The notes beneath the pieces were generated by a model that saw only the letters and a program-made list of their open reading frames with translations, was not told the origin of the DNA and made no database searches. The position numbers and the translations under genes are program-made. This document shows, in pieces, positions 1 through 41,944 of a DNA stretch of 41,944 bases. Numbering within the stretch: the first letter of the stretch is position 1; every line of letters starts with the position of its first letter. This stretch comes from Flavobacteriales bacterium (GTDB taxonomy: Bacteria; Bacteroidota; Bacteroidia; UBA10329), in assembly GCA_021739625.1 (NCBI GenBank), contig JAIPBJ010000015.1, positions 1-41,944 on the forward strand. The letters are read 5' to 3'.

Positions 1-1
1 C

Positions 2-514
2 AACGAGATGAACAAGACCATCAGCGAGACACGTGAGGACTACAAGCCTCATGCACCGCGCATGGTCGTGCTCACCATTCCGAAGGACATGATCGGTGCG
101 GTGATCGGGCCCGGTGGCAAGATCATTCAGGAGATGCAGCGCGAGACCAACACCACCATCAGCATTGATGAGGTGGACGGCCGTGGCGTCATCCAGATCC
201 TGTCTGACGACAAGGCCGGTGTGGAGGCAGCCCTCAGAAGGATCAAGGCCATCACGGCTGTTCCAGAGGTGGGTGAGATCTACACAGGCCGCGTGAAGAC
301 CATCATGCCGTTCGGAGCATTCGTAGAGGTGATGCCCGGTAAGGACGGTCTGTTGCACATCTCTGAGATAGAGCACCGCAGACTGAACACCGTGGAGGAG
401 GCCCTTCAGGAAGGTCAGGAGATCACTGTGAAACTGATCGCTGTGGATGAAAAGACCGGCAAGCTGAAACTGAGCCGTAAGGTACTTCTGCCTAAGCCGG
501 AGCCACAGGCGTAA
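2..514 (+). CDS. pnp: Polyribonucleotide nucleotidyltransferase, C-terminal part (5' truncated by window)
   Basis: This is the RNA-binding tail of PNPase, the phosphorolytic 3'-5' exoribonuclease of mRNA decay. The reading frame is open to the left edge, so the catalytic RNase PH domains lie outside the window; the first ATG at position 8 is internal. A KH domain follows the KPHAPR linker, with the GxxG loop in [10 protein letters not shown]. An S1 domain then runs from [21 protein letters not shown] to KLKLSRKVL. The protein ends in a short proline-containing tail, as is normal for the family. A strong intrinsic terminator follows 22 bases after the stop. The KH-S1 order and the linker sequence make the identification secure. 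Confidence 0.96.
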
Positions 515-535
515 CTGTTCATTTCACGTTGAATC

Positions 536-574
536 AAAAGCCTTCGGAGCCAAAGCTTCGGAGGCTTTTTTCTT
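536..574 (+). terminator. Intrinsic terminator after pnp
   Basis: A 15-bp stem (536-550 with 555-569, two G:U pairs) closes a CAAA loop and runs into TTTTTTCTTT. It ends pnp transcription only 13 bases before the rpe start, so rpe needs a promoter within or just after it, or relies on read-through. Confidence 0.9.
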
Positions 575-586
575 TAGCATTGTGGC

Positions 587-1234
587 ATGGCCATCATCTC
601 CCCCTCCATCCTTGCATCAGATTTCGCCCGCTTGGGCGAAGAGCTTGACATGATCAACCGCAGTGCTGCCGATTGGCTGCATGTGGATGTGATGGACGGG
701 GTGTTCGTGCCCAACATATCTTTCGGTTTCCCATTGATGGAGGCGATGAAAAAGCATTGCACCAAGCCGCTGGATGTGCATCTGATGATTGTGGACCCCG
801 ACCGCTATCTGGCAGATTTTCAGAAGGCCGGGGCAGATTGGCTCACGGTGCACTATGAGGCCTGCCCGCATCTGCACCGCACGTTGCAGGCCATCCGCGA
901 ACTGGGGATGAAGGCTGGCGTGGCGCTCAATCCGCACACTCCGGTCAGCGTTCTGGAAGATGTGATCAACGACCTCGACCTTGTGCTCATCATGAGTGTG
1001 AATCCCGGTTTCGGGGGACAGAAGTTCATTCCCCGTGCCATGGACAAGGTCTATGCCCTCAAGCAATTGATTGAGCGGACCGGCTCCAAAGCCTTGATAG
1101 AGGTGGATGGTGGTGTGAATGCCACCAATGCGCGTGGACTGTTGGACATGGGCGCGGATGCCCTGGTGGCGGGCAGCTTCGTGTTCCGGTCGGAGAACCC
1201 TGCGGGGACTATCGCAGCGTTGCGGGGGTTGTGA
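587..1234 (+). CDS. rpe: Ribulose-phosphate 3-epimerase
   Basis: Interconverts D-ribulose 5-phosphate and D-xylulose 5-phosphate in the pentose phosphate pathway; cytosolic TIM barrel. The 215 residues match the family length. Visible landmarks are the start SPSILASDFARLGEE, the metal/catalytic segment HVDVMDGVFVPN, the HLMI strand, the phosphate-binding MSVNPGFGGQ loop, and the EVDGGV catalytic Asp segment. The ATG at 587 gives the standard N-terminus. The gene ends 19 bases before the stop of the convergent S74 fibre gene. Confidence 0.97.
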   Translation: MAIISPSILASDFARLGEELDMINRSAADWLHVDVMDGVFVPNISFGFPLMEAMKKHCTKPLDVHLMIVDPDRYLADFQKAGADWLTVHYEACPHLHRTLQAIRELGMKAGVALNPHTPVSVLEDVINDLDLVLIMSVNPGFGGQKFIPRAMDKVYALKQLIERTGSKALIEVDGGVNATNARGLLDMGADALVAGSFVFRSENPAGTIAALRGL

Positions 1235-1253
1235 TGTACCCCTTGATTGCGGT

Positions 1254-3710
1254 TCAGCGCTGCGCCTTGGCATCCAATTGCAGCACTTGCTCAATGCGAA
1301 GCAAACGTGCCTCGTTGCTGGTCTTTTCGGTGTGCAGTTCTGCTTTGAGGGCAGCATTTTCCGTCTCCAAGGCTTCCACCTTATCCGACAACTCTTGTAT
1401 GGCTCCGATACCTATGGAGAACAATTGGTCGTAATCCACGGCACGGAAATCGTCCACCTGCTTACCGTAAACGAACACGGCATCTTCCGCAGTCTCCATT
1501 TTCACGGTGAAGGTGTTGGCATCGGCCACTTCCTCTACGGTTACTTCCAAGGTTTCATCGTTGGTCATCAGTTTCAGCTTATCGCCCACCGCCAATGCGT
1601 GTGGTTTTTCAACCGTAATGGCAGCCAGTTGCGTCTCAGCGTTGTAGCTGATGTTGGTGCTACGGGCAAACACACTCGGAACATAGTCGGTGTTTTTGCT
1701 GATGGCATTGGGGTACACCTGCTCTATTTCTTGCGCAATGAAGCCTTGCTTGCTACGGGTGCCATGCTCCAGCGAGTCGATGTAAGCGTATTCGGTCACC
1801 TGCAATTCATTGACCAACGCAAGCAGTTCCGCTTTCTCAGAACGCTTGACAATGATCTTGGCGCGAGCATCCGACATGGCGTTGAACTCCGCGGCACGAA
1901 TACGGCTGCTTGCCCAAATGGAATAGTCCACGGTATTGGGTCCAGCGGTGCCCGTACTGCCTGAAGAATTGAGGTAGCCATAGCTGTAAGAGCCGGAGCT
2001 ACCGGTTCCGTTGACCACCAATTTACCTTGCGTAGGTGTAGTGGTGCCTATGCCCACATTGCCGTTGTCTTTTACCTGAAGCATGGCCTGGCTCGATTGG
2101 TTAAGCACGGAGAAGACACTAACACCGGATGGGCTTGCCACCGGACGGACATAAAGTCCTGTACTGCCTCCAACCGCGTCATTTCCAGAAACAATCAGTA
2201 CGGCATTCGAATTCTGCGGGTCTGTAAAGCTGAGGTTATTGTTCGAAAGACTTGCGTTGCCCAATACAGACAGGTCTCCTTGCAATTTGGAGTCACCAAG
2301 CACGTGTAGCTTTTTTGATGGCGAGGCGGTGCCAATGCCCACATTTCCTGCATTGTCAATGACCATACGTTCAGCACCGAACGTGTCGAAACGGATCTTG
2401 TCCTCGTTACTGCTTTCCTCCACCTGAATTTTGGTGTTACCATCTGCATCTGCAATGATGGAAAGGGTATCTGCTTGTAACGCTCCTGGGTCGGTCCAGA
2501 CCATGGTTCCGTTTGCATCTGAAACTGGTATAAAACCTGTGGCTTGGTTTCCATCTACCATTCGGATAGAACCTTCAACATGAAGTCTTTCGGCTCCAAC
2601 GGTTCCTATGCCTACATTTCCATCATAACTGATTCGCATGGCCTCAGCTTCGGTTAGGTCATTGGTGGTATAGAACCTAAGGTCTCCGTCATCGCTAGCT
2701 CCTTCATTGACCGAAGTAATGCGAGCTCCTATGTATTCAACATTTCCATCAGTGGCATCGGAATTCTTGAAATTGATGGTTGCGTAACCTGTGGTGGCAT
2801 GATTCCAAGGGTTACCACTTACTCCATTGTGGCGATTACCACGCAAATTCATCATTACGCCAGTATAGTTGGCTGTTTGACGAAGGTTAAACTGTTCACC
2901 TACAACATCGAGTTTAACCCCAGGTGCGGTTGTTCCGATACCCACATTGCCGCTGACAGCCGAATACTGGTCACTTCCGCTGATGGTCCAGTCGCCATCG
3001 TTCGCAGTAGCAATGGTGGTTGGATCTGCCCATGTCATCTTGCCGTTGGCATCCGAAATCGGGATGTAACCTGCCTGCTGATTGCCATCTACCATGCGGA
3101 TGGAACCTTCTACATGGAGCTTGTCAGATGGTGCGCTGGTTCCAACGCCCACATTTCCTGCATTGTCAATGATCATGCGTTCAGCACCGAACGTGCCGAA
3201 ACGGATCTTGTCCTCGTTACTGCTTTCCTCCACCTGAATTCTGGTGTTACCGTCAGCATCTGCAATGATGGAGAGGGTATCTTGAGATGATGGGGACGAA
3301 CCACCACTTGTGGTTGCGTACAAAGCGTAGGGCACGCTCATCATCTGCTGCGTACCGGAAATGGTATAGGTGGTTCCGCCAGATGGATCTGTCTCAGCTT
3401 TGATGAAATAAGGCCCGTTGCCCCAGTCTATACTTCCGAAAGTGCCACTTACCACAGAACCGCTACCGACCTGTAAGGTCAGCAATCCGTTGGCATTGGT
3501 GCTTTGGCTGTGCGTTTCTACAAACACGGCCGTGCCGCTGCTGCTGCCTTGGAGAATGCTGATGCGGGTACCTACCGTGGTGTTGATGATCAGGTCGTTG
3601 TTCGCATCGCGAAGCACACTCTGATACGTGAAGCCGCTGGGCGCTTGCGCGCTTGCAGAATGTATAATTAGGAATGAAAAATTAAGAATGAGGACGAGTA
3701 GCTTTTTCAT
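1254..3710 (-). CDS. Secreted S74 (chaperone of endosialidase) fibre protein, paralogue 1
   Basis: An 818-residue exported fibre-like protein. The frame is open to 3764, but the ATG at 3710 begins a clear signal peptide (MKKLLVLILNFSFLIIHS...SAQ) and is preferred. Residues ~23-130 form the N-terminal domain often seen in Bacteroidota fibre proteins (FTYQSVLRDANNDLI ... SVPYALYA). Next come about five repeats of the G-N-V-G-I-G-T type, each followed by KLxVxG, typical of trimeric beta-rich fibres. The C-terminus is an S74 intramolecular chaperone: Ser613-Asp614 and Lys618 (SDARAK) match the self-cleavage motif of phage endosialidases, and QGFIAQEIEQVYPNA follows. The last ~45 residues form a coiled coil. 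It probably forms a trimer that trims its own chaperone. The role is inferred (adhesion or surface layer). It is the second gene after the small protein at 3765-3914. Confidence 0.88.
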   Translation of the reverse strand: MKKLLVLILNFSFLIIHSASAQAPSGFTYQSVLRDANNDLIINTTVGTRISILQGSSSGTAVFVETHSQSTNANGLLTLQVGSGSVVSGTFGSIDWGNGPYFIKAETDPSGGTTYTISGTQQMMSVPYALYATTSGGSSPSSQDTLSIIADADGNTRIQVEESSNEDKIRFGTFGAERMIIDNAGNVGVGTSAPSDKLHVEGSIRMVDGNQQAGYIPISDANGKMTWADPTTIATANDGDWTISGSDQYSAVSGNVGIGTTAPGVKLDVVGEQFNLRQTANYTGVMMNLRGNRHNGVSGNPWNHATTGYATINFKNSDATDGNVEYIGARITSVNEGASDDGDLRFYTTNDLTEAEAMRISYDGNVGIGTVGAERLHVEGSIRMVDGNQATGFIPVSDANGTMVWTDPGALQADTLSIIADADGNTKIQVEESSNEDKIRFDTFGAERMVIDNAGNVGIGTASPSKKLHVLGDSKLQGDLSVLGNASLSNNNLSFTDPQNSNAVLIVSGNDAVGGSTGLYVRPVASPSGVSVFSVLNQSSQAMLQVKDNGNVGIGTTTPTQGKLVVNGTGSSGSYSYGYLNSSGSTGTAGPNTVDYSIWASSRIRAAEFNAMSDARAKIIVKRSEKAELLALVNELQVTEYAYIDSLEHGTRSKQGFIAQEIEQVYPNAISKNTDYVPSVFARSTNISYNAETQLAAITVEKPHALAVGDKLKLMTNDETLEVTVEEVADANTFTVKMETAEDAVFVYGKQVDDFRAVDYDQLFSIGIGAIQELSDKVEALETENAALKAELHTEKTSNEARLLRIEQVLQLDAKAQR

Positions 3711-3764
3711 TTTTTGGAATTGTGTGTTCAATTGAGATTGTGAGAATGGTTTGAGTAGGATCAA

Positions 3765-3914
3765 CTATTTCCACCACTTGAGCGGGTTCATATTTCTGAT
3801 GAGTGAGCTTTCTGGGTCGCCACCGGGACCGAAGGGCGACATCATGACCATGCTGATCTCATTATCGATGGTCACCTTCTTTACCTGTGGCTTTGAGTAT
3901 GTTCTCTTTTTCAT
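3765..3914 (-). CDS. Small uncharacterised protein, 49 aa
   Basis: This short frame starts MKKRTYSKPQVKKVTIDNE, continues ISMVMMSPFGPGGDP and ends NPLKWWK. It lies on the same strand as its neighbours, with its stop 54 bases before the start of the S74 gene, so the two are probably co-transcribed. Reasons to think it real: it begins with ATG, contains no rare or odd residues, and has the layout I associate with short Bacteroidota proteins (basic K-x-Y-x-K-P start, an I-S-x-V-M-M-S core, a G-D-P turn and an aromatic NPLKW end). It has no signal peptide or membrane segment. Function unknown; a partner of the fibre protein or a precursor peptide are possible. Coding status is inferred from sequence only. 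Confidence 0.7.
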   Translation of the reverse strand: MKKRTYSKPQVKKVTIDNEISMVMMSPFGPGGDPESSLIRNMNPLKWWK

Positions 3915-3929
3915 AGTTGCGAGTTACGG

Positions 3930-3957
3930 GTAAGGGCGTATGGCCATACGCCCTTAC
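3930..3957. repeat. 28-bp perfect palindrome
   Basis: The half site GTAAGGGCGTATGG is followed directly by its exact reverse complement, with no loop. The palindrome contains the TAA stop of the T9SS protein gene (3954-3956) and ends 15 bases before the small-protein start. It resembles dispersed GTAGGGGCGTAT-type palindromic repeats seen in many bacterial genomes. As RNA it would form a stem at the gene junction and could modulate downstream expression or mRNA stability. Confidence 0.85.
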
Positions 3958-5735
3958 AGATGGATTTTATGTGTGGATGTTCCTTTATCTGTTTCGAGTT
4001 TGACGAGGTAAATGCCTGTGGCCGTGATCAGCTGAAAGCTGTTCGAGGTTGACATCAGTTGCTCAGTGGCAATCACCCTTCCTGCCATATCATAGACCGT
4101 GGCGTTACCTTCCACGGCTTCAGACAGCAATACATTCAGCCGATCGCCTGCTGAGAACACCTGAACCTGAAAGCCATCTGTATTCTGTATGTCGGTTATG
4201 GACATGCCAAAATGCAGCGCAAACCGCTCTCCGATGTTCCCGCCCTGCTCGGTAAAATCGTAGGTATTATCAAGGTTCAGATTCTGAAAAACGTTGAGCG
4301 ACCTGTCTTCCAGATAAACATCTTCCGCCAGTGTGTTTTCGGTTACCGTAAACGTGTAATTGGCTTGGGCCGGAAGCTTTACTCCCAGATCTACAACAGG
4401 GTTGGTGGCCACACTTTCCAATCCTTTGATCACAAGGCTGTCGGTACCGACAGTTGTATATAGCTGCGGTACGCTGAGCGATGCCCAAAACTTCTGCGAA
4501 TCAAAATCATCAAAACCGTTAGAGGCATCGGAATTAAAAACGATAATGGTTTCATCTGATACCGTTCCGTTGCTCACTTCTATTCTTATAAGCCCCTCTG
4601 CGGCAGATTGCTTATAGATGCTGCTCCAACCGGCATGGCTTCGCAATGTGTTGTCGAAATTCAATTCGCCTGTAAGACCATCTGCAGGAACACGCACCCA
4701 AAAAGCCTGCGTTGGAGGGATGTCTCCATTTATGGCACCGTTACCGTTATTGTTCGTACCAATACCACTGGTTGCATTGTAAGTATCGTAAAGCATGGTA
4801 GTTCCCTGATGGGTTCTGTACCACATGGTGGTGCTTACGTTTGTACGGTTGATCTGGTCCCAACTCATCGTGCTCGGATATGGGTTGCTTACAAGATTGT
4901 ATCCGCGATCATTATCGGTGGTACCTGTTCGGGTAAGGTTGTCTATGGTAAGGTCGTCATTGTTGTATGTCGTGCCAGAATAGGTAACGGTAGTATTGCT
5001 TCCCATTCTCACTACATATCCTGTCATAGGATCAAGCACTGTACTTCCGTTGGTGATCTGCGGATAACTTGTGGTTGTTTCATCAGCACTCCACAGTTTA
5101 TTCCCACTTGAGAGGTCGAAGGTGGCTGCCGTGGCATCAGCAACGGGACTTCCGGCATAGAAGAAAAGTCCATTCGGAGTTGCACCACCGGATCCTTGCA
5201 GGTACTGCTGCATTTGAAAGGTTCCGCTACCGCTGATGAGGCCATCTGTAAGTAGCGAACCGATGCCCGAAGCGTCCGCTTCGATCAGCATGTTCCCATC
5301 GTTGTGCAGGTCTCCCCAAACGGTCAGCCCATTGCCAGCCTCAATGGTCAATGATGAACCGTTGCGAAGGTTTACATCAGCAACCTCTGTTGGTGAGTTG
5401 ATGCTTGTTGTAATGTGTGGTTGATTGACCGGATATGCCGTAATGACTACGCCATGCGTGCTGGTCGGAACCGTTCCTTTGCTCCAGTTGCTACCTACCG
5501 ACCAATCGGTTGAGGTGGTCCCCGTCCACATCAGACCATAGTCCTCGCCTTGTTGCACGCCTTGGGTCTCATAGGTCTGCCCATCATCTGCAGCGGTGTA
5601 AAACACTTGCCCCACACTGAAACCCATTGAACCGCCCGTGCCAGCGCCTTCGCCACCTGCGGAAACGAGGTCGGACTGAGCGTAGCTGCTTACTACCGAA
5701 ATACAGAAAGAAGTGAGAAAAAGAATTCCCCTCAT
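3954..5735 (-). CDS. T9SS-exported surface protein of unknown function
   Basis: A 593-residue secreted protein. The ATG at 5735 begins a signal peptide (MRGILFLTSFCISVVSSYAQ) and is preferred over the upstream ATG at 5789. The mature part starts with a Gly-rich SAGGEGAGTGGSMGFSVGQVFYT segment, followed by TDWSVGSNWSKGTVPTSTHGVVI, the start of a beta-helical G-x-N-W-x-x-G-x-x-P type domain found in large Bacteroidota surface proteins. The last ~75 residues (VFSAGDRLNVLL ... VYDMAGRVI ... GIYLVKLETDKGTSTHKI) look like a type A T9SS sorting domain, so the protein probably crosses the outer membrane. It is first in a likely operon with the small protein and S74 paralogue 1. Its upstream element is shared with S74 paralogue 2. 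Confidence 0.85.
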   Translation of the reverse strand: MRGILFLTSFCISVVSSYAQSDLVSAGGEGAGTGGSMGFSVGQVFYTAADDGQTYETQGVQQGEDYGLMWTGTTSTDWSVGSNWSKGTVPTSTHGVVITAYPVNQPHITTSINSPTEVADVNLRNGSSLTIEAGNGLTVWGDLHNDGNMLIEADASGIGSLLTDGLISGSGTFQMQQYLQGSGGATPNGLFFYAGSPVADATAATFDLSSGNKLWSADETTTSYPQITNGSTVLDPMTGYVVRMGSNTTVTYSGTTYNNDDLTIDNLTRTGTTDNDRGYNLVSNPYPSTMSWDQINRTNVSTTMWYRTHQGTTMLYDTYNATSGIGTNNNGNGAINGDIPPTQAFWVRVPADGLTGELNFDNTLRSHAGWSSIYKQSAAEGLIRIEVSNGTVSDETIIVFNSDASNGFDDFDSQKFWASLSVPQLYTTVGTDSLVIKGLESVATNPVVDLGVKLPAQANYTFTVTENTLAEDVYLEDRSLNVFQNLNLDNTYDFTEQGGNIGERFALHFGMSITDIQNTDGFQVQVFSAGDRLNVLLSEAVEGNATVYDMAGRVIATEQLMSTSNSFQLITATGIYLVKLETDKGTSTHKIHL

Positions 5736-5751
5736 GATGGATGTGATTTGA

Positions 5752-5812
5752 TGGAGTACAAAATTCCCATTGCCCGCTTTACGGTGCATTAACGATTGTT
5801 AACGATTCAGCT
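5752..5812 (-). promoter_or_regulatory. Shared upstream element, copy 1
   Basis: These 61 bases lie 16 bases upstream of the T9SS protein start and match 55/61 of the element at 9352-9412, which sits 15 bases upstream of S74 paralogue 2. In gene sense it reads AGCTGAATCGTTAAC... and ends in GGAATTTTGTA, a near match to the TAnnTTTG -7 element. It contains TTAACGATTGTTAA (5789-5802), one mismatch from the perfect palindrome in copy 2. Likely a promoter with an operator. Confidence 0.65.
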
Positions 5813-5880
5813 TGTGTAGAGATGATTCGGACAACCTTCCGCATATGCGGGAAAGCGAAACGGGGGCAATTGGTTTGAAC

Positions 5881-8800
5881 TTACCGCTGTGCCTTGGCAT
5901 TCATCATCAGCACATCCTCAATATGCCGTAGGCGTGCTTCATTGTCCGTGCTTATCTTATGAAGTTCCGATCTGAGCAAGGTGTTTTCCTTCTCCAATCG
6001 GCCATTCTGATCTTGTAGCTCCTCCACTTGTTCGGCCAGCTCCTGTATGGCACCGATACCGATGGAGAACAATTGGTCGTAATCCACGGCACGGAAATCG
6101 TTCACTTGCTTACCGTAAACGAACACCAGATCTTCAACGGTATCCATTTTCACGGTGAAGGTGTTGGCATCGGCCACATCCTCTACGGTTACTTCCAAGG
6201 TTTCATCGTTGGTCATCAGTTTCAGCTTATCGCCCACCGTCAATGTGTGCGGTTTTTCAACCGTGATGGCAGCCAGTTGCGTCTCTGCGTTGTAGCTGAT
6301 GTTGGTGCTGCGCGCAAATACATTAGGAATGTAATCGGTGTTCTTGTTGATAGCGTTCGGGTACACCTTTTCTATTTCCTGCGCAATGAAGCCTTGCTTG
6401 GTACGGGTGCCGTGTTCCAGCGAGTCGATGTAAGCGTATTCCGTCACCTGCAATTCATTGACCAACGCAAGCAGTTCCGCTTTTTCTGAACGCTGAACGA
6501 TGGTTTTGGCGCGGGCATCCGACATGGCGTTGAATTCCGAAGCACGGATACGGCCACTTGCCCAAATAGAATAGCTTATGTTGTTGGGACCGGATGTACC
6601 TGTGTTGCCAGAAGAATTGAGATAGCCGTAGGTGTATGAACCAGAAGCCTCTGTGCCCGAAACGGTAAGCTTGGCGTAATTCCATGGATCGGTAACACCA
6701 ATTCCCACAGTGCCCTGTACCAGCAGGCCGTTGGTCGGGGCGTTGTAAGTACCGGCATACCCTGCCCCGATCACCGTGCGACCGTTCACGTCAAGTATAT
6801 TCAGCGGGATGTCCACACCACCGATACCTACCTTACCATCACTGCTGCACATCAATACCTGCTGGCCGATGGCGCTGCCCGAGTGGCGCGCGATAACAAA
6901 TGAATTACCGGGCCAGTAATACGGTTCAGTTGGGGAATTGCTACCATCATAACCTATAGAATAGCCATAATTGTCGTTGTCATCTTCCCTGAAGAATATT
7001 CTTCCTCCTGCGTGGCTTCCATTTAACCCTGCAAAGGGTTCGATCTCAATACCCGCTTCTGAACCCGAATACATGGTGAATAATGTATTACCACCGTGCA
7101 CATGCACCAACCTTGCTGGAGCGGATGTACCAATACCCACGTTCCCTCCTTGATCAAGTACCAGTTGGTCTGGCACATTCAGTTTGCGTAATACAAGATC
7201 CCCATCAGAACTATGATACATGACCGAGCTGTTTGAACCTTGGGACAACTTGATGCCTCCTGCTTCTCCAAAGGCTGTGTGAGACACATGCAGTTTACTA
7301 TCGGGAGTTGATATACCGATACCTACGTTGCCGCTGACTGCCGAATACTGGTCACTGCCGCTTACGGTCCAATCGGCATCGTTTGCAGAAGAAATAGTGG
7401 TCGGGTTGGTCCAGGTCATCTTACCATTAGCATCAGAAACAGGGATGTAACCTGCCTGCTGGTTGCCATCTACCATTTGGATGGAGCCCTGTACATCTAA
7501 CAACTCAGCAGGGTTGGTGGTGCCTATGCCCACATTGCCGTTCTGGGCAATGGTCATCCGTTTGGCAAGCGGCTCATCGTAACTTGTAGAAGCAGTTGAC
7601 CGGGTTTTAAAGTGCATGTCTCCATAGGTTATGCTTCCCCCAGTTCCTTTTACTTCGTAAGTGAGTGCCGCTCCCGGTCTGATGTTACCCTGACCAATTT
7701 CACCGGAAAAGGCAATTCCCGTCTCGGCCCCGATATCGGTCAATCCTTGCACAGATACCTGATATTTAGATACAGCACCATTGTCCACAGCACTTATATC
7801 CCTATAAACATTGAGTGAAGCGGTGGGATTGACGTTGCCAATGGCCACATCGCCCTCATAGTCGATCTCCATTGCTGTTGTCAAGGGTGCGGTAGGATCG
7901 TTATAAATACGTTTCGTCTGAAAATAAAGCGACCCATAAACACTGGTGTGACTGATGGGGTCATAGCCGATCACGGCACCCGGTGTTATTGTCGGGTCGA
8001 TGAGGCGTGTTCCGAAGGCTATGGCAGCCTCATCAAAATCACCTTCTATCAACAGCGGATAGGCGCCAATGGGGCTGCTCGGGGTAAGTGGTGCATCGTC
8101 TAAGATATGAACCGTGGCCATGGGGCTGGCTGTATTGATGCCGACCCTGCTGTTGGCGTTTGTCACCAGCACATTGCCGCCTGCCTTTGCAAGGTTTACA
8201 TCGCCAGAAGAATAGTAGTTGAGACCCACATTCCCACTGTTGGCCACATTGCCATCCAGTATGAGCCAGTTGCTGCTGTTATTCTGTCCGTTTCCCTCTA
8301 TGGTAGACGCTCCGCTTGCCCTACCTATTCGTAGGGCGGTGCCGCTTGCTGGTTGGGCTATCTCCAGTTTGGCGCTTGGGGTGCTTGTTCCAATGCCCAC
8401 ATTTCCTGAGACTGCCGAGTACTGGTCATTGTTGCTTATGGTCCAGTCGGCATCATTTGCTACGGAAACCGTTCCACCCCCATTGCTGAGGGTAATATCG
8501 TTTCCACTGATACTCAGTGTCTGTAACTCGTTGGTGGTGCTGTTGTCATTATCGGCCACTGAAATGGTTCCTCCACCATTGCTAAGAGTTACGTTCAGCC
8601 CAGTTTGCGATAGCGTCTGTAGTTCGTTCGTAGAACTTCCATCACCATCCGCTGCCGTGATAACAGTGGTCGGGTTGGTCCATGTCATCGTTCCGTTTGC
8701 ATCTGAAACAGGTATGTAGCCAGCCGTTGCTCCTGTCTGCATCTGAATTTTTCCATTCACGGTCAATTTTTCCGGTGTGGTGGAAGTGCCAATTCCAACG

Positions 8801-9336
8801 TTGCCATTTGCCTGTATGCGCATGCGCTCATTGTCATTGGTCATCAGTACCAATGGCCAATTCTCCCTTACTCTGAGTTGAGGTTCATTTGCGCTGCTTA
8901 TCCCCAGAAGAAGGCCATCGCCAATGGCTGATCCACTACCTGTATTGGTGATCTGAAGCCATGTGCCCGCGCCATCATGTATGTGCACTTTCTGGTGAGG
9001 TACTGCAGTGCCTATGCCTATATCCCCAGAAACAGCTGAATACTGATTATTTCCGCTTACGGTCCAATCACTGTCGGCACCACCGCCCAGCGGAATCCAC
9101 GAGGCTCCATTCCAGCCCTCGAATTGCCCCGCTTTGAAACGGATGGTGCCAGCACCGCCCGTTGGGGCAGCATTGGAGTTGTTAATATCTGTGCCGATCT
9201 TGATCGCTCCATTCACATCGAGCTTTTCTAATGGGTTAGGCACATCAATGCCCACTCCTTGCTGGGAAAATGCGGTGGAAGCTACCAAGGTCATGGCAGC
9301 AAGGGCCGTTGCGGCAAATAGTTCAGTTGATCTCAT
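5881..9336 (-). CDS. Secreted S74 (chaperone of endosialidase) fibre protein, paralogue 2
   Basis: A 1151-residue exported fibre-like protein. The ATG at 9336 opens a signal peptide (MRSTELFAATALAAMTLVAS...FSQ); the upstream ATG at 9369 would place a non-signal stretch in front. About ten G-N-V-G-I-G-T/KLxVxG repeats are spread through the chain. Between them lie modules also present in paralogue 1 (MVDGNQQAGYIPVSDANGKM ... QYSAVSGNVGIG). The S74 domain has Ser939-Asp940 and Lys944 (SDARAK), then QGFIAQEIEKVYPNA. From there to FSIGIGAIQEL it is about 91% identical to paralogue 1 by eye, whereas the final coiled coils differ. It lacks the first paralogue's N-terminal domain. It sits downstream of a Crp-like gene with its own upstream element. 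Surface role inferred. Confidence 0.87.
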   Translation of the reverse strand: MRSTELFAATALAAMTLVASTAFSQQGVGIDVPNPLEKLDVNGAIKIGTDINNSNAAPTGGAGTIRFKAGQFEGWNGASWIPLGGGADSDWTVSGNNQYSAVSGDIGIGTAVPHQKVHIHDGAGTWLQITNTGSGSAIGDGLLLGISSANEPQLRVRENWPLVLMTNDNERMRIQANGNVGIGTSTTPEKLTVNGKIQMQTGATAGYIPVSDANGTMTWTNPTTVITAADGDGSSTNELQTLSQTGLNVTLSNGGGTISVADNDNSTTNELQTLSISGNDITLSNGGGTVSVANDADWTISNNDQYSAVSGNVGIGTSTPSAKLEIAQPASGTALRIGRASGASTIEGNGQNNSSNWLILDGNVANSGNVGLNYYSSGDVNLAKAGGNVLVTNANSRVGINTASPMATVHILDDAPLTPSSPIGAYPLLIEGDFDEAAIAFGTRLIDPTITPGAVIGYDPISHTSVYGSLYFQTKRIYNDPTAPLTTAMEIDYEGDVAIGNVNPTASLNVYRDISAVDNGAVSKYQVSVQGLTDIGAETGIAFSGEIGQGNIRPGAALTYEVKGTGGSITYGDMHFKTRSTASTSYDEPLAKRMTIAQNGNVGIGTTNPAELLDVQGSIQMVDGNQQAGYIPVSDANGKMTWTNPTTISSANDADWTVSGSDQYSAVSGNVGIGISTPDSKLHVSHTAFGEAGGIKLSQGSNSSVMYHSSDGDLVLRKLNVPDQLVLDQGGNVGIGTSAPARLVHVHGGNTLFTMYSGSEAGIEIEPFAGLNGSHAGGRIFFREDDNDNYGYSIGYDGSNSPTEPYYWPGNSFVIARHSGSAIGQQVLMCSSDGKVGIGGVDIPLNILDVNGRTVIGAGYAGTYNAPTNGLLVQGTVGIGVTDPWNYAKLTVSGTEASGSYTYGYLNSSGNTGTSGPNNISYSIWASGRIRASEFNAMSDARAKTIVQRSEKAELLALVNELQVTEYAYIDSLEHGTRTKQGFIAQEIEKVYPNAINKNTDYIPNVFARSTNISYNAETQLAAITVEKPHTLTVGDKLKLMTNDETLEVTVEDVADANTFTVKMDTVEDLVFVYGKQVNDFRAVDYDQLFSIGIGAIQELAEQVEELQDQNGRLEKENTLLRSELHKISTDNEARLRHIEDVLMMNAKAQR

Positions 9337-9351
9337 TGGACGGGGATTGGG

Positions 9352-9412
9352 TGGACTACAAAATTCCAATCGCCCGTCTTACGGTGCATTAACGATCGTT
9401 AACGATTCAGCT
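9352..9412 (-). promoter_or_regulatory. Shared upstream element, copy 2, with perfect 14-bp palindrome
   Basis: Partner of 5752-5812, at the same distance from its gene start. It carries TTAACGATCGTTAA (9389-9402), a perfect palindrome, followed by a second AACGAT. It overlaps the last 6 bases of the Crp-like regulator gene. The symmetric site suits a dimeric regulator; the adjacent Crp-like protein is the obvious candidate, but this is inference. Confidence 0.65.
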
Positions 9413-9997
9413 GTCTGAAGACCGAGTGGTGCTTAAACGTGACCGGATGCGCGACAACGAGACGGGAGTGATGCCGAAATAGGACGCAAGATATACCTGC
9501 GGCACCCGTTGTACCAATTCGGGGTTGTGTTTAAGGAAGAAAAGGTAACGCTCGGGCGGTGTCATTACAGTATGCATCTGCAAGCGGTCCACCAGATCTA
9601 TCAGATTGCGTTTAAGCGCTTCGGTGTAGAACCGTTGGATGACTGGGCTTTTCTTTGAAAGCGCTTCAAACTTCCTCACGTCTATTTCAGCTATCCAACT
9701 CTTTTCCAGCGCGGCAATGTTCTCATTCGCGGGCAGGTCTGCGAACATCCTTGGATTTCCGGTCACCGTTCCTTCACTGGAGAAGAGCAGGTTGCGTTCC
9801 TCTCCATTGGCTGCGATCTTATAGTTGCGCAACAATCCTTTCAGTACAATGATGAAGTTATAGTTCATATCACCTTCCAGAAGTATGATCTCTCCCGGAT
9901 TCACCTGTTTTATCCTTGCGGTGGCCAACAGCAAGGCAATTTCTTTGGCTCCGAGAACCGAAAATGAAGAGAAATAATCCTTTAACTTTCCTATCAT
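9407..9997 (-). CDS. Crp/Fnr-family transcriptional regulator
   Basis: A 196-residue cytosolic regulator. Residues ~10-120 fit a cyclic-nucleotide-binding beta-barrel (PGEIILLEGDMNYNFIIVLKGLLRNYKI). The C-terminus is a winged helix with the recognition region VYLASYFGITPVSLSRIRSRL, the usual form in Bacteroidota Crp-like proteins (x-x-A-x-x-x-G-I-T-P-x-x-L-S-R-I-R). I see no Fnr-type cysteine cluster, so oxygen sensing by an Fe-S cluster is unlikely; the ligand is unknown. It lies directly upstream of S74 paralogue 2 on the same strand, separated by 70 bases that hold the palindromic element, so it could regulate that gene. No regulon can be read from the sequence alone. Confidence 0.9.
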   Translation of the reverse strand: MIGKLKDYFSSFSVLGAKEIALLLATARIKQVNPGEIILLEGDMNYNFIIVLKGLLRNYKIAANGEERNLLFSSEGTVTGNPRMFADLPANENIAALEKSWIAEIDVRKFEALSKKSPVIQRFYTEALKRNLIDLVDRLQMHTVMTPPERYLFFLKHNPELVQRVPQVYLASYFGITPVSLSRIRSRLSTTRSSDS

Positions 9998-10114
9998 CGG
10001 AGTGGGTTGACACCGCTAAAGTAGTTGACCGTACGCTTACCCAACTGCTGTGATGCACAGAACGCACTGCTCACGATGATTGCTTCGCTCCGCTCGCAAT
10101 GATGTACGCTGACC

Positions 10115-11320
10115 TTATACCTTCCCGTCCAGGTAATCCTGAAGATAGCTGAAGTAGCGGGTGAGCTTTCCATCCTGGCAGATGGTGGCGCGTTCGAGTA
10201 CCTGCTCACTGTCGCCATCAAGAAAGAGGGGGATGATGTGCGTTGCAAGGTCGGCACCGAATCCTTTGGAGGCATCGGCAGGGATCTCGCAGGGCAGATT
10301 GTCCACCGCCATGATGGTGATGCTGTCCTTGGCAAAAGGGCCGACCTCTGTGGCATTGAACCGGTCATAGCCATATATTGGGCTTTCGATGGTGGACGAC
10401 CGCAATGTGGTGGGCACCGAACCTTGTATATCGCACGTTATATCTGCAATGACGCGGGGGCGGAAATCATCGGCCTTCACATCTTCCTGCGTGAAGAACG
10501 GTGTCGAACGCCCATCCCAAAAGTGCGCAGAGATGTAGATGTCGGACTTGGGAAGGAATTTCTTGAACGTGTTGGTGTAGGCGGTCGAATTGCGGATGAA
10601 CGCCTCGATGCTCTCTGGAGGATTGCCGTCCAGTTCGTGATAGTCGAGGATGTCGGCATTGCACCAGACCGGATAAGCGAACTCTGTGGAGAGAAACTCA
10701 GGAATGGAGACTTCGGCAATTCCGGCAGCAGTGAGGGTCTCGCGCACGCCATGGGCCACTTTGCCACCACCAGAGACGATGATGCGTTCGTTGCCAAGCC
10801 GCACTTTCTTCAGTTCGGAGTGCATCTCTGCAATGCCCGAACATTGGTTGGCGGGATTCAGTTGGAAGGTGCCGTTCCGTTTGCCGTAGGCGGTCAGGGC
10901 GTTGTAAGACCCAACGATGCCCGCATAGCGCCCAAAACCGAGCAATCTCCGTCCGATGCTGTCCGTGAGGCATTCGTAGTCTATGAGGCGGATGTTCCTA
11001 TCGACTACCGCTTGCAGCAGTTTCCTGTTGTGCGGCTGCTTTTTGATGGTGTGCGAGAAGAACATCATGGTGCTGCCGGGCACAAGCATGTCCTTGGGCA
11101 CTTCCTTTATGCCAAGGATCAGACCGCAATCGCTGATGTCTTCCACAACGGCAATGCCCAGTGCGGCATATTCTTCATCAGAGAAACAGCGGATCGCACT
11201 GGTCTGTGCCACGATCTCCAATGCTGGGAAACGTTGCATCAGATGGAGGCAATGTTCGGGAGTGAGCGGTGTGCGTTTGTCCGCTGGTAGTTTTCCTTCG
11301 CGGATGATGCCGATCTTCAT
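10115..11320 (-). CDS. Saccharopine dehydrogenase (L-lysine-forming)/alanine dehydrogenase-like NAD-dependent oxidoreductase
   Basis: A 401-residue cytosolic enzyme of the AlaDH/PNT/Lys1 superfamily. The N-terminus KIGIIREGKLPADKRTPLTP is the family signature for the substrate-binding half. A Rossmann segment IIVSGGGKVAHGVRETL follows near residue 195, and VIADITCDIQGSVP near residue 290. This composition matches Bacteroidota proteins usually annotated as NAD-dependent saccharopine dehydrogenase (lysine metabolism), but the exact substrate cannot be fixed from sequence; alanine dehydrogenase-like activity is the alternative. It stands alone as a gene. A TAGATTTG -7 element lies about 35 bases upstream of the start. 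Confidence 0.82.
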   Translation of the reverse strand: MKIGIIREGKLPADKRTPLTPEHCLHLMQRFPALEIVAQTSAIRCFSDEEYAALGIAVVEDISDCGLILGIKEVPKDMLVPGSTMMFFSHTIKKQPHNRKLLQAVVDRNIRLIDYECLTDSIGRRLLGFGRYAGIVGSYNALTAYGKRNGTFQLNPANQCSGIAEMHSELKKVRLGNERIIVSGGGKVAHGVRETLTAAGIAEVSIPEFLSTEFAYPVWCNADILDYHELDGNPPESIEAFIRNSTAYTNTFKKFLPKSDIYISAHFWDGRSTPFFTQEDVKADDFRPRVIADITCDIQGSVPTTLRSSTIESPIYGYDRFNATEVGPFAKDSITIMAVDNLPCEIPADASKGFGADLATHIIPLFLDGDSEQVLERATICQDGKLTRYFSYLQDYLDGKV

Positions 11321-11354
11321 GCTTTGCTGGTGTAATGGAGTCTGTAAGGGGCGC

Positions 11355-11362
11355 CAAATCTA
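11355..11362 (-). promoter_or_regulatory. TAnnTTTG -7 element of the dehydrogenase gene
   Basis: TAGATTTG on the minus strand matches the Bacteroidota -7 consensus exactly and would give a leader of roughly 30 bases. I see no good -33 TTTG at the usual distance. Confidence 0.45.
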
Positions 11363-11459
11363 CGCGGCAATCACTTCACCATTCTGCATATTAACCAATA
11401 GTCGATGCACCTTCGCGGGGCGGCACCGCTCCCTTTTCAACCAATGCGGTGAAGCGCTA

Positions 11460-11498
11460 AGAAAAAGACCGGGCCGCTCTTCAGCTTGGCCCGGCCTC
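11460..11498 (-). terminator. Intrinsic terminator for the gene at 11543-11932
   Basis: On the minus strand, CCGGGCC (11488-11494 read in reverse) pairs with GGCCCGG (11469-11475), with an inner GCT/AGC helix. It is followed by TCTTTTTCTT. It lies 45 bases downstream of the stop of the small secreted protein. Confidence 0.8.
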
Positions 11499-11542
11499 AT
11501 TCAATCCTGCTAAGGGACGTTCTCCTACCCATTGACCCATCG

Positions 11543-11932
11543 TCATTTAGGGTTCTGGGGCTTTTTCGGGTCTCCGGCAGGTTTGCGGGCCGGGACATCA
11601 GCTTTCTTCTCCGGCTCACGTGCTGGTCTGTCGGCCTTCTTCTCCCATGCGCTTGGGGGATCATAAGGTCTTTCAATGATGCGGGTTCTGCCATCCTGGG
11701 TTATCTCCCGCCTGTTCCCGTGTTTGTCGTAGAGACGTTCGGCTATGTTGGGATCATGCTCCAGGTCCTCTTTGCCTGTCGGGTCTTTTCCGTAGGTGGA
11801 GATCTTCCCGTCAGACCAATGGACCACAAGGTTCCCTCCCTTGTCCGTGTATCTCCATGTCTCTGTCTGTGCAAAGGAGAATGCTGCTGTGATGCAGAGC
11901 ACTGCTGCTGTTAGCAAAATTGACTTTTTCAT
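11543..11932 (-). CDS. Small exported hypothetical protein, charged proline-rich tail
   Basis: A 129-residue protein with a clear signal peptide (MKKSILLTAAVLCITAAFSFAQ). A short region follows with the aromatic/charged pattern ETWRYTDKGGNLVVHWSDG. The C-terminal half is very rich in Lys, Glu, Asp, Arg and Pro and has short repeats of the form (E)KKADxPAR(E/K)P, so it is probably disordered and perhaps periplasmic. I do not recognise a family. It is monocistronic, with its own terminator, and divergent from the toxin-antitoxin pair at 12231. Confidence 0.7.
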   Translation of the reverse strand: MKKSILLTAAVLCITAAFSFAQTETWRYTDKGGNLVVHWSDGKISTYGKDPTGKEDLEHDPNIAERLYDKHGNRREITQDGRTRIIERPYDPPSAWEKKADRPAREPEKKADVPARKPAGDPKKPQNPK

Positions 11933-12230
11933 GGCTCAAGGCTTTAGTTCTCCTACTCATGTGGCTTTTCGGTGCCGCCCCGTTTTTATCGTGGTCGCTG
12001 GACTCCACATTCATGCGTGTCATGGTGCGGAGTGGTAGAAGAAACGTGCCATGGCGGGACGGTCATCGACATGCGCCTGTCTATCAACCACATACGGATA
12101 ACCCAACTCTCTCCTGTGGTTTCAAAGTGTGGAGATAATTCCCCAACTGACTTGAGAATTCTCCACAGAGGAATGGAGCATGTAGAGGCGGTCTTATTCG
12201 CTTAACTTTGTTCTTCGGAAGAATAAAGCC
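11933..12230. promoter_or_regulatory. Divergent intergenic region with inverted repeat and -7 element
   Basis: No gene seen. An inverted repeat (12128-12141 with 12156-12167: TGTGGAGA-T-AATTC against GAATTCTCCACA, one bulged T) lies ahead of a perfect -7 element TAACTTTG (12203-12210), 21 bases before the antitoxin start. The inverted repeat is well placed to be an operator for autoregulation of the toxin-antitoxin pair; that role is inferred. Confidence 0.5.
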
Positions 12231-12437
12231 ATGCTTGTAGAACGCACAGATAAAGAGATCATCATCCGTCTGCCTGCATCGGTCGATTTTGATGACCTAC
12301 AGGATTTCCTGAGTTATTCCCGCTACAGGGAACTCACCTCGAAATTCAAGGTGAAGCAGTCGGAGGTGGACAAACTGGCCTCAGAGGTGAACCGAAGCTG
12401 GTGGGAGGCCAACAGGGACCGCCTGATCAAGAAGTGA
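12231..12437 (+). CDS. Putative antitoxin of a PIN-type toxin-antitoxin pair
   Basis: A 68-residue acidic/basic helical protein, MLVERTDKEIIIRLPASVDF... ending NRDRLIKK. The start is short and beta-like, the rest helical, as in many antitoxins of PIN toxins, though I see no defined DNA-binding fold. Its TGA stop overlaps the GTG start of the PIN gene (GTGA, 12434-12437), which points to translational coupling. The antitoxin role rests on gene order and size. Confidence 0.7.
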   Translation: MLVERTDKEIIIRLPASVDFDDLQDFLSYSRYRELTSKFKVKQSEVDKLASEVNRSWWEANRDRLIKK

Positions 12438-12883
12438 GGGTCGTAGTTGACACCAACATCGTTTTCAGCGCCCTGCTCAACAGTACGGGCACAATAGGCC
12501 GCCTGCTCATCAGTGCCGACCGCAGCGTTGATTTCTACACCTGCGAATTCCTGAGAGAGGAGCTGCACAAGCATCGGGAGAAGCTCCTCAGACTCACAAA
12601 GCTTTCAGAGATTGAATTGAGTGAACTGCAATCGCGCGTCACCAACAGGATTGAGTTCATTCACGAAGGCCTGCTGCCAGAAGATGAATTGATGGCCGCA
12701 GAGGACATGCTGCGCGACATCGACACCAAGGACACCCCTTTTGTCGCCCTGAACAATTGCTTGGATGCGATGCTCTGGACGGGCGACAAAGTACTGGTAC
12801 ATGGCCTGAGAAAGAAAGGCTACGCGAAAGTGATGACCACTCCCGAATTCCTTTCGCTGGCCGATCAGCTCGAAAACGAATAG
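12434..12883 (+). CDS. PIN-domain RNase toxin
   Basis: A 149-residue protein if translated from the GTG at 12434. The ATG at 12401 in the same frame would add 11 residues upstream of the fold and overlap the antitoxin by 37 bases. The PIN pattern is visible: the first acidic residue in VRVVVDTNIVFSALLN, a Glu in CEFLREEL, and later acidic residues in DIDTKDTPFVAL and LWTGDKVLVHGLRKKG. The family cleaves RNA with Mg2+; this one resembles the PIN_2-type proteins. Small overlap with the gene upstream, same strand and size ratio all fit a type II toxin-antitoxin module. Confidence 0.8.
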   Translation: MRVVVDTNIVFSALLNSTGTIGRLLISADRSVDFYTCEFLREELHKHREKLLRLTKLSEIELSELQSRVTNRIEFIHEGLLPEDELMAAEDMLRDIDTKDTPFVALNNCLDAMLWTGDKVLVHGLRKKGYAKVMTTPEFLSLADQLENE

Positions 12884-13016
12884 GGCCACGCGTCCCCGTT
12901 CGGAGAATGTATGTAGGTTTGGAAGCCGTTCTGCACTTATCCTCCTCATTCGATGGGTTAGGGTGGACATAAGAGGAAGGGAGTCATACCGATAAACGAT
13001 TTGGCAAGATTGAAAA

Positions 13017-13616
13017 ATGGAAATCGTCTGGACAGCTTTTTTCTTGGTTGTAGGCTTGACGCCACTTGAGCATACTTGTGACACCATTAATGGCCGCGAA
13101 ATAAATTGTGTTGATGAAAACGGTTTAAATCAAGGGTATTGGGAACATACACGAAAAAAAGTGCTAGTGAGTTGGCACGGTGGTCATGGTTCGGAAGAAG
13201 GGTGTCAATATGGAGAGCACTCTATTTATGAGCTAGTATCATGTGGGCATTATCGCGATGGAAAGAAAATTGGCACCTGGAAATATTACAGCGACTGGAT
13301 TAAGGAGGACGGCAAGTCTGTGATTATTAAGGAGATTACTTACAACAGTGATGGCAGTGTTGTTGAAGACAGACGGTCACGTGAAAACTATTGGCTCCAG
13401 ATAAACAAGGACTCCACTGAAATCCATGGCTACTATCTTCATCCGTTGGATACAATCAATTTTGAATGCAAAGATGACACGTGTGTGTTTTTGATTGCAG
13501 GGAAGGTTACACTGGCGAAATTCCCGTTGGAAGACTTCTCGGTTGTTGAAGACCGATTATTCCGACTTCAAATGCGTATTGATGACAGAGAAATAAGAAT
13601 GAAAAGGAGCAACTAA
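13017..13616 (+). CDS. Hypothetical exported protein with MORN-like motif, AT-rich
   Basis: A 199-residue protein. The N-terminus MEIVWTAFFLVVGLTPLEH could be a short signal peptide. The segment GHYRDGKKIGTWKYY is a MORN-like variant seen in Bacteroidota toxin-antitoxin-repeat-type proteins. There are six cysteines, including CDTINGREINC. Codon use is visibly more AT-rich than in the neighbours, suggesting recent acquisition. The gene lies alone between the toxin-antitoxin pair and the convergent helicase. A TAGGTTTG -7-like element occurs at 12914-12921, about 95 bases upstream. Function not known. Confidence 0.6.
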   Translation: MEIVWTAFFLVVGLTPLEHTCDTINGREINCVDENGLNQGYWEHTRKKVLVSWHGGHGSEEGCQYGEHSIYELVSCGHYRDGKKIGTWKYYSDWIKEDGKSVIIKEITYNSDGSVVEDRRSRENYWLQINKDSTEIHGYYLHPLDTINFECKDDTCVFLIAGKVTLAKFPLEDFSVVEDRLFRLQMRIDDREIRMKRSN

Positions 13617-13675
13617 CCCCGACAGAGTCCGGGTCTTCCCACTTCCGTCTTATTTGGAAATCCTCAGTTCCTTGT

Positions 13676-16600
13676 TCACTCCCCCACCACCACCTCCCCA
13701 TCCTCCATATACACCAGCAGCCCTTGCACTTTCGTGTGGCCGAGGGCGGTGAGGGCATCGCGGTAGGCGGCTATCTGGGTGTGGTGCTCGGGGCGTTTGC
13801 CGCCCGTCTTGTAGTCGAGCACGTAGGTCATGTCGGGCGTGGTCACCACGCGGTCGGGACGCAGCCACTGCCCGCCAGGCATCTGGATGTCGGCCTCGGT
13901 GCGGATGGTCACGGTGTCTGAGAAGAGCCGCCCCAGTTCGGGCCTGCCGATGATGCTGAGGATGCGCAGGCGGAGGCCGTCCGCCCCGCTTTCGGGAATC
14001 CTGCCGTCCTCCACCAGCTGCTGCACGGCCAGCGGCACATCGGCAGCGGTGCGCACGTGGGCCAGCGCATCATGCACAAGGATGCCGAAGTCGCGGGCCG
14101 CGCTGTCGCCCCACTCGCGCTGCGATGGTCGGGCAATGGCGATGCGCGACATCCAGTCGGGCCCGCCCGTTTCGCGCAGGTCGAGGTGGGTGCGCTTCTC
14201 TTCCTTGCGCGGGCCCGGTGCCTCCCGTTCGCCTATGGTGAGGCGATTCTCCTCTATCACGTGGCCCAGTTTGGGCAGGGTGCGATAGAGGAACCCCGCA
14301 GCCGAGTCGGTCGGCTTATCCGCAGTCGCCTCATCGGCCTTCACCCGCCCGCTGATGTAGAGCCGCTCCTGCGGCCGAGTGAGGGCCACGTAGAGCATGT
14401 TGAACATGTCCATGGTGGTCAGTTCGCGCTCGCGGTTGAGGGCGGGTTCGTGGTCGGTGCCCTCCAGTTGCGAGGTCGCCTTCACATAGAGGCGGTTGAG
14501 GGGCTGCGCCTCGGGGTCGTTCACCTCCAGCCAGATGCTGTTGCGTTTGGTGTCGAGGTCATAGTCCGCAAAGGGATGGATGACCACGGGAAACTCCAGC
14601 CCCTTGCTCTTATGCACGGTGAGAATGCGGATGGCTTCGCGGTTCTCGGTGAGGGCGATGCTGCGCTTGGCGCGCTGCTCGGCCCAGTGTTCGAGGAAAC
14701 CGTTGAGGTCGTTGCCCTCCTTGCGGGCATATTCCAGCACCTCGTCCATGAAATAGATGAGATGCGGCTGCTTGATGTGCCCCAGCAGATGGTGGCGCAT
14801 GGCCTCGAACAGCGAGAACAGCGGCAGTTGGCGCAGGCGCGAAGGGCGCATGTCGGGGTAGAGCTCCTTCAGCAGCGCTTTCACGCCCCTGTCCTTCTCT
14901 GCACCCACCATGGCGAGGCGGGTGCTCACGAGGCGGGTCTCATCGCGGGCCATGCAGAGGTGCTGCACCAGCTCGGCCTGGTTGGTGGTGTCGTGCGGAG
15001 CGATGATGAACACCGCCAGATTGACCAGCAGCCGCACATAGGGCGAACTGTTGATGAGCAGCGACTCACTGCTCACCACGCTGTGGCCGCTCTCTATGAG
15101 GAACTGGGCGGTGGCGATGCCCTTCTGGTTGGAGCGGCAGATGATGGCGATGTCGCTAGGGGCATAGCCGTCCGTGATGCAGTCCTCCACCCATTCGAGC
15201 ACCTGTTCCAGCGTGTCGGGCAGATAGTCGGGATAGCTGCGCTGCCCTTCGGGAACGGGCATGAAACGCACCTCCACCATGCCGCCCGTCTTCCCATCGG
15301 GGGTGAGCTGCGAGACCCCGTCATACATCACACGGAGCGTTTCGGGCATGTCGTCCTGCATGGCCGCGAACAGGCGGTTGTTGAAGTCCACGATGGTGGG
15401 CAACGTGCGGAAGTTGTGGCGCAGGGCGTGCTCCTGCACATTGGTCACAAGGCTCCGTTCGCGCTGCGCGAGGGTGACATCGAGCTGCGGGTCGGCCTCC
15501 AGATGGCCGCGCATGTATTCGGTGCGGTGTACGCTGGGCAGCTCCACGAACTGCTGCACCTCGCCCCCGCGCCAGCGGTAGATGCTCTGCTTGGCATCGC
15601 CCACCACGAGGCAGAGGCCGTCCGTGGCGAGGCTTTCGTCAATGAGCGGCAGCATGTTGAACCATTGCAGCACGTTGGTGTCCTGAAACTCATCCACCAG
15701 AAAATGATGGTAGCGATGGCCCAGCCGCTCGTAGATGAACGGGGCCTGCTCCTTCATCACCACGCTGCTGACGAGGTGGTTGAACTCACCGATGTGGAGC
15801 ACCTCCTGTTCCTGCTGCAGGTCGCGGACAATCTCGGCCATGCGGTCGAGCAGGGCGATGCCGTAGATGTTCCTGACGATGAGGCCCAGCCGCTTCATCC
15901 TTTCCAAGCGGGAGAGGATGCTGCCGTAGGCGTCCATCATCACGGGAATAAGTGCATCAATCGTGGGCTTTTCGTGGGCCTTGGCCTTGGATGCGTGCCA
16001 GTTGTCGGCCTCCAGATTCTTGAGCACGGTGGCATTGGGCATCTCTAACTTCCCGTTCACGATCTTCTCGAAATAGCCCGCCATGCCATTCTTCCCGCCA
16101 GAGAAATGGCCCACTTCCAGCCCTGCGGTCGCTATCTGTTGCAGGATGTCGTTGGCGGTGGCCTGCGTCTGTGCCTCATCGGCCTTCACCAGTCCGACCA
16201 GTTTCCTGCGGATGGCGATGAGGTCGCTCATGCCCACATCCTTCATCCCCGCGAGGTGGAAACGGCCCTCCTCGTTGAAGATGGTGGCGGCCATGTCGGT
16301 CAGCACCTGGTCTATGCTCCAGCTCTTCTCGTCCTCGGCCTGCGACAGCGAGAGGTCGATGAGCGCATCGGTGACACCCTTGTCCACGCCCACCTGCGCG
16401 AGGAGGCGGTCGGTCATGGCGGTGATGAGGCGGTCGGTGTCCAGCTCCACCTCGAAGTTCACGGGCAGGCCGAAATCCTGCGCGAAGGTGCGGATGACGC
16501 GGTGGGTGAAGCTGTCGATGGTGCTGATTCTGAGGTCGGCATAGTTGTGCAACATGCTGCGCAGCACGTTACTGGCCTTTCGTCTCAGGTCCTCTGTGCC

Positions 16601-16846
16601 GATGCCCAGTTCATCGCGCAGCAGGTTGGCCATGGGGCCATCGGGGATGGCGGGGTCGGCCAGTTCGCGCAGGGTCTTGAGCACGCGGGTCTTCATCTCC
16701 TCTGCGGCCTTGTTGGTGAAGGTGATGGCGAGGATGCCGCGATAGGCGGTGTCGCCCTTGCTGCCAAGGGCGATGCGCAGGTATTCCTTCACCAGCGTGA
16801 AGGTCTTTCCCGAGCCAGCGGACGAACGGTAGATCTTGAATGGCAT
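13676..16846 (-). CDS. UvrD/RecB-type helicase-nuclease (AddA-like)
   Basis: A 1056-residue DNA repair protein that should unwind and resect double-strand breaks. The ATG at 16846 gives MPFKIYRSSAGSGKT, placing the Walker A loop at residues 8-15; the ATG at 16882 would add 12 residues. Helicase motifs follow: LAITFTNKAAEEMK (Ia), LVDEFQDT (II), VVGDAKQSIYRWRGG (III), LTVHKSKGLEFPVVI (V) and YVALTRPQERLYI (VI). The C-terminus carries a PD-(D/E)xK nuclease, with LRPDRVV and VLDYKTGG as the acidic and Lys segments, and an HHTQIAAY helix. This matches Bacteroidota AddA/RecB proteins. No AddB is next to it. The gene's first ~31 bases and its leader are duplicated at 17554-17594. Confidence 0.9.
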   Translation of the reverse strand: MPFKIYRSSAGSGKTFTLVKEYLRIALGSKGDTAYRGILAITFTNKAAEEMKTRVLKTLRELADPAIPDGPMANLLRDELGIGTEDLRRKASNVLRSMLHNYADLRISTIDSFTHRVIRTFAQDFGLPVNFEVELDTDRLITAMTDRLLAQVGVDKGVTDALIDLSLSQAEDEKSWSIDQVLTDMAATIFNEEGRFHLAGMKDVGMSDLIAIRRKLVGLVKADEAQTQATANDILQQIATAGLEVGHFSGGKNGMAGYFEKIVNGKLEMPNATVLKNLEADNWHASKAKAHEKPTIDALIPVMMDAYGSILSRLERMKRLGLIVRNIYGIALLDRMAEIVRDLQQEQEVLHIGEFNHLVSSVVMKEQAPFIYERLGHRYHHFLVDEFQDTNVLQWFNMLPLIDESLATDGLCLVVGDAKQSIYRWRGGEVQQFVELPSVHRTEYMRGHLEADPQLDVTLAQRERSLVTNVQEHALRHNFRTLPTIVDFNNRLFAAMQDDMPETLRVMYDGVSQLTPDGKTGGMVEVRFMPVPEGQRSYPDYLPDTLEQVLEWVEDCITDGYAPSDIAIICRSNQKGIATAQFLIESGHSVVSSESLLINSSPYVRLLVNLAVFIIAPHDTTNQAELVQHLCMARDETRLVSTRLAMVGAEKDRGVKALLKELYPDMRPSRLRQLPLFSLFEAMRHHLLGHIKQPHLIYFMDEVLEYARKEGNDLNGFLEHWAEQRAKRSIALTENREAIRILTVHKSKGLEFPVVIHPFADYDLDTKRNSIWLEVNDPEAQPLNRLYVKATSQLEGTDHEPALNRERELTTMDMFNMLYVALTRPQERLYISGRVKADEATADKPTDSAAGFLYRTLPKLGHVIEENRLTIGEREAPGPRKEEKRTHLDLRETGGPDWMSRIAIARPSQREWGDSAARDFGILVHDALAHVRTAADVPLAVQQLVEDGRIPESGADGLRLRILSIIGRPELGRLFSDTVTIRTEADIQMPGGQWLRPDRVVTTPDMTYVLDYKTGGKRPEHHTQIAAYRDALTALGHTKVQGLLVYMEDGEVVVGE

Positions 16847-16856
16847 GGGGGAAAGG
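16816..16856. repeat. 41-bp direct repeat, copy at the true AddA-like start
   Basis: 39 of 41 bases match 17554-17594. It covers the first 10-11 codons (MPFKIYRSSA) and 10 leader bases of the helicase gene. Together the copies bracket the secreted-protein gene at 16934-17488. Confidence 0.9.
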
Positions 16857-16933
16857 TAGGAAAGTGAAAGGCGTGTGTGCATCTTGGATGCACATGACAG
16901 ACCATGTATTCGCTTTAGCTAAGTTTACACCCC

Positions 16934-17488
16934 ATGCTGCTGCGAGCCATATTGATTTCCTTACTCACCCTGTCTGGTGGCACCTTGATGGTGCTGGCTC
17001 AACCAGCTGAGCAGGCTTCTTCAGGTCTCTATGGCAATTGGTATGTTGTGAAAGTCGATTATAGCCCAAAGTTCAAAGAAGAGCTTCGACAAGAACTCGG
17101 AACGGAATTCGGGTCAGTTGATAGAACCTTCTCCGAAACAACACTTGAAAAGAATTGGAACTGGGTTCAAAGGAATATCTCTAACCGGAGACACAGACTT
17201 AGGTTGGTCGAAAAACCGGAAGGTTGTTTGTCGCAGAAGCCTGGATCAACAGAACTATGGCCATTGCTGGTCACTTATATCACCGGCTGCAATAGATGCA
17301 TTTCCTGCGGAGATATTCGCAATGCTTCCTTAGTTCTTGATGGTTTCATCGTTTGTACCGCTAGAGGATGCTCCGTTGAAAATTCAGTGTTCTCTGATCT
17401 CGACAAACAGCTTCCGATGAGGATAAGGAACGACACATTGATTCTTGGAACGTTAGATACCCGATGTCTCTACTATTTGGTGAGATGA
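16934..17488 (+). CDS. Exported Cys-containing hypothetical protein
   Basis: A 184-residue protein. MLLRAILISLLTLSGGTLMVLAQ is a good signal peptide. The mature start SGLYGNWYVVKVDYSPKFKEEL recalls lipocalin-like or META-like beta-barrel entries (G-x-W start), but this is weak. Cysteines cluster in TGCNRCISCGD and again in FIVCTARGCSV and DTRCLYYL. Base composition is more AT-rich than in the flanking genes. It is oriented opposite to the helicase and lies between two 41-bp copies of the helicase start, so it looks inserted. A TAAGTTTA box (one off the -7 consensus) lies just before the ATG. A hairpin (TGTGCATC-ttg-GATGCACA, 16876-16894) lies in the divergent gap. Function unknown. Confidence 0.6.
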   Translation: MLLRAILISLLTLSGGTLMVLAQPAEQASSGLYGNWYVVKVDYSPKFKEELRQELGTEFGSVDRTFSETTLEKNWNWVQRNISNRRHRLRLVEKPEGCLSQKPGSTELWPLLVTYITGCNRCISCGDIRNASLVLDGFIVCTARGCSVENSVFSDLDKQLPMRIRNDTLILGTLDTRCLYYLVR

Positions 17489-17697
17489 GCCGGGAGGCCT
17501 TATGGGTTAGAACATAGAGGCGGGCGAAGAATGAATACCAGATTGTCCCAAATCAGCAGACGAACGGTAAATCTTGAATGGCATGGGGGAAAGGGGAGAA
17601 TGAAAATGGGTAATAGGAAAATGGGGAAATAGTGCCTTTGGGGCACCACCTGTCTCCAACCTTGAACTTGAAACCTTAAACCAGAAATCCCTTTCTC
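17489..17697. repeat. Intergenic region with second copy of the AddA-like gene start (17554-17594)
   Basis: On the minus strand 17584 downwards reads ATG CCA TTC AAG..., i.e. MPFKIYRSSA and then loses similarity, so it is a relic of the helicase start and not a gene. The rest (17595-17697) is purine-rich sequence; I see nothing else in it. Confidence 0.85.
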
Positions 17698-19428
17698 CTA
17701 TCGGATAAGGTTCACCCTGCGCACCACGCTGCCCGCCCTGCTGTCATACCGCACCAGATACACTCCTGTGGGGAATGCACTGATGTCCATCCGCAATCTG
17801 CCATCGGTGGTCTGCTCGCTGAGGAGCAGGCGCCCGGTCATGTCGGTGATGGAAACGGTTGCCTCCAGTCTATCGGCAGCGATCACGTCAAAGACCCCGT
17901 TGGTGGGGTTCGGATACACACGCAGGTCGGCCATTTGGGCATCCGAGACTGAGGTGATGGCATCGAGCACCTTGAATTTCCACCATCCGTCCGGAGCGGT
18001 GATGGGCCGCACCTGCTGCTTGCCATTGTTGGCCTCTGCGTGGATGTAGTAGAATACGTCCTCGCCCGGGGCCTGAAAGGGGATGTGGCCTGTCCAAGTG
18101 GCGTTTGCGGGATCGGTGAGGGTCATGGCCACCGACTGATATCCGGCCGCAGTGTCGATGCTCCAATAGACCTGTGCGGACTGGATGCCCGATGCATGGC
18201 GGATGAGCGCGTTGACGGTATAGTCCTGCGTTACGTAGGGCGTGTCGTCCAACGGCTGGTGGGAGATGAGCAGCGGGTCGTCCGAGGCCACGGCCTTGGT
18301 GATGCAATGGATGGCCCCGCTGGAAGGAATGATGGCGTTGCAATTGATTCCGATGACATTGTAGCCGGGCATGGCCTCGCGGTAGATGCGCAGCGCGGTG
18401 GTGTCATATTGCTGCTCGTAGGTGGGCACAAGGATGGTCCTGTTCACAAAGACCGAATTGGTGTAGGTGCGATAGTCCCCCCCGTTGCTGGGATACTGCC
18501 CGCCCTCTGGAGGCATGGGAATGCGGATGACCTTATAGGGCGTGCCATAGACCGACATGAAGTTGTTGAGCACATATTGCAGGTTGGCCTCGATCTGTGG
18601 GCCATCGGCCACACCGGCAGGGTATTGGCCCACGAGCAGTGTCTCCTCGTCCAGCAGTTTCATGTGCATGTCGATGTGGTGAATGCCGTCATAAGGCAGC
18701 GTTGTCATCTTGATGTAGCGGTCAATGCCCATGAAATCGGACATGATGCCATCTATCTGTGTCTCGGTCTTGGTGCTCACTCCGTAGGGATTGCCGGCCT
18801 CGTTCTCCTCCAGAATGAGTTCTGAGGCGAAGGCGGTGCCAAAGCCGTCCACCATGAAATTGCCGCCCGTGTTCACCAGGTCGGTAGGCGATGCGGTGGT
18901 CTCGTAGAGCGGAATGCTCAGCAGGTTGGACAGCACTGAGGGCAGCACATCGTCCAGCGGGCGTGGACGGTTGTAGATCCAGTCCACGAACATCAGCTCG
19001 CCCACCTCGTCCGCATAGATGTTCCATTGGCCATAGTCGCGGAACCAGATGCTGTTGCTGGAGGCGTTCACGAAAACGATGTTCTGTGTATTCACTCCGC
19101 CCTGGCTCAGATAACTGGTAACGGTACTTTGACTCGTGGTGACGATATAAACGGTGGTCTGCTCCTTCGCATAGCGCACAATGTCGCGCAGCAGCACCTG
19201 AAAGGAGGATGTCCAGCGGATGCACAGACCATCGATCTCCTCCCATTCTGCTGCGGTGCGCACCGGGCCGCTGGGCGGTGCAGTGAAGCCCCTTTCCTCA
19301 ACCTCGGGCCGCGCAAGGGGCAGCATGTTGCGTTCCTCATCGGTCAGACCTTGGGGCAGGAACTGCGCGCTGGCCGTTGATGATGCTACAAGGAACAATA
19401 GAAGCAGGAAGGTGGCGGTTCTCATCAT
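17698..19428 (-). CDS. Secreted agmatine/peptidylarginine deiminase-family protein with T9SS sorting domain
   Basis: A 576-residue exported enzyme of the Porphyromonas-type PAD family, which hydrolyses the guanidinium group of arginine or agmatine to give citrulline products and ammonia. The start MMRTATFLLLLFLVASSTASAQ is a signal peptide; upstream in-frame ATGs would spoil it. Catalytic residues appear in order: Asp131 (IWFRDYGQWN), His251 and Asp253 (HHIDMHMKL), Asn324 (TYTNSVFVN) and Cys375 (SGAIHCITKAV). Arg154 and Arg156 (NRPRP) resemble the Arg pair that in PPAD grips a C-terminal carboxylate. After the catalytic domain comes an Ig-like region (~400-490), then a T9SS domain (LRVYPNPTNGVFDV ... 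GVYLVRYDSRAGSVVRRV). It probably acts outside the cell. Substrate is inferred. Confidence 0.88.
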   Translation of the reverse strand: MMRTATFLLLLFLVASSTASAQFLPQGLTDEERNMLPLARPEVEERGFTAPPSGPVRTAAEWEEIDGLCIRWTSSFQVLLRDIVRYAKEQTTVYIVTTSQSTVTSYLSQGGVNTQNIVFVNASSNSIWFRDYGQWNIYADEVGELMFVDWIYNRPRPLDDVLPSVLSNLLSIPLYETTASPTDLVNTGGNFMVDGFGTAFASELILEENEAGNPYGVSTKTETQIDGIMSDFMGIDRYIKMTTLPYDGIHHIDMHMKLLDEETLLVGQYPAGVADGPQIEANLQYVLNNFMSVYGTPYKVIRIPMPPEGGQYPSNGGDYRTYTNSVFVNRTILVPTYEQQYDTTALRIYREAMPGYNVIGINCNAIIPSSGAIHCITKAVASDDPLLISHQPLDDTPYVTQDYTVNALIRHASGIQSAQVYWSIDTAAGYQSVAMTLTDPANATWTGHIPFQAPGEDVFYYIHAEANNGKQQVRPITAPDGWWKFKVLDAITSVSDAQMADLRVYPNPTNGVFDVIAADRLEATVSITDMTGRLLLSEQTTDGRLRMDISAFPTGVYLVRYDSRAGSVVRRVNLIR

Positions 19429-19448
19429 CTTATGTGGAGTGGATGTGT

Positions 19449-19556
19449 CAAATGTATAGAAACGGTATGATGGCCGCGCATTTTCCAAGACGGGACAGAT
19501 GAATGGGAGCACATTGGAAAAAGTCAATCGGCCCGATTCGCTGGCCGGTATCTTTG
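19449..19556. promoter_or_regulatory. Divergent promoters of the deiminase and hemolysin III genes
   Basis: TACATTTG on the minus strand (19449-19456) precedes the deiminase start by about 20 bases, and TATCTTTG on the plus strand (19549-19556) precedes the ATG at 19574 by 17. Both match TAnnTTTG. No convincing -33 boxes are seen. Confidence 0.5.
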
Positions 19557-19573
19557 CCGCCCTATCCGATCAC

Positions 19574-20212
19574 ATGAAACATCGCACACTGACTTTGGGA
19601 GAGGAGATGGCCAACGCCATTTCGCACGGGGTCGGATTCCTACTTTCACTGGTGGCACTTCCGTTGCTGGTAGTGGTGAGCTATCAGCATTCCACAACCA
19701 TCGGTCTGTTGGGCACGGTGATCTATGCCTTCTCGCTGCTGCTGATGTTCGCCTCGTCCACCATCTATCATGCATTGCCTGGGCCGCAGTCCAAGATGGC
19801 GATGAAGAAGATGGACCACATCAGCATCTATTTCCTCATAGCGGGCAGCTACACGTTCGTCATTCTCAACAGGATGGTGAACGAGATGGGTTTCACCTTC
19901 CTTGCCGTGCTGTGGGGCATGGCCGCAGTGGGCATCTGGTTCAAGGCCAAGTATGCACACCGGTTCAATTTCTTCAGCACGATGGTCTATATCTTCATGG
20001 CCTATATCCTGCTTTTCCAGCCTTGGGCATTCCTTCATGCGCTGTCGAAGGATGGTGCGATGCTTCTGATCGCAGGTGGCATCCTTTATACCATCGGGGC
20101 CATCTTCTATCTCTGGAAGAGCCTGAAATGGGGCCACACCGTTTGGCATTTTCTGGTGGTGGCAGCTGCCGTGTGCCACTACTTGGGATTCCTGCGCGAG
20201 CTCGCGCAATAG
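19574..20212 (+). CDS. Hemolysin III (PAQR/YqfA) family membrane protein
   Basis: A 212-residue inner-membrane protein with about seven hydrophobic segments. The ATG at 19574 gives MKHRTLTLGEEMANAISHGVG, the standard family start; the frame is open back to 19499 but the extra 25 residues do not fit. Family landmarks are EEMANAISHGVGF, SSTIYHAL, KMDHISIYFLIAGSYTF and the C-terminal WHFLVVAAAVCHYLGF, which hold the conserved histidines of the proposed metal site. PAQR proteins are linked to membrane lipid homeostasis; real hemolytic activity is doubtful. It is monocistronic and divergent from the deiminase. Confidence 0.92.
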   Translation: MKHRTLTLGEEMANAISHGVGFLLSLVALPLLVVVSYQHSTTIGLLGTVIYAFSLLLMFASSTIYHALPGPQSKMAMKKMDHISIYFLIAGSYTFVILNRMVNEMGFTFLAVLWGMAAVGIWFKAKYAHRFNFFSTMVYIFMAYILLFQPWAFLHALSKDGAMLLIAGGILYTIGAIFYLWKSLKWGHTVWHFLVVAAAVCHYLGFLRELAQ

Positions 20213-20841
20213 GGGGTCAGGTTCTCAGCAGGTCAGGTTCTCAGCGGATCGGCTTTTCAGGAAAGGAGGATCAGGCCCGTCCGGGTGTCCTTTTATCAGA
20301 GGGTAATTATCACTCGGGATAATATCACCATCGTCCATGGTGTGACTCCTTCCTACTATCGCGTGCCTTGCATCGGGGTGCTGATGGCCCTGCGGAAGCG
20401 ACATGTCCATTTTCTGAACCGATAGGGTGGGCCTCAATGGTGATGGAGCAGCCTCAGATGCACATTTTTTGTGTTTCGATGGAACGCAAGCGGCCCCTTT
20501 ACGCTCGGACAGGCCCGCAAAAGGTTCGGACAGGCCTCCTTGACGCTCGGACAGGTCTGCGAAAGGTTCGGACAGGCCTCCTTGAGGCATGGACAGGCCC
20601 GCGAAAAGTTCGGACAAGCGCACAAAAAGCCCGGACAGGCCCTCAAAAGGCCCGGACAGGCCTGCTTGAAGTTCGGAAGCTCCCGCATGCTCCTTCAATT
20701 GACAATCGGGCCTCGGGTCTGCATGAGAACCGGACCCGCATCAAACACCGGGCACCTTGTTCGGACAATGGAGGATGGAGACCGCAGCGCCAAGACCGCT
20801 CGAAGACCTGCAATGCCGACAACCTGATGACCTGATGCGCT
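20213..20841. other. Convergent intergenic region carrying a 21-bp array
   Basis: Between two convergent genes I see no credible gene. It holds a 15-bp tandem doublet (GGTCAGGTTCTCAGC, from about 20217), unremarkable sequence to 20484, and the tandem array at 20485-20694. Frames across the array are open on both strands only because the unit is a multiple of three. Confidence 0.7.
20485..20694. repeat. 21-bp tandem repeat array 1 (about 10 units)
   Basis: Eight clear units (20506-20673) plus degenerate units at each end. Each has a conserved half CGGACAGGCC and a more variable 11-base half ending AAGGTT, GACGCT or similar. Unit length is exactly 21 and units abut without spacers, so it is not a CRISPR. 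On the minus strand one frame reads as L-S-E-x-F-A-G heptads. No promoter or start points to a gene. Confidence 0.9.
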
Positions 20842-21771
20842 CTACAGCAGTTTCATCAGCTTCGAGTTGGTTCTGCCGATCTCGAAATAGGGGGTCTGTG
20901 TGCCACCGAAAGCGCGGAAGAAGCGCTCGATGGGCTCGCTGATGCTTCCCTCGAAATTGAATGCGCGGGTAACGGTGGCCGAATGACGGATGGCCTCCCA
21001 CAGCAGCAGGCTCATCACTCCGGTGGTCTTTGACTTCGCCTCCACCGCGCCTGCGAGGTAGTAGGCGCTTTGGCCGTCCCAAACGATGAGTATGGACGCC
21101 ACGACCCCCATGTCCTTGTTGATCGCCACGAATGCTGCACAGCGCTGTGCGGCCTGCGCGGCATTGAAAATGCCTGTCAGGTATTTCCTGCTGATGGGCA
21201 GTTTCTCCTTCTTCAGACTGTAATCCTGCTTCAACAGGTCGAAAAGTGGCCCCACGTCATCCACCCGCATCACTTCGAGCTGTGCCTCTGCCTTCTTTAT
21301 CTCTCTGCGGATGTTGCCCTGAATGCCCTCATAGACCGCATCAAGGTCGCTGAGGTCGGGCAGGATGTAGGTGTAGCGGGTGGTCTGCCTGAAACCCTGC
21401 CAGCAGAACGGAAGCCAGTTGGTGATGGCAGGATGGAAGTATTGGATGAAACGGTCGGTGGCCGGCAGCTTTGCGATGAGCCCGTCCATCATCTTCTTCT
21501 CGAACGAGATGCGCGATGCCTGTTTCTGCCCGGCCGGGAAATGTATCCATGGGCCGAGATAGGGGGTGAGGGGAGGCATGGTGATGATGTCGAATCCCAT
21601 TTTCCGCTTGTGGAAATAGGGCATGAACGCCTGCACATCATTGAGCTGCCCTATGACGGCCACATCCCAATGGTCCTCATCGGCAACGGCATCGAGCCAG
21701 TCAGCTGTTTGGAAGATCGGGATGTCGTTGCGCTGTGCACACCAATGTCTGAATATCTCCCGGTCGGTCAT
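20842..21771 (-). CDS. GNAT/FemAB-like acetyltransferase-fold protein
   Basis: A 309-residue cytosolic protein of the double-GNAT (Acetyltransf_6/FemAB) type. Features: IFQTADWLDAVADEDHWDVAVI near the start, MPPLTPYLGPWIHFPAG, an NIRREIKKAEAQLEV segment typical of the second lobe, and FAAFVAI-type strands ending in YYLAGAVEAKSKTTGVMSLLLWEAIRHS and FNFEGS. Such proteins transfer acyl or aminoacyl groups; the substrate here is unknown. Its start (21768-21771, ATGA) overlaps the stop of the SirB1-like gene, so the two are one operon with this gene second. Confidence 0.8.
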   Translation of the reverse strand: MTDREIFRHWCAQRNDIPIFQTADWLDAVADEDHWDVAVIGQLNDVQAFMPYFHKRKMGFDIITMPPLTPYLGPWIHFPAGQKQASRISFEKKMMDGLIAKLPATDRFIQYFHPAITNWLPFCWQGFRQTTRYTYILPDLSDLDAVYEGIQGNIRREIKKAEAQLEVMRVDDVGPLFDLLKQDYSLKKEKLPISRKYLTGIFNAAQAAQRCAAFVAINKDMGVVASILIVWDGQSAYYLAGAVEAKSKTTGVMSLLLWEAIRHSATVTRAFNFEGSISEPIERFFRAFGGTQTPYFEIGRTNSKLMKLL

Positions 21772-22634
21772 TTCTTGGGTGATGAACGCGGAAACACCTC
21801 CTGAAGTGCTTTCACCTCATCGGCCTTCTCGGTGTAGCCCATTCTGGTATAGGAAAGCACCAGATTGTTGGTCATGCGATAGATCATCTCCAAAGGCGTG
21901 GCCGGCCTGAGAATGCGCTCATCGGGCTCCACATTCATCTTCTTGAGGAAACGCAGCACCTCCTGTTTGCCGAACACCGCACCGCGATTGAATGGATTGA
22001 TGTAGAACATCATTTCGGTGTGGTCGGGCTGATGGATGTCGCGGTATCCGAGCGAGAAATGCTCTGGCAGGTTGATGCCCACAATGGGAATGTCCAACTG
22101 CTGCGCCAGAATGACCGTGATGATGCCGAGCGAAAGTGGATTTCCCTTGTGGCTTTCGAGCACTATGTTGATGAACGAGTTCTGCGGTGCGATGTAGTTC
22201 TGCGTGTTGCCCGAGAACCCGTGGACATCGAACAGGATGTGGTTCATCACCCGCACGGTCTCCAAGGCGGTGAGACCCTCGTTCAGGTCCAGCCAGATGT
22301 CTGTGCGGATGCGGGCCAGATGCTGCCTTACGTGATCCTCATCAAGGTCGGGATACTGATAGCGCGCCATGATGAGCGCGCCATCCAGAAGATCCTCGGC
22401 CCCGTGGTCCACCCATGCCTTGAGGGCCGCACGGCAACCATCGAACTGAATTCGGTGGATGATGTCCTCGATGCGGTTCTGCTGTATGTGGTCGAGGCTC
22501 CGCTCCCAGTGCGACTCCAACACAGGAATGGCCTGCGGCCCATAAGAGAGCAACCTGTCGCTCACACTGGTGAACACCTCGCTGTCGGGGTCGTCCAGCA
22601 ATTGGCAGAGGGCATTGAGTTCCGAATAGGTCAT
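21768..22634 (-). CDS. SirB1-like transglutaminase-fold protein
   Basis: A 288-residue cytosolic protein. The N-terminal ~80 residues are helical (HEAT-like: DPDSEVFTSVSDRLLSYGPQAIPVLE). The central region fits the SirB1/transglutaminase-like domain: NYIAPQNSFINIVLESHKGNPLSLGIITVILAQQLDIPIVGINLPEHFSLGY, then FYINPFNRGAVF. The C-terminus (PLEMIYRMTNNLVLSYTRMGYTEKA) resembles the TPR-like tail of these proteins. The catalytic Cys expected of active transglutaminases is replaced by Ser/Leu in NPLSLG, so enzyme activity is doubtful. First gene of a two-gene operon with the GNAT-like gene. Role unknown. Confidence 0.85.
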   Translation of the reverse strand: MTYSELNALCQLLDDPDSEVFTSVSDRLLSYGPQAIPVLESHWERSLDHIQQNRIEDIIHRIQFDGCRAALKAWVDHGAEDLLDGALIMARYQYPDLDEDHVRQHLARIRTDIWLDLNEGLTALETVRVMNHILFDVHGFSGNTQNYIAPQNSFINIVLESHKGNPLSLGIITVILAQQLDIPIVGINLPEHFSLGYRDIHQPDHTEMMFYINPFNRGAVFGKQEVLRFLKKMNVEPDERILRPATPLEMIYRMTNNLVLSYTRMGYTEKADEVKALQEVFPRSSPKK

Positions 22635-23018
22635 TGCCTTGGTTTGTGATGCAAATTAGCGCAATGCGAAGCGGCATATCCTGATGAAGATCAACGGCTT
22701 TTCAGCAGCGGAGTGTTAATTGAATGCACCCATCAGGGCCAAGGCATCAAGTCCAACCCCAAGGAGAGTATTTTGAAGTCTTCCTTCGGAAGACTTTGGT
22801 TTTCAACACAAAGGCACACGAAGGGTTTTCACAAAGGCACACGAAGAATTTTCTTCGTGTGCCTTTGTGTCCTTTGTGGTTAAGAGCATTTGGCTGATAA
22901 TCAATGTGTTTTCGTGGTTGGGAATTTTGATGCGTTGGCCCTGATGCACCCATTTGATGCCTCGGGTCACAATCACCGTAATGCCGTTATTCGCGTGGCC
23001 TTTCACATCCTAACACGA
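22635..23018. other. Divergent intergenic region with dispersed hairpin element
   Basis: No gene supported. The frame of the M28 gene stays open to 22890, but nothing in it fits the family. The region contains the two-hairpin repeat at 22775-22880. Confidence 0.6.
22775..22880 (+). repeat. Two-hairpin dispersed element, copy 1
   Basis: Hairpin 1: AGTCTTCC-ttc-GGAAGACT. Then a spacer with CAACACAAAGGCACACGAAGG, and hairpin 2: a perfect 19-bp stem (22830-22848 with 22851-22869) around a TT loop. The same order of parts occurs inverted at 28879-29009, with many substitutions. Likely a palindromic dispersed repeat; no protein is encoded. Confidence 0.85.
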
Positions 23019-24170
23019 ATGGACACTCCCTATAATTTCGTCAGTCACATCATCGGGGTCCATGGGCCGCGCAGGGCGGGGTCGCAGGCCGAGAAGCTGG
23101 CGCAGCATTTTCTGGCCGAGGAACTGAACACCTTCTGCGACCGGGTGGAGGTGCAGCCTTTCGTGGCGGCACTCACGGCCAAGTTCGGCTCGTTGCGCAT
23201 CTTCTCCCTGCTCTATGTGGCCGCTCTAATGCTTCCAGTGCTCAGTCTTCCGTTGGCCTTGGCCGTGGCGGCTGTCAATGGGGCAGTGTTCATGGGGCAT
23301 TTCGTAATGACGGGCACGTGGCTCGACTTTCTCTTTCCGAAAGAGGAATCGTGCAACGTTGTAGGTACCATCGAACCCACCGGCCCCGCGAGGCGCACAC
23401 TGCTTTTTGCCGGGCACATGGACAGCACGCCCGAGTTCATCTGGTGGTACTGGTTCAAGGACTGGGGCATCCGCATGATGATGGTGTCGGGCGTATCGTT
23501 CCTGCTGCTGCCCATCTACTATGCCGTGGCATGGCCGCTGGGTGCCGAGGTATGGCTCAGCGCACCGTGGTGGGGCTTTGTGGCGGCCTCGCCCTTTGCA
23601 CTCACATTCTTCTTCATCCATGGCACACGTGTGGTGGAAGGTGCACAGGACAACCTCTCGGGCGTAGCGGTGGCCCACGCGGTGGGCAAGCGTCTGGCGA
23701 AGGAGCGGCTGAGCCACACCCGCATCGTGGTGGTGTCCTTCGGAGCCGAGGAGACCGGGCTCAAAGGCAGCGCGGCCATGGTGGAACGCTTCGGGAAAGA
23801 GCTGCAGGCCACCCCGCACCACCTCATCAACCTCGATGGCATTCTCGACATCCATAACATGTTCGTGATCAGATCGGAGCTGAGCATCGGGGTCACGCAC
23901 GACAATGCACTCGTGGCACGGGTGGCCGAGGCCTTTGAGCGCAACGGCCTGCCACCCAAACTGGGCACCATTCCCGTGGGCGGCACAGATGCCAGCAGTT
24001 TCTCGCGCAACGGGCTTTCGGCCATGTCCATCGTTGGCCTGCCGATGGACAGCCTGCATCCTACCTATCACACCCGTTTGGACACGATAGACTGCCTGAC
24101 GCCATCCACCATGGACAGGATGGTGGATGTGCTGGTGGATATGGCACACGACTGGGACAGCAAGGAATGA
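23019..24170 (+). CDS. M28-family metallopeptidase with membrane segments
   Basis: A 383-residue zinc peptidase-like protein. The ATG at 23019 (MDTPYNFVSHIIGVHGPRRAGS) gives the usual M28 start. Zinc ligands can be placed: His133 and Asp135 (AGHMDST), Asp211 (EGAQDNLSG), Glu244-Glu245 (GAEETGLKGS), Asp273 (NLDGI) and His351 (HPTYHTRLDT). Unusually, hydrophobic segments sit at ~60-100 and, between the HxD and the bridging Asp, ~150-200, so it seems membrane anchored, like other Bacteroidota M28 proteins with inserted helices. It may cut N-terminal residues from peptides. Its stop overlaps the start of the metallophosphoesterase (ATGA), so they are co-translated. Confidence 0.88.
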   Translation: MDTPYNFVSHIIGVHGPRRAGSQAEKLAQHFLAEELNTFCDRVEVQPFVAALTAKFGSLRIFSLLYVAALMLPVLSLPLALAVAAVNGAVFMGHFVMTGTWLDFLFPKEESCNVVGTIEPTGPARRTLLFAGHMDSTPEFIWWYWFKDWGIRMMMVSGVSFLLLPIYYAVAWPLGAEVWLSAPWWGFVAASPFALTFFFIHGTRVVEGAQDNLSGVAVAHAVGKRLAKERLSHTRIVVVSFGAEETGLKGSAAMVERFGKELQATPHHLINLDGILDIHNMFVIRSELSIGVTHDNALVARVAEAFERNGLPPKLGTIPVGGTDASSFSRNGLSAMSIVGLPMDSLHPTYHTRLDTIDCLTPSTMDRMVDVLVDMAHDWDSKE

Positions 24171-25192
24171 TGGTGGCGAACATGCATAGATGGCTGCCCA
24201 TCTGCCTCCTGCTTTTTGCCGCACCATGTGCCGGCCAATGTCCGGCCGTGCGACATTCACATATTGGAAAACGCTCGGAACCGGTACTTTTCACCTTCGC
24301 GCATATCACCGACACCCACATCGGTGAAAGGGCAGAGGGCCGCGATTTCGGCACGCCCGGTTTTCTCAATGACACGCTCACCGGGACCGAATCAGGATAC
24401 ACCATCGACCGGCTGCGCTCCACGATGCGGCATTTCGGTGATCTGCAACAGGCGGAACGGCCTGCTTTCATCATCCATTCGGGCGATCTGACAGACAGTG
24501 GCGAACGGTCGGAGCTGCTCATGGCGCGGCAACTGATGGAAGGCCCCATCCCGTGCATTCCGCTGATGGGCAATCACGATGCGTGGCCCTACAACCGGTT
24601 CGCGACCGAGGCCGCCACGGCCTGTGGCGACAGCCTGATGAATGCCGTGTTTGCCGATGTTTTCGACAGTCTGCAACAGCGGTTCGACTGGGTCGGAGGC
24701 ACACGCACAGCCCGCTTCACCTGCCCCGTGAGCAGCAACAGTGCCTTTCTTCAGAACTATGCGTTCATCTATTCGGGCGTCCGGTTCGTATTCCTCGATT
24801 TCAACCCGCGCTATCATGTGAAGAAAGATGAGCCGGGCATCGGTCCCGAAGCGTATCTCACCGACACGGAGGGCGGCACGGTCCCATTTCTAAGGCAACA
24901 GTTGGCCGTGGCCCAGATGCAGGGCGAACAGGTGGTGCTCATAGTCCATCATCCGCCCGTGACCGCGGTGGTGGGCAAGCGGTTCGCTTTCAGCAAGGCC
25001 GACAAGCAAAGACTGGCCGAGATTCTGAGACCGCACAGCACGCGTGTGCTGGGCTGGTTCTGCGGGCATCTGCACCGTTGGGCGCGCTATCGTTTCAGCA
25101 AAGCGGGCATTCCGGTCTTCGAGACCAAGGCCGTGAAAAAGGCCAGACACGGAGCAATCCGCCTCGTGTCGGTTCATGGCGCGGAAAAGTGA
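24167..25192 (+). CDS. Exported calcineurin-like metallophosphoesterase
   Basis: A 341-residue exported phosphoesterase. The first ATG (24167) overlaps the M28 stop by ATGA; the ATG at 24182 (MHRWLPICLLLFAAPCAGQ) would make the neater signal peptide. Metal-binding motifs are in order: HITDTHIG (D-x-H), HSGDLTDSG (GD), MGNHDAW (GNHD), VHHPPV (H-H) and FCGHLHRW (GHxH). These fit a di-metal phosphodiesterase or phosphomonoesterase, acting in the periplasm. Substrate unknown. Overlap with the peptidase suggests joint function, perhaps nutrient scavenging, but that is inferred. Confidence 0.88.
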   Translation: MMVANMHRWLPICLLLFAAPCAGQCPAVRHSHIGKRSEPVLFTFAHITDTHIGERAEGRDFGTPGFLNDTLTGTESGYTIDRLRSTMRHFGDLQQAERPAFIIHSGDLTDSGERSELLMARQLMEGPIPCIPLMGNHDAWPYNRFATEAATACGDSLMNAVFADVFDSLQQRFDWVGGTRTARFTCPVSSNSAFLQNYAFIYSGVRFVFLDFNPRYHVKKDEPGIGPEAYLTDTEGGTVPFLRQQLAVAQMQGEQVVLIVHHPPVTAVVGKRFAFSKADKQRLAEILRPHSTRVLGWFCGHLHRWARYRFSKAGIPVFETKAVKKARHGAIRLVSVHGAEK

Positions 25193-25237
25193 CCTTTGTC
25201 GCTGCCATTAGCCATTAGCCGTTCGCTTTTCTCATAG

Positions 25238-26467
25238 ATGAAATTTGACGATTACGACATAGCCCCCGGCATCAAGCGCAGCTTGGAGAAACTGGGGTTC
25301 AAGAAGCCCACGGACATCCAGTTCCGTTCCATTCCGCCCATACTGAAGGGCGAGGATGTGCTGGCCATAGCGCAGACCGGAACGGGCAAGACCGCTGCAT
25401 TCGCCATTCCTGTCATCAGCACCATTGAATTCCGCAAACGGCCCGACCGCCCTGACGGGGTGAAATGCATCGTGATGGCCCCCACACACGAGCTGGCCGA
25501 ACAGATCGCGGGTGTTTTTACAGAACTGGCGCGGCACACGCGCGTCACTGTGCTGTGCATTCACGGAGGAGTGGACCAGGAACCGCAGATCGCAGGGCTG
25601 AACAACGGGGTCGATGTGCTCATCGCCACACCCGGAAGGCTCTTCGACCTTGTGAGCCAAGGCCATCTGCGGCTGCACCGGGTGGAGATTCTGGTATTGG
25701 ACGAGGCCGATCACATGCTCGACCTCGGGTTCATCAAGGACATCCGCGACCTGACCAACAAACTCACCAACAAACGGCAGACGCTCTTCTTCTCGGCCAC
25801 CATCAACGAGCACATCAAGGATCTGGCCTATTCGCTGGTCAGGAATCCCATCCGCATTCAGGTGTCGCCCAAAGACCCGGTCTCGAAGAACATCACCCAC
25901 TCCGTGGCGTTCATCGGCATGGACGACAAGCGCTATTTCTTGGAAAGGGTGGTCAACGAGAACCCCGAGAGCAAGATCCTGGTGTTCGTGCGCACCAAGG
26001 TGCGGGCCGAGCGCGTGCTGAAGGCCATGGAACGGGTGGACATCCGCTGCGTGACCATTCACAGCGACAAGGACGCGGCCGAACGCAACGCGGCCATGGC
26101 ACAGTTCCGCAGTGGGGAGGTGAAGATCCTTGTGGCCACCGATGTGAGCGCACGAGGCATCGACATACCCGATGTGGATTTCGTGGTGAACTATGACCTG
26201 CCCGACAAGCCCGAGAACTATGTGCACCGCGTGGGCCGCACAGGCCGTGGAATGAAGAAGGGACTGGCGGTCTCCTTCTGCTCTGACGAAGAGAAGGAGG
26301 TGCTTGGCGACATTGAGGAATACCTCACCAAGCCCATCAACCGCGTGGAGATGGACCGCTCCGACTATGCCCAGACCATCGACTTCAGCCGCGAACACGA
26401 CTGGAAGACACTGATGGCAAAAGAAGAGGAGTTCCAATCGAAAAAGAAGAAGAAAAAGGGGAAATAG
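25238..26467 (+). CDS. DEAD-box ATP-dependent RNA helicase
   Basis: A 409-residue RNA helicase, close in layout to RhlE/DeaD-like proteins. Q motif at residues ~21-28 (FKKPTDIQ), Walker A AQTGTGKT (45-52), then PTHELAEQ (Ia), ATPGRL (Ib), VLDEADHMLDLGF (DEAD), FFSAT (SAT), VFVRTK (IV), VATDVSARGIDI (V) and YVHRVGRTGR (VI). The tail is short and lysine-rich (QSKKKKKKGK) and may bind RNA. It unwinds short RNA duplexes in ribosome assembly or mRNA turnover; the exact partner is not visible. A separate gene, 45 bases after the metallophosphoesterase. Confidence 0.95.
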   Translation: MKFDDYDIAPGIKRSLEKLGFKKPTDIQFRSIPPILKGEDVLAIAQTGTGKTAAFAIPVISTIEFRKRPDRPDGVKCIVMAPTHELAEQIAGVFTELARHTRVTVLCIHGGVDQEPQIAGLNNGVDVLIATPGRLFDLVSQGHLRLHRVEILVLDEADHMLDLGFIKDIRDLTNKLTNKRQTLFFSATINEHIKDLAYSLVRNPIRIQVSPKDPVSKNITHSVAFIGMDDKRYFLERVVNENPESKILVFVRTKVRAERVLKAMERVDIRCVTIHSDKDAAERNAAMAQFRSGEVKILVATDVSARGIDIPDVDFVVNYDLPDKPENYVHRVGRTGRGMKKGLAVSFCSDEEKEVLGDIEEYLTKPINRVEMDRSDYAQTIDFSREHDWKTLMAKEEEFQSKKKKKKGK

Positions 26468-26495
26468 GCATGGCCGTTGCCCATTTTCAACATAC

Positions 26496-26527
26496 TTTGG
26501 ACATCCGCTGCCCAGCACTTAGTTTTG
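26496..26527 (+). promoter_or_regulatory. Promoter of the acyl-CoA ligase gene
   Basis: TTTG (26496-26499), 20 bases, TAGTTTTG (26520-26527): both boxes and the spacing fit the Bacteroidota housekeeping promoter. The start codon lies 30 bases on. Confidence 0.8.
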
Positions 26528-26556
26528 GCTTTTCAAATCAAAATCCACCATAAGAC

Positions 26557-28230
26557 ATGGAATCACGTATCTGGCACCAGCATTACCCCGCAGGCGTTCC
26601 CACCGACATCAACCCCGACAGCTATCCCAGCATCCTTCAGGCATTTGAGGACAGTTGCGACCTCTATGGCGACAAGGTGGCATTTGAGAACATGGGCGTT
26701 CAGCTCACTTTCAACCAGTTGCGCCAGCGTTCGCACAACTTCGCGGCATGGTTGCAGAAGAACACCGATCTGAAATCCGGTGACCGCATCGCCCTCCAGA
26801 TGCCCAACCTGCTGCAATATCCCGTCTGCATCTACGGGTCGTTCATTGCCGGTCTCGTGGTGGTGAATGTGAACCCGCTCTATACGGCCCGCGAAATGGA
26901 GCATCAGCTCAACGACTCGGGCGCAAAGGCCATCGTCATCGTGGCCAATTTCTGCCACGAGCTGCAACAGTGCGTTTCGCGCACAGGTCTCAAGCATATC
27001 ATCGTCACCCGCATTCCCGACCTGTTCCCACAGCCCAAGCAGTTCATTGTGAATCTGGTGCTGCAGTATGTGAAGAAAATGGTGCCCGCATACAGCCTGC
27101 CCAACACCATCGACTTCCGCGAACTGACCAAGGATCACGGCCTGAAACCCAAGTTGGCCGTATTGAAGAATTCGGACACGGCCTTCCTGCAATACACAGG
27201 CGGCACCACAGGCGTGAGCAAGGGAGCAGTGCTCACCCACCGCAACGTGATCGCCAACATGGAACAGATGAAGGCGTGGATGGGCAATTCGCTGGTTCAG
27301 GGCGAGGAGGTCATCATCACCCCGCTGCCTATGTACCACATCTTTTCATTGACCGTCAACTGCATGGCATTCATCTGCCTGGGCGGAAAGAATGTGCTCG
27401 TGACCAATCCGCGCGACATCCCTGCATTCATCAAAGAACTGAAAGGCCAGAAATGGACAGTGATGACCGGGGTGAACACCCTTTTCAACGCACTGCTCAA
27501 CAACGAGGAGTTCAAGACCATCGATTTCAGTGGGGTGAAGGCCGTGATCGGTGGTGCCATGGCCATACAGCGCCCCGTGGCCGAGAAATGGAAGGAAGTG
27601 ACCGGCACCGTTCTGGTCGAAGGCTATGGCCTCACCGAGAGTTCGCCAGTGGCCTCTGCCAACCCGTTGGACGGCTCTGCACGCATCGGCACCATCGGTG
27701 TGCCCGTGCCGGGCACCGACATGAAACTCACCGATGAGAATGGCAAGGAAGTGCCTGTCGGTGAAAGGGGCGAGATACTCATCAAAGGCCCTCAGGTGAT
27801 GCAGGGCTATTACAACCGTCCCGAGGAGACCGACAATCAGATCAAGGACGGATGGTTGCGCACAGGCGATGTGGCCGTGATGGCCGCAGATGGCTATTTC
27901 ACCATCGTTGACCGCATCAAGGACATGATCCTGGTATCAGGATTCAACGTCTATCCCAACGAAGTGGAGGAAGTGATCGCTTCGCACCCCAAGGTGCTGG
28001 AAGTGGCCGCCATCGGTGTGCCTGACGAGAAGTCGAACGAGGCGGTGAAGGTCTTCGTGGTGAAGAAGGACGCCAGCCTCACCGAGAAGGAGATCAAGGA
28101 CTACTGTGCCGAGAACCTCACTGGCTATAAGCGGCCCAAATACGTGGTTTTCCGCGATGAACTGCCCAAGACCAACGTGGGCAAGATCCTGCGCAGGGCG
28201 CTTAGGGAAGAGGAGGCCGCCAAGGGCTAA
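26557..28230 (+). CDS. fadD: Long-chain acyl-CoA synthetase (fatty-acid-CoA ligase)
   Basis: A 557-residue ANL-superfamily enzyme that activates long-chain fatty acids with ATP and CoA. The AMP-binding P-loop is YTGGTTGVSKGAVLTH; VEGYGLTESSP is motif A5, GWLRTGDVAVMAADGYF the A7 region, and VSGFNVYPNEVEEV the A8 hinge. The catalytic Lys is in KTNVGKILRRALRE at the C-terminus. Length and motifs match FadD. It has its own promoter and an intrinsic terminator. It likely feeds beta-oxidation by FadJ and FadI, encoded 5-10 kb away. Confidence 0.94.
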   Translation: MESRIWHQHYPAGVPTDINPDSYPSILQAFEDSCDLYGDKVAFENMGVQLTFNQLRQRSHNFAAWLQKNTDLKSGDRIALQMPNLLQYPVCIYGSFIAGLVVVNVNPLYTAREMEHQLNDSGAKAIVIVANFCHELQQCVSRTGLKHIIVTRIPDLFPQPKQFIVNLVLQYVKKMVPAYSLPNTIDFRELTKDHGLKPKLAVLKNSDTAFLQYTGGTTGVSKGAVLTHRNVIANMEQMKAWMGNSLVQGEEVIITPLPMYHIFSLTVNCMAFICLGGKNVLVTNPRDIPAFIKELKGQKWTVMTGVNTLFNALLNNEEFKTIDFSGVKAVIGGAMAIQRPVAEKWKEVTGTVLVEGYGLTESSPVASANPLDGSARIGTIGVPVPGTDMKLTDENGKEVPVGERGEILIKGPQVMQGYYNRPEETDNQIKDGWLRTGDVAVMAADGYFTIVDRIKDMILVSGFNVYPNEVEEVIASHPKVLEVAAIGVPDEKSNEAVKVFVVKKDASLTEKEIKDYCAENLTGYKRPKYVVFRDELPKTNVGKILRRALREEEAAKG

Positions 28231-28251
28231 TCGTTCACTTTTTTTTGATTG

Positions 28252-28290
28252 AACCCCGAAAATCTGCCGCCAAAGCAGGTTTTCGGGGTT
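28252..28290 (+). terminator. Intrinsic terminator after fadD
   Basis: A 16-bp stem (28252-28267 with 28275-28290, one G:U) with a 7-base loop CGCCAAA. The downstream T-tract is weak (GTCGTTTCTG), so termination may be partial. Confidence 0.75.
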
Positions 28291-28451
28291 GTCGTTTCTG
28301 ATCGCGGGTGTTCATAACCCGGAACGGCCCGTTCCTTCAACAATGTGATTTCGAGGGAATGTGTTCACAACACCGTCCTTTTCGGTTCATAAGCTGTTCA
28401 CAACCGGTGGGTAACGTGTGGGGAGAATGTGGGTAAGAACCGGCTCGGAAA

Positions 28452-28484
28452 TTTGGAAGGAAGGCAGGACGTACTCTACATTTG
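28452..28484 (+). promoter_or_regulatory. Promoter of the candidate noncoding RNA
   Basis: TTTG (28452-28455) and TACATTTG (28477-28484) are 21 bases apart. The likely transcription start is at about 28488-28491, with no open frame of family type following. Confidence 0.7.
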
Positions 28485-28487
28485 ACA

Positions 28488-28790
28488 ATACCAAACAAGG
28501 GATAAAAGGCTGGCCGCAAGGTCAATTCCAAAGGGGTCTCACGGGACATTTCGGAGGGAGAGCGTCAGAATCCAAAGGTCGGCTTGCCGATCGAGGTGAG
28601 GTGGAAACGGTGAAGATGCCCTGCTTGCAGGACGGAAGCCCGAAAAAGCCAAATGAACCGACAGCTTGCTGGCGGGGAGTGAAGACAAAGCCGATGAACA
28701 GTAGTTTGGGGCTTGCAGCGGGTCACGGCCCGATGTGAAGTGAGCGGGAATCTGTCGCAAGACGGGTTCCCGCTTCTGTTTGCGCCTATT
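28488..28790 (+). ncRNA. Candidate structured noncoding RNA of unknown family
   Basis: Following a well-spaced promoter are many short, stable hairpins: TGGCC-GCAA-GGTCA (GNRA loop), TCGGC-TT-GCCGA, CCTGC-TT-GCAGG, CAGC-TT-GCTG, a GGAAAC tetraloop-like stretch (TGGAAACGG) and CGGG...CCCG. The last hairpin is a 14-bp stem (28743-28756 with 28761-28774, two G:U) closed by GCAA. CAAACA (28492-28497) can pair with TGTTTG (28777-28782), which would join the two RNA ends. No good protein frame runs through it. It is neither RNase P RNA nor tmRNA by their conserved words. A degraded group II intron is possible. The ends are approximate. Confidence 0.55.
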
Positions 28791-28878
28791 TGAAGCACTC
28801 CTCACGGCCAGATCCACGCATTGGCATCTGAAACACGAAGCCCTTTGAGAGGCATCCTGCGGATGCCTTTTCTATTTA

Positions 28879-29009
28879 CCACAAAGCATCACGAAGTCCC
28901 GTGCGTGCGGGATGCACAACGGCACACGAAGAGAATTCCTTGTGTGCCTTTGTGACCGCCCTTCGTGTGCCGTTGTGTTGAAAATCAAAGTCCTCCCAAG
29001 GAAGACTTC
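28879..29009 (-). repeat. Two-hairpin dispersed element, copy 2
   Basis: Read on the minus strand, it has the same parts as 22775-22880: AGTCTTCC-ttg-GGAGGACT, TTTTCAACACAACGGCACACGAAGG, and a second, longer stem (28918-28957) with a few mismatches, followed by an extra segment before CTTTGTGG. It lies upstream of bcp. Confidence 0.75.
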
Positions 29010-29067
29010 GACATACGCTCTTTGGGGTCGGCTCTGATGCGACCGACCTGATGCCCGCCTCGCGGCC

Positions 29068-29075
29068 TACCTTTG
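29068..29075 (+). promoter_or_regulatory. TAnnTTTG -7 element of bcp
   Basis: TACCTTTG is an exact match, 24 bases before the bcp ATG at 29100. No clear -33 box was found. Confidence 0.5.
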
Positions 29076-29099
29076 TGCCAACCTCCAGAACAACACCCG

Positions 29100-29558
29100 A
29101 TGGCAAAGATCAACGTGGGCGACATGGCCCCCGATTTCGAATTGAAGGACAAGGATGGCCAAAAGGTCAAGCTGAGCGACTACCGTGGCAAGCAGAGCGT
29201 GGTGGTCTATTTCTATCCCAAGGATGAGACTCCCGGATGCACCGCCCAGGCCTGTTCGTTCCGCGACAGCTATGAGGATTTCAAGGCCGCAGGTGCCGAG
29301 GTCATCGGCATCAGCAGCGATACAGGCCGTTCGCACACCGATTTTGCAGCGCATCACCGACTGCCGTTCATTCTGCTGAGCGACATCATCGGCAAGGTGC
29401 GCAAGGCCTATGGGGCCTACGATCTGCTCGGGCTCATCCCCGGCCGTGTCACCTTTGTGATCGACAGGGATGGCCGTGTCATTCACAGGTTCGATTCGCA
29501 GCTCAGCCCCAAGAAGCACATTGACGAGGCATTGGCCAAGCTCCAAAAGCAGGTCTGA
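29100..29558 (+). CDS. bcp: Thioredoxin-dependent peroxiredoxin (Bcp/PrxQ type)
   Basis: A 152-residue thiol peroxidase that reduces H2O2 and organic peroxides using thioredoxin. The ATG at 29100 gives MAKINVGDMAPDFELKDKDG; an upstream ATG at 29073 is not needed. The peroxidatic Cys is in TPGCTAQACSFRD, followed five residues later by the resolving Cys, the Bcp/PrxQ pattern. VVVYFYPKDETPGC and FVIDRDGRVIHRF complete the fold. Monocistronic, convergent with the phosphatase gene. Confidence 0.94.
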   Translation: MAKINVGDMAPDFELKDKDGQKVKLSDYRGKQSVVVYFYPKDETPGCTAQACSFRDSYEDFKAAGAEVIGISSDTGRSHTDFAAHHRLPFILLSDIIGKVRKAYGAYDLLGLIPGRVTFVIDRDGRVIHRFDSQLSPKKHIDEALAKLQKQV

Positions 29559-29641
29559 CGTTGTAGGTCCTCAGGGAGGATGTCGATGGGGCATGCTTCA
29601 CTTCCATCTACAGGCAAAGATGGCGCGGTGGCCGGCCCCGT

Positions 29642-32056
29642 TCAGAACCGCAGTCCCATTACCAGAACGTCATCCACCTGATCTTCCTTGCCCTGCCATT
29701 CTTGAAACATGGTGAGCAGGCTGCGCTGCTGCCGTTCCAATGGAAGATGTGAACACGATACGATGCGCTCACGGAACCTCCCCGTGGTCATCTTGCGGCC
29801 CAGTGGCCCACCGAACTGGTCGGCAATGCCATCGCTGAAGAGATAGATGACATCACCGGTCTGCACCGTGAACCGATGTTCTTCGAAGGTCTGCCCATCA
29901 GGAGAATGACCTCCGATGGAGAAGCGGGTAGGGGGCAGCTCCATCAATGCTCCACCACGGATTCTCCAAAGCGGCCGTTTGGCCCCTGAATAGGAGACCG
30001 TTCCGGTGTCGCGGTCGTAAGCGATCAGTGCCACGTCCATACCATCGCGTGAGGCATTGACAGCGCTTTCGGTCGATTGGCGCAAAGTGCGCTTCACCTC
30101 GTTGCTCACGATCTGGAGTATACGCCCCGGGTCATCTGCCAAAAGGAGTGCCTGTTCAAGTTTCTCCACGCACAGCACACTCACCAAGGCGCCCGGAACC
30201 CCATGGCCTGTGCAGTCGGCCACGGCCAGATAGCGCTTGCTTCCCTTCTCGGCCACCCAATAGAAATCGCCCGACACCACATCGCGGGGAAGGAATAGGA
30301 CGAAGCTGTGCGGGAAATGATGTTTCACCTCATTGCTGGACGGAAGCAGTGCGTTCTGTATGGAGCGCGCATAGTTGATGCTGTCGCGGATGTCCCTTGC
30401 CTGCTGCTCGATGCGCTGACGGGCCGATTCGATCTCTTTGGTGCGCTGCTGCACCTTTCCCTCCAGTTCGCGGGTCACCTTGGTCTGCAGCTGCTCGTTC
30501 TCTCGGAGCTGTTCGATGAGCTCGCCTTGCAGCCGTTCGCGTTCGTGCTGCTCGCGGATACGGTCAATGCGATTGGCCACCAGCGAGGCGATGGTCTGCA
30601 GGATGCGAAGGTGCTTGCTGCTGAAAAAGGCCTTTTCACGGTGCTCTGAGTCAATGACCCCCAGCACCGTTTTCCCGCTCATTATCGGCACGGCTATTTC
30701 CGACAGGCGCATCTCATCATCCAGAATGTAGCGTGCATCCAGCGATGTGTCTGCCACCACCTCAGGTCGGCCTGTCTGCGCCACACTCCCTACAATGCCT
30801 TTGCCAATGGGGATGGTGATGGGATTGAGGATGTCGAGGTCGATGGGGTTCTTGGGGCCATAAGCGGCCATTTGCACAAGCTGCTGCCGATCCTTGTCCA
30901 TCAGATAGATCACACTGTCCTCGAAGCCCAACCGGGAGATGCAGTTCTTGGCAAGGTCCCAAAGCACGTCCTCAACCGTAGATTGAAGGAACAGTGTCTG
31001 AGAGAACTGGTTGACGGTCTGCTCCACCTCAAGGTCCTGCTGCTTCTCGCGCTCCTGTTGCCGCAGGTCTGCAAGCGTTTTTTCCAGCTCACGGGTCCGT
31101 TCGGTCACAAGTTGTTCCAGCTTCGATGCAGTGAGTTGCAGCTCGCTTATCTGATGATGGAACTGCATGCCGCGTATCTCCTTTATCTTCTTCTCGTTCA
31201 GATGCTGTTCCTGATGCTGGTAGAAGATCTCGTGCTGTTCGAGGGCCTTCACTGGGTCGCCAAGTGCAGCCCATGCCTTGGACAGTTCAAGATGGATCTC
31301 GGCCAGCTCGTTCCTTCCGGTGTTCTCATCAATATGTTTGAGGGCATCTTCGAGCATGTCGATGGCCTCTTGTGGTCTGCCATGCCTGTTCGCCAGCCGT
31401 GAGAGCATCAGGAGGTCGGCCAGAATGATGCCGATGTAGTTCACCCTCCTTGCTATCACCAGACTTTCCTGCAATTTGTCTATCGCTTCGTCATCCCTTC
31501 CTTGAAGGAGATAGACCTCACCGATGTTCGATAGCACGATGGCCTGCATTGACGGGCGGCTGTCATCCAGCATGGAGAGGCACTCTTCGAACAGCGCAAG
31601 TGCCTTGTCATACTCTCCGGTGCGTGTGTAGGTGTCGCCCGTGTTGTTCATGGAGCGCAACAGGCCCTCATGGTCGCCCGACAGCTTGCGCAGTTCCAAG
31701 CTGCGCAGGTTCGCCTGAAGGCGGTTGTCATAGTCGTTCAGATAGTCATAGATGGCCCCCAACGTGTTGAGCACCATGGCCTCATTCTTCATGTCGCCAT
31801 GATCGCGGTAGAATCGCGATGCGGCAATGGCGTGCTCATACGATTCGGCATGAAGGCCCATGCTGAGACCAGCTATGGCCAATGTGCGCCTGCTGTCTGC
31901 CAGACCTTGGTCGTAGTGGTGTGCGAGCGAGGCATCATGCGCTTCTTTGGCCCGCCTGTATGCCTTGCGCATGTCGGTGGCACGCAGTTCCCATCCTGCC
32001 GCGTTGATGCGGTCGATCTCTTCAATGGCGGCCTGCTTTTGCACTTCTTCAGACAT
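29642..32056 (-). CDS. TPR-GAF-SpoIIE-type PP2C serine phosphatase
   Basis: An 804-residue cytosolic signalling protein. Residues ~60-290 contain TPR-like helical pairs (LNTLGAIYDYLNDYDNRLQ ..., MNNTGDTYTRTGEYDKALALFEE, LSNIGEVYLLQGRDDEAIDKL). A coiled coil follows, then a GAF domain at ~340-510 (GKGIVGSVAQTGRPEVVADTS), a second coiled coil and, from ~560, a SpoIIE domain. Its metal-binding acidic residues are in VSGDFYWV and LAVADCTGHGVPGALVS, and later in YLFSDGIADQFGG and EDQVDDVLVMGLRF. Such proteins typically dephosphorylate anti-anti-sigma factors or other partners in response to signals. The partner is not near. The fadJ-end relics and 21-bp array lie directly upstream. Confidence 0.92.
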   Translation of the reverse strand: MSEEVQKQAAIEEIDRINAAGWELRATDMRKAYRRAKEAHDASLAHHYDQGLADSRRTLAIAGLSMGLHAESYEHAIAASRFYRDHGDMKNEAMVLNTLGAIYDYLNDYDNRLQANLRSLELRKLSGDHEGLLRSMNNTGDTYTRTGEYDKALALFEECLSMLDDSRPSMQAIVLSNIGEVYLLQGRDDEAIDKLQESLVIARRVNYIGIILADLLMLSRLANRHGRPQEAIDMLEDALKHIDENTGRNELAEIHLELSKAWAALGDPVKALEQHEIFYQHQEQHLNEKKIKEIRGMQFHHQISELQLTASKLEQLVTERTRELEKTLADLRQQEREKQQDLEVEQTVNQFSQTLFLQSTVEDVLWDLAKNCISRLGFEDSVIYLMDKDRQQLVQMAAYGPKNPIDLDILNPITIPIGKGIVGSVAQTGRPEVVADTSLDARYILDDEMRLSEIAVPIMSGKTVLGVIDSEHREKAFFSSKHLRILQTIASLVANRIDRIREQHERERLQGELIEQLRENEQLQTKVTRELEGKVQQRTKEIESARQRIEQQARDIRDSINYARSIQNALLPSSNEVKHHFPHSFVLFLPRDVVSGDFYWVAEKGSKRYLAVADCTGHGVPGALVSVLCVEKLEQALLLADDPGRILQIVSNEVKRTLRQSTESAVNASRDGMDVALIAYDRDTGTVSYSGAKRPLWRIRGGALMELPPTRFSIGGHSPDGQTFEEHRFTVQTGDVIYLFSDGIADQFGGPLGRKMTTGRFRERIVSCSHLPLERQQRSLLTMFQEWQGKEDQVDDVLVMGLRF

Positions 32057-32123
32057 GGGTCAAGACCTTACCTCTATCACGCTGCAAGTAACGTAAATGG
32101 CCACAACAGGTTGTTGAATCGGG

Positions 32124-32160
32124 TCAAAAAATCTCGCCCCGCTCTTCGCCTTGTCCACAA
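32124..32160 (-). pseudogene. fadJ 3'-end relic A
   Basis: 35 of 38 aligned positions match relic B. It encodes the VDKAKSG end of the fadJ protein on the minus strand; a one-base deletion removes the stop from frame. It is the shortest and most decayed copy. Confidence 0.75.
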
Positions 32161-32162
32161 CG

Positions 32163-32414
32163 GCCCACCTGAGTCTGTGAGGGTCGACCTGTCTTCGGGA
32201 AGCCTCGACATGTGTTCCGGAAGGGTCAACCCAAGTTCAGGAAGGTGGCAACCGTGTTCAGGAAGGTGGCAACCGTGTTCAGGAAGGGGCAACCCAAGTT
32301 CAGGAAGGGGCAACCCAAGTTCGGGAAGGGGCAACCCAAGTTTGGGAAGGGTCAACCCAAGTTCGGGAAGGGGCAACCCAAGTTCGGGATAGGTCAACCC
32401 AAGTTCGGGAAGGG
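32163..32414. repeat. 21-bp tandem repeat array 2 (12 units)
   Basis: Twelve units, the outermost left one degenerate. The conserved half is GTTCGGGAAGGG (with A for G or T for C in places); the other half is mostly (G/T)CAACCCAA or GGCAACCGT. Units abut exactly. On the minus strand one frame reads as L-P-E-L-G-L-(T/P) heptads. No spacers, so not a CRISPR. Confidence 0.92.
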
Positions 32415-32451
32415 TAGATTGAATGCAGTGATATTTTATCCGATAGAAACC

Positions 32452-32586
32452 CCGAAGGGGGCTCACTGCTTTTCGCAGTGATCGCAAAGCCTCAATCGCC
32501 AATCCTCAATAAAACCTCCCCCCGCTCTTCGCCTTGTCCACAATGATCTGTGGTGGTAGGAAACGCTCACCGTGCTTCTCGGCAAG
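32452..32586 (-). pseudogene. fadJ 3'-end relic B (135 bp)
   Basis: 130 of 135 bases match 33282-33416, with no indels. It includes 81 coding bases, the stop codon and 54 downstream bases. The five differences lie in codon third positions except one codon (Lys for Leu), the pattern of a diverged functional allele. Confidence 0.92.
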
Positions 32587-32606
32587 TTGCACGGAGTTCG
32601 TAATTC

Positions 32607-32996
32607 CTAAATAGAATTTGGATTCATGTATTTCAGGCCGTCCACTTTCAGGAAATCACGGTCATTGTCAGCGACCAAAGTGCGGTCGTATGTCATGGCT
32701 GTTGCGGCTATGAGTGCATCCGGCAGCTTGAGTCCAAATGCTTTCCGTATCTCGATTGTTTTTCTGACCACGCGTTTGTCAATGCCAATTATGGTTGATC
32801 CCTGCACGAATTCGCTATAAATGAGCAGGTCTGCCTTTTTTGGCGGATTCCACGCAAGCAGTTCAATTTCCGATACGAACGAAAGCACACAGCCAGCGTC
32901 CACCACCATATCCAAGAAAGCCAGTCCAGCTTTTGGGAAAGTGCCATTCAGGTATTTGATGACCGCGCTGGTGTCTGTCAGATATTCCGTGTCCAT
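32607..32996 (-). CDS. PIN-domain toxin (VapC-like)
   Basis: A 129-residue protein, MDTEYLTDTSAVIKYLNG..., with the first acidic residue in LTDTSAVIKYL, a Glu in SEIELLAW, and the last acidic residues in KLPDALIAATAMTYDRTLVADNDRDF. This is the standard PIN pattern for a Mg2+-dependent RNase. Its start overlaps the end of the antitoxin gene by 19 bases. Target RNA unknown. Confidence 0.88.
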   Translation of the reverse strand: MDTEYLTDTSAVIKYLNGTFPKAGLAFLDMVVDAGCVLSFVSEIELLAWNPPKKADLLIYSEFVQGSTIIGIDKRVVRKTIEIRKAFGLKLPDALIAATAMTYDRTLVADNDRDFLKVDGLKYMNPNSI

Positions 32997-33205
32997 TCGT
33001 CACGAAGTGAGTTCAGTTGGGCATCTATTTCCTCATTGCTCATTCCGCTGGCCTTGCCACGTAACGAGGACAGTTTTACAGCACCCTTCCCTTTGCTGAT
33101 TGCAGATTTTTCCATCCGCAGTTCTTTCAGACGTTCAAGCATCCTGTTGTCGGTGAGCTGCAACACCCACTGAATGAGGTCGAGCTTCTCGGTTTGGATG
33201 TTCAT
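32978..33205 (-). CDS. Antitoxin of the PIN toxin pair
   Basis: A 75-residue protein starting MNIQTEKLDLIQWVLQLTDNR and ending SNEEIDAQLNSLRDEWTRNI. The helical start and the charged end are typical of Bacteroidota antitoxins paired with PIN proteins; DNA-binding fold not defined. It is first in the operon and overlaps the toxin gene by 19 bases. A near -7 box (TAACTTCG, 33228-33235 on the minus strand) lies 22 bases upstream. Confidence 0.82.
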   Translation of the reverse strand: MNIQTEKLDLIQWVLQLTDNRMLERLKELRMEKSAISKGKGAVKLSSLRGKASGMSNEEIDAQLNSLRDEWTRNI

Positions 33206-33281
33206 GGCAGATGGTTTTTGGTGACAACGAAGTTACGGATTGACAGCAACTCAGAACCCGTCAACCCCAATCGCAAACCGA

Positions 33282-33416
33282 CCGAAGGGGGCTCACTGCT
33301 TTTCGCAGTGATCGCAAAGCCTCAATCGCCAATCCTCAATAAAACCTCCCCCCGCTCTTCGCCAGGTCCACGATGATCTGTGGCGGCAGGAAACGCTCAC
33401 CGTGCTTCTCGGCAAG
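33282..33416 (-). repeat. 135-bp direct repeat, copy C (true fadJ end)
   Basis: Covers the last 27 codons of fadJ including its stop (33336-33416) and 54 bases downstream; partner of relic B 830 bases to the left. A small hairpin (TCACTGC-ttttc-GCAGTGA) lies in both copies just after the stop. Confidence 0.93.
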
Positions 33417-35462
33417 ACGGTTGAAGATGTCCACCGTCTGCTGCGCGCCCAAAGTGTCCATATAGCGGAACGGCCCACCACGGAAAGGAGGGAAGCCAAG
33501 GCCGAACACCGCCCCTACATCACCGTCCAAAGGATTGGCAATGATGCCTTCTTGCAAGCAAAGCGCGGCCTCGCTCACCATGCTCATGCCGATGCGCTCG
33601 TACATTTCCTTCGGGTCGAACTGCTTGCGGGTGTTGCCACCGAAGAAGCTGTAAACGTTCGCATCCAGTTCCCGCTTCTTCTTACCGTTCTCATCGTAGG
33701 CATAGAAACCTTTCTTGTTTTTGCGGCCGTGGTATCCGGCCTCGAACATCTTCTTCATCGCATCGCTCACCTTCACGCCTTTGCGCGTGGAAATGAAATG
33801 CTGCATCAGTTGGCCGCTCATGATATGCGCACCCACATCAATGCCCACTTCGTCCATCAGGGTTATCGGCCCCACCGGGAAACCGAATTTCTTCAGCACC
33901 TTGTCAATCTGAAGGGCATCCGCGCCTTCCTCCAGCATGTTGAGCGCTTCGCCCAATAGCGGGGCGAGGATGCGTGTGGTGTAGAATCCCGGGCCGTCCT
34001 TCACCACGATCACCGTCTTGCCTTGGCGCACACCGAGGTCGTAGCACGTGGCCGTCACCCAGTCAGCGGTCTGGTCGGTCACTACGATCTCCAGCAGCGG
34101 CATTTTCGGTACCGGACTGAAATAGTGCATCCCGATCACCTGCTCTGGTCGTTTCGATGCCTTGGCGATTTCGTGAATCGGCAGGGCAGAGGTGTTGCTG
34201 GCGAAGATGGCCGATTCGCTCATGTGGCTCTCGCATTCGGCAAGCACCTTGTGTTTCACATTCAGTTCTTCGAAAACGGCCTCGATCACCACCTGCGCCT
34301 TCTCGAAATTGTTGAAGTCAAGTTGACCCACGATGCGGTTCATCATGCGGTCGGCATCCAACTGCGCCATGGCCTTGCGCTGCACCTTCTTGCCGATGTC
34401 GCTCCAGACCGTTCTGCGCGCTTGCGTCAGTGTTTCCTGTTTGATGTCCTTCAAGAGGACGCGTATGTCCTTGGCCGCGCTCACCTGCGCAATGCCAGCT
34501 CCCATGAAACCCGCGCCCACCATGGCGATGGTGTCCACCGGACGGACGACACTTTGCAGCGGGTTCTTCTTCTTGTCCGTCATGGCGAAGAAAATACCCC
34601 GAAGTTGGAAGCTCTCCGGTGTGAGGATCAGCTTCTCGAAACGCTTCACCTCTTCGGCATAGCCCTTTTCCAGACCCGATTCCATGCCGATGCGGACGCA
34701 GTCCATAATCTCATAAGGAGCGGGATAGTTGCCATTCGTCTGACGGTCCACCATCTCTTTCGCTTTCTTGAAGATGATGCCGCGCGTGATGGGATTCCCT
34801 TCGAGAAACTTCTCCATGCCCGTGCGTTTGTCCTCGCGCTTCATTGGGGCTTTCACCAGTTCGTTGGCAAGACAGATGGCCGCATCGAGCAACGCCTCTT
34901 TGGAAGAGATACGGTCCACCAGTCCCATTTTCTTGGCAGGATAGGCGAACACATTCTTGCCTGTGAGCATCATGTCCAATGCTTTTTGGATGCCTACCAA
35001 TCGCGGCAACCGCTGGGTGCCACCACCACCGGGCAACAGACCGAGTTTCACTTCAGGAAGCGACATGATCGTTTTTGGGCTATCGGAAGCTACACGTGCA
35101 GCGCAGGCCAATGCGATCTCCAGTCCCGCACCCATGCACGCACCATTTATGGCCGCCACAATCGGCTTCTTGCTTTTCTCCAATCGTTGCAGGATCGCAT
35201 GTCCTTGCTTCGCAATCGGCTGCCAGTCGCCTTCTTTCTTCACATTGGCGAATGCATCGATGTCGGCTCCAGCAATGAAATCCTTCTTGCGGCTGATCAT
35301 CACTCCGGCCTTCACGCTGGAATCCTTTTCCAGTTCATCCATCAGCGGGTTGAACATGCCGATCATGTCCGGCCCGATCTTGTTCACCTTGCTGTCCTGC
35401 TCGTCCATCCAGATGATGGCGATGCCGTTTCTAATTTCAATGGAGAAGTACTTGTTGGTCAT
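33336..35462 (-). CDS. fadJ: 3-hydroxyacyl-CoA dehydrogenase/enoyl-CoA hydratase (FadJ-like)
   Basis: A 708-residue bifunctional beta-oxidation enzyme. The N-terminal enoyl-CoA hydratase domain (~1-190) has FIAGADIDAFANV and the oxyanion hole segment INGACMGAGLEIALACAARVA, with PEVKLGLLPGGGGTQRL. The dehydrogenase domain starts at ~312 with the NAD-binding IAMVGAGFMGAGIAQVSA, and contains NTSALPIHEIA and GMHYFSPVPKMPLLEIV around the catalytic His. C-terminal part: DEVGIDVGAHI and FRGGPFRYMDTLG. The chain is full length and intact. Its partner fadI (thiolase) lies upstream but is separated by two unrelated genes. Confidence 0.95.
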   Translation of the reverse strand: MTNKYFSIEIRNGIAIIWMDEQDSKVNKIGPDMIGMFNPLMDELEKDSSVKAGVMISRKKDFIAGADIDAFANVKKEGDWQPIAKQGHAILQRLEKSKKPIVAAINGACMGAGLEIALACAARVASDSPKTIMSLPEVKLGLLPGGGGTQRLPRLVGIQKALDMMLTGKNVFAYPAKKMGLVDRISSKEALLDAAICLANELVKAPMKREDKRTGMEKFLEGNPITRGIIFKKAKEMVDRQTNGNYPAPYEIMDCVRIGMESGLEKGYAEEVKRFEKLILTPESFQLRGIFFAMTDKKKNPLQSVVRPVDTIAMVGAGFMGAGIAQVSAAKDIRVLLKDIKQETLTQARRTVWSDIGKKVQRKAMAQLDADRMMNRIVGQLDFNNFEKAQVVIEAVFEELNVKHKVLAECESHMSESAIFASNTSALPIHEIAKASKRPEQVIGMHYFSPVPKMPLLEIVVTDQTADWVTATCYDLGVRQGKTVIVVKDGPGFYTTRILAPLLGEALNMLEEGADALQIDKVLKKFGFPVGPITLMDEVGIDVGAHIMSGQLMQHFISTRKGVKVSDAMKKMFEAGYHGRKNKKGFYAYDENGKKKRELDANVYSFFGGNTRKQFDPKEMYERIGMSMVSEAALCLQEGIIANPLDGDVGAVFGLGFPPFRGGPFRYMDTLGAQQTVDIFNRLAEKHGERFLPPQIIVDLAKSGGRFY

Positions 35463-35558
35463 GGGAAAGTTTGATTGCAGAATAACGATTACAGAATGTC
35501 GATTGCAGATGGATGATTAAAAGAAAAGGAACGTATGCACTTTACTGAAATGAGCACG

Positions 35559-36290
35559 TCAATAAGCGAAGACTTTCTTGACGAGAGTCTCATTGGAATT
35601 TGAAACCCGAACGATGACAATGCCCGATCGTGCGTGGAGAACAGTGGTTTCACCTCTTTTCACTGCTTGCGAATGGAGAACTCGGCCCGTGATGTCCATC
35701 AGGTCGAGCGTTCCCGAAACATCTGAACGGACGATGAGCTGACCGCCCTGAGAAAGGACGGTGAAGGTGGGGATCTCCGTGTCATTGATGCCTGTCGGCA
35801 GTTCCACTTCGCAGGGAGCGAAGGATTCTCCGGTCAAGAGGGCATACACATTTCCACAAAGTGCTTCGGTCACTGTTTGGTCTATCCAACACGAATAGAA
35901 TTCACCTTCAACAGTGGGTGTGCCAACCGCACGGATATGAAAATGGATGGTCGCGGGGCCACTTGCGGCTGAGATGCCAAGCCCTGTGGTCTGGGGTGTG
36001 AAGGTGGTGGAATCCCCTGCGTTCACAGGCTGCCAGCCGTTCATCAGCGCGGTCGATGACGGGTCGGGTTCATCAACCACAAGGGCCAGCTCAATGCCCG
36101 TTGGGAACTCTATCCCCTGAAAATTGAATGTGAAGTCCGTGCCATCGGCCCATGTGCAGTTCCCGGGCGATTGATACGTTCCCACATAGACAACATCATT
36201 GCGATACTCGCCTACCAAATAAGGCGCAATCCATGTCTGCGCCAAGAGCGGGGCAGGGGAGAGGAGAATCGCTGTGAGAATGAGTTTCAT
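35559..36290 (-). CDS. Secreted T9SS cargo protein, unknown function
   Basis: A 243-residue protein from the ATG at 36290 (MKLILTAILLSPAPLLAQ), the start of a signal peptide. The middle, with beta-sandwich-like sequence (NCTWADGTDFTFNFQGIEFPTGIELALVVDEPDPSS), has no family I recognise. The last ~70 residues (FTVLSQGGQLIVRSDVSGTLDLMDITGRVLHSQAV ... ARSGIVIVRVSNSNETLVKKV) form a T9SS sorting domain. It interrupts the fadI-fadJ gene pair. Confidence 0.8.
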   Translation of the reverse strand: MKLILTAILLSPAPLLAQTWIAPYLVGEYRNDVVYVGTYQSPGNCTWADGTDFTFNFQGIEFPTGIELALVVDEPDPSSTALMNGWQPVNAGDSTTFTPQTTGLGISAASGPATIHFHIRAVGTPTVEGEFYSCWIDQTVTEALCGNVYALLTGESFAPCEVELPTGINDTEIPTFTVLSQGGQLIVRSDVSGTLDLMDITGRVLHSQAVKRGETTVLHARSGIVIVRVSNSNETLVKKVFAY

Positions 36291-36312
36291 GACGGGGAAG
36301 GACAAAAGATTT

Positions 36313-36338
36313 GCGAATAACGATTAACGAACAGCGAT
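36313..36338. repeat. Left 26-bp inverted repeat
   Basis: The exact reverse complement of 36827-36852. It extends to 36347 with one mismatch and one indel. It lies between the T9SS cargo start and the stop of the four-helix-bundle gene. Confidence 0.88.
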
Positions 36339-36356
36339 TTTGCGATTGCTGGCAGA

Positions 36357-36725
36357 TCAACTGTCACCATCACGTTTCTTTTTGGCGGTATTTACACTTG
36401 CCACAAAAATGGAAATCAATTCATTGCATTCGGACTTGACTTGGGAAACAAAGTCATTGGATGGGTGCAGATTGGTTTTTTCAATCACTTTCAGGCAGAT
36501 GAAGCTTTCTCTTAATTCCTTGATGATGACGTTGACCTTATGGATGAAGTCACGGTTCGACTCCGCAGCCCTTGCCTCACCACAATTGAGTGCTGGTGAC
36601 GAGCCGCTCCTTAGGAGTTGGTTGGCGTAGTAGCGTGATGCGTATGTGTTTGGCATCTTCTCGGTGAGACTAACAATGGCCACCGCGAAATCAATTAAGC
36701 GGTCTTCGAGCTGCTGTGGGGTCAT
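36357..36725 (-). CDS. Four-helix-bundle protein (23S rRNA-IVS/S23 family)
   Basis: A 122-residue all-helical protein. LEDRLIDFAVAIVSLTEKMPNTYASRYYANQLLRSGSSPALNCGEARAAES is the family core: S-x-x-x-N-x-x-E-A-x-x-A-x-S, followed by DFIHKVNVIIKELRESFICLKVI. This is the S23-like family encoded in intervening sequences of 23S rRNA genes and, in free-standing form, in many Bacteroidota. Its function there is unclear; related four-helix proteins act with diversity-generating retroelements, but no reverse transcriptase is nearby. The gene is bounded by inverted repeats 10 and 101 bases away, suggesting a mobile cassette. Confidence 0.88.
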   Translation of the reverse strand: MTPQQLEDRLIDFAVAIVSLTEKMPNTYASRYYANQLLRSGSSPALNCGEARAAESNRDFIHKVNVIIKELRESFICLKVIEKTNLHPSNDFVSQVKSECNELISIFVASVNTAKKKRDGDS

Positions 36726-36826
36726 TGGATTATGGATTAGCGAAGAACGATTTGCGATTAACGGTTTATGTTTGGACTTTGGTCATGGGAGGTAGTGCTA
36801 GGTTGTTGCGATGCCGTCAATCGCCA

Positions 36827-36852
36827 ATCGCTGTTCGTTAATCGTTATTCGC
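36827..36852. repeat. Right 26-bp inverted repeat
   Basis: ATCGCTGTTCGTTAATCG followed by TTATTCGC. Its left partner is at 36313-36338. It lies 4 bases before the fadI stop codon region. Confidence 0.88.
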
Positions 36853-36855
36853 CAA

Positions 36856-38139
36856 TCACTTTCCGTATCGCTCTAGAATAGTAGCATGTCCATGCGCTCC
36901 TGCCGCGCAGGCTGCAAGCAGTCCATAGCGTCCATTCTCCGCAATAAGCCGATTGGCCGTTGTTGTCATGATGCGAGCGCCAGTTGCTCCGAACGGATGT
37001 CCGATGCTGAGCGATCCGCCCCAAAGGTTCATCTTGTCCATGTTCATCTGGCCAACGGCCTTGTCGCGACCAAGGTGCTTTTTGGCAAAGTCATCAGAGG
37101 CCAATGCCGCAATGTTGGCAAGGATCTGCCCAGCAAACGCCTCGTGGAACTCGATAACGTCCATGTCCGAAAGTTCGAGGTTGTTCCTTTTCAGGATCTT
37201 GGAAATGGCATAGGCTGGCCCCAACAGCAGTTCCTCGCGGATATCATGACCCGTAAAGACATAATCGGTGATGTATGCTTTGGGCGTGAAACCGAGTTCC
37301 TTGGCTTTCTCTTCGCTCATGATAAGGACGGCCGCAGCACCGTCTGTGAGGAACGATGAGTTGGCAGCCGTCAAGGTGCCGTGCGGTTTGACGAATGCGG
37401 GTTTCAGAGCGGCCAACTTTTCGATCGGAGCCACACGGATGCCGTTGTCCTTATCTATGGGTTTGAACTTCGGAGGAAGCTCAACAGCCACGATCTCTCT
37501 TGCCAAGAGTCCTGCATCCTGTGCTTTCTGCGCGTTGACGTGCGACCTTAGTGAAAGCTCGTCCTGGGCCTCGCGGGTGATGCTGAATTTGGCGGCCAAC
37601 GTCTCGCAGTCCTCGCCCATCAGTTTGTTGGTGAGGAATTCTGCCACAGCGGGTTTCTCTGGGGCAAAGTCGGATGGACGCAAGGTCAATGCAAATTTGA
37701 TGTAGTCACCTGTGCTGCGCAGCTTCTGAGCGTTGAACAGTTTCTGGCGCATGTGCTTCTTGAATCCTATCGGAGTGTCGGAGGTGCACTCCGTTCCGCC
37801 AGCGATGATCACATCGGCCTCGCCCAAACGGATCAGGTTGGCGGCCTGCGAAATGGCCTGATTGGCCGAGATGCATGCCTGCGACACCGTGTGGCATGGG
37901 GTTGTCATTCTCAACCCTGCTGTCAGTGCAGACTCCCGTGCCACGTTAGGGGTCTTCACATTATGGATCACGGTGCCCATCACAACTTGATCCACCTGAT
38001 CGGGTCTGATACCTGTTCTGTCAAGCACGCCCTTGATGGCGAATGCCCCGAGCTGGTAGCTCATCAGGTCAAAGTAGTCGGTCCCTGCTTTCAGGAATGG
38101 GGTGCGTGCCCCGTCAATTAGTACAACTCTTCTGCTCAT
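36856..38139 (-). CDS. fadI: Acetyl-CoA C-acyltransferase (thiolase)
   Basis: A 427-residue thiolase that cleaves 3-ketoacyl-CoA in the last step of beta-oxidation. Active-site nucleophile Cys89 in TVSQACISANQAI; HEAFAGQ supplies the His-containing loop; GHPFGATGAR and the C-terminal Cys in LLAACAAGAHGHA complete the site. MSRRVVLIDGARTPF is the standard start, so the first ATG is kept. Pairs with fadJ in function. A TACATTTG -7 box lies 26 bases upstream. Confidence 0.94.
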   Translation of the reverse strand: MSRRVVLIDGARTPFLKAGTDYFDLMSYQLGAFAIKGVLDRTGIRPDQVDQVVMGTVIHNVKTPNVARESALTAGLRMTTPCHTVSQACISANQAISQAANLIRLGEADVIIAGGTECTSDTPIGFKKHMRQKLFNAQKLRSTGDYIKFALTLRPSDFAPEKPAVAEFLTNKLMGEDCETLAAKFSITREAQDELSLRSHVNAQKAQDAGLLAREIVAVELPPKFKPIDKDNGIRVAPIEKLAALKPAFVKPHGTLTAANSSFLTDGAAAVLIMSEEKAKELGFTPKAYITDYVFTGHDIREELLLGPAYAISKILKRNNLELSDMDVIEFHEAFAGQILANIAALASDDFAKKHLGRDKAVGQMNMDKMNLWGGSLSIGHPFGATGARIMTTTANRLIAENGRYGLLAACAAGAHGHATILERYGK

Positions 38140-38164
38140 GGTGTTGGTTTCAATGCGTGCATGG

Positions 38165-38172
38165 CAAATGTA
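38165..38172 (-). promoter_or_regulatory. TAnnTTTG -7 element of fadI
   Basis: TACATTTG on the minus strand, about 30 bases before the start codon. A possible -33 TTG is 23 bases away, slightly too far. Confidence 0.5.
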
Positions 38173-38327
38173 TGGGATTATCGAAGTTCTCGAAGCAAGG
38201 AGGATATTGGAAACTGGTAGGAAGAATAATGCTGCCCATCGATTTTTTTAACCTGATTGTCTGTCGGTCAATAAGTTTGTTTACTATCATTGCACGTTAA
38301 TTTGGAGTTGAACTGAACTTACCTGAC

Positions 38328-38825
38328 ATGAGACATTCTTTACACTTGACTTTGATGGGCAAATGGTTGTTTTTCACTGTTCTGACCTGTTTTTTTGTTG
38401 AAGTCTCCGCCCAGAGCACCACTGCTTTTTTCAATGCCGATGGCACCGAGGTAACAGGCACTTGGCAGAGTGATGGCCGTCTGAAGTCGCTTGTGTTGGA
38501 CTTGCATCCGGCAGTGTACGTCAATGATGGTGCCGTTAAAGTCCGCGAGAAGTCTCCGACCGTGCTTTACTCCGACCTTGAATCTGTCAAGACAATCAAT
38601 GGTCTTTCTTTCCCATCAGGTAAGATTGAGATTGTGACAATCCTTGTCGATGATCTGGGGTCGCTGTCGCAAGTAGTAGATCTTTCGGTCTTTGCAGGGT
38701 TCGAGCGGTTGAAGTATGTGCATGTGAAAGCATCGGTCGAGTGCCAGACCAGCGACCTTTTCCAGATGTTGAAGAATGTAGATTCCCGCTACCAGATCCT
38801 GGTAACGGTTGAACGCCCTTCCTGA
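38328..38825 (+). CDS. Exported hypothetical protein
   Basis: A 165-residue protein with a signal peptide (GKWLFFTVLTCFFVEVSAQ). The rest holds ~135 residues, TTAFFNADGTEVTGTWQSDGRLK..., with a beta-strand-rich start and no recognised domain. A TAAGTTTG -7 box is at 38272-38279. It lies upstream of the giant surface protein on the same strand (79 bases apart), so the two may be co-expressed. Confidence 0.65.
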   Translation: MRHSLHLTLMGKWLFFTVLTCFFVEVSAQSTTAFFNADGTEVTGTWQSDGRLKSLVLDLHPAVYVNDGAVKVREKSPTVLYSDLESVKTINGLSFPSGKIEIVTILVDDLGSLSQVVDLSVFAGFERLKYVHVKASVECQTSDLFQMLKNVDSRYQILVTVERPS

Positions 38826-38904
38826 TTTCCTGACCGTTTGCTATTTATTGATCGGCTTCCCTGCCGTTCGGCCAAAATCCCTAACCTTCTGTTAAGCCAT
38901 TGTG

Positions 38905-41900
38905 ATGAGCACTAATTCTCCTCTATTCCAATTGTACCCCAACCGAATGATCGCAGGACTGCTTATGGCAGTTTTTTCATTTGGGGCCATCGCCACCGCC
39001 AATGCCCAGGTGCGCGTTCCCTTCACCCAGCGGACTGTTCCGGCCAATATCAAACTGAAGGGAGACTTTGCCATGACCGGCAATGTCAACCTGACGTTGG
39101 TCAACTATGGTGATGAATCCACCAATGCTGCCAATATGGAGTACATCGATATCGACAGCGATATCACCACGTTCAATTCATCTGCAGCCAATCTGGATTT
39201 TTCGGTTGAGAATGGAGCGAATCCGGAGTGCTCAGAAATCATTTGGGCAGGGCTGTACTGGAGTGGCCGAGCATCGAATGGCACCAATAGCCCCGATGTG
39301 TTCACTGTGACCAAGTCAATGCCTACGGGGGCTACGACTCCTGTGAATCAGAACTATACGCTCAATCATCAGGATGCGGTCCCTGCCACACAATATTCCA
39401 TGGTGGTCACCAGAGGAGGGGCAACTGGCGACCGCTATGCCATTTATACGTTCTCTGACGGCACCGACACCTACGTTTTCAATTTCACGAACAGCACAGG
39501 GGCGAGCAGGGTAACGCTTTCGGTGAACGGTGGAACTGCGGTGAATGTCCCAGTGAACTACACTACGGCCTCTGGAAGTATAGGAATTGCGGAATTGGTG
39601 ACACCTTATGTCATCACTATTGGAGGAGCGAATCTCTCAATCATCAGACTGAGAAGGGATTCAAGAACAGACCGTACTACAACTCAGACCGAAGATGCTG
39701 GCGAGGCCGATGTGAGCCTTGTGGGAGACCTTCCTGTCTATGGCAATGTGACCAAGACATTTGACAAGCGAAAGGTGAAGTTCAAAGGTCCGATGGACGC
39801 TGGATATACCGAGCTCGAAGTTGTTGATGGCGACATTTACTATCCATTCGATCAGGATGGCTTCATGTACTCGGCATTCTATGACGTCACCAGCCATGTT
39901 ACGGCCAATGGCCCGGGAGAGTACATGGTAGCGGACATTGCCCTTGTCGAAGGTAACGGTGGGGGAACCGGTTATTATGGCGGCTGGGGCATGGTGGTGG
40001 TCTATGAGAACTACCTGATGAACTGGAGGGATATCAGTGTGTTTGACGGACATTCGTATGTGGCAGGCGGTATCACTGCCGATTTCACTATTCCCGTGGC
40101 CGGATTCCAGACTGCGCCCGCAGGCGACATCGATCTGAAGATCGGTATGATGGCCGGTGAAGGTGACCGTGGCATATCAGGTGATTATTTCCAGATCAGG
40201 AACGCGGCCGATAATGCTTGGGTCACCTTGAATCACGGGGGCAATTCTGCCAACAACTACTTCAATTCGTCCATCTTCACGGGGGGCAATGCCCGTAATC
40301 CCAACCTTCTGAACAACACGGGTATGGACGTGAGCGTCTATACGATTGACAATCCTGGTAATGCTGTGGTTGCCAACGGTCAGACGGCAACCACTTTCCG
40401 TTATGGGACGACTCAGGACACCTACGTCATCTTCAACATCACCATGTCGGTGAATTCCTACGTGCCGGAGGTGGAGGGGCTGGTCTCGGTGATCAACATC
40501 AATGGGTCGTCATCGCTTCCGAGTCCACTTTCGGCAGGGCCGGGTGAAGACATCGAATTCGAGGTGGAGATACGCAATCTCGGTACCGAGCCGGTCAACA
40601 ATTTCAGCATCAGTATTCCGATGCCATATACGGGCACCTTGTTGCCTGCCAGCCTTAACAGCAGCATCTTCTTCTCTCCCGATCCTTCTCCGAACAACCT
40701 TTATTTCGATCCCAACGTGGGGCCAAATGGCTCCGTGATCTATGATTTCGGTACCCTTCCATTGCCCACAAATCCTCAGGATCTGCTGGCATCGTTCCGG
40801 TTCACCATCCGCGCCACAGACAATTGCGCCCTGCTCAACGAACCATCATGTCTGAATGAGATACCTGTTACTGGAACAGTTTCAGGAGAAGGGGCCATCA
40901 CAGGATTCAGTGTCATCAATGCGCAACTGATCACTGGCTATCAGACTGCTGGTGTATGCGTGGGGGCACCTATCTACGACCCTATCGTGACCCTTATTGA
41001 TGTGGATGCACAGTTCTTGGTGGACAATTGCACCGCAGATGAGCTGGCCGGAAATTTCTATTTCTGCGATGGCAGCCCCACTGTTCCTGTCAGTACAATA
41101 GCGGCAAGCTATCCTGCAGGTACCAGATTCTTCAACGAGTATCCTGTGAATCTGGGTGTTTCAACTGAATACACTACCACATTTCCCGTCACACCCGGCT
41201 CGGTCATCACCTATTATGGTGTTCCACCTGTTGTGACTGACGGATGTGTGTTCAACATACATCTTAATACATGCGGTGATATTGTGGCCAATGATGACAA
41301 TGGCGGGCCGGTCAATGGAATCACTGGAGGCACAGATGTCCTCAACGTGTTCGACAACGATGAGATGAACAGTGTTCCTGTCGTTCCCGCGCAGGTCACA
41401 TTGACGGAGGTGACTCCCGATCCGACAGGCACCTTGACACTCAATCCTGACGGCAGTGTTGATGTGACCCCAGGATCTCCGGCAGGCTCCTATACACTCA
41501 CTTATCAGATATGTGAGAATCTGTTCCCGGCCAATTGCGATCAGGCAGTTGTGACGGTCACAGTGAGCGCATCCGATATCATCGCTAACGATGATAACGG
41601 TTCGGCCAGCGGATACTCGGGTGGTGTGGCTGTTGCCAATGTTTGGGGCAATGACCTCTTGAATGGTAGCCCTGTCAATCCTGCCAATATCACCACTACC
41701 GTAACTGTTCCGGCCAGCCACCCGGGTGTTGTGCTCAATACGGGCACAGGTGAAGTGACCGTGGCGCCCGGAACTCCTGCCACCATCTACACCATCACCT
41801 ATAATATATGTGAGAATCTTAATCCGACCAACTGCGATGATGCGGTGGTGACCATCACTGTCAATGCACCTGCCATTGTAGCCACTGATGATGCGAGCGG

Positions 41901-41944
41901 TCCGGTCAACGGCATAAGCGGTGCGACCAACGTTCTCAATGTGT
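38905..41944 (+). CDS. Giant secreted surface protein with tandem ~100-residue repeats (3' truncated by window)
   Basis: The frame is open from the ATG at 38905 to the right edge (1013 codons). The hydrophobic stretch MIAGLLMAVFSFGAIATANAQ, preceded by 14 residues, is a signal peptide. Residues ~110-400 form a domain found in large Bacteroidota secreted proteins (EIIWAGLYWSGR, GFMYSAFYDVTSHV, GYYGGWGMVVVYEN, NWRDISVFDGHSYV, GEGDRGISGDYF). A beta-sandwich region follows (VEGLVSVINI ... IEFEVEIRNLGTEPVNNF). From residue 793 there are repeats that begin at residues 793, 893 and 991 with I-V-A-N-D-D-N-G-x-P-V-N-G and contain TPAQV/NPANI, P-G-x-P-A and CENLxPxNCD. A C-terminal export domain is expected beyond the window. 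Probably an adhesin or gliding-type surface protein. Confidence 0.85.
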   Translation, partial: MSTNSPLFQLYPNRMIAGLLMAVFSFGAIATANAQVRVPFTQRTVPANIKLKGDFAMTGNVNLTLVNYGDESTNAANMEYIDIDSDITTFNSSAANLDFSVENGANPECSEIIWAGLYWSGRASNGTNSPDVFTVTKSMPTGATTPVNQNYTLNHQDAVPATQYSMVVTRGGATGDRYAIYTFSDGTDTYVFNFTNSTGASRVTLSVNGGTAVNVPVNYTTASGSIGIAELVTPYVITIGGANLSIIRLRRDSRTDRTTTQTEDAGEADVSLVGDLPVYGNVTKTFDKRKVKFKGPMDAGYTELEVVDGDIYYPFDQDGFMYSAFYDVTSHVTANGPGEYMVADIALVEGNGGGTGYYGGWGMVVVYENYLMNWRDISVFDGHSYVAGGITADFTIPVAGFQTAPAGDIDLKIGMMAGEGDRGISGDYFQIRNAADNAWVTLNHGGNSANNYFNSSIFTGGNARNPNLLNNTGMDVSVYTIDNPGNAVVANGQTATTFRYGTTQDTYVIFNITMSVNSYVPEVEGLVSVININGSSSLPSPLSAGPGEDIEFEVEIRNLGTEPVNNFSISIPMPYTGTLLPASLNSSIFFSPDPSPNNLYFDPNVGPNGSVIYDFGTLPLPTNPQDLLASFRFTIRATDNCALLNEPSCLNEIPVTGTVSGEGAITGFSVINAQLITGYQTAGVCVGAPIYDPIVTLIDVDAQFLVDNCTADELAGNFYFCDGSPTVPVSTIAASYPAGTRFFNEYPVNLGVSTEYTTTFPVTPGSVITYYGVPPVVTDGCVFNIHLNTCGDIVANDDNGGPVNGITGGTDVLNVFDNDEMNSVPVVPAQVTLTEVTPDPTGTLTLNPDGSVDVTPGSPAGSYTLTYQICENLFPANCDQAVVTVTVSASDIIANDDNGSASGYSGGVAVANVWGNDLLNGSPVNPANITTTVTVPASHPGVVLNTGTGEVTVAPGTPATIYTITYNICENLNPTNCDDAVVTITVNAPAIVATDDASGPVNGISGATNVLNV

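Follow-up and report, generated by a model that had tools for sequence, protein, structure and literature searches.

The gap between fadD (end 28230) and bcp (~29100) raises the question of what kind of gene, if any, lies in it. The window is the whole stretch of DNA that was analysed, 41,944 nucleotides. Direct reading of the sequence finds within positions 28452-28790 of this gap a Bacteroidota promoter of its own, a segment of ~290 bases and an intrinsic terminator. The initial annotation, which had proposed a structured RNA gene here, placed it accurately, and we lengthen the functional unit upstream to 28384 for a conserved 11-bp repeat array. The reading that best joins the evidence, with a probability of roughly 0.6, is that of a free-standing, trans-acting structural RNA under DnaA-type control, which would represent a new family of the Bacteroidia. 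Beyond what had been annotated before, the analysis brings a second copy in the genome, a wide spread in the Bacteroidia, a variation in length and the DnaA-box-like array upstream. The features are as follows.

28384-28438, + strand: five exact 11-bp units, GGTTCATAAGC, TGTTCACAACC, GGTGGGTAACG, TGTGGGGAGAA and TGTGGGTAAGA, DnaA-box-like (sequence; phase conserved in homologues)
28452-28455, + strand: -33 promoter element TTTG (sequence; position kept in homologues)
28477-28484, + strand: -7 promoter element TACATTTG, consensus TAnnTTTG (sequence; position kept in homologues)
28487-28780, + strand: non-coding RNA gene, covariance model match 1-294 (covariance model, covariation with n = 8, second copy in the genome)
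28491-28496, + strand: 5' strand of closing helix P1, CCAAAC (126 of 126 cells paired, compensatory changes)
28497-28507, + strand: core internal loop, 5' side, AAGGGAUAAAA, in the family GAGRGAUAAAA (nearly invariant between families)
28508-28511, + strand: 5' strand of P2, GGCU, partner 28689-28692 (alignment, hand reading)
28512-28523, + strand: hairpin with GCAA loop (consensus helix 3, 100% of cells paired)
28577-28593, + strand: hairpin GGUCGGCUUGCCGAUC (consensus helix 6, seven pairs changed on both sides)
28620-28631, + strand: hairpin CCUGCUUGCAGG (sequence and alignment; outside the RNAalifold consensus)
28659-28674, + strand: hairpin around CAGCUUGCUGG (consensus helix 8)
28689-28692, + strand: 3' strand of P2, AGCC (alignment)
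28693-28703, + strand: core internal loop, 3' side, in the family ACAAUAACNGUA (nearly invariant between families)
28704-28709, + strand: 3' strand of P1, GUUUGG (126 of 126 cells paired, compensatory changes)
28720-28731, + strand: 3' hairpin with ACG(G) loop (consensus helix 11 in the alignment of the order, helix 7 in A9)
28743-28776, + strand: intrinsic terminator, a long stem with a GCAA loop followed by a U-rich tail (consensus helix 12)

A promoter with correct -33/-7 spacing had been described before and can be read in the sequence, since 21 bases separate TTTG at 28452-28455 from TACATTTG at 28477-28484, and both elements recur in the homologues. The final GCAA hairpin of the initial annotation is likewise real and is identified here as the intrinsic terminator, in whose helix 10 pairs are changed on both sides and 98% of the cells are paired in the eight-sequence consensus. 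Several other structures were observed in the neighbourhood. A strong hairpin AACCCCGAAAA...TTTTCGGGGTT directly after fadD (28240-28295, + strand) is presumably the fadD terminator, and its weak CopA and RybB matches in a low-threshold Rfam scan were taken as chance. In the interval between the RNA and bcp lie a further hairpin GGCATCCTGCGGATGCC at ~28850-28870 and an inverted repeat, CACAACGGCACACGAAG / CTTCGTGTGCCGTTGTG, at ~28917-28981. Elsewhere in the window, a DUF805 RNA, which is a known cis-regulatory candidate in Rfam, is matched at 11946-12013 on the minus strand (RF03081, 77 bits), and an open frame of repeats LPELGLPLPELGL... at ~32077-32500 on the minus strand is a tandem-repeat stretch.

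The many short hairpins had been counted in favour of an RNA gene, an impression that does not stand as evidence in itself. The folding energy is no better than that of dinucleotide-shuffled sequences (z = -0.55; 58 of 200 shuffles equally good), so the single-sequence fold is no evidence for an RNA gene, thermodynamic stability was dropped as an argument, and it is conservation that carries the case. The alignment of the order (A5), made of eight sequences with the second genomic copy of the window RNA among them, has 64 consensus pairs with 93.3% of the cells paired, and 33 pairs are changed on both sides, where shuffles gave 19.3. None of the 500 shuffles reached this count, and the covariation greatly exceeded that of all slid controls. 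An independent alignment of twelve sequences from family f14 (A9) gave 25 pairs changed on both sides against 11.2 when shuffled (0 of 500). The compensatory changes that the initial annotation had suggested looking for in homologues are, therefore, present in the order, in f14 and in P1 over 21 sequences. In addition, no conserved reading frame was found: almost every frame of the homologues is interrupted by stops, and their indels are mostly not multiples of three, which bears out the earlier remark that the segment holds no credible protein frame. Because of the covariation, the paired P1 and the out-of-frame indels, the locus, as judged from comparative sequence evidence, is almost certainly a non-coding RNA gene that stands by itself and has both a promoter and a terminator of its own.

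All homologues found share the 5' end CAAGUGAGAGAUAAAAGGC, the closing helix P1, the 3' element AAUAACNGUAGCUUG and the terminator, while the middle between these ends is highly variable and the whole RNA measures 220-712 nt. The helix P1 (in the family CCAAGU with GCUUGG) is paired in 126 of 126 cells over 21 sequences; one of its pairs varies between C-G, U-A, A-U and U-G, another between G-C and A-U. The end-to-end closing helix proposed earlier is, therefore, real in all 21 members, except that it encloses the body of the RNA and not its extreme 3' end; a hairpin and then the terminator follow on the 3' side of P1, and the loop of this outer hairpin is usually ACGG across the family. Between P1 and P2 lies the asymmetric core internal loop (GAGRGAUAAAA / ACAAUAACNGUA), which is nearly invariant while the rest diverges. 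The short P2 shows GGC/GCC, GAC/GUC and GGU/ACC exchanges, read by hand, with a few members that fit incompletely, and the set of hairpins that it encloses is clade-specific. As for the GNRA-type loops noted before, the first hairpin does have a GCAA loop, while the other main hairpins have CUUG loops. The nearly invariant core loop together with the strongly covarying helices marks an RNA structure under selection.

Among 59 genomes searched at the DNA level, that of the window itself yielded the second copy (G000:C75:75165-75474, 85% identical), G006 a relative, and G003 and G005 weaker matches; searches with these sequences as queries added G004, G007 and G008. Within the order, only two genomes gave none, both of them incomplete (70% and 83%). 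The figures for the wider spread are prone to undercounting, since covariance models miss divergent members: the covariance model matched 26 of 395 Bacteroidia genomes, and a model of the 3' module matched 35 of the 78 genera of f14, often with several copies and clusters. This patchy spread argues against a universal essential role. A search of the class with the exact 5' pattern gave 26 matches against ~18 in the control, of which 18 coincide with covariance-model matches and the other 8, having no such match, were taken as chance. A loose 20-base pattern with 3 mismatches returned noise only, and a weak R2 match at L198, in a coding context, was judged to be chance.

The total length is 287-293 nt in the order and 309 nt in G053, where the covariance model matched over its full length (90.8 bits). 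Other Bacteroidia families have the same two ends around a much longer middle, and the loci read in G131, G009, G266, G382, G100, G326 and family f23 measure 547-712 nt. Short apparent RNAs of 106-160 nt in the covariance search proved to be artefacts in which the 3' module had been linked to a wrong 5' end; the true 5' ends lie further upstream and give 547-712 nt in total. In f14 a form of ~300 nt prevails among the loci read, and a 220-nt variant is also present. The long f14 forms (L096, L098 and L100) contain in the middle of the RNA a recurring domain, GGGYRYRAAGG-[hairpin]-UUUGAGACGGGNAACCGCAGAARYRC, of which L098 has four copies; the same domain (AAGG-hairpin-GAGACGGGNAACCGCAGAA) occurs once in the short f14 form. 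The outer stem of this domain covaries when read by eye (GCAC/GUGC, GCAU/AUGC, GUGU/AUAC), and its repetition looks like domain duplication within an RNA. Remote variants in G021, G216, G086, G119 and G149 appear by eye to keep the layout. The loci L195, L196, L197, L199 and L107 show an array, a promoter, a CAAG/CUUG or CUAAG/CUUAG closing helix, a CUACGG-type hairpin and a terminator around a different core. Such remote variants with a different core are perhaps part of a larger superfamily.

Upstream of the -33 box, nearly every copy has helically phased DnaA-box-like 9-mers at fixed positions. In the 125 bases upstream of the promoter of 21 homologues, matches to the DnaA box TGTGGATAA numbered 6 when exact, 15 with at most one mismatch and 54 with at most two, against 0.0, 0.9 and 11.3 expected from shuffles, in a comparison that ignores kinship and treats related sequences as independent. 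Counted from P1, these boxes recur at about -63, -74, -86 and -98. Thirteen further f14 copies gave 4, 16 and 47 matches for the same three classes against 0.24, 1.8 and 10.8 in A+T-rich control windows, a conservative control because these windows may include the arrays themselves, and here the boxes lie mostly at -63, -74, -95 and -106. The phased pattern occurs in seven genomes of the order and stands at the RNA in six of them, the match in G001 being at an unrelated place; one copy, L291, is without a clear array. Several RNA copies per genome were found in G799:C54, G730:C33, G791:C12, G785 and G774, most of them with an array of their own.

DnaA boxes in a fixed position relative to a promoter, as the sequence has them here, are what is looked for in a DnaA-regulated promoter, and we regard DnaA-type control of the RNA through the array as probable on this ground. 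In the closest competing reading the RNA still acts in trans, while a dedicated transcription factor with no relation to DnaA recognises the array. The boxes of the order are of the TGTTCATAA type, two changes from the canonical TGTGGATAA, and none stand beside dnaA, so another factor could read the array: the dnaA flanks of the order (L248-L254) were searched and contain no similar boxes and no DnaA-box cluster, which also means that oriC of the order probably lies elsewhere than beside dnaA. Furthermore, the boxes of the order and of family f23 depart from TTATCCACA at the same positions. Against this, several boxes of families f2 and f14 are exact TTATCCACA/TGTGGATAA boxes in the same upstream zone and the same phase, and we consider a dedicated factor rather unlikely, though the most serious of the alternatives.

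A quite different explanation would be an RNA of mobile or phage origin like GOLLD and ROOL, which sit in phage and prophage genomes, frequently close to tRNA islands (PMC12286853). Like these two and OLE, the present RNA is large, elaborately folded and free-standing in bacteria, and the function of GOLLD and ROOL is unknown (PMC12286853); its multiple copies, patchy occurrence and very variable length might also suit a mobile element. Unlike GOLLD and ROOL, the new family is chromosomal, ends in a terminator, lies behind a DnaA-box-like array and has no Rfam match. Its neighbours are ordinary chromosomal genes, blastn against plasmid and phage collections gave no match, and pattern matches on viral contigs were coding or chance only, and a viral or plasmid origin was accordingly rejected, which leaves a mobile RNA very improbable.

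The array might instead be the point of the locus, with the RNA as a transcript associated with oriC or a secondary origin. Phased DnaA-type boxes beside an A+T-rich promoter do form a box cluster of the kind sought in an origin, the phased pattern is near-unique in each genome of the order, and dnaA lies on the same contig as the RNA in G006 and G008, at 75 kb and 52 kb. However, in the two near-complete chromosomes along which GC skew was sampled, the gene is remote from the origin. In G326 (8.16-Mb contig) the skew origin is at ~6.8-7.1 Mb, the terminus at ~2.5-2.7 Mb and the RNA at 3.14 Mb; in G756 (6.75-Mb contig) the corresponding positions are ~6.1-6.4 Mb, ~2.4-2.7 Mb and 2.97 Mb. With the RNA ~3-4 Mb from the skew minimum in both, no local skew inflection on three contigs (G100, G131 and G006), and several copies per genome, nearly all of them arrayed, which speaks for a promoter element, an origin was rejected and we hold it to be very improbable. 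A side observation is that the RNA lies ~0.3-0.6 Mb from the skew-defined terminus in G326:C1 and G756:C1, two cases that may be chance.

Clustered DnaA-type 9-mers occur away from the origin, and DnaA is also a regulator of transcription (cf. PMC11317965). The present array resembles such loci outside oriC and DnaA-regulated promoters in having clustered DnaA-type 9-mers away from the origin, and differs from them in that its helical phase is fixed relative to the promoter of a single RNA family and that it recurs with nearly every copy. We know of no other non-coding RNA family that is defined by such a promoter array.

It is likewise very improbable that the RNA is a known housekeeping RNA (6S, tmRNA, RNase P or SRP) that has diverged strongly. 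A free-standing, highly structured RNA of ~300 nt with a closing helix, a conserved core and a variable periphery does recall RNase P RNA; however, RF00010 was located away from this RNA in 8 of 9 genomes of the order, among them that of the window (G000:C18), so RNase P identity was ruled out. ARAGORN found no tmRNA in the window and Rfam gave no tmRNA match, in agreement with the initial annotation, which had seen the conserved words of neither RNase P RNA nor tmRNA in the segment. The large, helix-closed, conserved internal loop recalls 6S RNA, which acts in trans and is present in Bacteroidota (6S-Flavo RF01685, Bacteroidales-1 RF01693). The new family has a different sequence, and its 220-712 nt and several copies per genome misfit 6S RNA. 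RF01685 gave no match in the nine genomes, with control genomes likewise silent, and the window RNA matched no Rfam 6S model at low threshold. The Rfam covariance search that had been recommended was run over 4227 families (Rfam 15), and none exceeded the gathering threshold for the window RNA or for 16 homologue loci, with nothing meaningful at low thresholds either.

The weakest alternative, a leader or riboswitch that acts in cis on the gene downstream, would fit an RNA upstream of bcp on the same strand, but the RNA has its own conserved terminator and the next gene varies in identity and strand in most homologues, which refutes it for practical purposes. Neighbouring genes differ between families, so the RNA is neither a leader nor bound to one protein gene; some copies in the same genome stand 0.8-2 kb apart in separate intergenic gaps. 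In G006 the RNA likewise follows fadD, and a receptor-like gene is downstream both there and at the second copy in the genome of the window. From the neighbours that vary by family and the copies at several sites per genome, we infer that the RNA acts in trans. No gene was linked to it across the homologues, and any partner named would be a guess.

No description of such an RNA family was found in open-licence papers, with a description elsewhere being possible, and we take the family to be very probably undescribed. As an RNA family it counts as new, since it belongs to none of the known families against which it was checked; as a type of object, a structured non-coding RNA whose role is unproven, it has precedents in GOLLD and ROOL.

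As for a possible mechanism, DnaA or another reader of DnaA-type 9-mers might assemble cooperatively on the array, along a single face of the double helix just upstream of the -33 box; the bound protein would then set the level of the RNA. The conserved internal loop may be where one conserved protein or ligand docks, because the core loop is nearly invariant while the rest diverges. The RNA could act as an RNP scaffold or as a regulator that sequesters a protein. A mode of action by pairing with many mRNAs is less likely, as the conserved bases make up a fixed motif in a closed loop and the hairpin loops are of stable tetraloop types. We put forward the scaffold or sequestering role, in trans through the conserved core loop, tentatively, as slightly short of an even chance. 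Plausibly, the RNA would couple the state of replication or of the cell cycle to some other process.

A structured RNA without Rfam entry or known function is thus present in dozens of Bacteroidia genera, with a middle that runs from short to several hundred bases and, in some species, four copies of one domain. Almost every copy has a phased DnaA-type array, which suggests that the replication initiator and a non-coding RNA are directly connected. More speculatively, and with rather low confidence, the family may be widespread and rapidly diversifying, with its expression governed by DnaA through the phased boxes, so that the RNA would join the replication cycle to another process, or act back on DnaA, by way of its conserved RNP core. 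To our knowledge, DnaA regulation in Bacteroidota has been little explored, and this RNA would offer a handle on it.

Follow-up and report, generated by a model that had tools for sequence, protein, structure and literature searches.

A toxin-antitoxin pair between direct repeats of a fadJ gene end in a Flavobacteriales genome, probably inserted with a long duplication of its target

The window, that is, the whole stretch of 41,944 nucleotides analysed here, belongs to contig C11 of a draft Flavobacteriales assembly (G000; 3.69 Mb in 179 contigs). It carries an intact fadJ-type gene, downstream of which, read along the minus strand, lie copy C of the fadJ end, a 75-aa ORF, a PIN-domain gene, copy B of the fadJ end, a 21-bp tandem array, the end fragment A and a gene of the TPR-GAF-SpoIIE type (Table 1). 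The fadJ protein shares 97% identity with its orthologue in genome G006 and 85-89% with the other full-length orthologues of the genus.

Table 1. Features of the fadJ locus and of a second gene-end copy in the window.
Feature	Position in window	Strand	Remarks
fadJ-type gene, intact	33336..35462	-	708 aa; Pfam: ECH_1 + 3HCDH_N + 3HCDH
C, inner copy, functional fadJ 3' end	33282..33416	-	last 26 codons and stop, plus 54 nt downstream
REP-like hairpin element	33268..33318	-	full length in C; truncated copy in B, 32447-32488
Putative antitoxin ORF	32978..33205	-	75 aa; overlaps start of toxin ORF
PIN-domain (VapC-like) toxin, putative	32607..32996	-	129 aa; PF01850, E = 2.4e-11
B, outer fadJ 3'-end copy	32452..32586	-	adjoins array; ancestral Lys codon retained
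21-bp-period tandem array	32214..32414		9.6 copies; beyond outer copy B
A, fadJ-end fragment	32124..32160	-	37 bp; far end of array
UvrD-like gene 5'-end copy	17546..17605	-	original 16808-16869; 85% identity; brackets ORF 16934-17488

B and C form a direct repeat of 135 nt with a spacing of 830 bp, identical at 130 positions (96%) and free of indels. Since a whole-genome search with B against C gave E = 7e-59, the repeat is not a chance resemblance. Fragment A aligns with B at 35 of 38 positions with one gap, and it has the bases of B at all three variant sites that it covers. On these points our results reproduce the preliminary description of this DNA, which had reported three same-orientation copies of the fadJ end, a B/C match extending through the stop codon and 54 bases downstream, an A fragment carrying the variant bases of B, and a 21-bp array bracketed by A and B. 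The same description had counted four of the five B/C differences (B base first: 32534 T/A, 32535 T/G, 32542 A/G, 32554 T/C and 32557 T/C) as silent, whereas we find only three silent codon differences (ATC/ATT, CCG/CCA and CTG/CTA), the other two falling within a single codon that reads AAG (Lys) in B and CTG (Leu) in C (33364-33365). Because Lys occupies this codon of fadJ in seven of eight genus relatives, with Met in G006, B and A hold the ancestral codon, and C, the functional end, holds a derived one. The suggestion that B derived from the fadJ of a related strain is therefore not supported; a foreign end, if there is one, would be C.

About 45 bp in the noncoding half of the B/C block correspond to a dispersed REP-like hairpin, ACTGCGAAAAGCAGTGAG. 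At two or fewer mismatches this pattern occurs at 11 sites in G000, sometimes in tandem, compared with none for a reversed control pattern, and the sites include window positions 32462-32479 and 33292-33309. An Rfam search of the two window copies returned no match. On the other side of B, fragment A together with the start of the array recurs on another contig (G000:C146:12866-13177), 76% alike and with junction and unit order shared. At that site, the fadJ-end fragment fused to the 21-bp array (L045, L009) adjoins an acyl-CoA dehydrogenase gene. As A belongs to a unit found at two loci, it provides no evidence for a separate entry event at fadJ, contrary to its earlier reading as an independent event there.

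Between B and C there is only the PIN gene with a small ORF upstream of it, in line with the earlier statements that the two copies bracket PIN toxin-antitoxin (TA) genes and that no integrase is present. A PIN or PIN-like toxin preceded by a small ORF is also the layout of VapBC and DUF433/DUF5615 pairs, from which the window pair differs in that its putative antitoxin matches no family (Pfam and NCBIfam searched). In a class-wide sample of 395 genomes, four, G000 included, had PIN orthologues at E ≤ 1e-28. The closest orthologue (72%, G006) stands beside a partner that is 64% identical to the 75-aa ORF and sits between genes unrelated to the fadJ locus, with no bracketing repeat in its flanks. 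A second PIN-domain gene in the window (12401-12883; PF10130 PIN_2, E = 3.9e-30) likewise showed no bracketing repeat.

A clean empty fadJ site was not found in any genome examined. Among the genus relatives examined, fadJ keeps its neighbourhood on the thiolase side but has a different gene order downstream; neither a second fadJ end nor the PIN gene is present there, and the SpoIIE-type gene has no orthologue next to fadJ. Therefore, the fadJ locus alone cannot separate insertion from local duplication. At 84 other loci searched for fadJ-end duplicates, every hit was a hairpin or a dispersed repeat, apart from one scaffold-gap artefact (L127, in a metagenome-assembled genome). The last 28 codons of fadJ are 69% identical between G000 and G006, against 97% for the protein. 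We rejected an end replacement as the cause, given that the fadJ body of G006 (L086 11482-13605) has 50-55% GC within a region of about 43% GC; judging from this composition, the gene body looks like a recent transfer into G006 whose breakpoint lies close to the 3' end.

Empty and filled alleles were found together at leuS. In G008, an OmpA-like gene, an array with a 42-bp period and a single leuS 3' end follow one another with no cargo, the flanks being conserved, and G000 has a single leuS end followed by an array. In G005, the orthologous OmpA-like gene and the array are followed by a 149-nt copy of the leuS end (94.6%), and a Schlafen AlbA_2 gene stands between this copy and leuS itself. 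In G004, a DUF433/DUF5615 pair separates leuS from a 151-nt copy (92%), which is followed by a 21-bp array where the contig ends; an OmpA-like gene lies near the end of another contig. In all four genomes, the array at leuS occupies the same relative place as at fadJ, and the outer leuS copy borders a pre-existing array, which is the position of B. Because the leuS copies within each species are each other's closest relatives, the two leuS events were independent and involved different cargo. The comparison that the preliminary description proposed for fadJ, namely, to look in related genomes for an empty site and for different cargo between copies of the gene end, gave such alleles at leuS (empty in G008; different cargo between copies of about 150 bp in G005 and G004) and no empty site at fadJ, where the downstream order differs.

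The same anatomy recurs at other genes of G000. We searched 0.98 Mb of it for direct repeats spanning a gene end with an ORF between the copies and obtained about ten loci. With copies of at least 80 nt and at least 85% identity, seven loci were found in these 0.98 Mb, one in 0.88 Mb of four relatives and none in 1.25 Mb of other genomes (other Bacteroidota and Gammaproteobacteria), a ratio that is indicative only, as the G000 stretches were partly picked via other hits (REP, PIN) and not at random. Among the clearest cases, the 5' end of an S66 LD-carboxypeptidase gene is present three times on C111, bracketing a PIN gene, which is interrupted by a single internal stop, and a Fic gene. On C19, a 132-nt copy (95%) of a TonB receptor 5' end lies across three genes with matches in the PDC-M64 candidate defence set, and on C90 a 218-nt copy (88%) of the 5' end of an FMN-dehydrogenase gene (FMN_dh) lies across trypsin-like and WG-repeat genes. 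An empty FMN_dh site was not found in the relatives, where its flanks are on different contigs. In addition to the UvrD-like copy, the window holds a 68-nt promoter-region copy (88%; 5745-5812 and 9345-9412) that brackets a 1162-aa gene (5881-9369), its original being the region between the end of a Crp/Fnr-type gene and the start of the next gene. Cargo with no match to addiction or defence genes occurs at L275 and at window 16934-17488. A paralogue of the 184-aa protein encoded at the latter position adjoins a Y1-transposase gene (L190, G000:C96).

Similar arrangements extend to other genomes. In G008, the 5' end of a thioesterase gene occurs three times, enclosing a DUF433/DUF5615 pair as well as a PIN pair; a leader is common to the outer two copies. 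In G005, a pair of gene-end copies brackets an HTH_3/Gp49 pair, the intact gene not having been located, and G010, which belongs to another family, has a DUF433/DUF5615 pair between copies of the atpG 3' end (84 nt, 100%). Among DUF5615 loci sampled across the class, only four of 30 were bracketed by direct repeats, compared with 11 of 300 control windows (P = 0.037); these are leuS of G004, atpG of G010, a locus in G189 bracketed by a tRNA-Met 3' end with adjoining hairpin sequence, and a locus in G097 bracketed by intergenic sequence. Several PIN loci, the G006 orthologue among them, have no bracketing repeat. The idea that cassettes entered repeatedly, rebuilding the gene end each time, is in line with these other loci, with serial cases at the LD-carboxypeptidase gene of G000 and the thioesterase gene of G008, but it is not supported for A at fadJ.

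Here, we propose that a PIN-type TA pair inserted just downstream of fadJ and that the event left a long direct repeat of its target, at least 135 bp in length; we assign this reading a probability of roughly 0.6. B would most likely be the resident fadJ 3' end, still in its former place next to the 21-bp array, and C would be the end that fadJ now uses. Each locus would then go back to one insertion event in which a long part of the target was duplicated. Such a product would result from single-crossover integration or from one-sided homology-assisted joining, which we infer as the mechanism. A dedicated site-specific system is not indicated, because both the copy length and the target vary and no recombinase is present in the cargo. 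The location at gene ends may reflect selection and not target preference, since in a dense genome only duplications that span a gene end spare the neighbouring gene. Direct repeats would also permit precise loss of the cargo by recombination, a loss that would be costly where a TA pair is carried; the prominence of addiction and defence genes among the cargo may have this cause.

The strongest competitor, which we nonetheless consider unlikely, is a local tandem duplication of a unit of about 830 bp (TA pair, REP-like element and fadJ end), after which the TA pair was deleted from the first copy and B was left behind. Such a duplication would explain the common orientation and the near identity of B and C, whose noncoding parts are identical, without any incoming DNA, and B could have kept the ancestral state while C changed later. 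However, two events would be needed at every locus, and at leuS two species independently have different cargo beside an otherwise empty-type flank. Furthermore, the differences pooled over seven copy pairs (35.5 synonymous to 26.5 nonsynonymous) are more often silent than a local copy followed by decay would predict (P = 0.002-0.023 for a transition bias of 1 to 4), although this argument is weak. The synonymous excess weakly suggests that one of the ends came from a diverged allele, which at fadJ would be C and not B.

Site-specific integration at gene ends, with the integrase acting in trans and the gene end serving as attB as at tRNA genes, appears more improbable still. The rebuilt gene end does give the geometry of attL and attR, leuS was used in two species, and one case (G189) lies at a tRNA-Met 3' end. 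Yet copy lengths range between 62 and 218 nt, unrelated genes serve as targets at their 5' as well as their 3' ends, no common core was seen, and no recombinase family occurs among the scanned cargo. The variable copy lengths and unrelated targets also lend no support to the tRNA-like site specificity to which the preliminary description had likened the locus. We regard it as very improbable that B is a REP-like element mobilised, together with the adjacent fadJ end, by single-strand transposition of the REP/RAYT kind: the block begins inside the dispersed hairpin and the genome has two Y1-transposase genes, but neither of these has a REP-like hairpin beside it, no such REP occurs in the other gene-end copies whose alignments were inspected, and the TA pair in between would be left unexplained. 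Finally, an assembly artefact is scarcely credible, for although G000 is a metagenome-assembled draft of 179 contigs and the fadJ-end duplicate at L127 in another such genome did prove to be an artefact, B and C differ at five sites and join different unique flanks, and the anatomy recurs in several independent assemblies.

Insertion with a long target duplication, reportedly described by Nobusato, Uchiyama, Ohashi and Kobayashi in 2000 (Gene 259:99), is the closest known kind of event for these loci, which would represent a variant not described before, with TA or defence cargo, in Bacteroidia and sometimes serial. As presented in two other reports, it is known for restriction-modification genes of Helicobacter pylori, where selfish or addiction genes lie between long direct target copies of variable length, as shown against a single-target allele, and a site-specific integrase is not required (PMC1643837, PMC3031569). 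Our loci resemble that case in the target repeats that flank the cargo (135 nt at fadJ, 132-218 nt at the TonB, S66 and FMN_dh genes, about 150 nt at leuS of G004 and G005), in the single-target allele at leuS of G008, and in addiction or defence cargo (PIN, DUF433/DUF5615, Fic, Schlafen AlbA_2 and PDC-M64-like genes). They differ from the H. pylori case in that TA or defence-like genes of Bacteroidia sit at gene ends, sometimes serially, with 21-bp arrays beside 3' ends.

Integrative elements with tyrosine recombinases use tRNA genes or the 3' ends of protein genes. As at our loci, the duplicated end keeps the gene intact and the displaced end marks the far border of the element. In contrast, the loci described here have no integrase, carry one to three cargo genes with duplications of variable length, include 5' ends and show no fixed attachment core. 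Insertion-duplication (Campbell-type single crossover) and homology-facilitated illegitimate recombination are known mainly from laboratory constructs and transformation. Both lead to the same product and need no dedicated enzyme, and for the present loci they are a proposal. In the open-licence literature searched, TA pairs with duplications of this kind were not reported for Bacteroidota.

The loci described here bear on how lone TA and small defence modules, which lack mobility genes, travel from one chromosome to another. They offer a footprint, in the form of a long copy of the neighbouring gene's end, together with one gene that has both empty and filled alleles, and with serial stacks; these features make the route countable across genomes and testable in the laboratory. 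The genomes compared are largely draft metagenome assemblies. We put forward only tentatively, and with more doubt than belief, that insertion with a long target duplication and without a dedicated recombinase is a common entry route for single TA or defence modules into Bacteroidia, and that the serial stacks which it builds at housekeeping-gene ends are retained because their loss by repeat recombination is toxic.

G000 is also rich in tandem arrays, with about 30 of period 21 (or 42 or 63) in the 0.98 Mb scanned and far fewer in four relatives. Their units are mostly unrelated and the arrays largely intergenic; examples lie at window positions 20492-20677 and 32214-32414, L094:12913-13200, L095:7544-7748, L216:11693-11954 and L282:11842-11998. 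A period of 21 corresponds to two helical turns.
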